A stretch of DNA of 64,000 nt from Streptomyces sp. NBC_00459 (GTDB taxonomy: Bacteria > Actinomycetota > Actinomycetes > Streptomycetales > Streptomycetaceae): the NCBI RefSeq assembly GCF_036013955.1, contig NZ_CP107903.1, positions 4,402,001-4,466,000 of the forward strand, read 5' to 3'. Both the position numbers and the translations under genes were made by a program. Shown here piece by piece: positions 1 through 64,000 of this stretch (position 1 is the first letter of the stretch; each line of letters opens with the position of its first letter). The notes below the pieces were generated by a model that saw only the letters and a program-made list of their open reading frames with translations, did no database searches and had not been told where the DNA came from.

Positions 1-1
1 G

Positions 2-406
2 AAGTCGTACGTCGGGAAGGGCGAGTCGCTCGTCCCGGTGCCCTTGCCCGATCCCGGCAACGCCGAGGCGCTGCACTGGCAGACGGCGGCCGGCCTCGGG
101 TTCAAACTGCCGGGCGGGTACTTCAACGGGCCGTACGGCGAGGAGCGCGTGGGCATCTACGGCGCCTCACCCCGCTTCACCTCCAACATGCTGCGGGACG
201 TGCGCTACAACGGCGTCGCGCCGACGATCGGCGCCAACTGGCGGGCACAGGCCAAGAAGGACTTCGCGTACTGGAAGGCGGGCGTGCTGGTGCTGGCACC
301 GCAGGGCAACGACGGGGTGCTGCGCGAGACGCTGGAGCAGTTGACGGGCCAGAAGGGTAAGTGGACGGGCGGGGTGTGGGTATGGGACCTGCACGACGGG
401 TCGTGA
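2..406 (+). CDS. C-terminal end of a probable membrane glycosyltransferase-like protein (partial)
   Basis: The frame is open from the window edge to TGA at 404-406, so only the last 134 residues are present and the start lies outside the window. The fragment has a WQTAAGLGF segment followed by PGGYFNGPYG and ends WTGGVWVWDLHDGS. From memory this pattern is found in the extracytoplasmic C-terminal part of large Streptomyces integral membrane proteins annotated as GT-C or YfhO-like glycosyltransferases. No membrane helix is present in the visible part, which fits a soluble C-terminal domain. The substrate cannot be inferred from this fragment. The family placement is a recollection and is moderately uncertain. 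Confidence 0.55.
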   Translation, partial: KSYVGKGESLVPVPLPDPGNAEALHWQTAAGLGFKLPGGYFNGPYGEERVGIYGASPRFTSNMLRDVRYNGVAPTIGANWRAQAKKDFAYWKAGVLVLAPQGNDGVLRETLEQLTGQKGKWTGGVWVWDLHDGS

Positions 407-419
407 GCCCCCTCCCGGG

Positions 420-449
420 CTGTTCCTGACCTGTTCCTGACCTGTTCCT
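420..449 (+). repeat. 11-bp tandem repeat (ctgttcctgac, about 2.7 copies)
   Basis: The unit ctgttcctgac runs head to tail just downstream of the preceding stop codon. It lies in the short gap before the next gene. No inverted repeat or terminator stem was seen with it. Confidence 0.7.
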
Positions 450-564
450 TTCGTTGTCTGGCCCGTCACACGGGGGTCCGACCCACCCACCACCCACTAC
501 GCTTCCCTGACTGCTCTGCCCACGGTGCCTGACCACCGCCTGCGACGATGCGAGGAGTTCTCCT

Positions 565-1215
565 TTGGCCTGTGACCTGTGGCTGGTCCCACTCGTCGAC
601 GTGCTCTGTCACACCCCCGACAACCCCTTCGCCGACGAACTCGCGCTCTACGACAAGGTGCTGGGCGAGGCGGGACTGCCTCCGGTGCCGGTCTACGCGT
701 ACATGCCGGGGCTGTCCGGCGACGTGGCCCCGATCGCGGGCTTCGACTACGACGCGCTGCACTTCCTGCGCCGCGCGTATCTCCTCCAGGTGTGCGGTCT
801 GCCGGTGACGCCGGTGGACGAACTGGGCGGTGACTACGAGCAGTTGCTGGAGATGTTCGAGGCGACCGCCCAGCAGTCGCACCTGGTCTGGCACTACGAC
901 CACGCGGGCGCCTACGTCCCGGTGGACTTCCCACACCCTCTTTCGAGCGACGAACTCCTCGCGGGGGGCGGCCCGTTGGGCTCGTCCCAGACCCTGCTGA
1001 GGGAGCTGGAGTTCGTGGCTCCCTCGATCGGCATCGACCCGGCGAACCCCCCGGTGGCCCCGGCCCCGCCGCTGACCCCGACGTCACTGGAGGAACCGGC
1101 GGCACCCGCACCGCACGACTCGAGCCCGTTCGCCCGGGAACGGCACGTGTGGCTGGGGTTGAACGCGGCGGCGACGCGGAGCCTGGCCCAGGGGTCGATG
1201 ATCGTCTTCAGCTGA
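565..1215 (+). CDS. Hypothetical protein, 216 aa
   Basis: The start is TTG at 565, supported by GAGGAG at 552-557 with 7 nt spacing; no better ATG or GTG with a ribosome site is in frame. The protein is acidic in its first 150 residues, with motifs such as FDYDALHFLRRAYLL and HLVWHYDHAGAYVPVDFP. A Pro/Ala-rich linker (about residues 150-185) and a short conserved-looking tail, RHVWLGLNAAATRSLAQGSMIVFS-like, follow. There is no signal peptide, membrane helix or recognised catalytic motif. The first gene lies upstream on the same strand, but the 158-nt gap argues against tight coupling. I do not recognise the family. Confidence 0.75.
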   Translation: MACDLWLVPLVDVLCHTPDNPFADELALYDKVLGEAGLPPVPVYAYMPGLSGDVAPIAGFDYDALHFLRRAYLLQVCGLPVTPVDELGGDYEQLLEMFEATAQQSHLVWHYDHAGAYVPVDFPHPLSSDELLAGGGPLGSSQTLLRELEFVAPSIGIDPANPPVAPAPPLTPTSLEEPAAPAPHDSSPFARERHVWLGLNAAATRSLAQGSMIVFS

Positions 1216-1245
1216 GCGTGGGCGTGGGCGCACGCGGCGGCACGC

Positions 1246-1536
1246 TCACCGGATCTGGGAGAGCCCCTTCTGCAGATCCTCGGCGTTCATGATCGGGGTG
1301 AACGAGACCTTGGCGTTGAACTGGGTGAAGAACGGCTCGGCGGTGGCCGGCATCTGGGAGGAGTCCTCCATGTCGAGGACCATCCAGCAGCACCGGCAGC
1401 CCTCGTCCGGTCCGAAGTACGCCGCCTCCGGCTTGAGGTGGTCCATGGTCTCCTTCAACAGCTCCGGCAGCTTGCCGCTGCGTATGCCCTCGTTGCCCTT
1501 CTCGGTGTCGAACTGCGCCTTGAGCAGAACGCGCAT
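1246..1536 (-). CDS. Small conserved protein, 96 aa, DUF3303-like
   Basis: The start ATG at 1536 is preceded on the minus strand by AGGAGAAGG, a strong ribosome site; the longer upstream reading frame lacks one. The protein begins MRVLLKAQFDTEKGNEGIRSG and contains GCRCCWMVLDMEDSSQ, followed by VSFTPIMNAEDLQKGL. This layout resembles small dimeric alpha/beta-barrel (ferredoxin-like) domains of the DUF3303 or muconolactone-isomerase-like type. Three cysteines lie within four residues (about 47-50), which could bind a metal, but this is only noted. It diverges from the hydrophobin-like gene across 147 nt. The biochemical role is unknown. Confidence 0.75.
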   Translation of the reverse strand: MRVLLKAQFDTEKGNEGIRSGKLPELLKETMDHLKPEAAYFGPDEGCRCCWMVLDMEDSSQMPATAEPFFTQFNAKVSFTPIMNAEDLQKGLSQIR

Positions 1537-1683
1537 GGCACTCACCTTCTCCTGATCGACGCGCGGGCACGCAGTCGTACGCACTCGCACCAAATCAGGA
1601 TATGCCCGGCATCGATACTTGGCGTGCGCACGTTCGGCCCACCCGAAATGCGCATATCGCGACCGGATGATCACCATGCGTGC

Positions 1684-2130
1684 ATGAACCAACGCATACG
1701 CACCCTGGTGCCACTTGCCGCTTTCACGGCGTCGGCGATGGTGTCCCTGTTGCCGGGCACAGCCACGGCGCAGACGGCCCCCGCCACCACCATGGTCAAG
1801 CTCCCGGCCGGCTACTGCTGCCAGGAACTCGCCCCCGCCGGCGACAGCCACCTCGCCCACGTCCTCGCCGAGGCGGACCTCACCGTCCCGGCGGACGTCT
1901 CCGTCGGCATCAACTGCCATCCGAGCAACTTCACGCCCGAGGAACACGTCGAGGAGTGCGAACCCGGAGTCGCCGTGGAGTGCGTCGCCGACGCCCACGC
2001 GGGCCGGTACGGGCTCGTCGCGCTGGGCTGCGTCCCCGCGGGCTCCGTCCACATCGTCGACCTCCACCGCGCGGGTGGCGCGCGTACGGGACAGGACGCA
2101 CGTACGGGACGGCTGGTGACCGCGTCATGA
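1684..2130 (+). CDS. Secreted hydrophobin-like protein, 148 aa
   Basis: An N-terminal signal peptide is clear (MNQRIRT, hydrophobic core, cut near ATAQ, about residue 30). The mature part has six cysteines at 45, 46, 78, 92, 100 and 116. Their spacing and context follow fungal class I hydrophobins: a CC pair, then VGINCHP, C, C, and a closing GLVALGCVPA matching the hydrophobin GLINIGCTPI-type ending. Hydrophobins coat cell surfaces and interfaces. The two missing cysteines correspond to C1 and C6, which form one disulfide in fungal hydrophobins, so the remaining three bridges could still form (inference). Its stop overlaps the pectate lyase start by ATGA, so the two are translationally coupled. 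Homology rather than convergence is not proven. Confidence 0.6.
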   Translation: MNQRIRTLVPLAAFTASAMVSLLPGTATAQTAPATTMVKLPAGYCCQELAPAGDSHLAHVLAEADLTVPADVSVGINCHPSNFTPEEHVEECEPGVAVECVADAHAGRYGLVALGCVPAGSVHIVDLHRAGGARTGQDARTGRLVTAS

Positions 2131-2918
2131 ACGTGAACACGAACCGGATCCGCACCCTCCTCGGCGCCGGCCTCACCCTGGCGGTCACCCTCACGCTCAC
2201 CGCCGGGCCCTCGCCCGCCGCCGCCGCGACCTGGCCGGCCGCGAAGCGCACCCAGAAGGTGACCGCGACCATCAAGGTCCCCGCCGGCACCAAGAACTAC
2301 GACTTCACCCGCTTCGTCGGCAGCGGCGCCCTCGGCGGCGGCGACCAGACCGAGAACCAGCCGCCCATCCTCGAACTCGCGGACGGCGCCACGATCTCCA
2401 ACGTGATCATCGGCGCACCGGCCGCCGACGGCATCCACTGCCGGGGCACCTGCACCATCAAGAACGTCTGGTGGGAGGACGTCGGCGAGGACGCGGCCAC
2501 GTTCAAGGGCACGCGTGCCAACCAGACGATGACGATCGACGGCGGCGGTGCCCGCAAGGCGGCCGACAAGGTGTTCCAGCACAACGGCCCCGGCACGTTC
2601 GTCATCAAGAACTTCGAGGTCGAGAACTTCGGCAAGCTGTACCGCTCCTGCGGCGTCTGCAAGACCCAGTACCAGCGCAACGTGATCGTCGACAACGTGA
2701 CGATCAAGGCGCCCGGCCTGGACGTCGTCGGCATCAACGCGACCCCCTACGGCGACACGGCCAAGCTGACGCGCGTCACCGTCATCGGCGACGCGGCCCG
2801 CAAGATCGTGATCTGCCAGAAGTTCCGCGGGACGACCGTCGGCGAGCCCACGAAGACGGGCTCGGGCCCGGACGGCAGGAACTGCATCTACCGCACGTCC
2901 GACGTCACCTACAAGTAG
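2127..2918 (+). CDS. Secreted pectate lyase, polysaccharide lyase family 3
   Basis: This 263-residue enzyme should cleave polygalacturonate by beta-elimination outside the cell. A signal peptide covers about residues 1-35 (ends PAAAA). PL3 hallmarks are visible: NVWWEDVGEDAATFKG (113-128), GARKAADKVFQHNGPGT (141-157), and a cysteine-rich turn RSCGVCKTQYQRN (173-185) typical of the parallel beta-helix core. The length matches single-domain PL3 enzymes and there is no carbohydrate-binding module. ATG overlaps the upstream stop in ATGA, and GH12 follows after 18 nt, so the three form a probable operon. The family assignment is firm; activity is inferred. Confidence 0.9.
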   Translation: MNVNTNRIRTLLGAGLTLAVTLTLTAGPSPAAAATWPAAKRTQKVTATIKVPAGTKNYDFTRFVGSGALGGGDQTENQPPILELADGATISNVIIGAPAADGIHCRGTCTIKNVWWEDVGEDAATFKGTRANQTMTIDGGGARKAADKVFQHNGPGTFVIKNFEVENFGKLYRSCGVCKTQYQRNVIVDNVTIKAPGLDVVGINATPYGDTAKLTRVTVIGDAARKIVICQKFRGTTVGEPTKTGSGPDGRNCIYRTSDVTYK

Positions 2919-2936
2919 CGGTAAGGAAGAGACATC

Positions 2937-3770
2937 GTGGTCACCATCAAGCGTCTGTACCGCCTGCCGTTGCTCGTCGGACTGGCGAGCGCTGCCGTAG
3001 CGGCACCACTGCTGCTCGCCCCCGGCGCCTCCGCCGTCCCCGCCCCTGCGGCCGTCGCCAAGCCGACGGACATCTGCACGGCCTTCAACACGGTGAAGGT
3101 CCCGCCGTACTACCTCAACAACAACGTCTGGGGTGCGAAGGGCGCGACGGGCCAGGAGTGCACCTGGCTCAACTCGTACAAGAACGGCAAGATCAACTGG
3201 GAGACGTCCTTCGACTGGAAGGGCGGCGACCCGCACGGCGTCAAGGCGTACGCCAGCGCCGTCCTGGGCTGGCACTGGGGCTGGAAGGACACCACCACCA
3301 AGCTCCCGGTCCGCCTCAACAGCGGCCGTAAGGTGACGTCGTCCTGGAGCTTCAACATCACCCAGACGACGCCGACGGTCATGAACGTCTCGTACGACCT
3401 CTGGTTCCACCAGAAGTCCAACCCGGACTGGCAGGACCAGCCGCACGACGAAATGATGGTCTGGCTCAACCGCCAGAACGGCGCGGGCCCTCTCGGCACG
3501 AAGCGCGAGACGCTGACCGTGGGCGGTGTCGCCTGGGACCTCTACGTCGGCAAGATCGTCAACACGAACAGCAGTTGGAACGTCTTCTCGTTCGTCCGCA
3601 AGACCAACACCAACTCGCAGACGACCGACCTGACGGCCCTGACCGGCGCGCTGGTCCAGCGCAAGCTCATGGCCAACACCAACTACCTGACCAGCGTGGA
3701 GGCGGGCACCGAAGTCTTCAGCGGCAAGGGCAAGTTGAGCACGTCGTCGTACTCGGTGAGTGTGGGCTGA
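2937..3770 (+). CDS. Secreted glycoside hydrolase family 12 (endoglucanase/xyloglucanase)
   Basis: The start is GTG at 2937 after AAGGAAGAG. The product is 277 residues with a signal peptide to about residue 34 (ends GASA). GH12 motifs are present: NNVWG and ECTW near the N-terminus, the nucleophile segment DEMMVWLNR with Glu172, and the acid/base segment VEAGTEVFSG with Glu259. GH12 enzymes cleave beta-1,4-glucan or xyloglucan with retention of configuration. No cellulose-binding module is attached. It lies 18 nt after the pectate lyase gene and is followed by a strong hairpin at 3788, so it probably ends the operon. Cellulose versus xyloglucan preference cannot be read from the sequence. 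Confidence 0.9.
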   Translation: MVTIKRLYRLPLLVGLASAAVAAPLLLAPGASAVPAPAAVAKPTDICTAFNTVKVPPYYLNNNVWGAKGATGQECTWLNSYKNGKINWETSFDWKGGDPHGVKAYASAVLGWHWGWKDTTTKLPVRLNSGRKVTSSWSFNITQTTPTVMNVSYDLWFHQKSNPDWQDQPHDEMMVWLNRQNGAGPLGTKRETLTVGGVAWDLYVGKIVNTNSSWNVFSFVRKTNTNSQTTDLTALTGALVQRKLMANTNYLTSVEAGTEVFSGKGKLSTSSYSVSVG

Positions 3771-3787
3771 CGACCCGCCGGCCGTCC

Positions 3788-3818
3788 GGGGCCCGCGTCC
3801 TTTCGGGGCGCGGGCCCC
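3788..3818. terminator. Bidirectional hairpin terminator
   Basis: Perfect 10-bp arms GGGGCCCGCG (3788-3797) and CGCGGGCCCC (3809-3818) flank an 11-nt loop. The hairpin lies between the convergent GH12 gene and the PIN-domain gene. Confidence 0.8.
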
Positions 3819-3840
3819 TTCCCATTGCCGGTGCCGGAAG

Positions 3841-4275
3841 CTACCGCTGACGCGGCAGCCTGAGGGTCCGCACGAGGGGCATGTCCGCGTACAGATCGGG
3901 GTCGACAGTCAGTACACGCCGGCCGTTCGGCCAGTCCGCCGTCGGCCGGGACAGGTGGACCGCGTGGCCGAGCCGCCACTCCACCCCGTCGCGCAGCAGC
4001 GCGCCCACGGTGGACGCGCCGGCGAAGTCCAGCTCGACGATCTCGACGGCGGGCAGGGCGCCGATGTGCTCGGCCAGCCCCTTGCGCATGCCGTCGGCAG
4101 CGGCGAGGCAGAGCGCGGGCACGTACACGTGCCGGGTTGGCCCGTGCTCGGTGTTGGACACGAACTGCGAGGCGAGCGAGTTGCCCGACCCGAGCGCCAG
4201 CAACGCCGACTCATCGAAGACGACCCCGGTCGACCCGGAGGGTCCAGACCTTCCGCCTCCCTTTGCGGTGCTCAC
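3841..4275 (-). CDS. PIN-domain-like toxin, 144 aa
   Basis: The start GTG at 4275 overlaps the antitoxin stop in GTGA, which favours it over the longer open frame. The N-terminal part reads VVFDESALLALGSGN, matching the first PIN-domain strand with its catalytic Asp. Further acidic positions occur around VEIVELDFAG and at VLTVDPDLYA near the C-terminus. PIN toxins of type II modules are Mg-dependent ribonucleases that cut RNA. The middle segment HVYVPALCLAAADGM is also PIN-like. Position directly behind a ribbon-helix-helix-like gene supports the assignment. The exact RNA target is unknown. Confidence 0.7.
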   Translation of the reverse strand: MSTAKGGGRSGPSGSTGVVFDESALLALGSGNSLASQFVSNTEHGPTRHVYVPALCLAAADGMRKGLAEHIGALPAVEIVELDFAGASTVGALLRDGVEWRLGHAVHLSRPTADWPNGRRVLTVDPDLYADMPLVRTLRLPRQR

Positions 4276-4535
4276 AGGCTCTCCACCTCCTGTCCGGCCT
4301 CCAGGTCCTGCCACACCTTCTCGACCCTGTCGTGGTCCTCGTCGGTGAGGATGACCCCGAAGTGCGTCTCGCAGTACGCCTTGGTCTCCTCGTACCGCTT
4401 CCGCAGCTCCTCCTGGGTCGGCGTGGCCCCCGCCAGCTCTGCGATCAGATCGCGCATGGTCATCCCGCGCTCGCGGGCGAGCACCATGAGGCGGTCACGG
4501 ACCAGGGGGTCGACCTTGACGGTGGTGTCAGCCAT
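4272..4535 (-). CDS. Ribbon-helix-helix-like antitoxin, 87 aa
   Basis: The first 35 residues (TTVKVDPLVRDRLMVLARERG then MTMRDLIAEL) have a beta-strand plus two helices typical of RHH DNA-binding antitoxins. The C-terminal half is charged and helical (EELRKRYEETKAYCETHF), suitable for wrapping a toxin. It should neutralise the PIN protein and repress the operon. ATG at 4535 lies directly after a TATACT box with only six bases between, so the mRNA may be leaderless. Two GTATAC palindromes overlap this box. Confidence 0.75.
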   Translation of the reverse strand: MADTTVKVDPLVRDRLMVLARERGMTMRDLIAELAGATPTQEELRKRYEETKAYCETHFGVILTDEDHDRVEKVWQDLEAGQEVESL

Positions 4536-4559
4536 GACGACAGTATACCTGCGGTATAC
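4536..4559 (-). promoter_or_regulatory. Toxin-antitoxin promoter with two GTATAC operators
   Basis: On the minus strand, GGTATACC is followed by CGCAG and GTATACT, then GTCGTC and the ATG. TATACT is a near-consensus -10 box, placing the transcription start about at the A of ATG. The self-palindromic GTATAC copies (4543-4548 and 4554-4559) are one helical turn apart, as expected for cooperative RHH binding and autorepression. No convincing -35 box at 17 nt was seen. Confidence 0.6.
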
Positions 4560-4654
4560 CGTCTCGGGCCGCTCAAGCAATGCGGTCATCCTGTTTCCTC
4601 CCGGGTGGGTGACCCGGCCGCACGGACGCACGGCCGGGAGACTGTGTACGACGC

Positions 4655-5575
4655 CTACGCGGGCGCGGGCCGCCCCTGCAGCAGGGCGCGGGCCAGAGCC
4701 CCGCCACGTCGTGCCGCATCGCGATAACTGCCGGAGGCGTCGGGCTTGCGGATCTCAACGGTCGTGACGGGTACGGCCGTTGTCGCTCCGGACGCCGCCC
4801 GACCTGCCGACTCGACGGCGGCAGCGACCGGCGCGACTGCAGCGGCCGGTGCGGCCGGGCATTTGCGGCGCAGGCGGTCCTCGACGATGGCGCGGGGCGA
4901 GTACAGCCGCGAGGGCAGCCCCTGCGTCAGCGCCGCGCGTACCTGTGCACTGCTCGCCCCCGCCGCCCACCACTCCTCGACCAGCGGCGCCAGCCGCAAC
5001 GCCTCGGCGGCACCGAGGGCCAGCCGGGGCTCGGTACGGCTGAGCGAGCCGAGCAACCGCGCGGCGAGCGCGGTGCGTTCGCCGGGCGGAGCCCCGGGCT
5101 CGGCCGGTGGCACCTCGCCTGCCGCCGTCTCGGCCGACGGCGCGTCGGCCGACGGCGGGGAGGGAGGTTCTTCTTCCCTGGTCTTTTCGACCGAAGGGAG
5201 AGCTCCCGAAGCCCCGGATTCCGACTCACCGGAGGCCCGGTTCTGAACTTCTTCGGATTCACCCGCAGGGGGCTCGTCGTCGTACGGAGTGTCGAACACC
5301 TCGTACACGGTGGAGAATTGCCCGGACTCCTCGTCCTTGCGCACCACCCGCCGCAGATACCGGGATTCCTCCAGCTCATGCAGGGCGGCAGCGATCCGCG
5401 CCCGCCCTTCCTTGCGCTGCTCGGCGAGGGTACGGATGGTGGCGCGGGCGCCGTTCGGCAGGCTGAGGAGGTACGTCAGTACGCCTACCGCGCACCAGGA
5501 GAGACTCCGGTCGCGGAGAAGGGCGTTGGAGAAGACTGAAAAGGCGCGCGTGGGCGTCGTACGATGAATGCGCAT
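4655..5575 (-). CDS. Winged-helix DNA-binding protein, 306 aa
   Basis: A helix-turn-helix region spans about residues 8-90: LSWCAVGVLTYLLSLPNGAR, then IRTLAEQRKEGRARIAAAL and LEESRYLRRVV, followed by a beta-wing-like VYEVFDTP. This is the replication-initiator-like wHTH common in Streptomyces proteins of unknown role. A long acidic, Pro/Ser/Glu-rich linker follows (about 95-165). A second alpha-helical part (about 170-240, WWAAGASSAQVRAALTQGLP) and a low-complexity Ala/Val tail complete it. The start MRIHRTTP at 5575 was chosen because conserved sequence begins there; no clear ribosome site precedes it. Probably a transcription factor; ligand and targets are unknown. Confidence 0.65.
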   Translation of the reverse strand: MRIHRTTPTRAFSVFSNALLRDRSLSWCAVGVLTYLLSLPNGARATIRTLAEQRKEGRARIAAALHELEESRYLRRVVRKDEESGQFSTVYEVFDTPYDDEPPAGESEEVQNRASGESESGASGALPSVEKTREEEPPSPPSADAPSAETAAGEVPPAEPGAPPGERTALAARLLGSLSRTEPRLALGAAEALRLAPLVEEWWAAGASSAQVRAALTQGLPSRLYSPRAIVEDRLRRKCPAAPAAAVAPVAAAVESAGRAASGATTAVPVTTVEIRKPDASGSYRDAARRGGALARALLQGRPAPA

Positions 5576-5714
5576 CTGGAGGTCGATTCTCTGGGTGCCG
5601 AGCCCCCGGGTGTTGGCGCACCGCGGGGGCGTTCTTTGTTGCCGTGACTCTAAGGGCACGCAGAGCGACGAATGCAAGCTGAACGGGCTTTTCTCGGGCG
5701 GAAGTTCACGTTCT

Positions 5715-6167
5715 TCACTCTTCGGGGTGAAGTGCCGCCTTCAGAAGCAACGCGTGTACGAGGTGATCTCTCCCCGTCGGCCGATAACGCCAAGTCAGCG
5801 GCCATGTCTGGCCGTTGAGCGCCGGGACGGGGATGAAGGCGATGCGGCACGGACCGGACGCGAGACAGGTGACTCCCGGTGGCCAGACCCGGCGGGTCGT
5901 CGCACCCACGGGCACGAGGAAGTAGACCGCACGACTCCCGTTCGCCTCCTCAACCACAGGCCCCGGCGCACCGCCGGTCATCCGCGCCAGCCGGTCCGCC
6001 GCAGCCCGGCCCTCGTCGCCGTCCACCCGTACCGCGTCGAACTGGACGCCCGCCTTGCGGAGTTGGATACCGGTGGGCGGGATCCAGTCGGGGATGTCGA
6101 GGGTGTCGGGGATCTCAGGGGCGAGTGGGGGTTCGGCGAGGTTTGTCTCGTCACTTTCTGTGTTCAT
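5715..6167 (-). CDS. Hypothetical protein, 150 aa, next to the XRE/DUF397 locus
   Basis: The protein starts with an acidic, Pro/Glu-rich segment (MNTESDETNLAEPPLAPEIP), followed by a compact globular part with DAVRVDGDEGRAAADRL, AVYFLVPVGATTRRVWPPGV and LTWRYRPTGRDHLVHALLL. No signal peptide or membrane helix is present. The pattern 'GSRAVYFLVPVGAT' recalls the N-terminal part of bifunctional primase-like proteins, but catalytic residues are not evident. The start ATG at 6167 is chosen because upstream sequence has poor codon bias; no strong ribosome site was seen. It diverges from the XRE regulator, as third genes in WhiJ-type loci often do. Function unknown. Confidence 0.6.
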   Translation of the reverse strand: MNTESDETNLAEPPLAPEIPDTLDIPDWIPPTGIQLRKAGVQFDAVRVDGDEGRAAADRLARMTGGAPGPVVEEANGSRAVYFLVPVGATTRRVWPPGVTCLASGPCRIAFIPVPALNGQTWPLTWRYRPTGRDHLVHALLLKAALHPEE

Positions 6168-6291
6168 GGGGACAGTTTCGGCAGGTGGGGCTAGCTTCTT
6201 CCATAACTCTGCGTCGAGAGTTGGTAGCTGTCGGAATTCGACGTGGGTCGGTGGTGACCAGTTGAGTTCGGTTGAGTTCGGGAGTGACCGG

Positions 6292-7128
6292 ATGGCGAGT
6301 TCGGACAACAAGGTGGAAGCGGGCGGCACGGCACACATGGTCGCCGCCCTCGCCAAGGCCCTGCGCGAGCAAATGGGGCTCACGCAGGAGGAGTTGGGCA
6401 AGCTGATCGGCTACACGGCATCGGCGGTCAGCGCGATGGAGACGTGCGCGCAGCCCGCGAGCGACAAGATGCTCGTCAAGCTGGAGGAGGTGCTCGGGGG
6501 TGGGCTGGGCGTCTTCGAGAAGGCCCGGAAGTGGATGCTGCTGGAGAAGTACCCGGCCCGGTTCCGGGGGTTCGCGGGGCTGGAACGCGGCGCGGTCACC
6601 ATCTCCTCGTACGCCAACTTCGTCATCGACGGGATCTTCCAGACCGAGGCGTACGCCCAGGCACTCATCCGGGGCGGCTATCCGGCGGTCTCCGACCAGA
6701 AGCGCGAGGAACTCGTCGAGGCGCGGCTCGCCCGCCGGGCGCTCTTCGACCGCGACCCCGCCCCGCTGGTCGAGCTGATCCTCGAAGAGAGCGTGCTACG
6801 GCGGCCGTTCGGCGACCGGGACGTCATGCGCGGGCAACTGCTCTCGCTCGCAGAGGACGCCCAGAGGGAGAATGTGTGTCTGCAAGTACTACCGTTGGAA
6901 CGCGGGTTGCGCGGATCGCACGCCGGTGACCGAGGCCCCATGAACCTCCTCGTCACCGAGGACCACGACCACGTCGTCTACATGGAGATCGAGGACCAGG
7001 GCATCCTGATCAGCGATCCCCCCGAGGTGGCACAACTCGCCCACCGCTATGCGAAGATCCGATCGCAGGCCCTGAGTCCCGACGACTCACTCGGCCTCAT
7101 CGAACGGTTGGCAGGAGAGGAACCATGA
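6292..7128 (+). CDS. XRE-family regulator with Scr1-type (DUF5753) C-terminal domain
   Basis: ATG at 6292 is preceded by GGGAG. Of the 278 residues, about 15-75 form a Cro/C1-type helix-turn-helix (LREQMGLTQEELGKLIG, then SAVSAMET). The remaining 200 residues are the DUF5753 sensor-like domain, with typical segments WMLLEKYPARFRGFAGLER, YANFVIDGIFQTEAYAQALI, and PAPLVELILEESVLRRPFG. These proteins pair with small DUF397 proteins in WhiJ/Scr1-like modules that affect development or antibiotic production and have been compared with toxin-antitoxin systems. The stop overlaps the DUF397 start by ATGA, so this is one transcription unit. Confidence 0.9.
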   Translation: MASSDNKVEAGGTAHMVAALAKALREQMGLTQEELGKLIGYTASAVSAMETCAQPASDKMLVKLEEVLGGGLGVFEKARKWMLLEKYPARFRGFAGLERGAVTISSYANFVIDGIFQTEAYAQALIRGGYPAVSDQKREELVEARLARRALFDRDPAPLVELILEESVLRRPFGDRDVMRGQLLSLAEDAQRENVCLQVLPLERGLRGSHAGDRGPMNLLVTEDHDHVVYMEIEDQGILISDPPEVAQLAHRYAKIRSQALSPDDSLGLIERLAGEEP

Positions 7129-7376
7129 GCGACGCCGGTGCACTGCGATGGTTCAAGTCCAGCTACAGCGACAGCGGCGGCGGCGCCTGCGTCGAAGTCG
7201 CCTACGCCTGGCGCAAGTCGACGTACAGCGACGGCGGCGGCGGTAACTGCGTAGAGATCGCCCCCTGCCCTCACTCCCCCACCGCCGCGATACACATCCG
7301 CGACTCCAAGAACCCCGGCGGCCCGAACCTCACCGTCGCCGGTGAGGCCTGGGCCGCGTTCCTCTTCTACAGGTAG
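7125..7376 (+). CDS. DUF397 protein with duplicated N-terminal motif, 83 aa
   Basis: This is the small partner of the upstream XRE regulator, overlapping it by 4 nt. The DUF397 signature occurs twice: WFKSSYSDSGGGACVEVA at about 9-26 and WRKSTYSDGGGGNCVEIA at about 28-45. The usual ending IHIRDSKNPGGPNLTVAGEAWAAFL follows once. Most family members are 60-70 residues with one motif, so an internal tandem duplication of about 19 residues is likely. The partner may be sequestered or activated by this protein. The 3' end overlaps the convergent secreted-protein gene by 10 nt. Confidence 0.9.
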   Translation: MSDAGALRWFKSSYSDSGGGACVEVAYAWRKSTYSDGGGGNCVEIAPCPHSPTAAIHIRDSKNPGGPNLTVAGEAWAAFLFYR

Positions 7377-7873
7377 TACCAGTCGACGGCCACGTCCTGG
7401 CCGCCGAGGCCGGTCGCGATGATGGAGACGTTGATGACGGGGTTGCCCTTGGCCTTGCCGCCCACGTACCAGCACTTGATGAACTGGAAGCCGCGCGAGG
7501 GCGGGCAGCTCGCGTCGGAGCGGTAACCGACCTTACGGCCGTCCATCGTCAGGGTGTCGGCGGCGAGGAGATGCACGCCGTCCCAGTACGAGTCGGATCC
7601 CGCCCCGTCGCAGGCGGTGAGCTTGCTGCCGGTCGAGGCGTCGCCCGTCGAGCCCGCAGCCTGCTGGGTGCCGTTGTACCAATGGGTGGAGGCGCAGTTG
7701 GCCAGCCGCTTCACCTGCGTCGCGCGCCAGCTGAAGTCGCCGCTGTACTTCAGCGTGTCCGCCAGGGCTGTTCCGGCGGTGATGCCGAGCGCGAGTGCCA
7801 TGGCGGTCAGCACCATGCCGATGCGGGCCGCGATCCTTGCTCGACGTGAGTGCTTGGGGGGCGTGGGCGTCAT
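7367..7873 (-). CDS. Small secreted protein of unknown function, 168 aa
   Basis: A positively charged N-terminus (PKHSRRARIAARIG) leads into a hydrophobic core and a cut site near GTALA (about residue 38). The mature part is rich in Gly, Ser, Thr and aromatic residues and has four cysteines (near NCAST, TACDG, ASCPP, IKCWY), likely two disulfides. AGGACC precedes the ATG at 7873. No catalytic motif is recognised. It converges on and slightly overlaps the DUF397 gene. It may be a cell-surface or culture-fluid protein; no better statement is justified. Confidence 0.75.
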   Translation of the reverse strand: MTPTPPKHSRRARIAARIGMVLTAMALALGITAGTALADTLKYSGDFSWRATQVKRLANCASTHWYNGTQQAAGSTGDASTGSKLTACDGAGSDSYWDGVHLLAADTLTMDGRKVGYRSDASCPPSRGFQFIKCWYVGGKAKGNPVINVSIIATGLGGQDVAVDWYYL

Positions 7874-8148
7874 GGTCCTGTCTTTCGTTCTGGGGGGAAG
7901 AACTGATGACTGGACGTGAGAATGGCTGGCCCGTCGACCGTCGGCGTGACGTGATCATTCCTCGGCCGTAACGAACTCTCTTTTCTCCCGGCGATCTTGC
8001 TGTGAGCCTCCTTTGCCCGTGTCTTTACCGACCTGCTGACAGCCGTGGCAACCCCCCCTTGCCCGCCCCGCTGTCCGGCCACATAGCCTGCTCCGAGGAT
8101 TCCGTTTTCTCCCCGGCCTGAGCTCCGGGACTTCCTCGGAGGCAGCCG

Positions 8149-8373
8149 ATGAACGACATACGGTGCACCCAGTGTGGTGCCGTGGGGCTGCAGCCGGGCT
8201 TCGTCGAGGACTCCGGGCAAGGCGCTCGCGGGTTCGCCCGGTGGATCGAAGGGGCCCTTGAGCGAGGCCCGCTGGGCGGTGCCAAGAGGATGGGGCGGCC
8301 TCACTGGCAGATCGACGCCTATCGCTGTCCCAACTGCGCGCACCTGGAACTGTTCGCCGCTCAGCGTGACTAG
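8149..8373 (+). CDS. Zinc-ribbon-like small protein, 74 aa
   Basis: ATG at 8149 follows a strong CGGAGG site. Two CxxC knuckles lie near the ends: CTQC (about 6-9) and CPNC (about 60-63), separated by a basic, Gly-rich middle. This is the layout of a single zinc ribbon, as in small nucleic-acid-binding or structural proteins. The TAG stop is the first triplet of the TAGCGAC heptamer array into which the insertion sequence jumped, so the gene itself is intact. Role unknown. Confidence 0.75.
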   Translation: MNDIRCTQCGAVGLQPGFVEDSGQGARGFARWIEGALERGPLGGAKRMGRPHWQIDAYRCPNCAHLELFAAQRD

Positions 8374-8387
8374 CGACTAGCGACTAG
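8371..8387 (+). repeat. Left part of a TAGCGAC heptamer array
   Basis: Two full TAGCGAC units (8371-8377, 8378-8384) plus TAG lie directly against the left end of the insertion sequence. The array continues beyond the element at 9831. The first unit carries the stop codon of the zinc-ribbon gene. Confidence 0.9.
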
Positions 8388-9829
8388 TAGGGCTTGGTCA
8401 GGTGCGGTCCTTGATGGCGTGTCTTCCTGATCGGTCGTGCCGTTGATCGGGTGTGCTGGGTGGGGAGTTGGCTGCGGTCCGGTGTGATCTGGAGGACTTC
8501 GCGGCGGAGATGTTCGAGCCGTTCGCGCGGGCAGATCAGCGGCGGTGGGGCGAGGTATATCTGCGGGGCCTGCTGCTGGACGGCGGGCGCAAGTCGGTGG
8601 AGCCGATGGCCGCCCGCCTGGGCGAAGACGGGAACCGGCAGGCCCTGGCCCACTTCGTCACTTCCAGCCCGTGGGACGCGGCACATGTCCGGGCCCGTTT
8701 GGCCTGGCGGATGCAGCCGGTCATCAAGCCCACCGCGTTGATCATCGATGACACCGGGTTCCTCAAGGACGGGGACGCGTCCGCGTGCGTGACCCGGCAG
8801 TACACCGGCACCGCGGGCAAGGTCACCAACTGCCAGGCCGGGGTCTCGCTGCACCTGGCTTCCAACGGCGCCTCGGCGGCGGTGAACTGGCGTCTGTTCC
8901 TGCCCGAGAGCTGGGATCCCGCCTCGCCGAAGGCGGATCCGGTCAAAGTGGTCCGCCGTGCCAAGTGCGCCATCCCTGCCCAGGCGGGCCATGTCGAGAA
9001 GTGGCAGCTGGCCCTCGACATGATCGACGAGACGCGCTCCTGGGGCATCGAGGTGCCCCAGGTCATCGCCGACGGCGGCTATGGGGATACCGCCGCCTTC
9101 CGGCTTGGCCTGGAGGAACGCGGTCTCCACTACGTGGTGGGCATCTCGACCACGACCACCGCGCAACCCGGGGACGCACAGCCGTGCACCCCGGCCTACC
9201 CCGGCCGGGGACGACGGCCGGTTCCTGCCTACCCCGAGCTGGCACAGAGGGTGAAGAGCCTGGTCATCGCGGCCGGCAAATCTTCCGCACGGCCAGTGCA
9301 GTGGAGGGAGGGATCGCGGCCGGGCAGTGGCCGCAGCGGGCACAAACGCATGTACTCGCGCTTCGTGGCCCTGCGGATCCGGCCCGCCGGACGTGAGATC
9401 TGCAAAGCCACCCCCGGCGCCGAACTGCCGGTGCGCTGGCTGCTGGCCGAATGGCCAGCCGACCAGGACGAGCCCGTGCAGTTCTGGCTCTCCAACCTGC
9501 CCGAGACCACCCCGTTGCCCGTCCTCGTGCGCACCGCGAAGCTTCGCTGGCGCATCGAGAACGACTACCGAGAGATGAAGCAGGCCCTGGGCCTGGCCCA
9601 CTTCGAAGGCCGAACCTGGCCAGGCTGGCACCACCACGTCACCCTCGTTTCGGTCGCCCACGCCTTCTGCACCCTGCAGCGACTGAGCCGATCCCCAAAA
9701 GAGACGGCGTCGGCCTGAGCCTCTACCGAGTCGTTCGCGAGCTGCAGTTACTCCTCGTGATCTGGACCGGCGCCTGCCCCACCTGTCACCGCGACATGCC
9801 AGACCTCGCACCAACATGACCAAGCCCTA
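8388..9829 (+). mobile_element. IS701-family insertion sequence, 1442 bp, complete
   Basis: Perfect 13-bp terminal inverted repeats are visible: TAGGGCTTGGTCA (8388-8400) and TGACCAAGCCCTA (9817-9829). The flanks are the 4-bp direct repeat CTAG (8384-8387 and 9830-9833), matching the YTAR target duplication known for IS701. A single full-length transposase gene lies inside with no frameshift. Perfect ends and an intact gene suggest recent insertion. The target was a run of TAGCGAC repeats containing many CTAG sites, between two genes, so no gene is interrupted. It has no passenger genes. Confidence 0.93.
8453..9718 (+). CDS. IS701-family DDE transposase, 421 aa
   Basis: The protein moves the surrounding element by cut-and-paste. 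The DDE residues can be placed at LIIDDTGFLKDG (about 97-108, first Asp), QVIADGGYGDTAAFRLGL (about 202-219, second Asp) and LRWRIENDYREMKQALGL (about 367-384, Glu of the Y-2-R-3-E type motif). The start is a GTG at 8453; the ribosome site is weak, which is common in transposase genes. The reading frame is intact across the element. The N-terminal region (RWGEVYLRGLLLDGGRKSVEPMA) is the usual IS701 entry domain. Confidence 0.92.
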   Translation: MLGGELAAVRCDLEDFAAEMFEPFARADQRRWGEVYLRGLLLDGGRKSVEPMAARLGEDGNRQALAHFVTSSPWDAAHVRARLAWRMQPVIKPTALIIDDTGFLKDGDASACVTRQYTGTAGKVTNCQAGVSLHLASNGASAAVNWRLFLPESWDPASPKADPVKVVRRAKCAIPAQAGHVEKWQLALDMIDETRSWGIEVPQVIADGGYGDTAAFRLGLEERGLHYVVGISTTTTAQPGDAQPCTPAYPGRGRRPVPAYPELAQRVKSLVIAAGKSSARPVQWREGSRPGSGRSGHKRMYSRFVALRIRPAGREICKATPGAELPVRWLLAEWPADQDEPVQFWLSNLPETTPLPVLVRTAKLRWRIENDYREMKQALGLAHFEGRTWPGWHHHVTLVSVAHAFCTLQRLSRSPKETASA

Positions 9830-9830
9830 C

Positions 9831-9865
9831 TAGCGACTAGCGACTAGCGACTAGCGACTAGCGAC
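9831..9865 (+). repeat. Right part of the TAGCGAC heptamer array (five units)
   Basis: Five exact TAGCGAC units run from 9831 to 9865. Together with the two left units the pre-insertion locus had about seven tandem copies. Each unit junction recreates CTAG, the IS701 target. Confidence 0.9.
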
Positions 9866-9948
9866 CGATCAAGTCGCCCCCGACTGCCGTCAGTTCCACA
9901 TCAACGTCCGGCAGCGGGAAACTACGGCAGCGTTGCCGGGCGCTGGCC

Positions 9949-10689
9949 TCAGCAGTGGCAAAGCACGTCGATGACGACGGTGTCGGGGTCGAGGCCGTCG
10001 AGATAGCGGTCGGCCTGTTCCCAGTGGCCGTCTGTTTCCCCGTCCGTCCACGAGCCGTCAAGGGCGACCAGGGCGAAGCTGGGCACGGCGCTCCGGGCCG
10101 ACCACAGCCGGGCTTCCTCGTGGTCGTGCGCGAAGTATTCGACGGGGTCGCGGGTCAGGAACGACATGTCAAAGTGCGGGTCTCCCGCAAGGGCCCGCTT
10201 GACCACGTCCTGGATGAGCGGCTGGAGGAGATGCTCCTCCTTGGCATCTCCCCGGGAGTAATTTTCGGGATCGGCCTCGTGGCGAGCGAGGAAGTCCGCG
10301 AAGGCGCGCGCCGGCGGGTGTATCGCGGTCAGCTCGGTCCAAGCGGCGAGGCGGGCGTCGTACGCGCCCACCGCTCGGTTCCGCATACCGTCGAAGTCGA
10401 GCAGGCCCCGGGGCCCGCCGTAGCATTCCAGCGGCCCGAGGGCATCGAGCCTGGCCTTCCTGCGCGGCACGGTGGACGCTGTGACGAGCCTGCGGTCGTC
10501 GGCGTGTTCGGGCAGCACGAGGTAGGCGTTGCCCGCGCCGTTGTGGATGGCCCACCAGTCCCAGTGGCCGTCCGGACTCCACTCCTCGGTGAGCTCGGAG
10601 TTGTAGGGCGCCAGGGCGGCGGCTACCGCCTTCGGAACCTTTCGAGGCGCGGTCGGCGGCAGGCACACGGTGGCGAAGAACTTGGTCAT
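9949..10689 (-). CDS. Conserved hypothetical protein, 246 aa
   Basis: The protein begins MTKFFATVCLPPTAPRKVPKAVA, continues with DGHWDWWAIHNG, CYGGPRGLLDFDGMR, and ends with SFALVALDGSWTDGE and VVIDVLCHC. This arrangement is familiar from a Streptomyces family of uncharacterised cytoplasmic proteins of 230-260 residues, rich in Trp and Asp, without signal peptide or membrane helix. ATG at 10689 is used because the conserved opening starts there, although the ribosome site is weak. It diverges from the ECF sigma gene. I cannot assign an activity. Confidence 0.75.
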   Translation of the reverse strand: MTKFFATVCLPPTAPRKVPKAVAAALAPYNSELTEEWSPDGHWDWWAIHNGAGNAYLVLPEHADDRRLVTASTVPRRKARLDALGPLECYGGPRGLLDFDGMRNRAVGAYDARLAAWTELTAIHPPARAFADFLARHEADPENYSRGDAKEEHLLQPLIQDVVKRALAGDPHFDMSFLTRDPVEYFAHDHEEARLWSARSAVPSFALVALDGSWTDGETDGHWEQADRYLDGLDPDTVVIDVLCHC

Positions 10690-10896
10690 GCCCGGGAGCG
10701 TAAGTCCTGGGATTCTTCCGCCCGCCCGTCCGCCCGTCCGTACGACCGCCCGGTGGCGCACGCGCCGTCTCGTGCCGCGAAGTGTTCTCCTGCTCGGTCG
10801 CGTGGTCACGACGTGGGGAACCGGATTCCCGCGATCGGCGAAGTACTGGTGAAGGCACAGGACTTCAGCACCATCGAACCGACGAAAGGAGCCCCG

Positions 10897-11538
10897 ATGA
10901 CCGTCGAGCCAGACGTCAGAGTGGGGCAGGAGAGTGACGCCTCGGTGGTCGAACGGTCGTGGCACGAGCCCGAGGTGTTCGCCGTGCTCTTCGACCGCCA
11001 TGCCGACTCGGTGCACGGATACGCGGCGCGCCGGCTCGGCGGGGAGGCGGCCGAGGACGTGATGGCGGAGACCTTCACCACCGCGTTCCAGCAGCGCTTC
11101 CGGTACGACACGGGGCAGGCCGGCGCCCGTCCGTGGCTGTTCGGCATCGCGACCAACCTCATCAGCCGCCACCGGCGTGCCGAGGCCCGGAGGCTGAGGG
11201 CGCTCGGACGGCTGCCTCCGGACGGCACCGGCGGCGGCCGGGCCGACGAGACGGTCGCGGACCAGGTGGCGGCGCGGGTCAGCGCACAGGCGGTAGGGCG
11301 TGAACTCGCCGGTGCGCTGGCCCGGTTGCCCGCCCGTCATCGGGACGTCCTGCTGCTGGTCGCCTGGGCCGACCTCGGCTACGAGGAGGTCGCGCGCGCC
11401 CTGAACGTACCGGTGGGGACGGTCAGGTCGCGGCTGCACAGGGCCCGCAGAAAGGTTCGCGAGGCATTGGGCGGAGCTGATCCAACAGCTCTCCAAGAGG
11501 AATCCGGGCAATCAGACGATGGAGGTTTCCGGCGATGA
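10897..11538 (+). CDS. RNA polymerase ECF-type sigma factor, 213 aa
   Basis: ATG at 10897 follows GAAAGGAG. Region 2 is at about 28-75 (FAVLFDRHADSVHGYAARRL, AEDVMAETFTTAFQQ) and region 4 at about 140-190 (LARLPARHRDVLLLVAW, YEEVARALNVPVGTVRSRLH). It redirects RNA polymerase to a specific promoter set. The stop overlaps the next gene by ATGA, and that gene encodes a single-helix membrane protein of the type that accompanies such sigma factors in actinomycetes. The pair is therefore probably a signal-responsive unit at the membrane, although no zinc-binding anti-sigma motif is present. Confidence 0.92.
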   Translation: MTVEPDVRVGQESDASVVERSWHEPEVFAVLFDRHADSVHGYAARRLGGEAAEDVMAETFTTAFQQRFRYDTGQAGARPWLFGIATNLISRHRRAEARRLRALGRLPPDGTGGGRADETVADQVAARVSAQAVGRELAGALARLPARHRDVLLLVAWADLGYEEVARALNVPVGTVRSRLHRARRKVREALGGADPTALQEESGQSDDGGFRR

Positions 11539-12467
11539 ACGAACTCAAGCTCCTCAGGGAGTGGGACGCGGGCGCGCCTGCTCTCACGGATGCCGCCCGT
11601 ACCCGTGCACGCTTCCGCCTGCACCAGGCGATGCGGGAGCCCGGCGCGGTCACGACCATCGGCCGCCGTCCGCTGCTGCGGGTCGCGGTGGCCGCCGTAG
11701 CCGCTGCGACGGTCACCGCGACTGTGGTGGTCGCCCAGAACACGGGGGCCTCGCCCCCCACCCAGACGGTGAGCGCGGCCACCGTGCTGCGAGGGGCTGC
11801 GGCCGAGGAACGCAGGCTCGAAAAGCCGATCGCGCCACGCGATGACCAGTTCATCTACAGCAAGGAGATCATCAAGGAAACCCCGGTCGGAGGCGGCCGC
11901 ACCAAGACATACGTCGACGAGAGCTGGAGCTCGGTCGACGGCTCCAAGAAGTCGTACCTCAGCGAGCTGGGCGATGGCGTCTGGGACCCGCCGTTCGAGC
12001 CGGGGGAGAGCATTTGGCCGCCGAACAGGTGGTCGGAGCTGAAGCAACTGCCCACCGACCCTGTCAAGCTGCCGTTCGCGCTGCGCAACCTCCTCGGGAA
12101 TCCGGAACCCGACCGGCCTTTGAGGGCCTCCGAGTGGCCGCTGGTCCAGTTCGGCCTCTCCGGCCTGCTCCGCAAGCCCGTTCTGCCGAAGGGACTGCGC
12201 GCCGCGACATTCGAGGCACTCGCCACCGTCCCCGGCATCAAGGTGCTGCCGGGCCGGACGGACGCGGCGGGCCGCCCGGGCGTCGGCATCCAGTACGTCG
12301 ATCCCAACATGCCCCGGGGGGGCGGCGCACAGGTGCTGGTCTTCGACGCGAAGACGTATCAGTACCTCGGTATGCGCGACCAGCGCACAGAGGGAGGGAC
12401 GACGTACGAGCAGTGGTCCTATCTGGTCGCCCACGGCGTCGTGGACCGAGTGATGCAACGCCCCTGA
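11535..12467 (+). CDS. CU044_5270-type membrane protein paired with the ECF sigma factor, 310 aa
   Basis: The cytoplasmic N-terminus (MNELKLLREWDAGAPALTDAARTRARFRL) leads to one membrane helix at about 48-68. The extracytoplasmic part contains PRDDQFIYSKEIIKE, then WSSVDGSKKSYLSELGDGVW, and ends with VLVFDAKTYQYLGMRDQ. This follows the actinobacterial CU044_5270 family, which regularly sits behind ECF sigma genes and may act as anti-sigma or sensor protein (inference from position). The 4-nt overlap supports co-translation. The last codon and stop lie within the first copy of a 36-bp tandem repeat. Confidence 0.8.
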   Translation: MNELKLLREWDAGAPALTDAARTRARFRLHQAMREPGAVTTIGRRPLLRVAVAAVAAATVTATVVVAQNTGASPPTQTVSAATVLRGAAAEERRLEKPIAPRDDQFIYSKEIIKETPVGGGRTKTYVDESWSSVDGSKKSYLSELGDGVWDPPFEPGESIWPPNRWSELKQLPTDPVKLPFALRNLLGNPEPDRPLRASEWPLVQFGLSGLLRKPVLPKGLRAATFEALATVPGIKVLPGRTDAAGRPGVGIQYVDPNMPRGGGAQVLVFDAKTYQYLGMRDQRTEGGTTYEQWSYLVAHGVVDRVMQRP

Positions 12468-12540
12468 GGCCTCTGACGCCTTCTGCTGCTCCGGCACCCC
12501 TGAGGCCTCTGACGCCTTCTGCTGCTCCGGCACCCCTGAG
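12462..12540 (+). repeat. 36-bp tandem repeat overlapping the end of the preceding gene
   Basis: Two exact 36-bp copies (12462-12497 and 12498-12533) plus seven bases of a third begin with CCCCTGAGG. The first copy contains the TGA stop, so the duplication lies at the 3' end of the gene and does not change the protein. Confidence 0.9.
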
Positions 12541-12560
12541 TGGTCACTCCGACGCTCCGC

Positions 12561-12609
12561 CGCGACCGCTCGACGCCCGGGAACCTCACCGCGGCGTCGA
12601 GCGGTCGCG
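12561..12609. terminator. Hairpin terminator, 17-bp stem
   Basis: Arms CGCGACCGCTCGACGCC (12561-12577) and its exact complement (12593-12609) enclose 15 nt. It lies after the ECF operon and ahead of the GntR-controlled gene, so it separates the two units. Confidence 0.85.
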
Positions 12610-12653
12610 TCGTGCCCGCCCTACCGAAGTCCCCGCCTCGCCCAAGTCCCCTT

Positions 12654-12718
12654 TTGTATCGAGCATTTGACACAAGATCCCGGCCGAGGCATCTTGTACC
12701 CACCGCTTGATACAAGAT
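12654..12718 (+). promoter_or_regulatory. GntR (YtrA-type) operator region
   Basis: Two 12-bp direct repeats, TTGACACAAGAT (12667-12678) and TTGATACAAGAT (12707-12718), lie 40 bp apart with one mismatch. Each also forms half of a spaced palindrome: TTGTATC...GACACAA (12654-12675) and CTTGTA...TACAAG (12693-12716). An inverted ATCTTGT is at 12691-12697. The layout suits binding of the GntR dimer encoded in the same operon. Confidence 0.7.
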
Positions 12719-12737
12719 GATCTGGGGGGATCTCCAC

Positions 12738-13556
12738 ATGCTCGACATGCTCGACACCGCCCCGCTCCAGGCCCGGTTCCTCGACCACGCCGAGTACTAC
12801 GCCCGCTGGTCCGGTCTGGCCATCGGCCTCGTGGTCGCGCAGGCCCTGTCCACCCTGGGGGACGTCGAGTTCGAGCAGCGCGTCGTCTTCTGCATCACGG
12901 CCTTCGGTCTGTGCGCGGTGGCCGGTGTCCTGCTCGCCGACGCCCTGACCCTGCGCCCCCAGGAGGCGGTACGCACCGCGAGTCTCGCCCCGCGCCTGGT
13001 CAGAGATCATGTGCCGCCGCACATGGGCCCCCTGATCGCCCTCCAGGGCGTCTCTCTCGTCGCCCTGCTGGTGATCGCGGCCGCCACGGCCTCCGTCGAC
13101 CCCGACCGCGTGTTCAGCACGGGCAAGGTCGTCCACGTCACCTGCAACGGGATGCGGGCGCCCCTCGGCCCCTGGCCCGGCCTGTACTACAGCCTCCCGA
13201 TGTTCGGCGCCCTCGCCGTCGCCACCCCCACCTGTGTCTGGGCTCTGCGCCGCATCGCCCACGGCCCGGGCGAGGAGCAGCAGCGCCGTGACCGCGCCTG
13301 GGCGGTCACCGGGGCCTGGGGCCTGCTGGTGTCGAGCCAGCAGCTGTACGCCGTACTGATGGTCACCGTCTCGCTGACGGAGACGGGCTGTGCCGGCGTG
13401 CTGGGTGCCCTCACCTTCTGGATGTTCTACCCTCTGGCCCTGCTGAACCTGTTCACCGTCGCCTGGTCCCTGGTCACCGTGGTCGCCCCCCGCGCGGTCG
13501 AGAACGAGACGGCCGTGGACAGGACGGCCAAAGACGGGACGTACGACGATGAGTGA
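12738..13556 (+). CDS. Multi-pass membrane protein, 272 aa
   Basis: ATG at 12738 was chosen because GGGGGG lies 8 nt upstream; an earlier ATG at 12717 sits inside the operator. Five or six membrane helices are visible, for example SGLAIGLVVAQAL, FCITAFGLCAVAGVLLAD, VSLVALLVIAAATA, LYYSLPMFGALAVATPTCVWAL, and WMFYPLALLNLFTVAWSLVTVV. No transport motif is recognised. The GntR gene begins within its last codons (8-nt overlap), and YtrA-type regulators usually control membrane proteins or ABC transporters encoded beside them. It may therefore respond to a cell-envelope signal; this is inference. Confidence 0.8.
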   Translation: MLDMLDTAPLQARFLDHAEYYARWSGLAIGLVVAQALSTLGDVEFEQRVVFCITAFGLCAVAGVLLADALTLRPQEAVRTASLAPRLVRDHVPPHMGPLIALQGVSLVALLVIAAATASVDPDRVFSTGKVVHVTCNGMRAPLGPWPGLYYSLPMFGALAVATPTCVWALRRIAHGPGEEQQRRDRAWAVTGAWGLLVSSQQLYAVLMVTVSLTETGCAGVLGALTFWMFYPLALLNLFTVAWSLVTVVAPRAVENETAVDRTAKDGTYDDE

Positions 13557-14019
13557 CCCCGCCGTCCGCGTCGACACCACCAGCCAGGTACCGCCGTACG
13601 AGCAGATCCGCGTCCAGCTCGCCGCGCTGATCCGCACCGGCCGACTGGTCACGGGCGAGCGCCTGCCGACCGTGCGCCAGCTCGCCACCGACCTCGGGCT
13701 GGCGCCGGGCACCGTGGCCCGCGCCTACCGTGAGCTGGAGGCCGCCGAGCTGATCCGCACCCGCCGTGGCGCGGGCACCCGGGTCGCGGCCCTCCCGTCC
13801 GGGCCGTACGCGCACGACGCCGACCAACTCACCACTCTGGCGCGGGACTTCACCTCCGCGGCCCGTGCGCTCGGCGCGAGCACCGAGGACATCCTGACCG
13901 CCGTCCGCGACGCCCTGGACCCGGGGCCCGCCGCCTCCCCGGCCACCGCCGGCAGCCGAGCGGGTGGCCCCAAGACGGCAGGCATCGGCGCAGGCCGCAG
14001 GAGCGGGAAACTGGCCTGA
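13549..14019 (+). CDS. GntR-family regulator, YtrA-like, 156 aa
   Basis: The N-terminal winged helix reads VPPYEQIRVQLAALIRTG, LPTVRQLATDLGLAPGTVARAYREL and LIRTRRGAGTRV (about residues 14-82). The C-terminal part is short (about 70 residues, helical, then an Ala/Gly tail), as in the YtrA subfamily that lacks a large effector domain. It overlaps the membrane protein gene by 8 nt and probably represses the operon through the repeats at 12654-12718. Confidence 0.88.
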   Translation: MSDPAVRVDTTSQVPPYEQIRVQLAALIRTGRLVTGERLPTVRQLATDLGLAPGTVARAYRELEAAELIRTRRGAGTRVAALPSGPYAHDADQLTTLARDFTSAARALGASTEDILTAVRDALDPGPAASPATAGSRAGGPKTAGIGAGRRSGKLA

Positions 14020-14102
14020 GAGGCCGTTGGCCGCATCCCGTACCGCCCGCACCGCCCGTACCCCCTGTACCGCCCGTGTCGCCGAACCAAGGTTCCGCCG
14101 GT

Positions 14103-14774
14103 TCAGAGGCTGCGGGCGGTGATGTCGCCGTAGTTGGTGGTGGCGTGGATGTTGAGCTGGGCGGCGGCGCCGTCGGTGTTCTGGAGTGCGTTGTCGATAC
14201 GGCCGTAGGCGGTGCCGGCGTCGAGGGTCGCCGAGACTCCGCGGGCTGCGCCGACCGAGATCTCGCCTGCCTCGGTGCGCAGGGTGACCGTGCCGCGTAC
14301 GGCCTCGGTGACGCGCAGGTCGCCCTTGAGGGTGCGGAGTTCGCCGGGGCCGCCCAGGCGGCCGACGGTGATGTCGCCGGACTGGAGGGTGAGGCGGGCG
14401 CCGTCGGTCTCGTCGAGCTTGACCGTGCCCTGCGCGCACTCGTAGGTGACGTCACCCAGGCGTCCCACGCCCCGGAGTTCGGCACTGGCCGCCTTCGCCT
14501 CGACGCGGGAGCCGGCCGGGAGCTGGACGGTGACCTCGACGGAGCCCGACTGGCCGAGGACGCGGTTCTTCGCCGGTGCGGCCTCGATCCGCAGGACGCC
14601 GTCGTCGTGGGCGACCGTGATCCGCTCCGCCGCCTTCGTGTCGCGGCTCGACGAGGCGTCGACGGGCAGGACCTCGACGGTGGTGTCGGCGCGGTCGGCG
14701 GCGATGAACCGGATGCGGCCCGCGGGGATGTCGAGGACGGCCAGGACCGGGGCGGGGGTGTCGAACTTCTGCAT
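14103..14774 (-). CDS. DUF4097-family beta-repeat protein, 223 aa
   Basis: The opening MQKFDTPAPVLAVLDIPAGRI is followed by repeated beta-strand segments such as GSVEVTVQLPAGSRVEAKAASAEL, GDVTYECAQGTVKLDE, SGDITVGRLGG, KGDLRVTEAVRGTV and AGEISVGAARGV. This is the right-handed beta-helix-like adhesin/DUF4097 repeat; the protein has no signal peptide. GGGAG precedes two adjacent ATGs, and the one at 14774 has the better spacing. It diverges from a MarR-type gene that is likely its regulator. The molecular role of cytoplasmic DUF4097 proteins is not established. Confidence 0.85.
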   Translation of the reverse strand: MQKFDTPAPVLAVLDIPAGRIRFIAADRADTTVEVLPVDASSSRDTKAAERITVAHDDGVLRIEAAPAKNRVLGQSGSVEVTVQLPAGSRVEAKAASAELRGVGRLGDVTYECAQGTVKLDETDGARLTLQSGDITVGRLGGPGELRTLKGDLRVTEAVRGTVTLRTEAGEISVGAARGVSATLDAGTAYGRIDNALQNTDGAAAQLNIHATTNYGDITARSL

Positions 14775-14800
14775 CATGCTCTCCCAGAGCTTCGAATCTG

Positions 14801-14972
14801 TTGTTTCGAACAATGGAAAAGCTACGTTGCGTTCGCCATTTCATCAATGAGCCTGTTGCGTGTTATTGACATAACCGCAGGTGAAAGCAGGCAAATCATT
14901 GCAATGGAATGGGGTCTAACGCAACACCAGCATCCGGGTCTGTTGCAATGAATTGAAAGCGAACGCTACACT
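14801..14972. promoter_or_regulatory. Divergent promoter region between DUF4097 and MarR-type genes
   Basis: Minus strand: TTGATG (14847-14842), 17 nt, TAGCTT (14824-14819). Plus strand: TTGCAA (14943-14948), 18 nt, TACACT (14967-14972). Both promoters carry GCGAACGC just upstream of the -10 box (14829-14836 inverted, 14959-14966 direct). Additional palindromes are TTGTTTCGAACAA (14801-14813) and CATTGCAATG (14897-14906). The shared element is the best operator candidate for the MarR-type protein. Confidence 0.6.
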
Positions 14973-15013
14973 CGCACCGGCCGGGACCGACAAGAACCAC
15001 GAAGGAGACCGCG

Positions 15014-15769
15014 ATGCCGGGAGGCAGGCTCAGCCAGCCCGAACGTCAGCAGATCGCGCTGGGGCTGGCCGACGGCCTCGCCTACGCGGAGATCGCCCGA
15101 CGCCTCGAACGCCCGACCTCCACCGTCACGCGTGAGGTGATGCGCAACGGCGGCCCCACCGCCTACCGCGCCGAGGCGGCCCACCGCGCCACCGAACGCC
15201 GCGCCCACCGACGCAGGACCACCGCACCCCGGGGGCCGCAGGCGCCGGCGCCCGCCTACGGGCGTGACGCCGAGGCCGTACGCGAATACGAGGAAGTGTT
15301 CACCACCGTCCTCACGGCGTCGGGCATGCCCACGATGATGTCCCGGGTGATGTCCTGCCTCACCCTCACCGACTCCGGCAGCCTCACCGCGGCCGAACTC
15401 GTCCAGCGCCTCGACGTCAGCCCGGCGTCCGTGTCCAAGGCGATCACGTTCCTGGAGAGCCAGGGCTTCGTCCGCCGGGAAGCGGGCGAACGCCGCCGCG
15501 AGCGCTATGTCGTCGACGACGACGTCTGGTACGAGTCGATGCTGGCCAGCGCCCGCGCCATCGCCCAGATCGTCGGGATCGCACAGCAGGGCGTCGGCGT
15601 CCTCGGCTCCGGCACCCCGGCCGCCGCCCGTCTGGAGAACATCGCCCGCTTCCTCGACTTCGTCTCCGAGAGCACCGTCCGCGCCGCGGAACAGGCCCGC
15701 GAAGTCCTCCACACGAAACCCGCGACACCCTCGGGCGGCAGCGCCGAGCCGCCGCGCGAAGACCGGTGA
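15014..15769 (+). CDS. GbsR/MarR-type regulator with an extra N-terminal HTH, 251 aa
   Basis: ATG at 15014 follows GAAGGAG. Residues 7-45 (LSQPERQQIALGLADGLAYAEIARRLERPTSTVTREV in outline) form an IS30-like helix-turn-helix. A basic linker (ATERRAHRRRT) precedes a second DNA-binding domain at about 100-165 (LTAAELVQRLDVSPASVSKAI, FVRREAGERRRERYVVDD), which is MarR/GbsR-like. The helical C-terminus may dimerise or bind a ligand. Two potential DNA-binding units in one protein are common in this Streptomyces family. It probably controls the divergent DUF4097 gene and itself. Confidence 0.82.
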   Translation: MPGGRLSQPERQQIALGLADGLAYAEIARRLERPTSTVTREVMRNGGPTAYRAEAAHRATERRAHRRRTTAPRGPQAPAPAYGRDAEAVREYEEVFTTVLTASGMPTMMSRVMSCLTLTDSGSLTAAELVQRLDVSPASVSKAITFLESQGFVRREAGERRRERYVVDDDVWYESMLASARAIAQIVGIAQQGVGVLGSGTPAAARLENIARFLDFVSESTVRAAEQAREVLHTKPATPSGGSAEPPREDR

Positions 15770-15785
15770 CGGGACTCCGACCCCG

Positions 15786-16475
15786 TCAGGCGCTCAACCT
15801 GCTTACGCCGCCCACCGGGTGACGGGTCGTCAGCCATCCGCGCGCACCCGGCCCGAGGCGGGTCTCCTGCGGGCCGCGGAACCCCAGTGACCGCAGCTGG
15901 TCCCCGTGGCGGGGGGACGTCGTGATCGCGACGGCGGTCGCGGCCTGGTCGTCCACGGCACGCAGACCCGGGGCCAGCAGGTCGGCGGCCACGGTGTGGT
16001 CCCAGGCGCTGGTGTCGTCCAGCGCGCCGACGATGAACACCTTCCAGTGGGGCAGGTCGGGTCCCACGCCCTTCAGCCACATCGGCAGCATCGGCAGGGC
16101 CGGGCAGTCCTCCGGGCCGGTGGCGAGCTCACGGGCGAGCAGGCTGCTGAAGCGGGTGTCGGGGGGCTCGGACCCGACCCCCGGCGGCAGCCAGACGGCA
16201 GCGGCGAGGAGGCCGCCGTCCGACCGCTCGGCCACCCATATCCGGCCCTCTTCGAGGGCGTAGTGGGCCAGCACGAGCCGCATGGCGCTCTGTGCCCGCG
16301 CCCAGTCCGGAGCGACGAAGTCGCCGAAGGACGAGGGCCGGGGCGACGCGATCATGCGCACCACCGCCGGCACGTCCACCAGTTCCGCCGGGCGTACGGC
16401 TGCCGTCGGACGCAGTTGAACCATCGTCACGGGCATTGCGGTCGCGGTCGTCGTCGTCATCTTCGTGTTCTCCAT
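15786..16475 (-). CDS. GNAT-family N-acetyltransferase, 229 aa
   Basis: The N-terminal acceptor region reads VRPAELVDVPAVVRMIAS, the core has GRIWVAERSDGGLLAAAVWLPPG, then HWKVFIVGAL and a C-terminal TSPRHGDQLRSLGFRGPQE. This matches the GNAT fold of about 200-220 residues; the acetyl-CoA loop is not a clear Q/RxxGxG. ATG at 16475 is one base after the transporter stop, so coupling is possible. A second ATG at 16460 has GGAG nine bases upstream and could be the real start. Together with the DMT transporter it may form an export/modification resistance pair (inference). Confidence 0.78.
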   Translation of the reverse strand: MENTKMTTTTATAMPVTMVQLRPTAAVRPAELVDVPAVVRMIASPRPSSFGDFVAPDWARAQSAMRLVLAHYALEEGRIWVAERSDGGLLAAAVWLPPGVGSEPPDTRFSSLLARELATGPEDCPALPMLPMWLKGVGPDLPHWKVFIVGALDDTSAWDHTVAADLLAPGLRAVDDQAATAVAITTSPRHGDQLRSLGFRGPQETRLGPGARGWLTTRHPVGGVSRLSA

Positions 16476-16476
16476 T

Positions 16477-17424
16477 TCAGGCCGCCCGGCTCGTGCCGGT
16501 GAGGATCCGGGTGGGCCGCAGGTGAGGTACGCGCACGTCGAGGCTGACGGGACGTTCGAGCTGCGGCCCGGGCTGGGTCTGGGTCTGGGTCTGGGTCTGG
16601 GTCTGGGTCTGGGTCTGGGGCCGGCTGAGCAGGACCACGCCGCGTGCGGCCGTCACCCCGCCCGCGAGGGCGAGCAGGGCGCCGGTCGCGCCGTACTGGA
16701 AGCCCTCGCCGAGCAGGGTGACTCCGATGGCTGACGCGGCGACCGGATTGACGAGGGTGAGGAGTGCGAGCGGGCCGCCGAGACCACTGCCGTACGCCTT
16801 CTGGGCGAGCAGCAGCCCACCCGCGGCGAACCCGACGGTGAGGACCGCGAGCACCACCGCGCTCCACGACATCCCCACCCCGACGGCGAGCTTCTGGGCC
16901 AGCGTGGAGCCGACCCCGGAGGCGATGCCGGAGGCCGCCGCGAAAGCCAGGCCGCCCGCAGCCGAGCGACCCGAGGCCAGGCGTACGAGCACCGCGATGA
17001 CGGCGGCTGCGGCGAGCGCGACCAGCAGAACCCCGGTCGTGCTCAGGGTGCGGTCCGGCCCGCTCCCCGAGGCGGTGACCGTCAGCAGCGACGTCAGCCC
17101 GAAGAGCGTGAGAGCCATGCCGCGCCACTGCGTGCCCGAGGTCCGGCGGCGGGCGACCAGCGCGCCCAGGGGCACCGCCACCACGAGGGTCAGTACGCCC
17201 AGCGGCTGTACGAGGCTCAGCGGGCCGTACCGCAGCGCGACCACGTGCAGCAGCGCGCCGGCGGCGTTGAGGAGAACCGCTCCCCACCAGGAGCCCCGGG
17301 CGAGCGCCCCGCGCAGATTCACCGTTCCGGCCGCGGTCCGCTCCTGAACCACGGCGGCCGTGGCGTAGCAGAGCGCGGAAACGAGGGAGAGGGCGACGGC
17401 CAGGAGTACTGGGGAGCTCGTCAT
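16477..17424 (-). CDS. DMT-type (EamA-like) membrane transporter with a Gln-Thr tail repeat
   Basis: The product has 315 residues and about ten membrane helices in two halves (LLAVALSLVSALCYATAAVVQE and, later, VVLAVLTVGFAAGGLLLAQKAYG), as in small drug/metabolite exporters. The C-terminal cytoplasmic tail contains seven Gln-Thr dipeptides from a perfect hexanucleotide repeat. GGGAA precedes the chosen ATG at 17424; the frame extends further upstream, but through the operator. Two perfect palindromes in the promoter indicate repression by a TetR-like protein that is not encoded next to it. The acetyltransferase follows one base later. Confidence 0.82.
   Translation of the reverse strand: MTSSPVLLAVALSLVSALCYATAAVVQERTAAGTVNLRGALARGSWWGAVLLNAAGALLHVVALRYGPLSLVQPLGVLTLVVAVPLGALVARRRTSGTQWRGMALTLFGLTSLLTVTASGSGPDRTLSTTGVLLVALAAAAVIAVLVRLASGRSAAGGLAFAAASGIASGVGSTLAQKLAVGVGMSWSAVVLAVLTVGFAAGGLLLAQKAYGSGLGGPLALLTLVNPVAASAIGVTLLGEGFQYGATGALLALAGGVTAARGVVLLSRPQTQTQTQTQTQTQTQPGPQLERPVSLDVRVPHLRPTRILTGTSRAA
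16573..16620. repeat. Hexanucleotide repeat ctgggt, eight units
   Basis: Seven perfect ctgggt units and a final ctgggg lie within the transporter gene, coding Gln-Thr on the minus strand. Copy-number changes would lengthen or shorten the tail without changing frame. Confidence 0.95.
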
Positions 17425-17440
17425 CACATATTCCCATCGA

Positions 17441-17498
17441 TACGAAACGGTTTCGTACCGACAAGCTACGGTGGTCCGCATCGAAACGCAAGCGTTTC
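17441..17498 (-). promoter_or_regulatory. Transporter promoter with two palindromic operators
   Basis: Minus strand: -35 TTGCGT (17491-17486), 17 nt, -10 TAGCTT (17468-17463). The -35 box lies inside the palindrome GAAACGCAAGCGTTTC (17483-17498), and a second palindrome, TACGAAACGGTTTCGTA (17441-17457), covers the region just after the start point. Both share GAAACG half-sites. This is the architecture of a repressed TetR-type promoter. Confidence 0.75.
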
Positions 17499-17851
17499 TT
17501 TAGGGCGGCCTCCGCCAATGCCCGGTGGCGGAGGCAGCAGCGGCAGCGGCAGGCGTCGATCACGGGCGCGGCGTCTCCCGACTCGCGCAAGTGAAGGTGC
17601 CGCCCAATCGCGGGTCGGCCAGGCCCCGTTCGGCATCGACCCTGGTCACGGAGCCATCGAATCCGGATAAATTGCCAATTCTCCGGCAACCATCCGGTCC
17701 CGGCAGCGTCTTACAAGCGCATAGGCTCACTCCCTGCCTTGACGTACGGGTCGGCCACATGGGAACCGGTGCTGCGGCATCCCGCGCACCCCTTCTCGCA
17801 CCTCACCGCACCGCGCCTCGCACCACACCTTCAGCGAATCCGGGGGGATTC
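17499..17851. other. Non-coding stretch upstream of the surface-protein gene
   Basis: About 350 nt separate the transporter operator from the next start codon. Open frames here have no ribosome site and poor codon bias. A GGGGGG at the right end is the ribosome site of the next gene. No repeat, RNA gene or clear promoter was recognised. Confidence 0.5.
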
Positions 17852-19132
17852 ATGTTTCGCACCATCCATATCGGTCGTCCACTCGCCATGGGGGCGGCCG
17901 GCATGCTGATCTCGCTGGGCGCGGTGGCCGCGACCGCGCCCGCCGTGTGGGCCGGGCCGGGAACGCCGACTCCGTCGGCCGGGCCCTCGCAGGCCTGCTG
18001 CCACACCGAGTTGACCGTGGACGGGCCCGCCGGGGTGGGGTTGGCCGGACAGCCGGTCGGGTTCACCGAGAAGATCACCAACACCTCCGCCACCGAGTCG
18101 GAGGACGTCTTCCTCAACCTGGTCGCGGACGCCGGCGCCGGCATGCCGGAGAACGGCCTGGCCATCTGGTACCGCACGGACGAAGGTGCCTGGGAGAAGG
18201 TGACGCTGGAGTACCGCAGCGGTTCGTTCCAGGGCGCGCTGCCGCTCACCATCACCCTCGGTCCCGGCGAGAGCCGACTCCTCCACCTGCGCCTCGGGCT
18301 GCCCATGGGCGAGCCGCACAACGGGAACAGCGACGGGGGCACCAGATCCGTCGAGCTGACCTCCTCCGTCGGCGCCGCGGACGGTTCCTGGGTCCTTCAG
18401 GACCGTGACGTCCGGACCGTCGCCGTCCAGGGCCTGTCCGCCGGCCTCACCGGCGTACCCGCGACGGCCGTGCCCGGCGGGGCGCCCGTCGAGTTCGAGG
18501 CGACCCTCTCCAACACGACGGCGTCCGACTACGTCAACCTCGGCAGCGTCCTGTTCACCGACCGGTACGCCACCGTGCAGGTGTTCCGCGAGGGCGGCTG
18601 GGTCACGCTGAACCCGGTTGTCGCCGATGCCGAGTCCGACACGTTCGGCCACTACCTGCGCGGCCACGACCACACGGCCCCGGTGGGCAGCAGCAGCACC
18701 GTTCCGGTACGGGTCACCTGGGCGGCGAACGCTCCCCTCGGCAGAACCACCCTGACCCAGAGCGTCATCGTCAACGAGGGCCGGGTCCCCTTCCGGGGCA
18801 CCTACGTGGGCACCGCATCCGCCCAGGTGAAACTGACCGCCGGCCAGTCGGCAACGCCGAGCGCGTCGGCGTCCGCGAGCGCGAGCCCGACCACAACGGC
18901 CCCGGGCCCGACCGGCAGCGCCTCCCCCACCGCAGCCACGCCCACGCCCACTCCCACGCCCACATCCACCGCGTCCACCCCGCCCGTCGGCTCTCCGGCC
19001 GACACCGGCACCCAACTGGCCAGCACCGGCGGCGACAACGGCGGCACGCTCGCACTGTCCCTCGGCGGCACCGCGTTCGTGCTCGCCGGAGGCTCCCTGG
19101 CCGCCTACACGCGGCTGCGGCGCCGCGCGTAG
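17852..19132 (+). CDS. Secreted surface protein with LAXTG sortase signal, 426 aa
   Basis: A signal peptide covers about residues 1-34 (cut after VWAG or nearby). Two beta-sandwich domains follow (about 48-195 and 198-345), each with patterns like VGFTEKITNTSATESEDVFLNLV and VEFEATLSNTTASDYVNLGSV, suggesting a duplicated Ig/DUF11-like fold. A Ser/Thr/Pro/Ala stalk (about 350-385) leads to LASTGG (about 389), a hydrophobic segment and RLRRRA. The LAXTG motif is what class E sortases of Streptomyces recognise to attach proteins to peptidoglycan. GGGGGG precedes ATG 17852. The ligand is unknown; the mature N-terminus has a CC pair. Confidence 0.88.
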   Translation: MFRTIHIGRPLAMGAAGMLISLGAVAATAPAVWAGPGTPTPSAGPSQACCHTELTVDGPAGVGLAGQPVGFTEKITNTSATESEDVFLNLVADAGAGMPENGLAIWYRTDEGAWEKVTLEYRSGSFQGALPLTITLGPGESRLLHLRLGLPMGEPHNGNSDGGTRSVELTSSVGAADGSWVLQDRDVRTVAVQGLSAGLTGVPATAVPGGAPVEFEATLSNTTASDYVNLGSVLFTDRYATVQVFREGGWVTLNPVVADAESDTFGHYLRGHDHTAPVGSSSTVPVRVTWAANAPLGRTTLTQSVIVNEGRVPFRGTYVGTASAQVKLTAGQSATPSASASASASPTTTAPGPTGSASPTAATPTPTPTPTSTASTPPVGSPADTGTQLASTGGDNGGTLALSLGGTAFVLAGGSLAAYTRLRRRA

Positions 19133-19145
19133 GGCCAGTTCGACA

Positions 19146-19203
19146 CCGCTGACGCCGATGGGTACCCGCCCTCGCCGGAGCGGGTACCCATCGGCGTCAG
19201 CGG
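19146..19203. terminator. Bidirectional terminator, perfect 24-bp stem
   Basis: Arms at 19146-19169 and 19180-19203 are exactly complementary and enclose 10 nt. The hairpin lies between the convergent surface-protein and 5'-nucleotidase genes. Confidence 0.92.
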
Positions 19204-19228
19204 CCCGATCGGGGCCGGGGCACAGACG

Positions 19229-21067
19229 TCAGGCGGGGAACACCGCCGTACCGCCCTGCGTCAGCTTCCAGTTGGTGACCGCGAAGTCGGCGGGGTTCAG
19301 GGTCCCCTTCGTCGTCACGTAGTCGATCATCAGCTGGCGGATCTCGTTCGTCGAGCTGTACGCGATGTCGGCGGCGGCGATGTGCGGGTAGCCGGAACCC
19401 CCGTTGGCGCGGTAGTTGTTCACCGCCACCACGAAGACCTGGTCGTCCGTGACCGAAGTACCCTTGTAGGAAAGGTTCTTGATCCTCGAACCCTCCGCCT
19501 GCGCGATGTCGATCTCGTACTCGACACCGGCGGCCGTGTCGTACATGTAGTCCCAGAAGTTGTTGGCGTTCGTCAGCGTCGCGGTGTCGACGGCCGTGCC
19601 CGCCGGCACCTGGTGGTAGTACTTCGCCGCGAACTCCAGGTAGTCCCTGAGCTGGGCACCCGTCAGCTTCTTGCCGTACAGGGTGTTGTCGTAGATGTAG
19701 AGCCCGGCGACATCGCGGATGCTGACATCACCCTTGGGGATGTCGGCGCTACGGCTGAAGGGCGCGGCGACCGAGATCAGCGGAAGGGCGGCATCCGCGC
19801 TCGACAGGCCGGTTGCCACGGTGGCCATCTGGACCTGGTGGATGAAGTCCATGACGGGTACGTCCTTCCAGCACGCCTCCGCCGCCGACAGATCCGCCGT
19901 ACACGTGCCGACAGCCGTGTTGACGTACTTCACGACGAGATCGTGGTCGGCCTTGAGCAGCCTGGTGATCTGCTCGTCCTCCGCGACGGCGTTGCTGTTG
20001 AGCGTCTTCGCCTTCGTGCTGGTCACCTTCCACTGACCACGCTCCAGTTCGAGCTCGAAGTCGAAGACGGTCAGGCGCATGCCGTAGCAGTACGGCTCCG
20101 AGAGGACCACGTCCTTGCCGGTCGCCTTGTTCGTCACCGTGTACGACGACACCTCGGTGTGGGTGTGCCCGACGAGGATCGCGTCGATCCCGGGCACCTG
20201 CTCCGCCACCAGGTTCGACGCGTTCTCGACGTACGGCAGCTCGTTCCCGTACGACGAACTGCCGTCCAGGCCCGAGTGATCCGTGAGGAAGACGACGTCA
20301 CAGCCGAGGGCGCGCATGCGCGGGACGTACTTCTTCGCCTGCTCGACCAGACCCGTGAACGTCATCTTCCCGGCGACGTTGTCCTTGTCCCACAGGGCGA
20401 TTCCGGGGTTCGTGAGGCCGAGGATGCCGACCTTGATGTCCGGTGCGCCGGGGACCCGGATGCGCTTGACGGTGTACGGCTGGAAGGCGGGCCGAAGCGT
20501 CTTCGCGTCGAGGGCGTTCGCGCCCAGGAGCGGGAACCTGCACTGGCTCTCGAACTTGCGGAGGGTGTCGATGCCGTAGTTGAACTCGTGGTTGCCGAGG
20601 GCGGCTGCGTCGTAGCGCATCGCGTTCATGGCGACGGCCATCGGGTGCTCGGGCGCCCGCTTGCCCTTGGTGCCAGAGCCGTCGATGGGGTCCACGCGCG
20701 CGTAGTAGTACGCCAGTGACGTGCCCTGGATGATGTCGCCCGCGTCGACGAGCAGGACGTGGTCCTCGCCCTTCTCCGCGCGCTGCTGCTTGATGAGGGT
20801 GGCCACGCGGGCGACACCGACCGAGTTGCCCGCCTTGTCCGTGTAGGCGGCGTCGGTGTAGTAGTCCCAGTCGAAGACGTGGCTGTGCAGGTCGGTGGTC
20901 CCCAGGATGGAGAAGGACCAGGTGCGGGGCGGCTTGCAGTGCGCGCTGTCGGCACGGTCGGCGGCCTGCGCGGGCGCTGCCGCGACGGATCCGGCGGCTG
21001 CCACGACGGCGCCGGTGACGGCCGACTTGTGCATGAACTGACGGCGGTTCATGGGCGATATGGGCAT
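19229..21067 (-). CDS. Tat-exported 5'-nucleotidase / bifunctional metallophosphatase, 612 aa
   Basis: The enzyme should remove phosphate from nucleotides outside the cell with a two-metal centre. The N-terminus has a Tat-type signal (NRRQFMHKSAVTGAVVAAAG). Metal motifs of the calcineurin-like domain follow in order: GTTDLHSHV, DAGDIIQG, GNHEFNYG, TDHSG, GHTHTE. The C-terminal substrate domain of 5'-nucleotidases spans about 380-600 (RDVAGLYIYDNTLY, VAVNNYRANGGSGYP). AGGAG precedes the ATG. A sequence resembling PhoP-binding repeats lies upstream, so phosphate limitation may induce it. The gene ends at a strong terminator. Confidence 0.92.
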   Translation of the reverse strand: MPISPMNRRQFMHKSAVTGAVVAAAGSVAAAPAQAADRADSAHCKPPRTWSFSILGTTDLHSHVFDWDYYTDAAYTDKAGNSVGVARVATLIKQQRAEKGEDHVLLVDAGDIIQGTSLAYYYARVDPIDGSGTKGKRAPEHPMAVAMNAMRYDAAALGNHEFNYGIDTLRKFESQCRFPLLGANALDAKTLRPAFQPYTVKRIRVPGAPDIKVGILGLTNPGIALWDKDNVAGKMTFTGLVEQAKKYVPRMRALGCDVVFLTDHSGLDGSSSYGNELPYVENASNLVAEQVPGIDAILVGHTHTEVSSYTVTNKATGKDVVLSEPYCYGMRLTVFDFELELERGQWKVTSTKAKTLNSNAVAEDEQITRLLKADHDLVVKYVNTAVGTCTADLSAAEACWKDVPVMDFIHQVQMATVATGLSSADAALPLISVAAPFSRSADIPKGDVSIRDVAGLYIYDNTLYGKKLTGAQLRDYLEFAAKYYHQVPAGTAVDTATLTNANNFWDYMYDTAAGVEYEIDIAQAEGSRIKNLSYKGTSVTDDQVFVVAVNNYRANGGSGYPHIAAADIAYSSTNEIRQLMIDYVTTKGTLNPADFAVTNWKLTQGGTAVFPA

Positions 21068-21233
21068 GGGCGGGACTCCTGGGCAGCTGGGACGACTGAG
21101 CGGCAGAGGACAGCGGGCGGGTGGCTACACGCGTAGATCGTGGCGGCACACGGGCCCGCCAGGAACCAAGAACAGGCCATGACAGGCCATGTCCCGGTCA
21201 ATTCCACCGAAAAGCGGGACTCCCACCCACCCC

Positions 21234-21266
21234 GTTAACCCCGTGTGAACCTTCTGTCAGTGGTGT
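21234..21266 (+). promoter_or_regulatory. Putative PHO box (three 11-nt direct repeats)
   Basis: Three consecutive 11-mers GTTAACCCCGT, GTGAACCTTCT and GTCAGTGGTGT resemble the Streptomyces PhoP consensus built on GTTCACC direct repeats. A TACGCT -10-like box follows at 21271-21276, so the repeats cover the -35 zone of the plus-strand gene, as at PhoP-activated promoters. The divergent gene is a 5'-nucleotidase, a known type of phosphate-regulated gene. The third repeat is weak. Confidence 0.45.
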
Positions 21267-21352
21267 GACCTACGCTGCTCTTCACTTGTTCCACACAGAG
21301 ACCAAGTGGCCCCACTGCGGGGCACTTTCGTACCGGGGGGTTCGAAACCATC

Positions 21353-23353
21353 GTGCACAGACGCACTCTCTCGACCGCACTTGCGGTCGCACTCACTTTC
21401 GGTTCCGTCGCGCTCACCACCGGCGTCGCGGGCACCGCCATGGCGGACGATCAGCTGAACCTGGGCATCAACTCGTTCGGTGCCATCGCCGTGGACGGCG
21501 TTCACCAGCGGGTCTTCGTCAGCGATCCGGTCAGCAGCCGGGTCGTCGCCCTGGACTACCGGGGCAACTTCGTCGCAGAGGTGTCCAACCTGCGCGGCGT
21601 CAAGGGCCTGGAGCTGTCCGCCGACTCCAAGACGCTGTACGCGGCGGTGCCCGATGCCCCGAGCACCACCGGCGACGCGATCGTCGCCATCGACGCGGCC
21701 ACGGTCACGGTGTCGGCGCAGTACCCGACGGGGGACGTGAACCCCCAGTCCGTGGCCGTCGCGGGCGGCAAGCTGTGGTTCGGATACGGCACCCCGGGCA
21801 CCGGCAACATCGGCTCGGTCGACCTGACCGACCCGGAGCACAAGGTCACCCTGGACGCCGACGCGGCCAAGCCGTGGAGCGCCGCTCCCCTGCTGGACGC
21901 CGCGCCGGGCTCGGGCAGCCTGGTCGCGGGCCTGCCCGGTCTGGCCTGGTCCGAGCTGGGCGTGTACGACGTCTCGTCGGGCACCGCGACCGCCACCGCG
22001 CGCAAGACCGTCGCGGGCAGCGAACTGCGCGACCTCTCGGTCACGCCGGACGGCGGACGGGTCGTCGTGGCCGCCCAGGACCCGTACAACCACGTGACGT
22101 ACAAGACCTCCGACCTCACGTCGGACGGCAAGTACTCCAACACCGCGGGGTCCGCCAACGCGGTGGCCGTCGCCCCCGACGGCACGGTCGCCGCGGGCAA
22201 CGACACGTACTTCGGCCAGGGCCTGAACGTCTACAAGCCGGGCCGCGCGGCCTCGGTCCGGGACTACGACCTCATCAACGGAGGCAGCACCGGCAGACTC
22301 TCCACGGCCGGCCTCGGCTGGGCACCGGACCGGTCCCGCCTCTTCGCGGTGACGGCCGCCGACCAGGACAACAGCTACGACCTGCGCATCCTGAACAACC
22401 CGACGAAGGCCGTCACCAGCGTCTCCGTCACCGCCCCCGCCAAGTCCGACCGTACGAAGAAGCTCACGGTCAAGGGCAAGCTCACCAGCAAGGTGGCCGT
22501 CCCGGCGGGCACCAAGCTGACGATCACCCGCAAGGACCTGGACAACCCGAGCGGCCGGAAGATCGGCACGGCGACGGTCGCGGCGAACGGCACGTTCTCC
22601 TTCACCAACAGCCCGCCGGCCGGCGGCAAGGTGACGTACACGCTGTCGTACGCGGGTGACGCCGACCACCTGGCGTCCTCCGGCTCGGACACGGTCGACG
22701 TCTCGCGCGCGGCGACCACACTCCGCCTCTCCAACAACAAGAAGACGTACGACTACGCGAAGAGCGTCAAGTTCACGGCGCACCTCGGCAAGACGTACAA
22801 GAACCGCAAGGTCGAGATCTGGGCCGACCCGTACGGCTCCGACCGGCCCAACAAGCTGGTCAAGGCCGGCACGGTCAACAGCAACGGCGACTTCTCGGCC
22901 ACGTACAAGCTCACCCGCGACACCCGCCTGACGGCACGCTTCACGGGCGACTCGCGCTACGCGCCGAAGACGGTGGCCAGCACGGTCTACACCAAGGTCA
23001 AGGTGTCGACGTCGATCAGCCGCCAGTACAAGAACAAGAACGTGTACGGCCAGACCTACGCCTACTTCCACCAGGCCACGGTCCCGCTGTTCACCACGTC
23101 GATGACGGCGTACCCGCACCGCCAGCAGCGCCTCCAGATCGAGTACTTCTACGAGGGCACCTGGTACGACGGCGGCTCCCAGTACTTCGCCCTGGACTCG
23201 GCCGGCATCTCCCGCGTGGAACTGGGCGGCACCCACGACATCGGCTTCCGCTTCCGGATCCGCTCGTCGTACATCGACGGCGCCCAGGCCTCGGGCGACA
23301 ACGTGAACACGACGACGCACGGGGCGTGGAAGTACTTCATCTTCACGAGCTGA
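21353..23353 (+). CDS. Secreted beta-propeller protein with Ig-like repeats, 666 aa
   Basis: GTG at 21353 starts a signal peptide (to about residue 31, ATAMA). Residues about 35-345 form a YVTN/NHL-like propeller with blades such as GAIAVDGVHQRVFVSDPVSSRVVALD and VAVAPDGTVAAGNDTYFG. Residues about 350-545 contain two bacterial Ig-like domains (VSVTAPAKSDRTKKLTVKGKL; TLRLSNNKKTYDYAKSVKFTAHL). The last 120 residues are a separate beta-rich, Tyr-rich domain. Such proteins bind surfaces or polymers; no catalytic site is evident. A putative PHO box precedes the gene. Confidence 0.85.
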   Translation: MHRRTLSTALAVALTFGSVALTTGVAGTAMADDQLNLGINSFGAIAVDGVHQRVFVSDPVSSRVVALDYRGNFVAEVSNLRGVKGLELSADSKTLYAAVPDAPSTTGDAIVAIDAATVTVSAQYPTGDVNPQSVAVAGGKLWFGYGTPGTGNIGSVDLTDPEHKVTLDADAAKPWSAAPLLDAAPGSGSLVAGLPGLAWSELGVYDVSSGTATATARKTVAGSELRDLSVTPDGGRVVVAAQDPYNHVTYKTSDLTSDGKYSNTAGSANAVAVAPDGTVAAGNDTYFGQGLNVYKPGRAASVRDYDLINGGSTGRLSTAGLGWAPDRSRLFAVTAADQDNSYDLRILNNPTKAVTSVSVTAPAKSDRTKKLTVKGKLTSKVAVPAGTKLTITRKDLDNPSGRKIGTATVAANGTFSFTNSPPAGGKVTYTLSYAGDADHLASSGSDTVDVSRAATTLRLSNNKKTYDYAKSVKFTAHLGKTYKNRKVEIWADPYGSDRPNKLVKAGTVNSNGDFSATYKLTRDTRLTARFTGDSRYAPKTVASTVYTKVKVSTSISRQYKNKNVYGQTYAYFHQATVPLFTTSMTAYPHRQQRLQIEYFYEGTWYDGGSQYFALDSAGISRVELGGTHDIGFRFRIRSSYIDGAQASGDNVNTTTHGAWKYFIFTS

Positions 23354-23467
23354 GTACCCAAGCCCCAAGGTCCGGTGGACCTGAGGGATCGAGAGAACCG
23401 GCTGCCTCTCAGCGCACGCTTGACTACGCTGAGTGGCAGCTGGTCCGTCTCAGGGGAAAGGCGCGTC

Positions 23468-24073
23468 ATGACGTCGACGACAGAGCGACCGATCGCGACA
23501 AGCTGCACGGATCCCGCCAGCTTCGAGGGCTTGCTGGACGCCCTCGACAGGCTCTACGTGCCGGACGGCTACTAGCCCGAGATCATCAAGGGGAACATCG
23601 TCGTGTCGTCGTGGTCCAAGGGGTACTACTCCCGCGTCATGAAACTGGTGCGCCGGCAGCTTGAGGAATACCTCCCCGAAGGTCACCTCATCGATTCGTC
23701 ACCCCTTCTGTTCGTCTTCCCGGGCGCCGAGCGTGCGTACGGACCGGACATCCACGCCGCACACGAGCGGGCGCTGGAGACCGACAGCAACCGCCTCGAC
23801 GGCGAAGGCCTCTCCTTCGTCGCCGAGCTGACCTCCCCCTCCACCCGGATCGACGATCTGACCGACAAGGTGGAGGTCTATGCCAAGGCAGGCGTCCCCG
23901 TCTACCTGGTCCTCGACATGCAGGAGGAAGAGGCCAGCCTGTTCCTGGAGCCGTACGAGCACGGCTACAAGTCCCGTCTCACCAAGCCGTTCGGGGAGAA
24001 GCTCTACATCCCCGACCCCTTCGGCTGCGAGCTCGACACCGCCGGGTTCCAGGCACCTCCTGACGAGAGCTGA
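23468..24073 (+). pseudogene. Uma2-family (DUF820) endonuclease-like gene interrupted by an amber codon
   Basis: ATG 23468 (after AAAGG) opens a frame reading MTSTTERPIATSC...LDALDRLYVPDGY, then TAG at 23573-23575, then continues in the same frame PEIIKGNIVVSSWSKGYYSRVMKLV and on to the normal C-terminus. The downstream part has the Uma2 core of the PD-(D/E)XK type: SPLLFVFP, PDIHAA, LSFVAELTSPST, DKVEVYAKAGVPVYLVLD. In intact relatives a residue such as Lys or Arg stands at the stop position, so one base change (AAG or CAG to TAG) would explain it. An internal GTG at 23603 could still give a truncated protein. Confidence 0.8.
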
Positions 24074-24087
24074 CCCCGGAAACGGCG

Positions 24088-24132
24088 GAACGGCTGAGGG
24101 GCACCCCGGACGGGGGTGCCCCTCAGCCGTTC
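24088..24132. terminator. Bidirectional terminator, perfect 20-bp stem
   Basis: GAACGGCTGAGGGGCACCCC (24088-24107) pairs exactly with 24113-24132 around a 5-nt loop. It separates the convergent Uma2 pseudogene and purA. A partial extra copy of the right arm (tcagccgttc) follows. Confidence 0.92.
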
Positions 24133-24159
24133 TCAGCCGTTCTCAGCGGTTCTTCCGCC

Positions 24160-25443
24160 CTAGATGAACGAGTTGATCTCGATCGTCTCCGTGCGCCCCG
24201 GCCCGACCCCGATCGCCGAGATCGGTGCCCCGGACATCTCCTCCAGGGCCTTCACGTACGCCTGGGCGTTCTTCGGGAGGTCCGAGAACGTCTTGGCCTT
24301 CGTGATGTCCTCCGACCAGCCGGGGAGGGTCTCGTAGATCGGCTTCGCGTGGTGGAAGTCGGTCTGGGAGTAAGGGAGTTCCTCGACGCGCTTGCCGTCG
24401 ATCTCGTACGCCACGCAGACCGGGATCTCCTCCCAGCCGGTGAGGACGTCGAGCTTGGTGAGGAAGAAGTCGGTCAGGCCGTTGACGCGGGTCGCGTAGC
24501 GGGCGATGACCGCGTCGAACCAGCCGCAGCGCCGGTCACGGCCGGTGGTGACGCCCCGCTCGTGGCCGATGCGGCGCAGCGCGTCGCCGTCCTCGTCGAA
24601 GAGCTCGGTGGGGAAGGGGCCGGCGCCGACGCGGGTCGTGTACGCCTTGAGGATGCCGATGACCCGGCTGATCTTCGTCGGGCCGACGCCCGCGCCCGTG
24701 CACGCGCCACCGGCGGTGGGGTTGGACGACGTGACGAAGGGATAGGTCCCGTGGTCGATGTCCAGGAGCGTGCCCTGGCCGCCCTCGAAGAGGACCACCT
24801 TGTTGTCGTCGAGCGCCTTGTTGAGGACCAGGACGGTGTCGGCGACGTACGGCTTGAGCCGGTCCGCGTAGGTGAGGAGTTCCTCGACGATCTGGTCGGC
24901 CTCGATCGCCCGGCGGTTGAAGACCTTGGTGAGGAGCTGGTTCTTGCCGTCCAGCGCCGCCTCGACCTTCTGGGTCAGGATCGACTCGTCGTACAGGTCC
25001 TGGACCCGGATGCCGACCCGGTTGATCTTGTCGGCGTAGGTCGGACCGATACCGCGCCCCGTCGTGCCGATCTTCCGCTTACCGAGGAAGCGTTCCGTCA
25101 CCTTGTCGACGGTCACGTTGTACGGGGTGATGATGTGAGCGTTACCGCTGATCAGGAGCTTGGACGTGTCGACGCCTCGCTCGTTCAGCCCGTTCAGCTC
25201 GGAGAACAGGACCGACGGGTCGACGACGACGCCGTTGCCGATGACGGGTGTGCATTCAGGTGTGAGGATTCCGGAAGGGAGGAGGTGCAGGGCGTACTTC
25301 TGGTCGCCCACGACTACCGTGTGGCCGGCGTTGTTGCCGCCCTGGTAGCGCACCACATAGTCCACGGACCCGCCAAGCAGGTCCGTAGCCTTCCCCTTAC
25401 CTTCGTCACCCCACTGAGCACCGAGCAGCACAAGTGCGGGCAC
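24160..25443 (-). CDS. purA: Adenylosuccinate synthetase
   Basis: The enzyme joins IMP and aspartate using GTP, the first committed step from IMP to AMP. The 427-residue length is standard. The N-terminus has the P-loop-like [16 protein letters not shown]; other hallmarks are [48 protein letters not shown] and the C-terminal [13 protein letters not shown]. The start is GTG at 25443 with AAGGGG upstream. It stands alone, ending at the terminator to its left. The divergent neighbour is a diacylglycerol-kinase-like gene. Confidence 0.98.
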
Positions 25444-25578
25444 GCGCGTACACCCCTTCCGGGCGGGGCATGTCCAAGGCCAGGGGCGTACGTGTCAGAG
25501 CTGACAGCTCATGCCTCGTACACCGTGCGACCATCGTCGGCCGCAACCCGTCGGACCCGGATGCCCCGGAATAGACCA

Positions 25579-25606
25579 AGCCCCTGGCGCAATAGCGCAA
25601 GGGGCT
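25579..25606. promoter_or_regulatory. Imperfect 12-bp hairpin between purA and the kinase-like gene
   Basis: AGCCCCTGGCGC (25579-25590) and GCGCAAGGGGCT (25595-25606) pair with one mismatch around a 4-nt loop. It lies between two divergent starts, so a terminator role for either gene is unlikely. It may be an mRNA leader structure or an operator. Confidence 0.4.
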
Positions 25607-25639
25607 CTTGCACAAAGATGCTACCCGAGGAAGCGAGGC

Positions 25640-26536
25640 ATGACCGAGGTGGCGACTTCCGACCAGCTCCTCGTGGTCATCGACCCGGTCGCCCGGCAGA
25701 CGGACGGCGAGTCTGTACGAATCGCGAAAGACGTGCTCAGCGCGGGTGCGAGAACAAAAGTGTGCCTCCCGGAGGGGCCCGAGGAATTCGCTCGGGCGCT
25801 CGCCCGGAGAGGCTCCCGACGCCCGGTGGTGATCGGCGACGACCGGGCCCTGCTGCGGACGGTGGCCCTGCTGCACCGGCAGCGGGAACTGGCCGGATGC
25901 GCACTGTCGGTCGTCCCGGTGGGCGCGATCGGAGTGCTGACCCTCGCCCGCTCGCTCGGCATCCCCACGGGCGCGGTGGCCGCGGCGCGGGCCGTCCTGG
26001 AAGGCGCCGAACGCCGTCTGGACCTCCTCGTCGACGACAGCGACGGGGTGGTGGTGGGCGCGGTGCGCATTCCGGCGCGACGAGGCCCGGCCGACATCGA
26101 CGACTCCGGCGAGGTGGATGTGGACATGGATCCGGGGGCCGCGGCTCATCCCTGGCTGCGGAGCTGCCAGTCCCTGGTACGCACACTGGCGGCACGGCCG
26201 GTCCGGGGGACGCGGGGAGCCCGGGTGGCCCCGCTGCCGGGCGGCCCCGGGCCCTCACGGCTGCGCGTCGAGGTGGACGGGGTGACCCTCGTGGACCTCG
26301 ACCAGCCGGTGGAGGCGGTGACCCTGACACCGGGGGTATCCGGGGGCGCCCGGGTGGAGGTCCGCCCGGTGTCGGTGGGGGCGGAGGCGTCTCCGCTGGG
26401 GGCGGTGGGGGTACGGGTGACGGTGTCCGGGGCGGATTTCCGGTACCGGGCGGACTCGGGGCTGGTGAGCGGGCCTGTACGGCGGCGGACGTGGGTGGTG
26501 CGGGAGGGGGCTTGGGGGCTTACGTTGCCGGGCTAG
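25640..26536 (+). CDS. Diacylglycerol-kinase-like protein, 298 aa
   Basis: The N-terminal half is a DAGK/NAD-kinase-like fold: LLVVIDPVARQTDGESVRIAKDVL, then RRPVVIGDDRALLRTVALLHR and VPVGAIGVLTLARSLGIPTGAVAA. The canonical GGDGT loop is altered to GDDRA, and NDFA-type residues are replaced by VLTLAR, so catalysis may be changed or lost. The C-terminal beta-rich half (about 190-290) matches the second domain of lipid kinases. ATG 25640 was chosen for the conserved opening and GAGG upstream. This divergent relative is commonly found beside purA in Streptomyces (recollection). Confidence 0.75.
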   Translation: MTEVATSDQLLVVIDPVARQTDGESVRIAKDVLSAGARTKVCLPEGPEEFARALARRGSRRPVVIGDDRALLRTVALLHRQRELAGCALSVVPVGAIGVLTLARSLGIPTGAVAAARAVLEGAERRLDLLVDDSDGVVVGAVRIPARRGPADIDDSGEVDVDMDPGAAAHPWLRSCQSLVRTLAARPVRGTRGARVAPLPGGPGPSRLRVEVDGVTLVDLDQPVEAVTLTPGVSGGARVEVRPVSVGAEASPLGAVGVRVTVSGADFRYRADSGLVSGPVRRRTWVVREGAWGLTLPG

Positions 26537-26582
26537 ATCTGGCCTGGAGGGTTTCGCCCCCGCCGCCCCTACCCGTCCCATC

Positions 26583-26707
26583 CCTGGGGGCTGCGCCCCC
26601 AGGCCCCCCTAACGCGCTGAACGCGTTCGTCCTCAAACGCCGGAGGGGCTGGCTATCCAGCCCCTCCGGCGTTTGAGGAGCGGGGGTTCGGGGGCAGCGC
26701 CCCCGAA
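26583..26707. terminator. Cluster of three hairpins, central 22-bp stem spanning the eutC stop
   Basis: Central hairpin: perfect 22-bp arms 26631-26652 and 26657-26678 with a CTAT loop containing the eutC stop. Side hairpins: CCTGGGGGC/GCCCCCAGG (26583-26603) and TTCGGGGGC/GCCCCCGAA (26687-26707). The central arm contains CCCCTCCGGCGTTTGAGGA, a sequence I recall as a frequent intergenic element in Streptomyces. It terminates both the kinase-like gene and eutBC. Confidence 0.85.
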
Positions 26708-27480
26708 GACGGGCCGGGCAGGGGCGGCGCGAGCGAATCCGACTCGTCCTTCAGCCCCACCCCCGTCAGCCCCAGTTCCCGCGCCCTCCCCATCAGTGCC
26801 GCCAGTTTCGACGCCGCCGTCTCGTACGTCAGGCCCAGTGGGGGCCTGATGTTGGACAGGCAGTTGCGGTCGGCGTCCGTGGTCGTACCCGGCCGGGGGG
26901 CGTACGTCAGATACGCGCCCAGCGAGTCCGCCGCCGACATGCCGGGCCGTTCGCCGATCAGGACGACCACCATCGCGGCGCCCATCGCGTGGGCCACGTC
27001 GTCGCCGAGGGCCACCCGGGCCTGTTCGGCGAGGATCACCGGGGCCACCCGCACACCCGGGTCCAGCAGTGCCGTCGTCGCCCGCACCATCGGCGCCGCG
27101 TGCTCGTGCACCGCCCGGCTGGACAGCCCGTCGGCCACCACGAACACCAGGTCCCAGTCACCGCCGGGGAGGTGGGCACGGTCGATGTCGTCGAGGCGGC
27201 GCCCCAGGTCGGGACGCTGGAGGTAGGTGAGGCGGTCACCGGCGGCGCTGCGTACCCGTACCGTCGGTTCGCCCGTCAGGCCTGCCGCGACGACCTCCGG
27301 TTCGAAGGGCGAGTGCACCGCGTCCCGGGCGGCGGCATGCGCGGCCTGCAACTCCAGCCGGTGGCGGGTGGGGAGGGCCGAGCCCGCGCGGCCCAGACCG
27401 ATCCTGGCCTGCGTATGCCGCCGTAGCGCCGCCCACATGGTCAAGTCATCTGCCACAGAGGCAAGTTGACGATCCGTCAT
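26653..27480 (-). CDS. eutC: Ethanolamine ammonia-lyase small subunit
   Basis: This is the light chain of the adenosylcobalamin-dependent lyase that turns ethanolamine into acetaldehyde and ammonia. ATG at 27480 overlaps the eutB stop (ATGA). Family segments are LRRHTQARIGLGRAGSALPT, DYLQRPDLGRRL-like TYLQRPDLGRRLDD, VFVVADGLSSRAV, VALGDDVAHAMGAAMVVVLIGERPGM and NCLSNIRPPLGLTYE. The last residues (SSNAGGAG) are coded by a repeated terminator hairpin rather than by family sequence, so the C-terminus has been extended. Acts in the cytoplasm with EutB. Confidence 0.95.
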   Translation of the reverse strand: MTDRQLASVADDLTMWAALRRHTQARIGLGRAGSALPTRHRLELQAAHAAARDAVHSPFEPEVVAAGLTGEPTVRVRSAAGDRLTYLQRPDLGRRLDDIDRAHLPGGDWDLVFVVADGLSSRAVHEHAAPMVRATTALLDPGVRVAPVILAEQARVALGDDVAHAMGAAMVVVLIGERPGMSAADSLGAYLTYAPRPGTTTDADRNCLSNIRPPLGLTYETAASKLAALMGRARELGLTGVGLKDESDSLAPPLPGPSSGALPPNPRSSNAGGAG

Positions 27481-28871
27481 GCCGCCAGTTCCTTTCCGAT
27501 CGCCGTCAGCGGATGTGCCGTACCGGAGACGTCCCGGATCGCTCCCCGCTCGTCCAGCAGGCCGATGCCGTCCAGCCACGCCTCGAACTCCGGTGCCGGG
27601 CGCAGCCCGAGGACCTCGCGTAGGTACAACGCGTCGTGGTACGAGGCGGATTGGTAGTTGAGCATGATGTCGTCGCCGCCCGGTGTGCAGATCACGAAGG
27701 ACGCGCCCGCGACCCCGAGCATCGTGAGCATCGTCGCCACGTCGTCGTCATCGGCGTCGGCGTGGTTCGTGTAGCAGATGTCCAGGCCCATGGGCAGGCC
27801 GAGGAGCTTGCCGCAGAAGTGGTCCTCCAGGGCGGCCCGGAGGATCTGGCGGCCGTCGTAGAGGTACTCGGGGCCGATGAAGCCGACCACCGTGTTCACG
27901 AGCAGCGGGTCGTAGCGCCTGGCCACCGCGTAGGCCCGCGCCTCCACCGTCTGCTGGTCCACCCCGTGGTGCGCGTCGGCGGACAGCGCGCTGCCCTGCC
28001 CGGTCTCGAAGTAGAGCGCGTTGCGCCCGACCGTCCCCCGGTTCAGTTCGCCCGCCGCCGCGTACGCCTCGTCCAGCAGCCCCAGGGTCACCCCGAACGA
28101 GGCGTTCGCGGCCTGCGTACCCGCGATGGACTGGAAGACCAGGTCGACCGGCGCTCCCCGCTCCATCAGGTCCACACTCGTCGTGACATGGCACAGCACG
28201 CACGACTGCGTGGGGATCTGGTACCGCTGTATGACCCCGTCCAACAACTCCAGCAGATCCCGCACCGCCCTCGGGCTGTCCGTCGCCGGGTTGATGCCGA
28301 TCACCGCGTCGCCCGAGCCGAGCAGCAGCCCGTCCAGCAGGGCTGCCGCGACGCCCGCCGGGTCGTCGGTCGGGTGGTTGGGCTGGAGGCGGGTGGCCAG
28401 CCGGCCGGGCAGTCCGATCGTCGACCGGAAGGCGGTCACGACGCGCACCTTGCGCGCCACCGCGACCAGGTCGGCGTTCCCCATCAGCTTGGACACCGCC
28501 GCCACCATCTCGGGCGTCAGCCCCGGCGACACGGCGGCAAGCGCCGCCGCGTCCGCCGCCTCCGACAGCAGCCACTCCCGGAACCCGCCCACGGTCAGTC
28601 CGGCCACCGGCGCGAACGCGGCCAGGTCGTGCGTGTCCACGATCAGCCGGGTCACGTCGTCGTCCTCGTAGGGAATCACCGGCTCGGCGAGAAATTGAGC
28701 CAGCGGCACCTCCGCCAGCGCCCAGCGCGCCGCGACCCGTTGCTGCGCGGAGTCGGCGGCGAGGCCGGCGAGCCGGTCGCCGGAGCGCTCGGGGCTCGCG
28801 GCGGCGAGCAGGCGCGCGAGGGAGTCGAAGCGGTAGCGGTGGCCGCCGAGGGTGGAGGTGTACGAGCTCAT
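27477..28871 (-). CDS. eutB: Ethanolamine ammonia-lyase large subunit
   Basis: The 464-residue heavy chain carries the substrate site. Motifs are LGSGDAVIGINPATDSP, PTQSCVLCHVTTSVDLMERGAPVDLVFQSIAGTQAANASFG-region, LYFETGQGSALSADAHHGVDQQTVEARAYAVAR-region and GPEYLYDGRQILRAALEDHF. ATG 28871 begins conserved sequence MSSYTSTLGGHRYRF; the longer frame upstream has no support. eutC follows with a 4-nt overlap, and a permease gene is divergent. No carboxysome-like shell genes or reactivase are nearby, as usual in actinomycetes that use ethanolamine as a nitrogen source. Confidence 0.96.
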   Translation of the reverse strand: MSSYTSTLGGHRYRFDSLARLLAAASPERSGDRLAGLAADSAQQRVAARWALAEVPLAQFLAEPVIPYEDDDVTRLIVDTHDLAAFAPVAGLTVGGFREWLLSEAADAAALAAVSPGLTPEMVAAVSKLMGNADLVAVARKVRVVTAFRSTIGLPGRLATRLQPNHPTDDPAGVAAALLDGLLLGSGDAVIGINPATDSPRAVRDLLELLDGVIQRYQIPTQSCVLCHVTTSVDLMERGAPVDLVFQSIAGTQAANASFGVTLGLLDEAYAAAGELNRGTVGRNALYFETGQGSALSADAHHGVDQQTVEARAYAVARRYDPLLVNTVVGFIGPEYLYDGRQILRAALEDHFCGKLLGLPMGLDICYTNHADADDDDVATMLTMLGVAGASFVICTPGGDDIMLNYQSASYHDALYLREVLGLRPAPEFEAWLDGIGLLDERGAIRDVSGTAHPLTAIGKELAA

Positions 28872-28901
28872 GGCGACGACCGTACGAGCCACGTGTTGCC
28901 G

Positions 28902-28921
28902 CCAGATTTCTAAAGGTCTGG
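28902..28921. promoter_or_regulatory. Inverted repeat in the eutB/permease divergent region
   Basis: CCAGA (28902-28906) and TCTGG (28917-28921) flank TTTCTAAAGG, immediately before TTGACA at 28922-28927, a good -35 box for the plus-strand permease. A shared operator is plausible, but no regulator gene for this unit is adjacent. Confidence 0.4.
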
Positions 28922-29025
28922 TTGACAAACATTTAACGCCCCGACACCCTTGACCGACTCATTCGGGCTACAGAGTTCCACCCCACCGGCAGTGTGCGGA
29001 AAAGCAACCAGGAAGGGGCCACCCG

Positions 29026-30555
29026 ATGGCAGTGGACGAGGGCGTAGCCCCGGCGGAAGGTACGAGTACGGGTGCAACTCCCGGCGACGACGGCACGGTT
29101 CACCGGCTGAAGCCGAACGCGATCGGGCTGCTGGGCGTGGTCTTCATGGCTGTCGCCACGGCCGCGCCGATCACCGCGATGACGGGCAACGTGCCCTTCA
29201 TGGTGTCGTCCGGCAACGGCATCGGCGCCCCGGCAAGCTACCTGGTCGCAATGGTCGTCCTGGCAATCTTTGCCGTCGGCTTCACGTCGATGGCGAAGCA
29301 CATCACGTCCACCGGCGCCTTCTACGGCTTCATCTCCTACGGCCTCGGCCGCACGGTCGGCCTGGCCTCCGGGCTGCTCGCCACCTTCGCGTACGTCGTC
29401 TTCGAGCCCGCCCTGATCGGCATCTTCTCGACCTTCGCGACCGAGACCGTGAAGGACCAGACGGGCGTCGGCGTCCCCTGGTGGGTGTTCGCGATCGTCA
29501 TGCTCGCGATCAACGCCACGGGTACGTGGTTCGGGGTGTCGGTGGCCGAGAAGCTGCTGATCGTCCTGCTCGGCACCGAGGTGACGATCCTCGCAGCGAT
29601 GGCGATCTCGGTCGCCCTGCACGGCGGCGGCCCCGACGGCTTCACCTTCGGCCCGGTCAACCCGGTCAACGCCTTCCAGGGCACCAGCGCCGGACTCGGC
29701 CTCTTCTTCGCCTTCTGGTCGTGGGTCGGCTTCGAGTCGACGGCGATGTACGGCGAGGAGTCCCGCGACCCGAAGAAGATCATCCCCAAGGCGACGATGA
29801 TCAGCGTCCTGGGCGTCGGCGTCTTCTACGTCTTCGTCTCCTGGATGGCCATCACGGGCAACGGCGAGAAGGAGGCCGTCGCGGCGGCCTCGTCCTCGAA
29901 CCCCCTCGCCCTGTTCTTCAACCCCACCGAGCACTACGTCGGCCACTGGGCGGTCGTCGTCATGCAGTGGCTGATGATCACCGGCTCGCTGGCCTGCGGC
30001 ATGGCCTTCCACAACTGCGCTGCCCGCTACATGTACGCCCTGGGCCGCGAGGGCGTACTCCCCTCCCTCAAGCGGACGATCGGTCGCACCCACGCCGACC
30101 ACGGCTCCCCGCACATCGCGGGCCTCGTCCAGACGATCATCAGCGCCCTCCTGCTGCTCGGCTTCTGGGCCGCGCACAAGGACCCGTACACGGGTACGTA
30201 CGTCCTGCTGGCCATCCTCGGCACCATGGCGATCCTCGTCGTCCAGGCCGTCTGCTCCTTCGCGGTCCTGGCCTACTTCCGCAAGAACCACCCGGAGAGC
30301 CGCCACTGGTTCCGGACGTTCACCGCCCCGCTCATCGGCGGTGTGGCGATGCTCGCGGTGGTGGTGCTCCTGGTGTCCAACATGGGCGTCGCGGCGGGCC
30401 CGGAGTCGGGCTCGATCGTCCTCAAGGCGACGCCGTGGCTGGTCGCGCTGATCGCGGCGGGCGGCATCGGCTACGCCACCTACCTGAAGCACCGGGCCCC
30501 CGAGCGGTACGCGCTGCTGGGGCGGACGGTGCTGGAGGAGACGAAGGAGCGGTAG
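29026..30555 (+). CDS. APC-family permease, probably for ethanolamine, 509 aa
   Basis: About twelve membrane helices are visible after a hydrophilic N-terminus of about 30 residues. APC hallmarks are VFMAVATAAPITAMTGNVPF (helix 1), GAPASYLVAMVVLAIFAVGFTSMAKHI, and WVGFESTAMYGEESRDPKKIIPKAT after helix 6. The ribosome site is AGGAAGGGG. Position opposite eutBC suggests uptake of ethanolamine; sequence alone would also allow an amino acid. A bidirectional terminator follows at 30593. Confidence 0.85.
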   Translation: MAVDEGVAPAEGTSTGATPGDDGTVHRLKPNAIGLLGVVFMAVATAAPITAMTGNVPFMVSSGNGIGAPASYLVAMVVLAIFAVGFTSMAKHITSTGAFYGFISYGLGRTVGLASGLLATFAYVVFEPALIGIFSTFATETVKDQTGVGVPWWVFAIVMLAINATGTWFGVSVAEKLLIVLLGTEVTILAAMAISVALHGGGPDGFTFGPVNPVNAFQGTSAGLGLFFAFWSWVGFESTAMYGEESRDPKKIIPKATMISVLGVGVFYVFVSWMAITGNGEKEAVAAASSSNPLALFFNPTEHYVGHWAVVVMQWLMITGSLACGMAFHNCAARYMYALGREGVLPSLKRTIGRTHADHGSPHIAGLVQTIISALLLLGFWAAHKDPYTGTYVLLAILGTMAILVVQAVCSFAVLAYFRKNHPESRHWFRTFTAPLIGGVAMLAVVVLLVSNMGVAAGPESGSIVLKATPWLVALIAAGGIGYATYLKHRAPERYALLGRTVLEETKER

Positions 30556-30592
30556 CCGTACGGGAGTTGAGGTCACGACGAATCGAGCACAC

Positions 30593-30648
30593 CCTTCGGG
30601 CAGGGTTCCCGACGCACCGCACTTCGCGTCAGGAACCCTGCCCGAAGG
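30593..30648. terminator. Bidirectional terminator, 23-bp stem with one mismatch
   Basis: Arms 30593-30615 and 30626-30648 pair around a 10-nt loop. The right arm contains the stop and last seven codons of the convergent regulator gene, so that coding sequence ends inside the hairpin. Confidence 0.88.
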
Positions 30649-31144
30649 TCCTCGCCCGCTCCTCGCGCCACCGGTCCATCAGCTGGGTGAGCTCGCCCTC
30701 CAGATACTCGAAGAAGGCGAGCGTCTCGGCGATGCGCCGGCCGCCGGGACTCTCGACGCCGAGGCTGTCGACGCCCACACGCAGGGTCTGTCCCCAGCGC
30801 TTGAGGACGGCGTCGCGGTTGGTGATCGCCTCGTACCACTGGTCGCTGTGCACCCGGTACCGCTCGCGCCGCGAGCCGGGTTCGCGCTCCCGCGAGACCA
30901 TGTGCACCTGGGAGAGATAGCGCACCGCGCCGGAGACGGCGGCGGGGCTGACCTGAAGCTGTTCGCCGAGTTCGGCCGAGGTCAGGGCGCCGGCGTCGGA
31001 GGCGAGCAGCGCGGCGAAGACTCGGGCGGCCATGCGCTGCATCCCGGCCTCGACGAGCTGGGCGGCGAAGCTCTCGACGAAACTGGACACCGCCTCGGGG
31101 TCCCGCCCGCCCTCTGCCGCACCCGGCTCCGGTTCCGTCGTCAT
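30629..31144 (-). CDS. GbsR/MarR-family regulator of the ABC exporter, 171 aa
   Basis: The winged helix lies at about 40-105: RMAARVFAALLASDAGALTSAELGEQL, then VSPAAVSGAVRYLSQVHMV and REPGSRRERYRV. A helical C-terminus (KRWGQTLRVGVDSLG, RIAETLAFFEYLEGELTQLMDRW) probably mediates dimerisation. ATG 31144 lies six bases after a TACACT box, so a leaderless mRNA is suggested; an alternative ATG at 31168 exists with a poorly spaced AAGGAAG. The divergent gene encodes an ABC exporter, whose transcription it likely represses through the shared region. Confidence 0.85.
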   Translation of the reverse strand: MTTEPEPGAAEGGRDPEAVSSFVESFAAQLVEAGMQRMAARVFAALLASDAGALTSAELGEQLQVSPAAVSGAVRYLSQVHMVSREREPGSRRERYRVHSDQWYEAITNRDAVLKRWGQTLRVGVDSLGVESPGGRRIAETLAFFEYLEGELTQLMDRWREERARTFGQGS

Positions 31145-31217
31145 GCGCAGAGTGTAACCGTCATTCATACACTTCCTTAACTTCACAAATTTCTGAAGTA
31201 AGCGTACGTTCGGAAAC
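31145..31217. promoter_or_regulatory. Divergent, apparently leaderless promoters with ACTTCA palindrome
   Basis: Plus strand: TTCACA (31182-31187), 17 nt, TACGTT (31205-31210), seven bases, then ATG 31218. Minus strand: TACACT (31156-31151), six bases, then ATG 31144. Neither start has a good ribosome site. The palindrome ACTTCA-N8-TGAAGT (31180-31199) covers the plus -35 box and is the likely operator. Confidence 0.62.
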
Positions 31218-32126
31218 ATGACGAAGGCCAGCCCCGCCATCGAGGTATCCGGACTCCACAAGTCGTTCGGCAGGACGCACGCCCTGGACGGTCTCGACCT
31301 GACCGTGGAGACCGGCGAGGTGCACGGCTTCCTCGGCCCCAACGGCTCCGGAAAGTCCACCACCATCCGGGTCCTGCTCGGCCTGCTGCGCCCCGACTCG
31401 GGCACCGCGCGGATCCTGGGCCGGCACCCGTGGGCGGACGCGGTGGAGGTGCACCGCCGGATCGCGTACGTCCCCGGCGACGTCACCCTGTGGCGCAACC
31501 TCTCCGGCGGCGAGGTCATCGACCTGTACGGCAGGCTGCGCGGCGGCGGACTCGACAAGGGGCGCCGGGCGGAGCTCATCGACCGGTTCGAGCTGGACCC
31601 GACCAAGAAGGGCCGCACGTACTCGAAGGGCAACCGCCAGAAGGTGGCGCTGGTGGCGGCGTTCGCGTCGGACGTCGACCTGCTCATCCTCGACGAACCG
31701 ACCTCGGGACTCGACCCGTTGATGGAGGAGGTCTTCCAGGCCTGCGTGGAGGAGGCACGGGACAGGGGTCGTACGGTCCTGCTCTCCTCCCACATCCTCA
31801 GCGAGGTCGAGGAGTTGTGCGACCGGGTCAGCATCATCCGCAAGGGCCGGACCGTGGAGAGCGGCTCGCTCGCCGACCTGCGCCACCTCACCCGGACGAG
31901 CATCACGGCGGAACTGGCGGGCGCGCCGAACGGGTTGGCGGGGCTCCCCGGTGTCCACGACCTCGACGTACAGGGGCAGCGAGTGCGACTACAGGTGGAG
32001 ACCGACAAGTTGGACGCGGTGCTGCGCTCGCTCACGGAGTCGGGCGTACGGGCCCTGAGGTCGACGCCACCGACACTGGAGGAGTTGTTCCTGCGCCACT
32101 ACCAGGACGAAGTGGTGACCCGTTGA
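31218..32126 (+). CDS. ABC exporter ATP-binding protein, 302 aa
   Basis: The nucleotide-binding domain shows Walker [10 protein letters not shown] (about 42-50), a degenerate signature YSKGNRQKV, Walker [14 protein letters not shown], and the switch His in [13 protein letters not shown]. The C-terminal extension (about 230-300) ends in [16 protein letters not shown], typical of drug-export ATPases of the DrrA type. It forms a dimer that drives the membrane protein encoded next. The stop overlaps the permease start in TTGA. Confidence 0.95.
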
Positions 32127-33736
32127 CCGCCATCACGTCGGCCCTGACCGGCCGGAGGACCGGCGGTGCACGTCAACTCGCCGGTACCGCAACCCTGTTG
32201 ACGTTCAACCTGCGGCGCGACCGGGTGATGATCCCGGTGTGGGTCGCGGTGACGGCCCTGATGGTCCTCTCCCTCCCGGGCTCCCTGGAGAGCGTCTACT
32301 CCACCCCCGCCGAACGCGCGGACATCGCCCGCCAGATGCTCGCCAACAGCTCACTGCGGGCCACGTACGGCCCGGTGTTCAGCGACTCCATCGGCGGCCT
32401 CACCGCCTGGCGCATCGGCGGCTACGCGGCGATCCTCGCCGGCATCATGAGCCTGCTCGTCGTCGTACGGCACACCCGTGACGAGGAGGAGAGCGGACGC
32501 CAGGAACTGATCTCGTCGGCGATGGTCGGCCGCCGGGCCCCGCTGACGGCGGCCCTGCTCACCGCCCTGGTCGCCGACGCCGTCCTCGCGCTGCTGATCG
32601 CGGGCGGCCTGGCCGGCCGGGGTGCGTCGGGGGCACTGGCACTGGGCCTGGGCATCGCAGGCGTGGGAGCGGTGTTCGCCACCCTCGCGGCGATCGTCGC
32701 GCAGTTCACGGAGAGTGCGCGGCTGGCGAAGGGCCTGACGGGCGGCCTGCTCGGCGTGGCGTTCGTGCTGCGCGCGGCGGGCGACTCCGCGACGAACGAC
32801 GCCTCGTCACCGCTGACCTGGGTCTCACCGATCGGCTGGCTGGAGAACGTACGGCCCTTCGCGGACGAACGCTGGTGGGTGCTGGGCCTGTTCGTGGCCG
32901 CGACCGCGCTACAGGGCTGGCTGGCCTACGAGTTGGCGGGCCGCCGGGACGTCGGCATGAGCTTCTTCCCGACCCGGCCGGGACCGGCGACGGGCCGCCT
33001 GGGCACGGCGGGCGCGCTGGCCTGGCGGCTGCAACGGGGCGCCGTCCTCGGCTGGAGCATCGGCTTCCTCACGGCCGGGGTCGCCTTCGGCGGGCTGACG
33101 AAGGGCGCGGCGGACCTGGTCGGCGACAACGCCAGAACCCGGGAGATCATCGAGCGGATGGGCGGCCAGTCGGGCATCGAGGACGCGTTCCTCGCCACGA
33201 TGGCCGGCATGTTCGGCATGCTGGCGGCGCTGTACATCGTCTCGTCGGTACTCCGGCCGCACACGGAGGAGACCTCCCAGCGGGCCGAGCCGATCCTCGC
33301 CAACGCGGTGGGACGGCTGCGCTGGGCCGGCGGCCACCTGGCGATCGCCTTCGGCGGCGCGGTACTGATCCTGCTCCTGAGCGGCCTCGGCCTGGCACTC
33401 GGCTACGGGGAGGGAGCGGGCCCGATCCTCGCGGCGAGCCTGGCGCAGGTCCCGGCGGTGTGGGTGGTCGGCGGACTGGCGGTACTGCTGTACGGGGTCT
33501 GGCCCCAACTGGCCTTCGCGGCCTGGGGAGTTGCCGGGTTCGTCCTGCTGGTCGGGTGGATCGGACCGGCGCTGGACGTACCGCAGGGGGTGCTGGACCT
33601 GTCACCGTTCGGGCATCTGCCGAAGCTGCCGGGCGGGGAAATGAGCTGGACGCCGGTGCTGGTGCTCACGGGGGTTGCGGTGGGGCTGGTGGGGGCGGGG
33701 GCGGCCGGTCTGCGGCGCCGCGACCTGTCGGCCTAG
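32123..33736 (+). CDS. ABC exporter membrane protein, 537 aa
   Basis: The start is TTG at 32123, overlapping the ATPase stop by four bases; no in-frame ATG or GTG lies closer. Twelve membrane helices in two similar halves are visible, beginning [25 protein letters not shown] and again [41 protein letters not shown] and [15 protein letters not shown] mark the equivalent cytoplasmic loops of the halves. This is the layout of the 'exporter of polyketide antibiotics' (tetronasin-type) permeases. Its substrate is probably a toxic small molecule; none is identified here. Confidence 0.9.
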
Positions 33737-33784
33737 TTCACCCGTCCGCCCGGCTTCCCGTGGGACGACCGCGGACGAAGCGGC

Positions 33785-33840
33785 CAGAGAGGCCGATCAC
33801 CGCGTGCCCCGGCCGGGGTACGCGGTGATCGGCCTCTCTG
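33785..33840. terminator. Bidirectional terminator, perfect 21-bp stem
   Basis: Arms 33785-33805 and 33820-33840 pair exactly around a 14-nt GC-rich loop that can pair further. It separates the exporter operon from the convergent small membrane gene. Confidence 0.92.
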
Positions 33841-33867
33841 ACGACAGGGCTGTCGAGCTGTCAGGGA

Positions 33868-34092
33868 TCAGCGTTCCCCGGCTTCCCTTCGTCTCATCCG
33901 GGTTCTGATGTAGGCGGCGACCGCGACGACGACGAGCACCATGGCCGCGTCCTCGGCCAGCGTCCAGAGCGCGTCAGCGACGGAGTGACCGAAGCCGACC
34001 GCGGTCAGGAAGTGCGCGAGGGCGATGGCGAGGAGCATGAGGGCGAATCGCGACAGCGAGAACCCGCGCTTCTTCTTCTCTTCGTTTTCCAT
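33868..34092 (-). CDS. Two-helix small membrane protein, candidate immunity protein of the RHS tail
   Basis: The 74-residue product has a charged N-terminus (MENEEKKKRGFSLSR), a helix at about 16-34 (FALMLLAIALAHFLTAVGFG), a short loop, a second helix at about 45-62 (EDAAMVLVVVAVAAYI) and a basic tail RTRMRRREAGER. It begins 4 nt after the RHS stop codon; the ribosome site TTAGGACC overlaps that stop region, so it is co-transcribed. Immunity proteins lie at exactly this position in polymorphic toxin loci, and membrane immunity proteins usually guard against pore-forming toxins. This role is inference. It could instead help export of the RHS protein. Confidence 0.7.
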   Translation of the reverse strand: MENEEKKKRGFSLSRFALMLLAIALAHFLTAVGFGHSVADALWTLAEDAAMVLVVVAVAAYIRTRMRRREAGER

Positions 34093-34096
34093 GGTC

Positions 34097-37000
34097 CTAA
34101 CCCAGCCTTGATTTGATGACGTTGGTGATTCTGGTCACCAGCCCCGTGAGGTGAAGGTGGAGGCCGACCTTGGCGGCAACCTTGTTCTCGACCTTCTCCG
34201 CGGCCCTGGCGATGAACGACCTCGCCTTGCGCAGGAACGTCTTTCCGGTACTGGTTTTCAGGAACCTCATGGTCGCGCCCCCGAGGACTCCGCCGGCGAA
34301 GGCGGCGATGACGAAGTTACTGATCGCCTCACCCCAGGAGAAGCCGCCGTCCCAGCGTGTTTCCACGTAGTACGACACCGCCGACGACAGGCCGGTGACC
34401 ATCGCGCTGCACAGGGCGAAGGCCACGGTGGCCACGGCCCCGCAGAAGACCTCGCCGACCGCCTCGATGCCGTATTCGGTGGCCCACACGGCCGCCTTGC
34501 ACAGACTCTTCTTGACCGGGTGCTTCCAGGAGGGGCACTGGCCGTTCAGGTCCTGGCAGTTGACCGGGTCGCCGTTGCAGTAGTCGTACGAGGTGGCGCT
34601 GCCACCCGTGACCGGGTCGGTCTGGAGGAAACGGCCCGTCGTGGGGTTGTAGAGGCGCAGGCCCATCAGGGTCAGGCCGGTGGGAGTGTCGCTGGCCCGT
34701 CGGGAGCTGCCCTGCCAGCCGTAGCGGATCGCCGCGGTGGTGTTCCCGTACTCGTCGTAGGAGTAGGCCGTCGCCGTGGTCGTCGCCGTGGCCAGGGTGA
34801 CCGCTGTGTCACCGTGCAGGTCCGCCAGTTGGAGGGTGACCGCTCCCGTCGCGGACGTCGTCGCGCCCAGGGCGCCACCCACGTCCGGGACCGAGCGGGT
34901 GACCGTGCCGGAGGAGTCGGCGGTCCAGGTCGGGCTGTCGGTGTCGTCGGCGTAGTGGTTGGTCGCCGTCGTACCGCTCGTCCAGGTGGTGCCGCCGTCC
35001 GTGCTGGTGGCGTTGGCGGTGACCGCCTGCCGGTGCGCCGCGTCCAGGGCCCAGGTCTGCTTGGCAGTGCCGGTCGCCTCGCTGCGGGCCAGGTCGTCGG
35101 TGTAGTAGGTGAGTGTCGCGTCGGGGGTGGTCAGGGTGCGGCCGTACGCGTCGTACGTGTAGCCGGTGTCCGTGACGCGGTCCGCGCTGTCGTAGGTGTG
35201 GGTCGCGGTCGTGGTCGTCGTGGTGGTCGTGTCGGCGCAGTCCGCCGTGCTTGTGTCCGTCGTCAGCTTCGTACGGTCCCAGCTGGTGGCCGACGCGAAG
35301 GTATAGGCACGGGTGGTGCAGGTCGCACCGGTGTCGTCCTGCGCCTCGGTCAGGCGGCCCGCCCCGTCGTAGGTGTAGGCGGTGCTGGTGGACGCGCCGT
35401 TGTTCTCGGCGTGGCCGGACTCCATGCCCAGGATCGTGTAGTCGGCCTGGTCGTCGAGGACGGTGGTGCCGGCCGAGTCGGTGTAGGTGCGGCCGGTCGG
35501 GGAGCCGATGGTGTCGTAGGTCTGGGTCAGGGTGTAGCCGCCGGGCAGGGTCTCGGCGGTCAGGTCGCCGTCGGCGTCGTAGGCGGTGGCCGTGAAGGTG
35601 CCCGCCGCCGAGTCGGTGACCTTCGCCGGGTAGCCCGTCGTGCTGTCGTAGGTGTACGTCGTGGTGGACGGCACGGAGTCGGTGACGGTCACCGGGCGGT
35701 TCAGGCTGTCGTACGCCGTCGTCGTGGTGTTGCCGGAGCCGTCGGCGTAGGAGATCTGGCGGCCGAGGCTGTCGTAGGCGTGGGTGATCGTCTGGGAGTT
35801 GGCGGTCTGGGTGGCGAGCAGACCGGTGGACGGGTCGTAGGCGTACGTGGTGTCGGGGGTGCCGGTGCCCTGGCCGCCGCTGATGACCTTCTTCGTGACG
35901 CGGCCGGCCGCGTCACGGCTGAAGGTGGTGGTGCGGGTCGAGCCGTTCGCGGTCTCCGTGAGGGTGTCGGGCTCGCCGAGTCGGTCGTACGTGTAGGCCT
36001 TGGTGACCAGCTCCGACGGGTTGGAGCCGCCGCCGGTGACGGCCGCGCCCGGGGCGACACGACAGGTGAGGCCGGCCCACTCGGGGCGGCCCTGGCAGGT
36101 GCCGGAGCCGGTCGCGGACCAGTAGGTGGTGACCGTCCGTGTGGTGGCGTTCTTGTCAGCGCCCGTGCTGGTGAGCAGGTTGCCGTCGCTGTCGTAGGTG
36201 TAGGCGGTGGTCAGGGCGAGTCCGGACGGGTCCGTGACACCGGTCAGTGGCAGGCCTGTCGTCCAGTCGTAGGTGCTGGTGTCCTTGGTCGTGTCGCCGT
36301 CGGCCGGGTAACCGGTGACGGCCGCGCCCACGGTGGTCGACGTCAGCAGGCCGGAGACGGTGGCGCCGCTCGGGCGGCCCTCGTCGTAGGCGTACGCCGT
36401 GTGCGCACGGGCCGGCACCTCGGTTCCTGCGGCCAGGTCGGCGTCGCTGGTACCGCCGGGCAGGGTGTGCTGGAGCGTGACGGTGTGCAGGGGGTCGTAG
36501 ACGTCCGAGAGCAGCGTGGCGCCGCCGGTGCCGGTCGTGTACTGGGAGACGGTGGACAGCAGGTCGGCAGCCTGGGCGGGGCTGCCGGCCCCCGCGATCG
36601 CACCCGCGAGGATCGGGTCCCGGCTGGTGGTCGAGCCGAGGGCCAACTCCCGGTTTCCGGCGGTCAGTTCACGGGTGACGTCGCCGTCGCTGTCGTACTC
36701 CGTGGTCGCGAGATGTCCGCCCGGCACCGCGGTGTTGACCTCGCGGCCGTTGGCGTCGAGGTAGGAGATCGCCGCCGTGGTGTAGGCGCCGGAGCCGAGC
36801 GTGCTGCCGTCGTGCGAGGACGGCGTGGTGGCGGAGGCGGGGAAGACCGCCGCGCCGTAGACGGGGTTGTCGTGCTGGCCCCAGGTGGCGGTGGTGGCCG
36901 GGGCGAGCTGGTTCGGCGCGGACGTTCCGGAGACCGGGACGTCGTAGACGACGCTGGTGGTGGCGGTGCCGTCGGTGACGGAGGCGCTGCCCGCCTTCAG

Positions 37001-40000
37001 GGTCGGGCGGGACGCGGTCAGCAGCATGCCGTCGCCCGCGTCGCCGTTGGTGCCGACCTTGTCGTAGGTGAACGTCCAGGGCAGCTCGCCCGGATCGGTC
37101 TCAGTGGCCACGCGGCCCGCGCTGTCGTAGGTGTACGCCGTCTTCAGCGGGGTGCTCAGGCGTGGGTCCCAGGCCTCACGGAGGCGGCCCGAGGTGTCGT
37201 ACGCGTACTGGGCGACGGGGGTCGCGGTCGCGGCCGAACCGCCGGGGGCCGTTGCCCACAGCTTGATCTGGCTGACCTGGCCCGCATAGTCACCGAGCGC
37301 CGAGGACGTCGCCGTGGTGCCGGAGGCGTAGACGAACTCCAGGACACGGCAGTCGGCCGTGGACGGGGCGGACGCACAGGTCGTGGCGGACACCGCGCTG
37401 GTGGGCGCGATGACGTACTGCGGCTCGGCGAGCACCTCGCCGTCGGCGAGATGGACCGCGCGGGACGCCACGGTCGTGGTGTTCGCGCCGGAGTTGCTCA
37501 CGGCGTACGAGGTGGCCGCCTGCCAGGTGGGCGCGGTGCCCGCCACCTTGCTGAAGGTGGTGACGCTGCCTCCGGTGTCCTTCAGCGTGTAGGTGTCGCC
37601 GGCGAGGGTCAGGGTGAGGTTCTCGGCGCCCGGCTCGGGGGTCCAGGCACCGGACGAGGACAAGGTGAAGCCGGTCTGGCCGCCGGTGGCGTCCATGACG
37701 GCGACCGAGGTGGTCGACGTCGGCCGCACATACGTCCAGTCGGACGTCGACGCGGTGATCCCCGACGTCCAGTTGGGGCCGAAGACGGCGACCTGGCCGC
37801 TCTGGCCCGCCCCCGCCAGCGGATCGCGGGAGGAGAAGGTACGGGTGATCGCCGCGCCGAACGCGCCGACGTCCGTCGCGTCGAGGCCGAAGTCGCCGGT
37901 GAGCAGGTTGACGGAGCCCGGACCGACCGCGCTGCTGGGCGCGTTGTCGGCCTTGCGGTCGATGGTGACCGTGGCCGGGTCGGTGCCGTAGGTGTTCGTG
38001 CCGTCCGTGAACAGCGCCCGCACCTGCACCGGGCCGTCGTCGGAGAGCTGGCTCGTCGCCGCCCAGGTGAGGTCGGCGGGGTTGGCGGAGGAGGCGAAGG
38101 AGACCGGCCAGGAGGACACGGCCGATCCGTCCTTGGTCACGTCGGCGACGGGGATGGGCTGCCAGCCGACACTGTCACCGATCCGGAACTGGTACGTCAC
38201 CCCGGTGAAGGCCCCGGACTGCGTGGCCGACAGGGTCACGTCGTCGTCCGTGGTGTCACCGGTGACGGGGGTGACGAGACCGGCCCTGCCCACACCGAAC
38301 GCGTAGGAGGTGGTGGAGGTGGAGACGTTGCCGCCCGAGTCGATCGTCCGGGCGTACAGGGTGTGCCAGCCGTTGGCCGGGGTGATGTGGACGGTCAGCG
38401 GGTCCCCGCCGTTGCCGTCGGCCGTGTCGAACACCTTGTTGGGGACAGCCGAGTCGTCCAGTCCCCACGCGTAGCCCTGCCCGTCGCTGGAGGAGGTGTC
38501 GAGCGTGCAGGTGGCGCCGCTGTCGGACTTGTCCGTCCAGACACCGGAGGGGTACGCGTCGCAGGAGACGGTGGGTACGGCGGGCTTGGCGACGTTCGGC
38601 ACGAAGTACACGTACGACGACCAGGAACCGTAGTCCGTGCCGTCGTAGCCGCGCACCCTCAACCGCAGGTGGGCGGCGGCCAGTTGACTCGCGCTCGGAA
38701 TGGTCAGCGTGGCCGTGCCGCCGGACGACACGGAGGACGAGGTGGCGGTGTACGAGTAGGTGGTGTCGGCGTAGGCCGGGTCGTTGGTGATCTCGAACTG
38801 CGCCTTGACCGTGGAGCCGTCGGCGTCCGAGACCTTCGCGGACAGGGTCGGCGTGTAGGTCGTCACGTACCGCTTGCCGCTGTACGCGTTGACGGCGGAC
38901 GGCGACACGGCAGCCGAAGTCGGCTTCGTCGGGTACGAGTTGTAGGTCACGACCAGTTGGGGGGCGTACCCGGAGGTGGTGTAGTTCGCCGACCGGAAGC
39001 GGCGCCAGGTCGTCGGGTCGGTCTCGTCGGCGCTGCGCAGCTGGACTCCGTAGTTGGCGGAGCCGTCCGCCCAGGCCTGCACGATGGGCTGCATGTTCCA
39101 GCTCGACCACGCCGCCGGGCAGGAGGAGGAGTACCCCCAGTGGCCGGTGTTGGTCGCCACGCCCGTCGTGGTCGTGGTCGGCTGTGCGGACCAGGTGACC
39201 GAGGACGAGGACCAGGAGGACGTGATCCGGCGGGCCTGCGTCGCGGCGCCGGACGTCGAACACGTCGACGAGTAGTAGTTGTAGAGCTTCATCGTCGCCG
39301 ACGTGATGTCCGTCCCGGCGAACTTCGACACATCGAACTTCAGATAGGCGCGGGCGACATCACTGCCGCTGTCGTACGTGCCCGACTTGAGCTCCTGCGA
39401 CGAGACCTGGGAGTCCGTGTAGTCCGGCGTCTGCACCCAGGTGTCGGTCGTCACCGCGAGCGTGGTGGTCGGGTCGACGGTGACGGGGTAGGTCGCCGTG
39501 TCGAGGAAGTGGGCGTCAGGGGTCAGGACGAGCGTCTGCGTGCCGTCGTCGGCCGTCTCGACCTTCGTCGTGACCTGCTCCTGGTGCGCGGACTCGCCCG
39601 AGGCGGGGTCCTTGGAGGAGTCCCACATCATCGGGGCGGGGGCCTCGGCCACCAGTTTGCCGCCGGAGTCCTTCAGCAGCAGATGTCCCGAGCCGGCCTG
39701 GGCCAGCGTCAGGCCCTTGAGGTGCAGCGGGATCCGGTAGCTGACCGACCTGTCGGACGGCCGGCTGCCCAGCGTGACGTTCTCCGAGAAGCCCTGCGCC
39801 AGGGCGGTCGCTGTCAGGGTCTGACCTTCGCCCAGGTCGTACGAGGCGGTCGCGTCCTTCACGGTGGGGGTGGGGAGCTTGTCCGTCCAGCCGACGCCGA
39901 AGGATCTGCCACCTTTGGTGACCGAGGCGAGGTCGGTGTCCCCACCGTCCGACACCGCGATGTCCGCGGCGGCCACCTGCGGCTCCAGATCGGCTCCGGT

Positions 40001-40435
40001 GTCGGCGAGGCTGGTGTCGATGTCGTGCCAGGCGCCGTCCTCCTGCACACGGATCGGGCCCGCGTAGGCCTCGGTCCGCATGCTGCCGTCCGGCAGCGCG
40101 TACGTCGTCGAGTCGGTCGTACGTTCCGACAGGACCTCGATCTTCCGGTTCTGCAGCCGCGCCGTCAGCTGGGCCGAGGTGGCGTCCTTCGCCTCTGCCG
40201 CGCCGTACCGCGCCTTGGCCGGCCGGTCGGCCGCGGCGGACGCGGACGTCGCGGCGCCGGCCTTCGCGGTCCCGCTGCCCGGCAGGGCCACGGCCGTGCC
40301 GCTGCCCGAGAGCGTCAACGCCGCCTCGGCGACCAGTGCGGCGGCGGCCAGGATGCCTATCGCACGTCTGCTGGAACCGGGTCTCGCGAATCCGCCCCAT
40401 CTGCTGGGTCTGCCGGATCGTGACTTGCTGCGCAC
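34097..40435 (-). CDS. Secreted RHS/YD-repeat polymorphic toxin-like protein, 2112 aa
   Basis: GTG at 40435 follows GGGGGA. The N-terminal signal (SSRRAIGILAAAALVAEAALTL) is followed by a variable segment. A DNRLRE-type domain spans about 345-500 (TWVQTPDYTDSQVSSQELKSG, then YLKFDVSKFAG) and Ig-like segments follow. A long array of YD repeats (YDSAGRVATETDPG, YDSDGNLLTSTG, YDSLGRQISYADG) runs to the RHS core motif LRLYNPTTGRFLQTDPVTGG near residue 1935. The array should form a shell enclosing the C-terminus. The last 145 residues are non-repetitive, with two hydrophobic stretches and a basic amphipathic end, and probably act on a competitor's membrane (inference). Confidence 0.88.
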   Translation of the reverse strand: MRSKSRSGRPSRWGGFARPGSSRRAIGILAAAALVAEAALTLSGSGTAVALPGSGTAKAGAATSASAAADRPAKARYGAAEAKDATSAQLTARLQNRKIEVLSERTTDSTTYALPDGSMRTEAYAGPIRVQEDGAWHDIDTSLADTGADLEPQVAAADIAVSDGGDTDLASVTKGGRSFGVGWTDKLPTPTVKDATASYDLGEGQTLTATALAQGFSENVTLGSRPSDRSVSYRIPLHLKGLTLAQAGSGHLLLKDSGGKLVAEAPAPMMWDSSKDPASGESAHQEQVTTKVETADDGTQTLVLTPDAHFLDTATYPVTVDPTTTLAVTTDTWVQTPDYTDSQVSSQELKSGTYDSGSDVARAYLKFDVSKFAGTDITSATMKLYNYYSSTCSTSGAATQARRITSSWSSSSVTWSAQPTTTTTGVATNTGHWGYSSSCPAAWSSWNMQPIVQAWADGSANYGVQLRSADETDPTTWRRFRSANYTTSGYAPQLVVTYNSYPTKPTSAAVSPSAVNAYSGKRYVTTYTPTLSAKVSDADGSTVKAQFEITNDPAYADTTYSYTATSSSVSSGGTATLTIPSASQLAAAHLRLRVRGYDGTDYGSWSSYVYFVPNVAKPAVPTVSCDAYPSGVWTDKSDSGATCTLDTSSSDGQGYAWGLDDSAVPNKVFDTADGNGGDPLTVHITPANGWHTLYARTIDSGGNVSTSTTSYAFGVGRAGLVTPVTGDTTDDDVTLSATQSGAFTGVTYQFRIGDSVGWQPIPVADVTKDGSAVSSWPVSFASSANPADLTWAATSQLSDDGPVQVRALFTDGTNTYGTDPATVTIDRKADNAPSSAVGPGSVNLLTGDFGLDATDVGAFGAAITRTFSSRDPLAGAGQSGQVAVFGPNWTSGITASTSDWTYVRPTSTTSVAVMDATGGQTGFTLSSSGAWTPEPGAENLTLTLAGDTYTLKDTGGSVTTFSKVAGTAPTWQAATSYAVSNSGANTTTVASRAVHLADGEVLAEPQYVIAPTSAVSATTCASAPSTADCRVLEFVYASGTTATSSALGDYAGQVSQIKLWATAPGGSAATATPVAQYAYDTSGRLREAWDPRLSTPLKTAYTYDSAGRVATETDPGELPWTFTYDKVGTNGDAGDGMLLTASRPTLKAGSASVTDGTATTSVVYDVPVSGTSAPNQLAPATTATWGQHDNPVYGAAVFPASATTPSSHDGSTLGSGAYTTAAISYLDANGREVNTAVPGGHLATTEYDSDGDVTRELTAGNRELALGSTTSRDPILAGAIAGAGSPAQAADLLSTVSQYTTGTGGATLLSDVYDPLHTVTLQHTLPGGTSDADLAAGTEVPARAHTAYAYDEGRPSGATVSGLLTSTTVGAAVTGYPADGDTTKDTSTYDWTTGLPLTGVTDPSGLALTTAYTYDSDGNLLTSTGADKNATTRTVTTYWSATGSGTCQGRPEWAGLTCRVAPGAAVTGGGSNPSELVTKAYTYDRLGEPDTLTETANGSTRTTTFSRDAAGRVTKKVISGGQGTGTPDTTYAYDPSTGLLATQTANSQTITHAYDSLGRQISYADGSGNTTTTAYDSLNRPVTVTDSVPSTTTYTYDSTTGYPAKVTDSAAGTFTATAYDADGDLTAETLPGGYTLTQTYDTIGSPTGRTYTDSAGTTVLDDQADYTILGMESGHAENNGASTSTAYTYDGAGRLTEAQDDTGATCTTRAYTFASATSWDRTKLTTDTSTADCADTTTTTTTTATHTYDSADRVTDTGYTYDAYGRTLTTPDATLTYYTDDLARSEATGTAKQTWALDAAHRQAVTANATSTDGGTTWTSGTTATNHYADDTDSPTWTADSSGTVTRSVPDVGGALGATTSATGAVTLQLADLHGDTAVTLATATTTATAYSYDEYGNTTAAIRYGWQGSSRRASDTPTGLTLMGLRLYNPTTGRFLQTDPVTGGSATSYDYCNGDPVNCQDLNGQCPSWKHPVKKSLCKAAVWATEYGIEAVGEVFCGAVATVAFALCSAMVTGLSSAVSYYVETRWDGGFSWGEAISNFVIAAFAGGVLGGATMRFLKTSTGKTFLRKARSFIARAAEKVENKVAAKVGLHLHLTGLVTRITNVIKSRLG

Positions 40436-40926
40436 GGATGTCCCCCGCGATCTCTCTGCCGATGATGCTTGTGCCGTACCCGACGCATGCGACGCGCCAG
40501 GAGCAGGAGATCTTTACATCGCCCTCACAACGGACCTGGGCGGTGACTGTGCGCATCTTCAAGTTCAGGTATCGACATCGAAAAGAAGCCGCCTAGGGAT
40601 ACGGGACTGAAAACGTTTCAGGCATCCAACAAAACCTGACATTCACTGACATCTAAGCCACTACCACCTCGCCAACCAGGGCGTTTCGCCCTAGCTCCAA
40701 CGGCTCATTCTTGATCGACGCTTTACGGAAATTGGTCTTAAGCAGGCAAGAAATGGACAGCTGGTTTCCAGACATAAAATCTCACACAGCGTCAGAACCG
40801 GACGGGTTCGGCCCACATGGATCGAGCAAATCGATCTGAGCTACGGCAACTTGGGCACGGCGCCCCGATGGGCCGGGCGGGCCGGGCGCGGAACCCGCTG
40901 CCCCCGCGGGCGCGTCCCTCGCAGAC
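40436..40926. other. AT-richer intergenic region upstream of the RHS gene
   Basis: About 490 nt without a convincing gene. The part 40600-40800 is visibly lower in GC than all neighbours, as expected for promoter DNA or imported sequence. A small hairpin AGGGCG-TTT-CGCCCT lies at 40678-40692. Short open frames here have no ribosome site. No promoter could be fixed with confidence. Confidence 0.55.
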
Positions 40927-41187
40927 ATGGGACAACGCGCACAGGCCTCCGCGGGATGTCTGACCGTCACCCTCGGGGTGTGCGCCGGGCTCACTGTGTG
41001 GGTCGTCCGGGCGCAGGGGCGGGTCCGGCGCTTCGAGCGGGGCCCCGACTGGAGTGTCTTCTACGCCGAGTTGCCGTTGCTGTTCCTCGCCGGCATCGCC
41101 GCAGGCCTGGGCGGCTGGGCCGCCGTGCAGGGACTCGGGGCGCGGCGCAGGTCCCGACACCGGTCCCGACACCGGTCCCGGCTCTGA
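40927..41187 (+). CDS. Small two-helix membrane protein, 86 aa
   Basis: Codon third positions are almost all G or C, supporting a real gene. Helices lie at about 10-27 (GCLTVTLGVCAGLTVWVV) and 47-67 (LPLLFLAGIAAGLGGWAAVQG), joined by a basic loop. The C-terminus RRRSRHRSRHRSRL is encoded by a 12-bp tandem repeat (cccgacaccggt type). No ribosome site is obvious before ATG 40927. It lies 31 nt from the convergent P450 stop. Function unknown. Confidence 0.65.
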   Translation: MGQRAQASAGCLTVTLGVCAGLTVWVVRAQGRVRRFERGPDWSVFYAELPLLFLAGIAAGLGGWAAVQGLGARRRSRHRSRHRSRL

Positions 41188-41218
41188 GGTCGGTTCTGGG
41201 ATCGGTTCGACGGTCGGC

Positions 41219-42436
41219 TCAGACCTCGACCCTCAGCCCCTCCAGCCCCCTGATCACGAAGTTCGGCTTCCGCACCGGCTCCGCCGCCAACCCCAGCCCC
41301 GGCGCCCCCTCCAGCAGCGCCCCCATCGACGCCGCCAGCTCGATCCGCGCCAGCGGAGCCCCGATGCAGTAGTGGATGCCCGCGCTGAACGAGATGTGCG
41401 GGTTCTCCGTCCGCGTCAGGTCCAGGCGGCCCGGGTCGGCGAAGACGGCCGGGTCGTGGTTGGCCGCGCCGAAGAGGAGCGCCACCTCGCTCCCCCGCGG
41501 GATCACCGTCCCGTCGATCTCGATGTCGTCCAGTACCCAGCGTTCGAAGAGCTGGAGCGGGGTGTCGTAGCGCATCAGCTCCTCCACGGCGGAGGGGATC
41601 AGGGAGGGGTCCGCGCGCAGCGCCGACAACTGGCCGGGGTTGCGGAACAGCGCCCACCAGCCGTTCACCGTCGCGTTGACCGTCGCCTCGTGGCCCGCGT
41701 TGAGCAGGAGCACGCACGTCGAGATCATTTCCTGTTCCGTCAGGCGGTCGCCCTCGTCGTACGCGGCGATCAGGCCCGAGATCAGGTCCTCGCCTGGCTC
41801 CTTGCGACGGGTCGCGATCAGGTCGGTCAGGTACTGCGTGAACTCCTCCGACGCGCGTACCGCCTTCGCCGCCGTCTCCTCGGACGGGCTCAGCTCGTAC
41901 ATGCCGCAGATGTCCGCCGACCAGGGGCGCAGCGGGGCCCGGTCGCTCTCCGGGATGCCCAGCATCTCCGCGATCACCGCGACCGGCAGCGGCTCCGCCA
42001 CGTCGGTGAGCAGGTCGCCGCCGCCCGACTTCACCAGGTCGGCGACCAGCTTCGCCGCCAGTTGCTCCACGTACGGCTTCAGGCCCTCCACCGTGCGCGG
42101 CGTGAACGCCTTCGACACCAGGCGGCGGATACGGGTGTGGTCCGGCGGCTCCAGGTCCAGCATGCCGTGGTCGTTGAGGGTGTGGAACGGCTCGTGCTCC
42201 GGCGGGGGTGCCGTGCGGCCGAAGTCCTCGTGGGTGAAGCGGTGCTGGTACGTCCGGCCCAGGCGGCGGTCGCGCAGCAGCGCCGAGACGTCCGCGTGGT
42301 GCGGGACCAGCCACTGGTTCGTGGGTTCGTAGTACACGACCCTGCCGCGGGCGCGAAGTTCCGCGTACGCGGGGTAGGGGTCCGCGACGAACGTCGGGTC
42401 CCACGGGTCGAAAGCCAGGTCGGAAGCAGCTGCCAT
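41219..42436 (-). CDS. Cytochrome P450, 405 aa
   Basis: Soluble bacterial P450. The haem loop FSAGIHYCIGAPLAR places the cysteine ligand at about 357. The I-helix reads LNAGHEATVN, with Glu-Ala-Thr in the oxygen-activation site. The K-helix ExxR is AVEELMRYDTPLQ. The N-terminus DPWDPTFVADPYPAYAELR is typical of CYP107/105-like enzymes. No ferredoxin or reductase gene is next to it, so redox partners must come from elsewhere. There is no biosynthetic cluster around it, so the substrate is unknown. The ribosome site before ATG 42436 is weak. Confidence 0.95.
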   Translation of the reverse strand: MAAASDLAFDPWDPTFVADPYPAYAELRARGRVVYYEPTNQWLVPHHADVSALLRDRRLGRTYQHRFTHEDFGRTAPPPEHEPFHTLNDHGMLDLEPPDHTRIRRLVSKAFTPRTVEGLKPYVEQLAAKLVADLVKSGGGDLLTDVAEPLPVAVIAEMLGIPESDRAPLRPWSADICGMYELSPSEETAAKAVRASEEFTQYLTDLIATRRKEPGEDLISGLIAAYDEGDRLTEQEMISTCVLLLNAGHEATVNATVNGWWALFRNPGQLSALRADPSLIPSAVEELMRYDTPLQLFERWVLDDIEIDGTVIPRGSEVALLFGAANHDPAVFADPGRLDLTRTENPHISFSAGIHYCIGAPLARIELAASMGALLEGAPGLGLAAEPVRKPNFVIRGLEGLRVEV

Positions 42437-42602
42437 GCACGGACGCTAGCCCGAGCCACCCTCATCTGACCAGGCATGTCTCACCGTACGGCAGGCCGCC
42501 GACAGGCGGAGTTCGTGTGGGCAGACTTCACTGCCGTGAACTATTGACCTGCCCGGTGATCCCGGGCTTACGGTGGCCGCCCCGAACAGGAGTACCCCAC
42601 CC

Positions 42603-43754
42603 ATGACCAGCTTGTACGTGCGGGAGATCACGCGCGAGGAGCATCTGGCCCACCTGCGGCGGTCTCCCGACGCGAGCCATCTCCAGATCCCCGAGTGGGG
42701 CGGCGTGAAGCCCGACTGGCTGCCGGAGAGCATCGGCTGGTTCGAGGGCGAGGCCACGAACCAGGAGGTGGGCGATGCGATGGTCGCGGCCGCGCTCGTC
42801 CTGTACCGGCCGCTGCCCGGCACGCGGCGCTACCTCGCGTACCTTCCCGACGGACCCGCGATCGACTGGCGGACCCCTCGGCTGGAGCGCTGGCTGGACC
42901 CGCTCGTCGCCCATCTGGAGCGGATCGGGGCGTTCTCGGTACGGATAGGGCCGCCCCTGGTCGTACGCCACTGGGACACGGCCACCGTGGCGGCGGGCCT
43001 CGCCGACCCCGGCGTACGGCATCTGCGCGAGCTGCCCACGGCCGGCATCGACGGCTACGCGCTCGACGCCGCGGAGCGGCTGCGACGGCTCGGATGGCGG
43101 CCGTGCGACGAGGACGACGGCAGCGGTTTCGGTCTCGGCCAGCCGCGCTACGGCTGCCACATCCCGCTGGCGGGCCGCTCGGAGGCCGACCTGCGCGCCG
43201 GCCTCGCCCCGCACTGGGAACAGGCCCTGCACACATCCGAGCTGGCGGACGTCCGGGTCTCCTGGGTGTCGGACGCCGACCTGCCCGAGTTCCACCGCCT
43301 GTACACCGCGACCGCCGCCCACGACGGCTTCAAGGCACGCCCGTTGGACTACTTCCGGCGCATGTGGCAGGCCCTGAACGCCGAGGACGACGACCGGCTC
43401 CGCCTCTACGTCGCCGAGTACGAGAGCGAGGTGCTCTCCGGTGCCCTCATGATCAACGTCGGTTCCCGGGCCTGGCACTCGTACCCCGCCTCCGGCCGTC
43501 GGGGGCGCCAACTCCGGCCCAGCAGCGCGCTGTTGTGGCGCATGCTGTGCGATGCGCGGGCGTCCGGCGTCGAGACGTACGACCTGCGCTCCATCACCCC
43601 GGCCCTCACCGAGGACCGCCTCCTCGGCCGGCTCCACTTCAAGACGGGAGCCGGCGGCCGGCCCGTGGAGTACCTCGGGGAGTGGGAACTACCGGTGGGC
43701 AGCCAGGGCAGGATGCTGCAACGGGCGTTGCGGGTCTACCTCGGCCGCAGATGA
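42603..43754 (+). CDS. FemAB/FemX-like aminoacyltransferase, GNAT fold, 383 aa
   Basis: AGGAG lies 10 nt before ATG 42603. The sequence has the double GNAT-like layout: HLQIPEWGGVKPDWLPESIGWFEG, YLPDGPAIDW, then SEADLRAGLAPHWEQALHTSE and a C-terminal half with FHRLYTATAAHDGFKARPLDYFRRMW and ASGVETYDLRSI. FemX-type enzymes add the first glycine from Gly-tRNA to the lipid II stem peptide, which fits the glycine-containing Streptomyces cell wall. Direct evidence for glycine specificity is not in the sequence. The two-component system genes converge on it. Confidence 0.88.
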   Translation: MTSLYVREITREEHLAHLRRSPDASHLQIPEWGGVKPDWLPESIGWFEGEATNQEVGDAMVAAALVLYRPLPGTRRYLAYLPDGPAIDWRTPRLERWLDPLVAHLERIGAFSVRIGPPLVVRHWDTATVAAGLADPGVRHLRELPTAGIDGYALDAAERLRRLGWRPCDEDDGSGFGLGQPRYGCHIPLAGRSEADLRAGLAPHWEQALHTSELADVRVSWVSDADLPEFHRLYTATAAHDGFKARPLDYFRRMWQALNAEDDDRLRLYVAEYESEVLSGALMINVGSRAWHSYPASGRRGRQLRPSSALLWRMLCDARASGVETYDLRSITPALTEDRLLGRLHFKTGAGGRPVEYLGEWELPVGSQGRMLQRALRVYLGRR

Positions 43755-43797
43755 CCCACACCGTCCCGCAACCCGCCATCGGCCAGCCCTCCGCCCC

Positions 43798-44472
43798 TCA
43801 CCCCGGCGTCACCAGCCGCGCCTCGTAGGCGAACACCGCCGCCTGCGTACGGTCCCGCAGGCCCAGTTTCACCAGGATGCGGCTGACGTGCGTCTTGATC
43901 GTCGACTCGGCGACCACCAGCCGCCCCGCGATCTCGACGTTCGACAGACCCTGCGCGATGAGGACGAGCACCTCGGTCTCCCGGTCGGTCAGCTCGCCGT
44001 ACGCCGACTGCGCACCCGCCATGAGCCGCGGCGCCTCGGAGAGCTTCGAGAACTCGGTGATCAGGCGCCGGGTGACCGAGGGGGCGAGCAGCGCCTCCCC
44101 GGCCGCCACCACCCGTACCCCCTCGGCCAGTTGACGTGCCGACGCGTCCTTCAGCAGAAACCCGGACGCCCCCGCCCGCAGCGCCTGGTACACGTACTCG
44201 TCGAGGTCGAACGTCGTCAGCACCAGCACCTTCGCCGTGGCGTCCGCCGCGACGATCTCCCGGGTCGCCTCGATACCGTTCAGTTCGGGCATCCGGATGT
44301 CCATCAGGACGACGTCCGGGGCAAGTTCACGCACCCGGTCCACCGCCTCCCGGCCGTTCACCGCCTCACCGACGACCTCGATGTCCGGCATCGCGTTCAG
44401 CAGCACCGAGAAGCCCTCGCGGACCATCATCTGGTCGTCCGCGATCAGTACGCGGATCGTACGGGCGCTCAT
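43798..44472 (-). CDS. NarL/LuxR-type response regulator, 224 aa
   Basis: The receiver domain (about 5-120) shows the acidic pair ADDQ, phospho-acceptor Asp58 in VVLMDIRMP, Thr in LVLTTFD and Lys in GFLLKDA. A LuxR helix-turn-helix is at about 155-215 (LTDRETEVLVLIAQGLSNVEIA, VAESTIKTHVSRILVKLGLRDR). The start ATG overlaps the kinase stop by ATGA, so kinase and regulator are co-translated. Targets unknown; the convergent FemX-like gene is a neighbour only. Confidence 0.96.
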   Translation of the reverse strand: MSARTIRVLIADDQMMVREGFSVLLNAMPDIEVVGEAVNGREAVDRVRELAPDVVLMDIRMPELNGIEATREIVAADATAKVLVLTTFDLDEYVYQALRAGASGFLLKDASARQLAEGVRVVAAGEALLAPSVTRRLITEFSKLSEAPRLMAGAQSAYGELTDRETEVLVLIAQGLSNVEIAGRLVVAESTIKTHVSRILVKLGLRDRTQAAVFAYEARLVTPG

Positions 44473-45854
44473 GCCTCCCCCGCCCCGTTCTCGTCCGTGG
44501 CACTCGCGACCGGGAGGAAGACCGTGACCTCGTAGCCCCCGTCGGCCGCCGGGGCCGCCGTCATCTCGCCGCCGAGCATGGCGACCCGCTCGCGCATCCC
44601 CGTGAGGCCCTGGCCCGCACCCTGGGTCGGCGTCTGCTTCACGAACGACACCTCCCCCGCAGGGCCGTTGACTATCCGCAGCCCCAACCCGCCCAGCACA
44701 TAACCGATCTCGACCCGTGCGCTCGCACCCGGCGCGTGCCGGAGCGTGTTGCTCAGCGCCTCCTGGACGATCCGGTAGGCCGACAGCTCGACGCCCTGCG
44801 GGAGTTCACGTACCGCACCCGTCACCACCTTCTCCACTCCCAGACCCGCCTCGCGCACATTGGCGAGCAGCCCGTCGAGATCGGCCAGGGTCGGCTGCGG
44901 AGCGTCGGGAGCCTCGTAGTCCTTCGCCCGTACGACGCCCAGGACCCGGCGCAGTTCGGTGAGCGCGGCCACCGCGTTCTCGCGGATCGTCGCGAAGGCC
45001 TTCGTCAGCTCCTCGGGCGGGTCCTCCACCCGGTAGGGCGCCGCCTCCGCCTGGATGGCGACGACCATCATGTGGTGCGCGACGACATCGTGCAGCTCAC
45101 GCGCGATGGTCGTCCGCTCCTCCAGCAGGGTGCGCTGGGAACGCTCGTGCGCGGTCACCGTCTGCTGGGCGGTCACCTCCTCCTCGGCGGCCCGGCGCAC
45201 CAGCAGCACGGTCACCACGAGCAGCGACAGCGCGGCGACGAAGAGGAAGGGGACGGCGTTGCTGTTGTAGTAGCGGTTGCCGAAGATGCCTTCGGCGGCC
45301 ATGCCGTACGCCGCCGTCAGCGCCCACATCCAGGCGGCCGTACGCGGCCGGGTCCGGGCGGCCACGACCGTCAGCACCACCAGATGGGCGACGAAGCTCG
45401 CGGGCAGCCAGGGCCAGTCCCCGCTCCCGGCCTGGCCGATCACGGCGACGACCGGGATCGAGGCCAGGGAGAACCAGAAGGCCCCGACCGGCCGGACCAG
45501 CGTGAGCAGGATCGGCCCCGCCGAGAAGAGGGTCACGGCCAGCGCTTCGAACAGGTCCCCCCCGCTGTCGGCGAAGGAGACGAGCACGGCCAGCATCGCC
45601 GCCGCGCCCACCAGGGCGTGCCGTGTCCAGACCGCGTACGGGCGCAGCCGCCGGGGCAGCACCCGGGCGATCCGGCCGGGCTTGTTCCTCAGGGGCAGCG
45701 GGCGGTAGGCGAAGGGGTCGTCCAACAGGTCCGCGCGCAGCCCTGCCAGAGCGTCCATGGCCAGCCGGAACTCGGGGCTGCGCGACAGACCGTCGCCCGC
45801 CGGCCTCGGCTCGGGGTTCTTCTGCGTGTGGGTCGTCTCAGTCACATACAGCAC
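44469..45854 (-). CDS. Membrane sensor histidine kinase, HisKA_3 type, 461 aa
   Basis: Five or six membrane helices (about 75-225) without an extracellular sensor domain suggest sensing within the membrane. The phosphorylation site is in RELHDVVAHHM, followed by the HATPase part with VEIGYVLGGLGLRIVNG and GLTGMRERVAMLGG (G box). The ATPase N-box is degenerate (VQEALSNTLRHAP). The start is given as GTG 45854; another GTG at 45845 is possible and neither has a good ribosome site. It pairs with the following NarL-type regulator. Confidence 0.92.
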   Translation of the reverse strand: MLYVTETTHTQKNPEPRPAGDGLSRSPEFRLAMDALAGLRADLLDDPFAYRPLPLRNKPGRIARVLPRRLRPYAVWTRHALVGAAAMLAVLVSFADSGGDLFEALAVTLFSAGPILLTLVRPVGAFWFSLASIPVVAVIGQAGSGDWPWLPASFVAHLVVLTVVAARTRPRTAAWMWALTAAYGMAAEGIFGNRYYNSNAVPFLFVAALSLLVVTVLLVRRAAEEEVTAQQTVTAHERSQRTLLEERTTIARELHDVVAHHMMVVAIQAEAAPYRVEDPPEELTKAFATIRENAVAALTELRRVLGVVRAKDYEAPDAPQPTLADLDGLLANVREAGLGVEKVVTGAVRELPQGVELSAYRIVQEALSNTLRHAPGASARVEIGYVLGGLGLRIVNGPAGEVSFVKQTPTQGAGQGLTGMRERVAMLGGEMTAAPAADGGYEVTVFLPVASATDENGAGEA

Positions 45855-45950
45855 GGTAGGCGCCGGACAGGCAGCCGTCGTCCGCAGCGAGAGGGGTTCT
45901 CCGCCGTCCGTCTCAGGTACTACGGCGCCCGCGCCCTCCCCCTCCCGACC

Positions 45951-46823
45951 TCACCAGGCCAGCTGGGCGATCTCCTCCGCCACCACCGCGCACGCGTCCG
46001 CCACCGGGTCGATCAGCGGGAAGTGACCGACGTCCGCCAGCAGCGTCACCCCGACCACCTCACCGGCCTTCGCCGCAGCGTCCGCGTACGACTCGGCGAC
46101 GATCTCCGGAACGTCGATGTCGGTGCGCCCCTGTACGAGGGTGGTCGCGATACCGGTGGGGACCAGCAGCGCCGGGTCGGCGTAGGGCTGACGCTCGGCG
46201 AACTGCCCCTCTCCGCCCAGGAGTTGACGGACGGCGTCGGAGCAGACGGCCAGCTTCTCGGCGACGGTGAAGTCCGCGATCGGGGCGAGGGCGACCACAC
46301 CGCGCAGCGGGGCGGGACGGGCCAGGAACCAGGGGGCGTCGGCGGGGAGGAGGTGCCGGGCGGAGACCCACAGGGCCAGGTGTCCCCCCGCCGAGTGCCC
46401 GGTGACGACCATGCGGCGCGGGTCGGCCTGCGGAAGGTGGGCCGCCGCGAGCGCGGGCAGGGCGTCCAGCGCCGCCGCGACGTCGTCGAAGGTGTCGGGC
46501 CAGCGGCCGGCGACGGTGGGATCGTCCTCGCCCCGCCGGTACTCCACGTTGGCCACGGCGAACCCGCGCCGGGCCAGGAATCCGGCGAACGGCGTGATGT
46601 GCCGACGGTCGTACGGCGCCCGCCAGGCACCCCCGTGCAACACGACGACCAGCGGCGCGCTCTTGTCGTCCGGTCGCGACTCGGGACCGTGCGGGGCGTA
46701 GAAGTCGATCACCTGGTCGGGGTGGTCGCCGTACGCGGCGGTGGCGTCGGGTTCGACGGGCGGGTGCGAGAAGGCGGACCGCTCCTCTTCCGCCGCGCGC
46801 GCGGCCACGGCATCGTCCGGCAT
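45951..46823 (-). CDS. Alpha/beta hydrolase, probable kynurenine formamidase, 290 aa
   Basis: The oxyanion motif HGGAWR (63-68) and nucleophile motif GHSAGGH (Ser144) are clear; the likely catalytic His is in LADVGHFPLIDP near the C-terminus. The length and HGGxW motif match alpha/beta-hydrolase arylformamidases, which convert N-formylkynurenine to kynurenine. Kynureninase and tryptophan 2,3-dioxygenase genes follow on the same strand after one intervening gene, which supports this role. A general esterase or lipase is the alternative. GAGGGG and GGAG precede the start. Confidence 0.75.
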   Translation of the reverse strand: MPDDAVAARAAEEERSAFSHPPVEPDATAAYGDHPDQVIDFYAPHGPESRPDDKSAPLVVVLHGGAWRAPYDRRHITPFAGFLARRGFAVANVEYRRGEDDPTVAGRWPDTFDDVAAALDALPALAAAHLPQADPRRMVVTGHSAGGHLALWVSARHLLPADAPWFLARPAPLRGVVALAPIADFTVAEKLAVCSDAVRQLLGGEGQFAERQPYADPALLVPTGIATTLVQGRTDIDVPEIVAESYADAAAKAGEVVGVTLLADVGHFPLIDPVADACAVVAEEIAQLAW

Positions 46824-46989
46824 GCTCCAACCCCTCAGCGACGAAACGGATTTGGCGGACCGGGAGAGAACACGGCCGTTGTCGGGACGCTATCAGGCCC
46901 GGTGAGGCCCGCCGACACGCGGATGTCGCCCTCTGTGAGGGCCGAACCGATCTGCGGTGCTCGTCCCCGACCCGGCCGACCTGGCAGAA

Positions 46990-47036
46990 CACGACCGGGC
47001 CCGGCCGCGGGGGTGGTGCGGCCGGGCCCGGTCGTG
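46990..47036. terminator. Terminator, perfect 19-bp stem
   Basis: Arms 46990-47008 and 47018-47036 pair exactly around a 9-nt loop. It lies 17 nt after the stop of the FG-GAP gene on the minus strand and ahead of the hydrolase gene, so the two are not simply co-transcribed. Confidence 0.9.
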
Positions 47037-47053
47037 GCGGGCGGTCAGCGGGC

Positions 47054-50000
47054 TCAGTACAGGCCGGTGTAGCCGCTCCAGCCGGTGGCGATCCGTGTCT
47101 TCGTGCCGAAGGTGGCGGACGCCGTGCCGTTCCAGCGCCACAGGGCGCCCGCGCTGTCCCGGCCGACGAGGTCGGGACGGCCGTCACCGGTCAGATCGCC
47201 GGGTACGGCCAGGGCATTGACGCTGATGCCGCCCGCGATCCGGACCCGGGCACCGAAGGCACCCTTGCCGTTGCCGAGCCACCGCCACAGCACGCCCGCA
47301 CGGTCCAGGCCGACCAAGTCGCCGATTCCGTCGGCGTTCAGGTCACCCGCACCGACCAGCCGGGTGTAGCCGCCCTGGCCCGCGACCAGCTTCACCCGCG
47401 CCTCCAGACCACCCTTGCCGTCGGCGGAGTACCGCCACAGCACACCCGCCTTGTCACGCGCGACCAGGTCGGCGCGACCGTCACCGGTCAGATCACCCGG
47501 CGACGTCAGCACGTCGTACCCGCCGAAACCGGTACCGAGCACACTGTGCGGCGGGGTCTTCGGCGTGAACGCCTTCCCGCAGATGCCGTCGTACCGGGTC
47601 AGACGCCCGGCGGAGTCCCGGACGAGGAGGTCGTTGCACGCGTCGCCGCTCAGGTCGCCGAACGGCACGAAGACCGACGAGGTGGGCCAGCCGCCGGCCA
47701 GGGCCTTGTGCGCGCTGTCGATGGTGCCGCGCCCGGTGCCCGGCTGGATCGCGAGGCGGCCCGCGCTGTCGAAGGTGACCAGGTCACCGATGCCGTCCCG
47801 GCCGAAGTCATGACGCTCCGGCGAGCGGACCGACACCGACTTGTCGTAGAGCACCGTGTCCGTCGTCGTCGCCGTGCCGTTCGCCGCCCGGGCGGTCAGC
47901 TTCACCCGGTAGGTGCCGGTACGGACCAGTGTCCCGTTCTCCGCGAGCCCGTCCCAGGTCGCGGCGATCTTCCCGCTCGCCGGGCCGCCGGTGAACGTCC
48001 GCACCACGGCGCCGGCGGAGTTCGCGACCGTCAGCTTCCAGCTCGCGGCCGGCCGGCTCACGTGCCACACGCCCGCGAAGACGTCACCCTGGCGCAGATC
48101 GACCGAGGCGGGAACGGTCGCGTCGGTCGCCGTGAGCGGGGAGGTGGTCACCTGCGGCCACTTCACCGTCACGTCACCGGACGCCGTCAGGTAGGCGACC
48201 GGACCGCCGAACCGGTCCACGTTCCAGAACCGGCCACGCAGATCGGCCGGAGCGTGCGGCGGAGACGGCAGCGGACCGAGGTCCTCCGTACGGACCTGGT
48301 TGGAGGGGACCGCGCCCTTCAGGTACGTGATCAGCAGCTTGCCGGCGTCCTCGTCCTGGGAGACCAGGTAGCCGTCGCCGAGCCGTGCGAAGCCCTGCGG
48401 CACCTCCTGCTCCACGTGTGTCTTCTGGTCGTAGACGCCCGCCGGTTTGCCCGGTCCGCAGGACCAGTAGACGTACCGGCCCACCACCTGCAGATCCGAC
48501 AGAAGGCAGTTGCCGAGGGACGGGCTGTCCAGCTTCCGCATCGACGGCAGCGAGAACCTCTCGAAGACGGTCCGGCCCGACGAGTCGGGCCGGACCGTCC
48601 ACAGGGTGTTCCCCCACAGGGCGACGGCCGACCAGTCGCCGGAGGACAGCACCTTGCTCCCGTCCCGCACCTGCTGAGTGCCCCCTGCCCGGACCACCGA
48701 GTACGAACCGGACGCCGCCAGAACCGCCGACACCTTGTCGTCCGAGTGACGGACGGTGCCCTCTCCCGTACCGGTGAAGCGCAGGCACTCGCCGCGGCAC
48801 GTGACGTGGACGGGGCTGCCGAAGGGGTCCTGCACCTCGTATCCGAGGTCGCCCAGGTTCTCCGGCGGTGCGGCGGTCAGCGTGCCGTCGGCGGTGAGGG
48901 AGAGCGCGGAGGCCGTGAGATCGGTGCTGGAACCGTCCGACCGCTCGGTGCCGAGCAGCACCCGCCCCTGGTCGACCGCGACGCCGCCGACCTCGTACTC
49001 CGAGACGGCGGGAAACGGCACCACCGGTTCGGCGACCGGGGTCCCGTCCGGGCCCAGGGCGATGCGCTGGAGCGCCCAGTGCTCCGCGTCCGTACCGCCC
49101 TGAATGTAGAAACCGCCGTCGTCGCCGTCGACGAAACTGCCGTTCGCGGCGGCCAGCACCGTCCGGGGTGCGCCTCCGGTCACCGGCACCGCGAGGATCG
49201 CGCTGGGGGTGGTGTCCGGATTCGCCGGGTACACCAGCCAGTCGCCGAGCGCGCGAGCCTGGCGGACGACGGGAGCCGGAAGATCCACCAGATGACCGGG
49301 CACCTCCGGGTGCCGGCGGTCGACGACGTACGCGCGTATGGAGCGGAAGGCCTTGTCCACAGCCATGAAGTACACCGTGTCGCCGGCCAGGTGGGGGCTC
49401 TCCAGGACACCGAAGTCGTCGCTCGGAACGTATTTCACCGAGGCGGTGTCGAAGTCGAGCAGCACGGTGCGCCAGGGGGTGCCACCGCCGACCGGCTGGT
49501 ACCAGAACGCGGCCCCCCGTGTGTCCGACGCCCCCTCCTCGTTGACGTTCCCGGCGAAGTCGTCCGCGACACCGGTCACGGGCCGGTCGACCGGCTGCCC
49601 GCCTCCCTTCGGCACCTCCAGCAGGTGGAGCGTCCACTTCCCACCGATCTTGCGGGAGACCAGCAGGCGGCTCTCGGCGAAGACATGGCTGACCCGGTCA
49701 TCGGGCGCCAGGGAGAACCGCGTCACCGCGCCGGTGGAGTAACGCCGGATCTGGTACACGTTCGATGTCCCGGAAACACGTTCCAGCCCGAGGCCACCGT
49801 TGTACGCGTACGTGGTCACGTAGGGCGTCGACCTGGTCGAGCCGTCGTGGCCGACCCAGGTCGCCAGGTTGCCGAAATTCGGCTCCCCGCCCGCGACCAG
49901 GTACCCCGTGCCGTCCGCGGCGGCCAGGGCCACGGCCCGGGGCCAGTCCCGGTGCGGGCCGGTCAGCGTGACGGATGGCATGTCCCCGCTGTCGGCGGCC

Positions 50001-50131
50001 ACGGCGGGCCCGGACGCGAGTTGCAGCAGCCCGGCCACCAAGGCCAGGGCCGCCGCGACCGGGACGACCCCGGCCCTCGACCGGCTTCTTCTCGACTTCG
50101 TACGCGGAGTCGTGCCTCTCACGCTTCCCAC
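47054..50131 (-). CDS. Large secreted FG-GAP/VCBS repeat protein, 1025 aa
   Basis: A basic N-terminus (TPRTKSRRSRSR) and a hydrophobic core to about residue 46 (PAVAA) form a signal peptide; GTG 50131 is used, with another GTG at 50122 possible. Residues about 50-640 look like a beta-propeller (LVAGGEPNFGNLATWVG, FYIQGGTDAEHWALQRIALG). A FlgD-like Ig segment lies at about 690-770 (AGAVVRTFTGGPASGKIAATWDG). The C-terminal 250 residues hold about six FG-GAP repeats such as GDLTGDGRADLVARDKAGVLWRY, which bind calcium in integrin-like propellers. Role: probably adhesion or surface binding. It sits between genes of the kynurenine pathway. Confidence 0.85.
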   Translation of the reverse strand: MGSVRGTTPRTKSRRSRSRAGVVPVAAALALVAGLLQLASGPAVAADSGDMPSVTLTGPHRDWPRAVALAAADGTGYLVAGGEPNFGNLATWVGHDGSTRSTPYVTTYAYNGGLGLERVSGTSNVYQIRRYSTGAVTRFSLAPDDRVSHVFAESRLLVSRKIGGKWTLHLLEVPKGGGQPVDRPVTGVADDFAGNVNEEGASDTRGAAFWYQPVGGGTPWRTVLLDFDTASVKYVPSDDFGVLESPHLAGDTVYFMAVDKAFRSIRAYVVDRRHPEVPGHLVDLPAPVVRQARALGDWLVYPANPDTTPSAILAVPVTGGAPRTVLAAANGSFVDGDDGGFYIQGGTDAEHWALQRIALGPDGTPVAEPVVPFPAVSEYEVGGVAVDQGRVLLGTERSDGSSTDLTASALSLTADGTLTAAPPENLGDLGYEVQDPFGSPVHVTCRGECLRFTGTGEGTVRHSDDKVSAVLAASGSYSVVRAGGTQQVRDGSKVLSSGDWSAVALWGNTLWTVRPDSSGRTVFERFSLPSMRKLDSPSLGNCLLSDLQVVGRYVYWSCGPGKPAGVYDQKTHVEQEVPQGFARLGDGYLVSQDEDAGKLLITYLKGAVPSNQVRTEDLGPLPSPPHAPADLRGRFWNVDRFGGPVAYLTASGDVTVKWPQVTTSPLTATDATVPASVDLRQGDVFAGVWHVSRPAASWKLTVANSAGAVVRTFTGGPASGKIAATWDGLAENGTLVRTGTYRVKLTARAANGTATTTDTVLYDKSVSVRSPERHDFGRDGIGDLVTFDSAGRLAIQPGTGRGTIDSAHKALAGGWPTSSVFVPFGDLSGDACNDLLVRDSAGRLTRYDGICGKAFTPKTPPHSVLGTGFGGYDVLTSPGDLTGDGRADLVARDKAGVLWRYSADGKGGLEARVKLVAGQGGYTRLVGAGDLNADGIGDLVGLDRAGVLWRWLGNGKGAFGARVRIAGGISVNALAVPGDLTGDGRPDLVGRDSAGALWRWNGTASATFGTKTRIATGWSGYTGLY

Positions 50132-50251
50132 CCCCGTCGTGTTCCTTCAGCCCATTTCCGTCCCGTCAGACTCACGCCGAAGCACAGACGTTGTACGGGT
50201 GGGGCACAGGAATCAGCGGGGGGTGGATCACGCCTGCCGCGGCCGGGTCCG

Positions 50252-51469
50252 TCAGCCGGCCACGACCTCGCCCAGTACCCGGGCCGCCCGCTCCACGTCC
50301 GCGAACCCGACGTACAGCGGTGTGAACCCGAACCGCAGTACGTCCGGCCGCCGGAAGTCGCCGACGACTCCCCGCTCGATGAGCCGGCTCATGACCTCCC
50401 CCGCGTCCTCGCACCGCAGCGCGATCTGACTCCCGCGCTCGGCATGCGCGTCCGGCGTCACCGACTCGACGCGCCCCTCCGGGACGTACTCGTCGACGCA
50501 CTCCAGGAAGAAGTCGGTCAGGGCGAGGGACTTGGCCCGTACGGCGTCGATGCCGACCCCCTCCCACACCTCCAGAGCCGACTCCAGGGCGAGCATCGAG
50601 AGGATGTCCGGCGTACCGACCCGCCCCCGCGTCGCACCCGGGGCGGGGGCGTACTCGGGCCGCATGCCGAAGGGGTCGGCGTGCGAGGTCCAGCCGGGCA
50701 GGGGCGAGTCGAACCGCTCCTGGTGTGCCTGGTTCACGTACAGGTAGGCGGGCGAACCGGGCCCGCCGTTCAGGTACTTGTACGTGCACCCCACGGCGAG
50801 GTCCACCCCGTGCTCGTCCAGCCCGACCGGCAGGGCGCCCGCGCTGTGGCACAGGTCCCAGACGGCCAGGGCACCGGACTTGTGGATCGCGGCCGTGAGG
50901 GCGGGCAGGTCGTGCAGCCGGCCGGTGCGGTAGTCGACGTGGTTGAGCAGGACAGCGGCGGTACGCTCACTCAACTCCCGGGGTACGGCGCCCGGTTCGA
51001 GCGCACGCAGGGTGCAGCCGGTCATCCGGGCGGCGGACTCGGCGATGTATCCGTCGGTGGGAAAGGTGTTGGCGTCGACGAGAATCTCGTCACGGCCGGC
51101 TCCCGCCAGCCTGACGGCCCCCACAAGTGCCTTGAAGACATTGACACTTGTCGAGTCACCGACGACGACCTGCCCGGCCGCCGCACCCACCAGCGGAGCG
51201 ATACGGTCACCGATCCGCTCGGGCGCGGTCCACCACCCGCTCTCGTCCCAGGACCGGATGCGCAGCTCGCCCCACTCCCGGCGCACTACGTCGTCGAGCC
51301 GGCCGGGGACGGACGCGGGCAGCGCGCCGAGCGAGTTCCCGTCCAGGTAGGTGACACCGAAGTCGAGCACGAACTGCGCGCGTACCTTGGCGAGTTCGTC
51401 GCGCGAGTCCAGCTCCCGGGCCAGATCGTCCTTTGCGGGCAGCAGCTTGGGGGCAGGCAGCTCAGACAT
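50252..51469 (-). CDS. kynU: Kynureninase
   Basis: PLP enzyme that splits kynurenine into anthranilate and alanine. The 405-residue length is normal. The PLP lysine is K231 in CTYKYLNGGPG; other motifs are YLDGNSLGALP, SWDESGWW, GDSTSVNVFKALVGA and WDLCHSAGALPVGLD. ATG 51469 overlaps the dioxygenase stop by 8 nt, so the two are translationally coupled. The anthranilate formed could return to tryptophan or feed secondary metabolites. Confidence 0.96.
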   Translation of the reverse strand: MSELPAPKLLPAKDDLARELDSRDELAKVRAQFVLDFGVTYLDGNSLGALPASVPGRLDDVVRREWGELRIRSWDESGWWTAPERIGDRIAPLVGAAAGQVVVGDSTSVNVFKALVGAVRLAGAGRDEILVDANTFPTDGYIAESAARMTGCTLRALEPGAVPRELSERTAAVLLNHVDYRTGRLHDLPALTAAIHKSGALAVWDLCHSAGALPVGLDEHGVDLAVGCTYKYLNGGPGSPAYLYVNQAHQERFDSPLPGWTSHADPFGMRPEYAPAPGATRGRVGTPDILSMLALESALEVWEGVGIDAVRAKSLALTDFFLECVDEYVPEGRVESVTPDAHAERGSQIALRCEDAGEVMSRLIERGVVGDFRRPDVLRFGFTPLYVGFADVERAARVLGEVVAG

Positions 51470-52307
51470 GGGACCTCGCCGTCCACAGCTCGGGGAACAC
51501 GTTCTTCTGCGCCCGCTTCTCCAGCCAGGCCACCCCGGCGGAGCCGCCCGTACCGGCCTTGGCGCCCATGGCCCGCCGGGTGGCGACGAGATGGTCGTTG
51601 CGCCAACGCCACACCAGCTCGGCCACGTCCGTCAACGCCTCGCCGAGGCGCGCGAGTTCGGCCTCGGGGTCACCGGAGTAGAGCGCGGTCCAGGCGGCCT
51701 CGACCTCGGCCGACGGCTCGTACCGCTGGGACACGTCCCGGGACAGGACGGCGTCCGGGACGGGGTACCCGCGCCGTGCGAGCAGCCCCAACACCTCGTC
51801 GTACAGGCTCGGTTCGTGCAGCGCCTTCTCCAACTCGGCGTACACGCGCGGTGCGGCCCGATGGGGCACGAGCATCGACGCGGACTTCTCACCGAGCAGG
51901 AACTCCATCCGCCGGTACATCGCGGACTGGAACCCGGAACCCTCACCGAGGGCGGCGCGGTACGAGTTGAACTGGGCGGGGGTGAGCTGGGCGAGGGGGC
52001 GCCACGAGGCGTTGAGCGCGTCCAGCTCACGCACGGAACGCTTGAGCGCGGCGACGGCGGTGGGGACGTCATCGCCGCGCAGAGCCTTCGCGGCGGTCTC
52101 CCACTCGTGCACGATGACCGTGAACCACAACTCCATGACCTGGGTGGTCACCAGGAAGACCATCTCGCCGGGGTCGTCGGAGAGGGTGTGCTGGAGGTGG
52201 GTGAGGACATCGGCCTGGACGTAGTCCTCGTACGGGGTGGTACCGGCGAAGTCGAGATGCGGGGTCTCGGGCTCCGAAGCCTCGGGGGGCTGAGCCTGGA
52301 GGGACAT
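51462..52307 (-). CDS. kynA: Tryptophan 2,3-dioxygenase
   Basis: Haem enzyme opening the indole ring of tryptophan to N-formylkynurenine. The 281 residues include TPYEDYVQADVLTHLQHT, QVMELWFTVIVHEW, ASWRPLAQLTPAQFNSYRAALGEGSGFQS-region and WRWRNDHLVATRRAMG with the proximal His. The start ATG 52307 follows AGGAGACAGCG; the longer frame upstream lacks support. First gene of a two-gene operon with kynU. Confidence 0.96.
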   Translation of the reverse strand: MSLQAQPPEASEPETPHLDFAGTTPYEDYVQADVLTHLQHTLSDDPGEMVFLVTTQVMELWFTVIVHEWETAAKALRGDDVPTAVAALKRSVRELDALNASWRPLAQLTPAQFNSYRAALGEGSGFQSAMYRRMEFLLGEKSASMLVPHRAAPRVYAELEKALHEPSLYDEVLGLLARRGYPVPDAVLSRDVSQRYEPSAEVEAAWTALYSGDPEAELARLGEALTDVAELVWRWRNDHLVATRRAMGAKAGTGGSAGVAWLEKRAQKNVFPELWTARSHV

Positions 52308-52515
52308 CGCTGTCTCCTGTTGTACTCCGGGTAGCGGTCCGCCCCTGCCGAATTCCGACACGGGGGCCCCGGTCCCCGGGGCATTCAACACAATCGTGCC
52401 CCGGATCCGCAAGGCTCGCCCGTTCACAGGCAGGCCTTGCGGATCATGCGTACAGACAGGGGACTACCGGCCGAGCGCCTGGGCCACAACCGTCACCGGA
52501 CGCGCGAGATGTTCG

Positions 52516-54012
52516 TCAATGTCTCGATCTGCCCTCATCAGCCAGGACAGAGGGCTCCCCGGCTGCCCGCTCGGCAGAGTGGTGACACACCCCACGCAAC
52601 CGCCCTCCGCGACTGAACTCCACTTGCAACGTATCCGCGTCCATGGCGCCCGCGGCCCGCCTTTCCCGCACGATTTCCTCCACGGACAGCAAAGACAGAT
52701 CGATCATGAAAGCCTGCTGCCCGCCGGCTTGCGCGGCCAATTGCCTCGTATCCGTATCCGAATCCGAATCCATATCTGTGGTGCCACCCATGGTGATCGC
52801 CGCAGCAGAACCGTCACGCGCGTCTCGACCGCCTACCGCACTGTCCTCCGGTTCGCCGACGGCAAGGAAGCGCCCCGTTCCCGACAGCAGAAGGCCGAGT
52901 GGGGTGTGGTCCTCCGCACCGGCGGAACGTGCCGCCCGCACTGCCGACTCCAGGCCGGCGACCGTCACACACCGGCCGACATCAGCCTGATCCGCCGCAT
53001 CCTCCGCAGCCGCCAGTCCACGGATCACCACTTCCATGAACGGCACCAACTGCTCACGGTTCATCCTGCGATGGCGGGCTTCCTCTGTCCATCCTCGGAC
53101 GGAGGTCGGGTCGAACCAGATCAGATGAGGGGTCCAGTCCGCGTCGAAGCGGATGTATCCACGAGGCAGTGGCACCCATTTGACGCTGTGCGAGTCACTG
53201 CGCGGCGGGCAGAGAGGCAATCGCGTCGGGCGCCGGTCCGCACCGGGCCCGGGCCGCAGCCCGTCCGCCTCCTCCTGAAAGATCACGTCGGCCTTTTCCC
53301 GAAACGCGTCGTACTCGCTCTTGTCCGTATAGATCGCAATAAGCAGTGTCTGCGGCGCACGGCGCTGCAGACACTGCCTCAGCTCCCACAGGGTTCCCTC
53401 AGAAGTACCCGCGGCGAGGAGCACCATTCGGGCGTCGTCAATGAGGGAGGCCACCGTCGGCTGCCAGTCGTTCAGGGGCAGATACAGCCTCGCGGCTCCC
53501 AACAAGGGGAGTGCTTCGTCCGGCTGGCCGACGGCAATCACCCGCGCCAGTCTGTTGAAGGCACGGGAGATGCCCTCCTCAACGGTGCGGGTGCTGGTGT
53601 TGACGAGAGAACCTCCCACCTGCTGAAACCGGCTGAAGGCGTGCGGCATCGCTGCCCCCTTCACGTCGGATGTGAAAGGCCGGAGGTACAACACGTAGGG
53701 TCCACGCTTCGCGTCCGCCATCGTCCGCACCACCGGCACACTGTGACGGCGCCCGCGTCGTCTGAGTCTGCGACCACCCAGAAGCGACGCGGCACCGAAC
53801 GCGATGACCGCTCCCACAACCAGCACGCGGTACCACAGCGGCTCGGTGACGCCCAACGGCGAGAGAATTGTCCGCGTGCGACTGACACCCGCGATGAAGG
53901 ACAGCGCGCCCAAGACTGACAAGAAGGTGCCGGCCAAGCGCATGGCCCAGCCTAAGAGCCTGTGTTGACGTCGTCGCGGCGCGCCAAAGATTCTGGTTTC
54001 GTCCCCGGTCAT
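52516..54012 (-). CDS. Membrane-anchored protein with TIR/deoxyribosyltransferase-like pattern, 498 aa
   Basis: Two N-terminal membrane helices (about 20-43 and 60-80) are followed by a basic linker. The domain at about 104-240 reads YVLYLRPF, EEGISRAFNRLARVIAVGQPDE, GAARLYLPLNDWQPTVASLI, DDARMVLLAAG and SEGTLWELRQCL with Glu210. The strand-helix order and the Gly-Thr-x-Trp-Glu site resemble TIR and nucleoside-deoxyribosyltransferase folds, which cleave NAD or nucleotides (inference). A C-terminal part contains a second helical region and an Asp/Ser/Thr-rich stretch near 405-420. It is divergent from the DUF3151 gene. I do not know a described function. Confidence 0.6.
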   Translation of the reverse strand: MTGDETRIFGAPRRRQHRLLGWAMRLAGTFLSVLGALSFIAGVSRTRTILSPLGVTEPLWYRVLVVGAVIAFGAASLLGGRRLRRRGRRHSVPVVRTMADAKRGPYVLYLRPFTSDVKGAAMPHAFSRFQQVGGSLVNTSTRTVEEGISRAFNRLARVIAVGQPDEALPLLGAARLYLPLNDWQPTVASLIDDARMVLLAAGTSEGTLWELRQCLQRRAPQTLLIAIYTDKSEYDAFREKADVIFQEEADGLRPGPGADRRPTRLPLCPPRSDSHSVKWVPLPRGYIRFDADWTPHLIWFDPTSVRGWTEEARHRRMNREQLVPFMEVVIRGLAAAEDAADQADVGRCVTVAGLESAVRAARSAGAEDHTPLGLLLSGTGRFLAVGEPEDSAVGGRDARDGSAAAITMGGTTDMDSDSDTDTRQLAAQAGGQQAFMIDLSLLSVEEIVRERRAAGAMDADTLQVEFSRGGRLRGVCHHSAERAAGEPSVLADEGRSRH

Positions 54013-54145
54013 GCGATCTGGCTACCAAGCGAGACATCATGATCACAAGCTGAATGGTGTGGTCACCGCAGAACCCGCACGGCGACCCGCACGGCGCTGA
54101 CCACGGGCGCCCCGGAGGACTGTCCCCAAGTGGCAGACTGCTTCC

Positions 54146-54565
54146 ATGACGACGCACAGGAACCTGCTCGGTGGCCCGGAGCCGACATATCTGCCGGAGA
54201 ACGAAGAGGCGTATCACCTGCTCAGTGAGGAGTCCCTCGCGCCGGCCGAGGTCGCGGCGAAGCATCCGACGTTCTCGCTCGCTTGGGCAACGCTCGCGGA
54301 CGACGCGTTCGAGGCGGGGCGAGTGATCGAGTCGTACGCCTATGCGCGCACCGGCTATCACCGCGGTCTGGACGCTCTGCGCCGGGCCGGTTGGAAAGGA
54401 CACGGCCCCATCCCCTGGGACCACCGGGCCAACCGCGGGTTTCTTCGCTGCCTCGGAGCCCTCGCTCGTGCCGCCGGCGAGATCAACGAGAAGGACGAGA
54501 CGGAGCGTTGCTGGCAGTTCCTTCAGGACAGCAGCGCCGAGGCGTACGCCGAGCTGAAGCGGTAG
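54146..54565 (+). CDS. DUF3151 family protein, 139 aa
   Basis: Soluble, alpha-helical actinobacterial protein. It opens MTTHRNLLGGPEPTYLP and contains LAPAEVAAKHPTFSLAWATLADDAFE, VIESYAYARTGYHRGLDALRRAGWKGHGPIPW and HRANRGFLRCLGALARAAGEINE, which are strongly conserved in DUF3151 as I recall it. The repeated short helices look TPR-like. It is regularly found close to the fructose-bisphosphate aldolase gene, as here. No activity has been assigned. Confidence 0.92.
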   Translation: MTTHRNLLGGPEPTYLPENEEAYHLLSEESLAPAEVAAKHPTFSLAWATLADDAFEAGRVIESYAYARTGYHRGLDALRRAGWKGHGPIPWDHRANRGFLRCLGALARAAGEINEKDETERCWQFLQDSSAEAYAELKR

Positions 54566-54604
54566 GGCGGAGCGCGTCCGAGGGTCCGGACGGCGGGGGC
54601 GGGA

Positions 54605-56098
54605 TCAAGGGCGGTCACCTTTCACCGTGCCCGCTTCCTCCGCCGTACTCACCCCTTCCAACGGCGGAGCCGTAACACACCCGTGCGTCCGGCACTCCGG
54701 GGTCGCACACCCCACCTCCGGCCTCCGCACCGTCACGAACGCCAGCACCGACCCCACCACCAACACCCCCGCACACACCACCATCGCCCGCCCGAACGCC
54801 TCGTCGAACGCCGTCCCCGACCGGTACGCCTCCTCCCCCATCCCCGTCACCAGCGGCAACGCGGCCACCGCCACCAACCCCGCCGCCCGCGCCGCCGCGT
54901 TGTTGACCCCGCTCGCCAGCCCCGCCCGTTCCGTCCCCACCGACGCCAGCACGCTCGACGTGAGCGGCGCGACCAGTGTCACCAGGCCCAGCCCGAGCAC
55001 CAGCACGGCGGGCAGCACATCGGCGACGTACGACGCCCCCGGCCCCACCCGCAGCATCAGCAGCATCCCCGCCGCACACAGCAGCGGCCCGACCGTGAGC
55101 GGCACGCGCGGGCCGATCCGCTCCGCCAGCTGCCCCGAGCGCGCCGACAGCAGCAGCATCAGGGCGGTCGTCGGCAGCAGGGCCGTACCGGCGCCCAGGG
55201 CCGAGTAACCGGCCACCACCTGCAACTGGAGCGCGGAGAGGAAGAAGAAGCCACCCAGGCCCGCGTAGACGCACAGGGTGACCAGGTTGACGGCCGTGAA
55301 CTGGCGCGAGGCGAAGATGTCCAGCGGCATCATCGCGTCCTGGGCGCGCCGCCGCTCGACGTACACGAAGGCCACCCCCACCGCGACCCCCACCACCGCC
55401 GCGAGGACCACGACCACGGAACCGGACCTGGCCTCGATCAGCGCGTACGTCACCAGAGCGAGCGCCAGGGCCCCCAGGACCGCGCCGAGGACGTCGAAGC
55501 GCCCGTGCACCGCCCGGCCGTCGCCGGACTCGGGAACATGACGTACGGCGATGGGGACGCAGAACAGCGCCACCGGCACGTTCAGCAGGAACACCCACCG
55601 CCAGCCCGGACCGTCCACCAGCCAGCCGCCCAGGAACGGCCCCACGGCCGCGCCGATGCCCCCGAAGCCGGACCACAGACCGACCGCCCGCCCCCGGTCG
55701 TCGGCGTGGAAGGAGGCCTGGATGATGGCCAGGGAGCCGGGGGTGAGGAGCGCGCCGCCGATGCCCTGCAGGGCGCGGGCGGCGACGAGGACACCGGCGT
55801 TCGGGGCGAGGCCGCAGAGCAGCGAGGCGACGGCGAACCACACCACGCCGACCACGAAGACCCTGCGGCGGCCGTACCGGTCCCCGAGCGAACCGCCCAG
55901 CAGGATCAGCCCGGCCAGCGTCAGCATGTACGCGTTGACCGTCCACTGGAGGGCGGCCAGATCGGCGTCGAGGTCGCGGCCGATGCGTGGCAGCGCGACG
56001 TTCACGACGGTCGAGTCCAGCAGGGCCATGCTGGAGCCGAGGACGGTGGTGAGGAGGATCCACCTGCCCTGGGGCGAGGCGAGGCGTACGTCCGACAT
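54605..56098 (-). CDS. MFS exporter of the DHA2 (14-helix) type, 497 aa
   Basis: Fourteen membrane helices are visible. DHA2 motifs: LDSTVVNVALPRIGRDL in helix 1, WTVNAYMLTLAGLILLGGSLGDRYGRRRVF with the A-motif, ARALQGIGGALLTPGSLAII and the C-motif LWSGFGGIGAAVGPFLGGWLV. Such proteins export drugs by proton exchange. The hydrophilic C-terminal tail has three cysteines (GCATPECRTHGC) of unknown purpose. ATG 56098 has GGGGG close upstream. An fba terminator hairpin lies just before the gene. Confidence 0.92.
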   Translation of the reverse strand: MSDVRLASPQGRWILLTTVLGSSMALLDSTVVNVALPRIGRDLDADLAALQWTVNAYMLTLAGLILLGGSLGDRYGRRRVFVVGVVWFAVASLLCGLAPNAGVLVAARALQGIGGALLTPGSLAIIQASFHADDRGRAVGLWSGFGGIGAAVGPFLGGWLVDGPGWRWVFLLNVPVALFCVPIAVRHVPESGDGRAVHGRFDVLGAVLGALALALVTYALIEARSGSVVVVLAAVVGVAVGVAFVYVERRRAQDAMMPLDIFASRQFTAVNLVTLCVYAGLGGFFFLSALQLQVVAGYSALGAGTALLPTTALMLLLSARSGQLAERIGPRVPLTVGPLLCAAGMLLMLRVGPGASYVADVLPAVLVLGLGLVTLVAPLTSSVLASVGTERAGLASGVNNAAARAAGLVAVAALPLVTGMGEEAYRSGTAFDEAFGRAMVVCAGVLVVGSVLAFVTVRRPEVGCATPECRTHGCVTAPPLEGVSTAEEAGTVKGDRP

Positions 56099-56113
56099 GC
56101 CCCCAGGTATACA

Positions 56114-56148
56114 GCGAGCCCGGCGCGGGAAACAGCCGCCGGGCTCGC
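56114..56148. terminator. Terminator after fba, 12-bp stem
   Basis: GCGAGCCCGGCG (56114-56125) pairs exactly with CGCCGGGCTCGC (56137-56148) around 11 nt. It lies downstream of the fba stop on the minus strand and upstream of the exporter gene. Confidence 0.75.
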
Positions 56149-56185
56149 GGAAACCCACCTCTCGGGAGAGAGCCGGGTTACTTGG

Positions 56186-57217
56186 TTACTTGATCTTCGT
56201 ACCGGCCGACCGCAGGTCCTGCGTGGCCACGACGACTCGCGCGGCCATGCTCGCCTCGGCCAGCTTGCCCCACGTCCGCGGGTCGTACGTCGACTTGGAG
56301 CCGACCTCGCCGTCGACCTTCAGGACGCCGTCGTAGTTGCGGAACATGTGGTCGGCGACGGGACGCGTGAAGGCGTACTGGGTGTCGGTGTCGAGGTTCA
56401 TCTTCACGACGCCGTTCTCCAGCGCGGTGGCGATCTCCTCCGCCGAGGAGCCGGAGCCGCCGTGGAAGACGAAGTCGAACGGCTGGGAGCCGGCCGGCCG
56501 GCCGTACTTCGCGGCGACGCCCTCGTTCAGTTCCTTGAGGAGGTCGGGGCGCAGAACGACGTTGCCCGGCTTGTACACGCCGTGGACGTTGCCGAAGGAC
56601 GCGGCCAGCAGGTAGCGGCCCTTCTCACCGAGGCCGAGGGCCTCGACCGTACGTAGGGCGTCGTCGACGGTGGTGTAGAGGGAGTCGTTGATCTCGTGCG
56701 AGACACCGTCCTCCTCGCCACCGGTCGGCGTGATCTCGACCTCAAGGATGATCTTCGCGGCGACGGCGCGGGCCAGCAGCTCCTGCGCGATGGAGAGGTT
56801 GTCGGCGAGGGTCTCGGCGGAACCGTCCCACATGTGGGACTGGAACAGCGGGTTGCGGCCCGCCTTCACGCGCTCCTCGGAGACCGCGAGCAGCGGACGT
56901 ACGTACCCGTCGAGCTTGTCCTTGGGGCAGTGGTCCGTGTGCAGGGCGACCGTGACCGGGTACTTCTCGGCGACGATGTGCGCGAACTCGGCCAGGGCGA
57001 CGGAACCGGTGACCATTTCCTTGCTGTACTGACCGCCGAGGAACTCCGCACCACCCGTCGAGATCTGGATGATGCCGTCGCTCTCCGCCTCCGCGAAGCC
57101 GCGCAGGGCAGCGTGCAGGGTCTGGGTCGAGGTCACGTTGATGGCCGGGTAGGCGAACTTGCCTGCCTTTGCCCGGTCAAGCATTTCGCTGTAGACCTCA
57201 GGGGTTGCGATGGGCAT
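56186..57217 (-). CDS. fba: Fructose-bisphosphate aldolase, class II
   Basis: Zinc enzyme of glycolysis and gluconeogenesis. The 343-residue length is that of class IIA. Key segments are FAYPAINVTSTQTLHAALRG, VALHTDHCPKDKLDGYVRPL with the catalytic/zinc Asp-His, ILEVEITPTGGEEDG, ASFGNVHGVYKPGNV with a zinc His, and FHGGSGSSAEEI followed by MNLDTDTQYAFTR. GAGGAG precedes ATG 57217. It is a single gene ending at the hairpin at 56114. Confidence 0.98.
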   Translation of the reverse strand: MPIATPEVYSEMLDRAKAGKFAYPAINVTSTQTLHAALRGFAEAESDGIIQISTGGAEFLGGQYSKEMVTGSVALAEFAHIVAEKYPVTVALHTDHCPKDKLDGYVRPLLAVSEERVKAGRNPLFQSHMWDGSAETLADNLSIAQELLARAVAAKIILEVEITPTGGEEDGVSHEINDSLYTTVDDALRTVEALGLGEKGRYLLAASFGNVHGVYKPGNVVLRPDLLKELNEGVAAKYGRPAGSQPFDFVFHGGSGSSAEEIATALENGVVKMNLDTDTQYAFTRPVADHMFRNYDGVLKVDGEVGSKSTYDPRTWGKLAEASMAARVVVATQDLRSAGTKIK

Positions 57218-57418
57218 GTGTCCGCTCCTCGTGATGTGCGGGTTGGCGATCTGAAGATCTGGCGTACTGCGTACCTGCGGCCCTGACCTAGACCCGGTTG
57301 CGAGACCTGGGAAGCGACGTCATCGTCGACCCCATCTTTCCAGACGTTTCGCCCGGTACTGAGTCCGGTGTTCGTCAGGTGGGACGCCCGGTACCCGGTC
57401 GAGCCCTCGGCCGGGGCC

Positions 57419-58000
57419 TCAGTCCAGGCCCAGGTCACTCTTCGAGTACGCGAAGAGGTACGGCACCCCGGCGCCCTGCTCGATCTTCTCGGCGGCACCC
57501 GTCGCCCGGTCGACGATGGTCGCCACGCCCACCACCTCGGCGCCCGCCTCGCGCACGGCCGCCACGGCGGTGAGCGGCGAGTCGCCGGTCGTGGACGTGT
57601 CCTCGACGACCAGCACGCGCCGCCCCTCGATGCTCGGCCCCTCGACACGCTTCTGCATCCCGTGCGCCTTGGCCGCCTTGCGCACGACGAACGCGTCGAG
57701 GCGCTGCCCGCGAGCTGCGGCGGCGTGCATCATGGCCGTCCCGACCGGGTCGGCCCCCATCGTCAGCCCGCCCACGGCGTCGAAGTCGAGCCCCGCCTCG
57801 GCCGCCAGGTCGAGCAGCACCTGCCCGACCAGCGGCGCGGCCTGGCCGTCGAGGGTGACGAGGCGGAGGTCGATGTAGTAGTCGGCCTCAAGACCCGACG
57901 ACAGGGTCACCCTGCCGTGCACGACGGCCTTGTCCTTGATCTGCCGCAGCAGCGCGCCGCGTACGTCTACGTCGTTGTCGTTGTCAATGCCTGCACTCAT
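57419..58000 (-). CDS. pyrE: Orotate phosphoribosyltransferase
   Basis: Transfers phosphoribose from PRPP to orotate in UMP synthesis. The 193-residue protein has the PRPP loop VLVVEDTSTTGDSPLTAV, the KAAKAHG lysine loop (VVRKAAKAHGMQKRVEG) and TLSSGLEADYYIDLR near the start. ATG 58000 was chosen for conserved length. The aldose-epimerase gene ends 23 nt upstream on the same strand, so the two are probably co-transcribed. Confidence 0.97.
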   Translation of the reverse strand: MSAGIDNDNDVDVRGALLRQIKDKAVVHGRVTLSSGLEADYYIDLRLVTLDGQAAPLVGQVLLDLAAEAGLDFDAVGGLTMGADPVGTAMMHAAAARGQRLDAFVVRKAAKAHGMQKRVEGPSIEGRRVLVVEDTSTTGDSPLTAVAAVREAGAEVVGVATIVDRATGAAEKIEQGAGVPYLFAYSKSDLGLD

Positions 58001-58023
58001 GGCAGCCAGCCTAGACGGGGTCG

Positions 58024-58824
58024 TCAGAGGGCTCGCCAGCTCCACGTCATCGTGGCTTCCAGGGGCTCGATGGGCGTGACGAGACGCGGCAGGGTGTTCA
58101 GCCCGTTGGGCGGCCCGGTCTGCGGTTCCACGCACACGGCTGCGTCCTGCTCGTCGTACACGACGACCCATTCCTCGGGGCTGGTCACCTTCAGCTCCAG
58201 GCGCTGCGGCCAGGTGAGGGTGACGTCGACACCGCCGGGCATGCCGAAGCAGTCGTCCCAGGGGCCGGGCTTCGGGTCGACACGCTTCCCGGTGGGCAGG
58301 TGGTCGTCGCCGCGCTCCTCCTGCCATGCGGGCGTGAAGGCGACCTGCACCTCCGCCGGTGCGTCCGCCCCGCCGAGGTTCCGGTTGAACCAGGGGTGCC
58401 AGCCGATCTGCGCCGGGAAGGAATCGCCGTACGTCTCCACGGACATGGTGAGCGTGAGGGAGTCGGGGGTCAGCGCGACGAGTTGGGTGACGCGCCCGGC
58501 GTAGGGCCAGGGCTCCACGAGGTCGTACGTGATCACGGCCTCGTCGGCGGTGGTGCGGGCGACGCGCCAGGCGCCGTCGCGGACGGTGCCGTGGATGGCG
58601 TGCGGCGGGGCGTTGAGGGGGAGTTGGCGTACGGTGCCGCCGTCGAAGAAGCGTCCGTCCCGGGTGCGCCCGCACCAGGGGACCATCGGAAAGCAGCCGA
58701 ACCGCTCTCCCTGCCGCAGCAGTTCGACCCCGTCGACGCGCAGCCCTCCGACCCGGCCGCCGTTCCCCGGCTGCACGGTCACCTCCGCGTCACCCGCGGC
58801 CAGCGTGATCTCAGCGTTACTCAC
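58024..58824 (-). CDS. Aldose 1-epimerase-like protein, 266 aa
   Basis: Beta-sandwich mutarotase fold interconverting sugar anomers. Recognisable segments are GGRVGGLRVDGVELL, FPMVPWCGRTRDGRF with the conserved Arg, NAPPHAIHGTVRDGAWRV with catalytic His, IGWHPWFNRNLGG with second His, and VVVYDEQDAAVCVEPQTGPPNGLN with the catalytic Glu. The length is slightly shorter than typical GalM. GTG 58824 follows AGGG. It is probably in an operon with pyrE. The sugar is unknown. Confidence 0.9.
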   Translation of the reverse strand: MSNAEITLAAGDAEVTVQPGNGGRVGGLRVDGVELLRQGERFGCFPMVPWCGRTRDGRFFDGGTVRQLPLNAPPHAIHGTVRDGAWRVARTTADEAVITYDLVEPWPYAGRVTQLVALTPDSLTLTMSVETYGDSFPAQIGWHPWFNRNLGGADAPAEVQVAFTPAWQEERGDDHLPTGKRVDPKPGPWDDCFGMPGGVDVTLTWPQRLELKVTSPEEWVVVYDEQDAAVCVEPQTGPPNGLNTLPRLVTPIEPLEATMTWSWRAL

Positions 58825-58880
58825 GCGTCGACCCTACCGGCCTCCTCACCCCGCGTTCGCAGCCGAGGCCCCCCACCGCA

Positions 58881-59732
58881 TCAGCGCCGTTTCCGCAGCA
58901 CCCGCCCGACCACGATCGCCGACGCCACCACCAACGCCGCAGCAGGCGCCGCCCACCTCAACGTGACGTTCCCCGACACCTGCTCCGGCGGCGGCACCGG
59001 GGCATACCGCCCCCGAGGCGGCGCATGGTCCACTTCCTCCGCGCTGCGCCCGATCATCGTCCGACGCGCGTGCGCGGCCTCGGCAGGCGGCTCACCGGCA
59101 TCCGTGAACCGCTCGGAGACCTGCTCCCCCTCGCCGAGGACACCGTCGTCGAGCGCGCCAGGATCGTGCGGAACGTCGACGTCGGGAACCGGGATCTCCA
59201 CCACCGCCGGAGGCTCCTCGATCACCCCGGACGACCCGACCTCCTCCGAGCCCTCCAGCCCTTCCGACTCCCCGGCAACCTCCCCCAGGCCCTCCCCGAA
59301 CCGCCGCAACAACCGCGTCCCCGCCGCGGCGACCGCGTCCGGGGGAAGGCCGGCCACGCGCCCGTCCGCGGTCACCGCGCCCCCGAACACCAACGCGGAA
59401 CCGCTCCCGTCCTCGATCCCCCGCACCCGCAACGTCAGCGCCAGCTTCACCGACCCACCACCGCGGACCTCGACGGCGTCACCCTCCACGAGGTAGACCC
59501 ACTCCCCGTCGTCCTGGCCTTCCGCGACAGCGGCAGCGACCCGCAGCGACCCGCGATACGTGATCGTGTGCCCCCCGACACGCACCTTCAGCCGCCCGGC
59601 GACCCCGGTGGCCGCGGGATCGGTGCCCGCGTCCTGCTGGAGTCCGGGGACCGCCCGGGCGATGCGCGCGGGGTCGGCGAGCACGTCCCTCAGCCGCTCC
59701 GCCGGAACCGGAACGAACACCTCATGGTCCAT
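58881..59732 (-). CDS. SRPBCC (CoxG-like) protein with C-terminal membrane helix, 283 aa
   Basis: The START-like domain at about 1-150 opens MDHEVFVPVPAERLRDVLADP and contains PGLQQDAG, GRLKVRVGGHTITYRG and SVKLALTLRVRG, as in CO dehydrogenase subunit G-like proteins. An acidic linker (about 155-245) precedes a membrane helix at about 258-276 (WAAPAAALVVASAIVVGRVL) and a short basic end. No molybdenum hydroxylase genes are adjacent, so a CoxG role in that enzyme is unlikely. It may bind a hydrophobic ligand at the membrane. CGGGA precedes ATG 59732. Confidence 0.82.
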   Translation of the reverse strand: MDHEVFVPVPAERLRDVLADPARIARAVPGLQQDAGTDPAATGVAGRLKVRVGGHTITYRGSLRVAAAVAEGQDDGEWVYLVEGDAVEVRGGGSVKLALTLRVRGIEDGSGSALVFGGAVTADGRVAGLPPDAVAAAGTRLLRRFGEGLGEVAGESEGLEGSEEVGSSGVIEEPPAVVEIPVPDVDVPHDPGALDDGVLGEGEQVSERFTDAGEPPAEAAHARRTMIGRSAEEVDHAPPRGRYAPVPPPEQVSGNVTLRWAAPAAALVVASAIVVGRVLRKRR

Positions 59733-59827
59733 AAATCCCGAGGGTACCCAGCACGGCCCGCACCGCACCCGTGCATCCGGGGATTCCGAAGGGATCCCCG
59801 GGATCCGCACCCGGGCGGCCCACCCGC

Positions 59828-61459
59828 TCAGTAACGCGGATGCACCAACGTCGAAGCCCGCAGCCCCACCACCCGCATACGCGCCGCAGCCCGCGCGTCC
59901 GCCGCCAGCCCCGCCTGGGTGAGCGTCCGCAGCCGAGGCACGGTGGGCCCGTCCACCCGCAGCCGGGGCGCGGGCCCTTTGGCCGTCGCCAGCACGAACC
60001 CCCAGTCCTGCGGAGCCCGCACCGCCCCCACCCCAGCCCCAGCCCCCGTACGGTCCGGTCCGGCCACGCGATACGGCACCGTCCGCAGTCCGGCGGCCCG
60101 GATGGTCGTCTCGACGGTCCAGAACGCGTCCGGCCGGGCGGAGACCGGCCCGCCGTGCACGACCAGCCGGCCGCCGTCGGTCAGCACCTGCCGCGCCAGC
60201 CCGTAGAACTCCTGCGAGTACAGCTTCGTACTCGCCGTGATGCCCGGATCCGGCAGATCCGAGACGACCACGTCGTACGCGGCCCGCGCGCCGCGCAGCA
60301 GCCCGAAGGCGTCCGCCGTCGTGACATGGACGCGCGGGTCGTCGAACGCGTGTGCGTTCAGTGCGGCGAGGGCCGGGTCCCGGCGCGCCAGCGACACCAC
60401 GCCCGCGTCGAGTGCGACGACGTCCACCCGCCGTACGCCCGGGTGGCGCAGCACCTCCCGCGTGGCGAGCCCGTCGCCGCCGCCGAGGACGAGCACGCGC
60501 GCGTGCGGGCCGTCCATCGCGGGGTGGACGAGCGCCTCGTCGTAACGCCGCTCGTCACGCCCGCCGACCCGCAGCCGTCCGTCCAGGAACAGGTTCAGCG
60601 GCCGGCCGTCCGTGCCGCCCGTGAGAACGACCTCCTGTACGCCGGTCCGCAGCGCCACGCGTACGTCGTCGCCGTACATCGCGTGCCGGGCGGCGCGTTC
60701 GAAGTCGTCGACGAGTACGGCCGCGGCGGCCAGGACTCCGATCACGGTCAGGTTGGCCACCACCAGCAGCCAGCGTCCGCGCCGGGTGAGGTCCCGCCGG
60801 AACAGGCCGAGGACGAGGGCGCCGCCCACGAGCGCGTTGACCGTGCCGGTGAGCAGGGCGCCGGTGAGCTGGCCGAGCCACGGGAGGAGGAGGAAGGGGA
60901 AGGCCAGGCCACCGACCAGGGCGCCCACGTAGTCGGCGGCGAACAGGTCGGCGACGGCGCCGCCCGCGTCCTGGCGGCGGATGCGCTGGATCAGCTCCAT
61001 GAGCAGCGGCACCTCGGTGCCGATCAGCAGACCGATGACGAGGGAGAAGGTGACGAGGAGGACGCGCGGGCCGTTCGCCCACGGGCCGCCCCAGTCGCCG
61101 GTCCACGCGAACACCGCGTACAGGGCCATCGCGCTGCATCCGCCGACCAGCGCGAGCGCCGCCTCGACCGCGGCGAAGCCGGCCGCGGCACGGCAGCGCA
61201 GGCGTTTCGCGGCGAGCGAGCCGATGCCCATCGCGAACACCATCACGGAGAGCACGACGGACGCCTGGGTGACCGAGTCGCCGATCAGGTACGAGGCGAG
61301 CGCGACGAGTTCCAGCTCGTACACCAGTCCGCAGGCCGCACAGACGAAGGCACCGGCGAGGACCAGGAACCGGCCGGCGCCGGGCCGGACGGGCAGCCGC
61401 GTGGGACCGCCCCAGGACGGAGGGCTGCCCGGCGGGGCCGGCACCTGCGGTTCGATCAC
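59828..61459 (-). CDS. Membrane spermidine-synthase-like protein, 543 aa
   Basis: The N-terminal half has seven membrane helices (for example [30 protein letters not shown]). The C-terminal half (about 250-500) is an aminopropyltransferase-like Rossmann domain with [43 protein letters not shown] and [12 protein letters not shown]. The aspartates that bind the polyamine amines (DxxDP) are partly kept. Such fused proteins occur widely in actinobacteria, and polyamine production by them is not generally proven. The start is GTG 61459. The DUF2617 gene upstream on the same strand is the usual partner. Confidence 0.88.
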
Positions 61460-61649
61460 GCTGGGAACGCTACGTCACACCCCGGGTACGCTTCGTCACC
61501 CACACGTGTGGTCTCTGTTTACGCGGAGGAAGCCGGTGTGAAGCTCCGGATCCGCCGCCGCCCACCGCTCGTCGCCCGCCGCTCGTCGCCCAGGAGACCG
61601 CCGTCGCGCGGAAGTCCGTCACCGCCCGCAGTCCGTGGCCCGGAAGGCC

Positions 61650-62168
61650 TCAGAGGGCCGCCGCCACCCGTACCCCGACCCGCGTCCTGGTCGCCACCAG
61701 CTGCCCGTCCTGCGGATAGGCGTGCCAGGTCCGCCAGTGCACCTGCCCCTCGTGCCGCTGGGCCAGCATCGCGGTGAAGGCGTGCGGGCTGCCGGGGAAG
61801 ACGCCGGCCAGGCCGTGGGGATGGTCGGCGACCAGGGCCAGCAGTTCCTGGGCACGCCCGGCGAACGATCCCGGCGACAGAACCTCGACTCTCGCAGCGA
61901 ACTCGTACTCCCAGTCGTCGATCCGTTTGGCGACGCCGAGCGGGAGGGGCGTGCTGGAACCCGGGATGCACGCGACCGTCTCCGAACAGATGCCCTGTCG
62001 CTCCTCCAGGAGCACCTGGTGGGAGGCGCCGAGGAGTCTCAACTGGAGTTTTGCGTCCGCCAGTTCGAGGTCGAGGGTGGCGAGGGCGGGCAACGGCTCC
62101 CGGCCCAGGGCCCAGGCCAGGTCGGCCGCGCGCGTGTCGGTGTAGGCGGTGTTCAGGGTCGTGAGCAT
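61650..62168 (-). CDS. DUF2617 family protein, 172 aa
   Basis: Opening MLTTLNTAYTDTRAADLAWALGREPLPAL followed by KLQLRLLGASHQVLLEE and SPGSFAGRAQELLALVADHPHGLAGVFPG and WRTWHAYPQDGQLVATRTRV is the family pattern. It is soluble, without signal or membrane helix. CGGAG lies 7 nt before ATG 62168. Its steady position next to the membrane spermidine-synthase-like gene suggests a related task. The biochemical role is unknown. Confidence 0.9.
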   Translation of the reverse strand: MLTTLNTAYTDTRAADLAWALGREPLPALATLDLELADAKLQLRLLGASHQVLLEERQGICSETVACIPGSSTPLPLGVAKRIDDWEYEFAARVEVLSPGSFAGRAQELLALVADHPHGLAGVFPGSPHAFTAMLAQRHEGQVHWRTWHAYPQDGQLVATRTRVGVRVAAAL

Positions 62169-62209
62169 GGATCGGCTCCGCTAGCACGCAAAGGGAGGGA
62201 GGTCAGGCT

Positions 62210-62269
62210 GAGCAAGGTGTGGACGAGCAAGGTGTGGAGGAGCGAGGTGTTGATGAACGAGGTGGGGGT
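62210..62269 (+). repeat. 15-bp imperfect tandem repeat, four units
   Basis: Units gagcaaggtgtggac, gagcaaggtgtggag, gagcgaggtgttgat and gaacgaggtgggggt follow each other. They lie between the DUF2617 start and the next gene. The rest of 62270-62514 holds a GTCGACAC repeat pair near 62284-62309 and no gene. Confidence 0.8.
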
Positions 62270-62514
62270 CCGGTGTACACCGGTCGACACGGGTCGACAC
62301 CGGAAGATCAGCCCAGTCAGAGGAACGTCCAGGGACAGGGGACGTCCGAGGGGCTGTGTTGGTGATGTAGAGGGAATCATGAACGGTGGCGCCGCCACAG
62401 CGTTTTTACCCAACTTCGTGGGGTTTCCATCCCTCAGAGGGCTTCACAGCTCAATTGTTCAATCGCGGCGTACGCCCGAGCGTGCGAAGGAAGCCCGCAA
62501 GCGGGCGTACGAAC

Positions 62515-62556
62515 GCCCGCCGGTACGACGTGTACGCACGTCGTACCGGCGGGCGC
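62515..62556. terminator. Terminator, perfect 19-bp stem with TACG loop
   Basis: Arms 62515-62533 and 62538-62556 are exactly complementary. It is placed downstream of the small Cys-tailed membrane gene on the minus strand. A smaller hairpin GCCCGC-AA-GCGGGC precedes it at 62494-62507. Confidence 0.9.
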
Positions 62557-62608
62557 TCACCCCGCGGTCCGGATACGGTTCCCCCCTCCGGAGCTCAGCT
62601 GCCCCGTG

Positions 62609-62914
62609 TCAGCTGCCTCCACCGCATCCGCCCCCGCCTCCCCCGCAGGACGATCCGCCGCCACAGGACGAGCTTCCTCCGCAGGAGGAACTCGAACCGC
62701 ACGACGAGCTGCTCCCCGAGTCACCGGAACTGCTGGAGCCCGCCGCTCCCCCGGCCCACCAGCTGTCGCTCCCCCGGCTCCGCCGCCCCCGCCGGTAGTG
62801 CGCCGTCTGGACCCGCTGCCGGCTCCCCCGGGAAGCCCGGACCACCGCGGTCAGCACGCTCGCCGCGATGAACAAGCCCACCAGGATGACAAGGGCGATG
62901 ATGGCTACGACCAT
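62609..62914 (-). CDS. Small membrane protein with Ser/Gly/Cys-rich tail, 101 aa
   Basis: AAGGAGG lies before ATG 62914, an ideal ribosome site. One membrane helix (about 2-27, VVAIIALVILVGLFIAASVLTAVV) is followed by a basic segment (RASRGSRQRVQTAHYRRGRRSRG). The last 45 residues contain only Ser, Gly, Cys, Ala, Trp and Asp and have five Cys in steps of 5-7: CGSSSSCGGSSSCGGG, then SSCGGGGGGCGGGS. The ending resembles tails of TIGR04222-type actinobacterial membrane proteins. Metal binding, modification or crosslinking of the tail are possible, but none is shown. Confidence 0.8.
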   Translation of the reverse strand: MVVAIIALVILVGLFIAASVLTAVVRASRGSRQRVQTAHYRRGRRSRGSDSWWAGGAAGSSSSGDSGSSSSCGSSSSCGGSSSCGGGSSCGGGGGGCGGGS

Positions 62915-63052
62915 GACGTCACCCTCCTTTCGTTCCCCCGAGGCGGCCCCCCGTGGGCACCTCGCCGTCTTGCGTGACGGGGGGATGCCCGCTCGTCTCA
63001 CCTGCCAAAGCAGAGTTGAGGAAGTCCAGAGCTTCGGCGCAGGATGACGACC

Positions 63053-64000
63053 ATGACCAGCAGCGCACGCCCCTTCCTCAACCGCCGGCTCGCCGAGTTC
63101 GGGACGACGATCTTCGCCGAGATGTCGGCGCTCGCCGTCGCCACCGGCTCGATCAACCTCGGCCAGGGTTTCCCGGACACCGACGGCCCCGAGGAGATTC
63201 GCGAGGCTGCCGTGCGGGCGCTGCGCGACGGCCGCGGCAACCAGTACCCGCCCGGTCCGGGCGTCCCCGAGCTGCGTACGGCGATCGCCGCGCACCAGCA
63301 GCGCCGGTACGCACTCTCCTACGACCCCGACCGCGAGGTCCTGGTGACGGCGGGCGCGACGGAGGCCATCGCGGCGACCCTGCTGGCGCTGCTGGAGCCG
63401 GGCGACGAGGTGATCGCCCTGGAGCCCTACTACGACTCCTACGCGGCGTGCATCGCGATGGCGGGCGCCGCGCGGGTGCCGGTCACACTGCGCCCGCACG
63501 AGGGCGCGTTCCGCCTTGACCTGGACGAGCTGCGGGCTGCGGTGACGCCCCGCACCCGTCTCCTCCTGATCAACACCCCGCACAACCCGACGGGCACGGT
63601 CCTGACCCGCGAGGAGCTGACCGCCATCGCGCAGCTCGCCGTGGAGCGCGACCTGCTGGTGGTCACCGACGAGGTGTACGAGCACCTGGTCTTCGACGAC
63701 GCCGGGCATCTGCCGCTGGCCTCCTTCCCCGGGATGCGCGAACGGACGGTCTCTATCGGGAGCGCCGGGAAGACGTTTTCGTTCACCGGTTGGAAAGTGG
63801 GCTGGGTCACATCCACACCGGACCTGGTCACGGCGGTCCGCTCGGCGAAGCAGTTCCTGACGTACGTGGCGTCCGGCCCGTTCCAGTACGCGGTGGCGGA
63901 GGCGCTGTCCCTCCCGGACACGTACTTCGAGGCGTTCCGCGAGGACATGCGGCACAAGCGGGACCTGCTGTCGACCGGCCTCACCGAGGCGGGCTTCAAG
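63053..64000 (+). CDS. Class I/II PLP aminotransferase (partial, 3' end outside window)
   Basis: ATG 63053 follows AGGA at 63041-63044; another in-frame ATG at 63044 lacks a ribosome site. The first 316 residues are present. Motifs are INLGQGFPDTDGPEEI near the start, TAGATEAIAATLLALLEPGDEV, NTPHNPTGTVL, DEVYEHLVFD and the PLP lysine in IGSAGKTFSFTGWKVGW. This is the fold-type I subgroup that includes kynurenine/methionine aminotransferases and DapC-type succinyldiaminopimelate aminotransferases. A link to the kynurenine genes 11 kb away is possible but unproven. The frame runs off the window. Confidence 0.93.
   Translation, partial: MTSSARPFLNRRLAEFGTTIFAEMSALAVATGSINLGQGFPDTDGPEEIREAAVRALRDGRGNQYPPGPGVPELRTAIAAHQQRRYALSYDPDREVLVTAGATEAIAATLLALLEPGDEVIALEPYYDSYAACIAMAGAARVPVTLRPHEGAFRLDLDELRAAVTPRTRLLLINTPHNPTGTVLTREELTAIAQLAVERDLLVVTDEVYEHLVFDDAGHLPLASFPGMRERTVSIGSAGKTFSFTGWKVGWVTSTPDLVTAVRSAKQFLTYVASGPFQYAVAEALSLPDTYFEAFREDMRHKRDLLSTGLTEAGFK

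Follow-up and report, generated by a model that had tools for sequence, protein, structure and literature searches.

The window analysed here, a 64,000-nucleotide stretch of the genome of Streptomyces sp. NBC_00459, encodes a small secreted protein that is very probably a true homologue of the fungal class I hydrophobins. Rather than a canonical hydrophobin with eight cysteines, it is an offshoot of the family in bacteria, reduced in cysteines to three possible bridges, and it belongs to a scattered Streptomycetaceae family. This offshoot may well work like a hydrophobin, and we assign a probability of about 0.6 to homology and surface activity jointly.

The gene is an open reading frame of 148 codons on the forward strand (positions 1684-2130, ATG to TGA), with a GC content of 0.73/0.54/0.88 at the three codon positions. 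Its 148-residue product carries a putative Sec signal peptide (residues 1-29, forward strand 1684-1770), which was read by eye from the sequence (MNQRIRT... to ...PGTATA) and has a basic n-region, a hydrophobic stretch and an AxA motif. The hydrophobin domain (residues 44-118, forward strand 1813-2037) is the stretch matched by the Pfam profile PF01185. With 148 residues, the signal peptide read by eye and a core GRAVY of 0.23, the protein has the small size, secretion and moderate hydrophobicity of hydrophobins; three fungal domains gave GRAVY values of 0.20, 0.25 and 0.65. The hydropathy of the loop between C7 and C8 is 0.63 in the window core, compared to -0.42, -0.42 and 0.53 in the three fungal domains. 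The cores of nine bacterial proteins range in GRAVY from -0.38 to 0.36 against 0.20-0.65 for the three fungal domains, and three of the other bacterial cores fall below the fungal values (-0.06, -0.18 and -0.38). Contamination by fungal DNA was rejected, as the gene sits in a single-contig bacterial genome of 9.76 Mb, together with the codon-position GC and the synteny of its neighbours in two further genomes.

PF01185 is the sole Pfam family that the window protein matches at E≤10. The profile search proposed in the sequence-only reading gave an E-value of 5e-5 over profile positions 7-78 of 79, and the score of 24.3 bits lies above the curated cut-off of 23 by just 1.3 bits. It is the only PF01185 match in the whole genome. 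The chaplin profile PF03777 did not match the protein at E≤10 in Pfam, NCBIfam gave no match at E≤1, and PF01185 is absent from 14 named control genomes. A single-sequence search of the PDB with the window protein returned the hydrophobin 5w0y only, with an E-value of 0.044, so that the protein on its own is borderline.

A profile built from nine bacterial proteins, including the degenerate L004, matched the PDB entries 2nbh (E=6.6e-13), 7s7s (1.1e-12) and 6e98 (1.9e-9), and more weakly 5w0y (6.3e-8) and 6e9m (0.0017); two of these entries are sequences of SC16, and the other three are different hydrophobins. MPG1 reached only E=1.2 in the same search, and RodA, EAS and DewA were not among the matches listed. 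A core-only profile found hydrophobins at E-values from 1e-11 (7s7s) to 0.0023, the next non-hydrophobin standing at 1.6. The three organisms named among these hydrophobin matches are basidiomycetes, which gives a hint of where the nearest fungal branch may lie. A tree built from the nine bacterial and four fungal domains, which are short, does not resolve whether the origin was single or which way the transfer went, and both are therefore inferred.

The contribution of the cysteine pattern was separated from that of the other residues by shuffling the non-cysteine positions 5,000 times in each of six of the nine bacterial cores, with the cysteines fixed, and scoring against a fungal profile built from four hydrophobin sequences only. 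The window core scored 23.2 bits, compared to 17.8 bits for its best shuffle, and the core of the relative L002 scored 45.7 bits, compared to 22.6. In all six proteins the 5,000 shuffles stayed below the observed score without exception, and chance convergence by cysteine spacing alone was rejected on these grounds.

AlphaFold2 models, made from the bacterial sequences alone, are of modest confidence, with a mean pLDDT of 58.7 for the whole protein and 68.8 for the core, the remaining four models of the core run lying at 44.8-52.0. The models run strand, helix, strand, strand, strand, to which the whole-protein model adds a short first strand. Structural similarity search using Foldseek against 350,542 solved chains matched the whole-protein model to 5w0y (E=3.9e-3, probability 1.00), whereas the other 49 of the best 50 of 130 rows had probabilities of at most 0.04. 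The core model matched 5w0y (E=1.9e-3), 7s86 (0.019) and 7s7s (0.024), each with probability 1.00, and the other 23 of all 26 rows stood at 0.05 or less; neither model gave a match under E=0.001. Among these rows (the best 50 of 130 and all 26), obtained with models of modest confidence, there is no immunoglobulin-like chain of the BslA type. In two further sets of alignments, of 389 and of 133 chains, all five chains with a Z-score of at least 2 are class I hydrophobins, with Z-scores of 5.1-6.5 over 70-79 residues and an RMSD of 3.3-4.8, values under the threshold of 8 at which a Z-score stands by itself. The fold result from these models is thus moderate but consistent, and it favours the class I hydrophobins, including a four-stranded barrel that is present by prediction only. 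The earlier assignment as a secreted hydrophobin-like protein (1684-2130) is hence supported by PF01185, the family profile, the cysteine-fixed shuffles and the structure prediction it had proposed, for which the confident Foldseek matches are all class I hydrophobins.

The six cysteines of the protein (C45, C46, C78, C92, C100 and C116; spacings 0, 31, 13, 7 and 15) correspond to C2, C3, C4, C5, C7 and C8 when aligned via the family profile to SC16. C1 and C6 are absent from the window protein and from all eight full-length intact bacterial members, each of which has six cysteines in its domain and no orphan cysteine. Class I hydrophobins have eight cysteines with the doublets C2C3 and C6C7, joined in four disulfides; here C2C3 is present but C1 and C6 are missing, and the sequence allows three disulfides at most. 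The protein is therefore not a canonical class I hydrophobin. The cysteines in the open reading frame bear out the motifs CC, VGINC and GLVALGC in class I order that were given in the sequence-only reading, and a count of the spacing confirms its 13 residues between C78 and C92. Its claim that the missing cysteines are those of the C1-C6 bridge agrees with the hydrophobin pairing C1-C6, C2-C5, C3-C4 and C7-C8 given for RodA (PMC7389560), the same pair being gone in eight of the eight intact bacterial proteins, and the three of four bridges it allowed for are the most that the sequence permits.

The loss of a bridge could impair function, because cysteine mutants of RodA made no rodlets: in the account of PMC7389560, rodlets were lacking when C5 alone was mutated (C127S) and also when four cysteines were, and the protein was missing from the conidial surface. 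However, these mutations leave orphan partners, whereas in the bacterial proteins both C1 and C6 are gone, and the RodA mutants cited did not include a clean loss of C1-C6.

Searches of several genome samples, which overlap, found PF01185 in just 11 of 392 Streptomyces genomes at E≤0.01, 10 of them over the cut-off. It was found in two of 200 genomes of the family sample, namely that of the window and a genome of a different genus, and in two of 396 genomes of the phylum sample, namely the window's own and one with a 17.8-bit match (L014) below the cut-off, which was set aside as chance after its protein was read. The window core as a query found, among 150 relatives, essentially only its own genome, with one further match of 19.7 bits (L046), so that the window type is patchy. 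A search with the family alignment gave matches in 11 of 394 genomes, of which three are real and eight were set aside; one of the three also had a second match, which was discounted too. A further such search gave nine of 295 genomes, six real and three set aside. The alignment searches score the first few candidates per genome, and members can thus be missed. L046, L054-L056 (19.2-19.7 bits), L035 and L036 are weak matches whose proteins were read and taken as chance, and L061 (22.5 bits) was likewise read and judged chance. L029-L034 and L037 were set aside because their match lies mainly over the N-terminal, signal-peptide part of the profile; their proteins themselves were not read.

The intact members fall into two groups. 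Group A comprises the window gene, L008 (genome G323, Streptomyces sp. SID12501), L009 (G091) and L005 (G314); the window protein shares 92 and 93% identity with its relatives in two of the other genomes. Group B comprises L002 (G035), L003 (G317), L007 (G023) and L013 (G407), with PF01185 E-values of 9.8e-15, 1.1e-10, 9.7e-6 and 3.8e-12, respectively. L004 (G219) scores 36.1 bits with PF01185 and is degenerate, having lost C7, and no signal peptide with a start codon was found. L007 is carried by Streptomyces sp. NBC_01471 on a linear plasmid of 554,737 bases. A search of 72,556 plasmid records with the window protein brought nothing at E≤0.1, and the search with L002 brought one match (E=0.03, 37% identity), which lies on a linear plasmid of this strain. 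The hydrophobin-like gene of the 555 kb linear plasmid (L047 10001-10213; NZ_CP109451.1, 535.8 kb) adjoins a short gene of the carotenoid oxygenase family and is not listed as a gene in the PLSDB table.

Further reduced variants occur in other Streptomyces. A four-cysteine form is encoded by L010 (G303, 1504-1794, reverse strand), L011 (G374, 1483-1764, reverse strand), which is without a clear start codon or signal peptide, L053 (G019, 1504-1815, reverse strand) and the near-identical L058 (G1138, 1501-1725, forward strand). Its order is xxC...C followed by xxC...VGxTC, in which the C7-C8 half appears before the C3-C4 half as if circularly permuted. The halves of L011 match the bacterial profile in swapped order with 15.3 and 18.9 bits; when they are swapped back, one match of 29.0 bits replaces the two and the score of the whole sequence is unchanged (33.8 and 33.9). 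In L010 the C3-C4 half alone is clear (16.7 bits), with 2.1 bits for the other half. PF01185 scores are 24.3 for L010, 31.5 for L011 and 20.0, below the cut-off, for L053. A profile of L010 and L011 matches the hydrophobin 5w0y at E=7.4e-5, and a profile that includes L053, used against the window's own genome, picks out the hydrophobin-like gene with E=4.0e-5, both through the C3-C4 half; the latter profile was matched in five of 159 genomes, two of them with the four-cysteine form. The C7-C8 half only is found in a secreted 70-residue protein of G358 (L006 1405-1617, the same as L019 7220-7432, forward strand), which matches the C-terminal part of PF01185 with 29.3 bits. Upstream of the L006 gene, at L019 5269-6921, is a gene that encodes a large secreted protein. 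Finally, L059 (G051:C1:2651393-2651542), which scores 9.7 bits with the fungal profile, is a secreted protein that resembles the four-cysteine form but has the normal hydrophobin order and lacks C8, and is possibly a link between the normal and the swapped arrangements.

In the window, the hydrophobin-like gene is the first of three genes on the forward strand, followed by genes for a secreted pectate lyase (2127-2918; PF03211, E=8.2e-73) and a secreted GH12 glycoside hydrolase (2937-3770; PF01670, E=6.1e-31). The three genes are present in all four group A genomes with the hydrophobin-like gene in front, and in each of the four cassettes the lyase ATG overlaps the hydrophobin stop codon (ATGA), an arrangement which suggests that the genes are probably translationally coupled. 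In G323 and G091 the synteny with the window extends further. By contrast, blastn alignment of window positions 1-12000 against 16 kb of G314 recovered only 1629-3770 (forward strand), with 78% DNA identity; the cassette and 55 bases of leader thus make up a unit. The flanks of eight other members (L015-L017, L019, L020 and L023-L025) contain no relative of the window's lyase or GH12 enzyme at E≤1e-4, so that the enzyme link is known for group A only; a search for surroundings shared by all members gave none. The two co-encoded enzymes and the scattered family of the protein go beyond what the sequence-only reading had noted. Distant relatives of the lyase (2127-2918), all below 60% identity, occur in 58 plasmid records, namely 39 of Rhizobium, eight of Clavibacter, six of Curtobacterium and five others. 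Elsewhere in the window, a stretch of ~2.5 kb (7365-9919) is missing from the otherwise syntenic relatives L021 and L022 and is likely an insertion; it carries a DDE transposase gene (8453-9718, PF13546) and a gene for a small secreted protein (7367-7873).

Against two close relatives, the core of the hydrophobin-like protein has dN/dS values of 0.08 and 0.11 (Nei-Gojobori), which indicates purifying selection, and the values against G323, one of the two, are 0.57 for the pectate lyase and 0.31 for GH12. Against G314, the core reaches 0.54, compared to 0.31 for the lyase and 0.38 for GH12. These values indicate that the hydrophobin is kept, yet evolves faster than its enzyme partners over the longer distance.

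We propose that the gene was most likely acquired long ago from a fungus, and that the C1-C6 disulfide was then lost whole while C2-C5, C3-C4 and C7-C8 would be kept, a pairing taken from the fungal structures. The protein would be secreted by its putative signal peptide and then fold into the predicted small four-stranded barrel. By analogy with hydrophobins it is probably surface-active, and might form an amphipathic film at interfaces between water and hydrophobic material. Its likely job would be to wet or coat hydrophobic (waxy) plant surfaces, where it would retain or distribute the wall-degrading enzymes secreted with it. Coating of aerial hyphae, a task that the chaplins of the genome can perform, is the less likely role. 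Service to the plant-wall enzymes, again by analogy, has in our judgement a little under an even chance of being right. The analogy draws on cutinases: PMC4855151 describes that layers of MPG1 retain active cutinase 2 on surfaces and that RolA stimulates the cutinase CutL1 on polyester. Layers of albumin and lysozyme recruit cutinase 2 too, if less well (PMC4855151), and such retention is therefore not specific to hydrophobins.

A broader and more tentative proposal, to which we give somewhat poorer than even odds, is that streptomycetes captured a fungal hydrophobin and have been dismantling its disulfides one by one, with the window lineage as an interfacial helper of a mobile wall-degrading cassette. 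The six-cysteine form of the window would then have lost C1-C6 as a pair; the four-cysteine form would have lost C2-C5 as well and swapped its halves, with C7-C8 before C3-C4; and one genome would retain the C7-C8 half only.

Two alternatives accept the homology and place the protein elsewhere. It could be a true hydrophobin homologue that joins or modifies the organism's own chaplin/rodlin sheath on aerial hyphae and spores, the adjoining enzymes being incidental. Hydrophobins coat aerial structures of fungi, and the flanks of the eight other members are without relatives of the two enzymes. The chaplin domain PF03777 occurs at seven other places in the genome, so that the remark in the sequence-only reading that the protein stands beside the bacterium's own chaplins holds for the genome; it fails for the neighbourhood, as the nearest chaplin domain is almost 1 Mb from the window gene. 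We nevertheless consider a role in this sheath unlikely, given the overlap with the lyase gene, the recurrence of the three genes as a block in four genomes (in one of them between unrelated flanks), and the presence of PF01185 in just 11 of 392 Streptomyces genomes, which ill suits a core part of development. The fold might also be homologous without surface activity, in which case the protein would be a small disulfide-rich accessory protein, such as a binding partner, chaperone or inhibitor of the lyase. The overlap with the lyase gene would suit such a role, as would the acidic core (pI 4.3), the low hydropathy of three other members and the loss of a bridge that is structural in fungi. 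However, the hydropathy of the window core lies inside the range of the three fungal domains and that of its C7-C8 loop above theirs, and members exist without a lyase nearby, so the family is not tied to it; we regard this role as quite improbable.

The remaining explanation denies the homology altogether and takes the protein for a cysteine-rich secreted protein peculiar to Streptomyces, whose cysteine spacing is like that of hydrophobins by chance. The borderline score of the window protein alone agrees with this, and so does a profile of group A only, which scores group B at -0.3 to 17.3 bits and fails to separate it from shuffles, the best of which reaches 17.2 bits. The reciprocal profile of group B only, however, scores the four group A proteins at 21.4-30.6 bits, compared to 17.2 for the best of 24,000 shuffles. 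Together with the zero of 5,000 cysteine-fixed shuffles in six proteins, profile E-values down to 6.6e-13 and a fold search that singles out hydrophobins, this makes a chance likeness very improbable indeed.

As an offshoot of the hydrophobins, the window protein is closest in profile and in the order and spacing of six cysteines to SC16 of Schizophyllum commune (7s7s, 7s86 and 2nbh) and to hydrophobins of Serpula (5w0y) and Phanerochaete (6e98). It shares with class I hydrophobins the motifs VGxNC and GLV..GC, the predicted fold and the small, secreted nature, but differs in having six rather than eight cysteines and in being encoded together with wall-degrading enzymes. It also differs from them in its host: class I hydrophobins occur in fungi, whereas this protein is encoded in a bacterial genome and has relatives in other Streptomyces. 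As in the fungal RolA-cutinase and MPG1-cutinase pairs, a hydrophobin and enzymes for plant polymers would meet at one interface; here, however, the partners would be a pectate lyase and a GH12 enzyme, which are encoded side by side with it, and their recruitment is inferred.

Two other kinds of bacterial protein invite comparison. Chaplins are, like the window protein, small secreted proteins of Streptomyces, and are surface-active, but they belong to PF03777 and are encoded separately in the genome, whereas the window protein matches PF01185 only (E≤10). In a review they are named functional homologues of hydrophobins, which are described there as unique to the fungal kingdom (PMC3364958); hydrophobins are likewise said to occur uniquely in mycelial fungi in PMC2253510. 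BslA of Bacillus subtilis, called a bacterial hydrophobin, has the name and the film-forming function in common with hydrophobins, but its fold is described as immunoglobulin-like, not that of a hydrophobin (PMC12375992); the one Pfam family listed for the window protein is PF01185. The same source, a survey of more than 7,000 hydrophobins, applies the term bacterial hydrophobin to BslA and YweA, which have another fold, and the few non-fungal organisms it names for its multi-domain matches include no bacterium (PMC12375992). A search of the open-licence literature gave no description of a bacterial PF01185 protein among the matches listed, which is not proof of absence, and Pfam or InterPro may list such bacterial sequences as members already.

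A sequence homologue in Streptomyces breaks the fungal-only boundary of the hydrophobins. Natural variants that retain three, two or just one conserved bridge could serve to test which disulfides folding and assembly need. Finally, the cassette may represent a bacterial counterpart of the partnership between hydrophobins and enzymes on plant surfaces.
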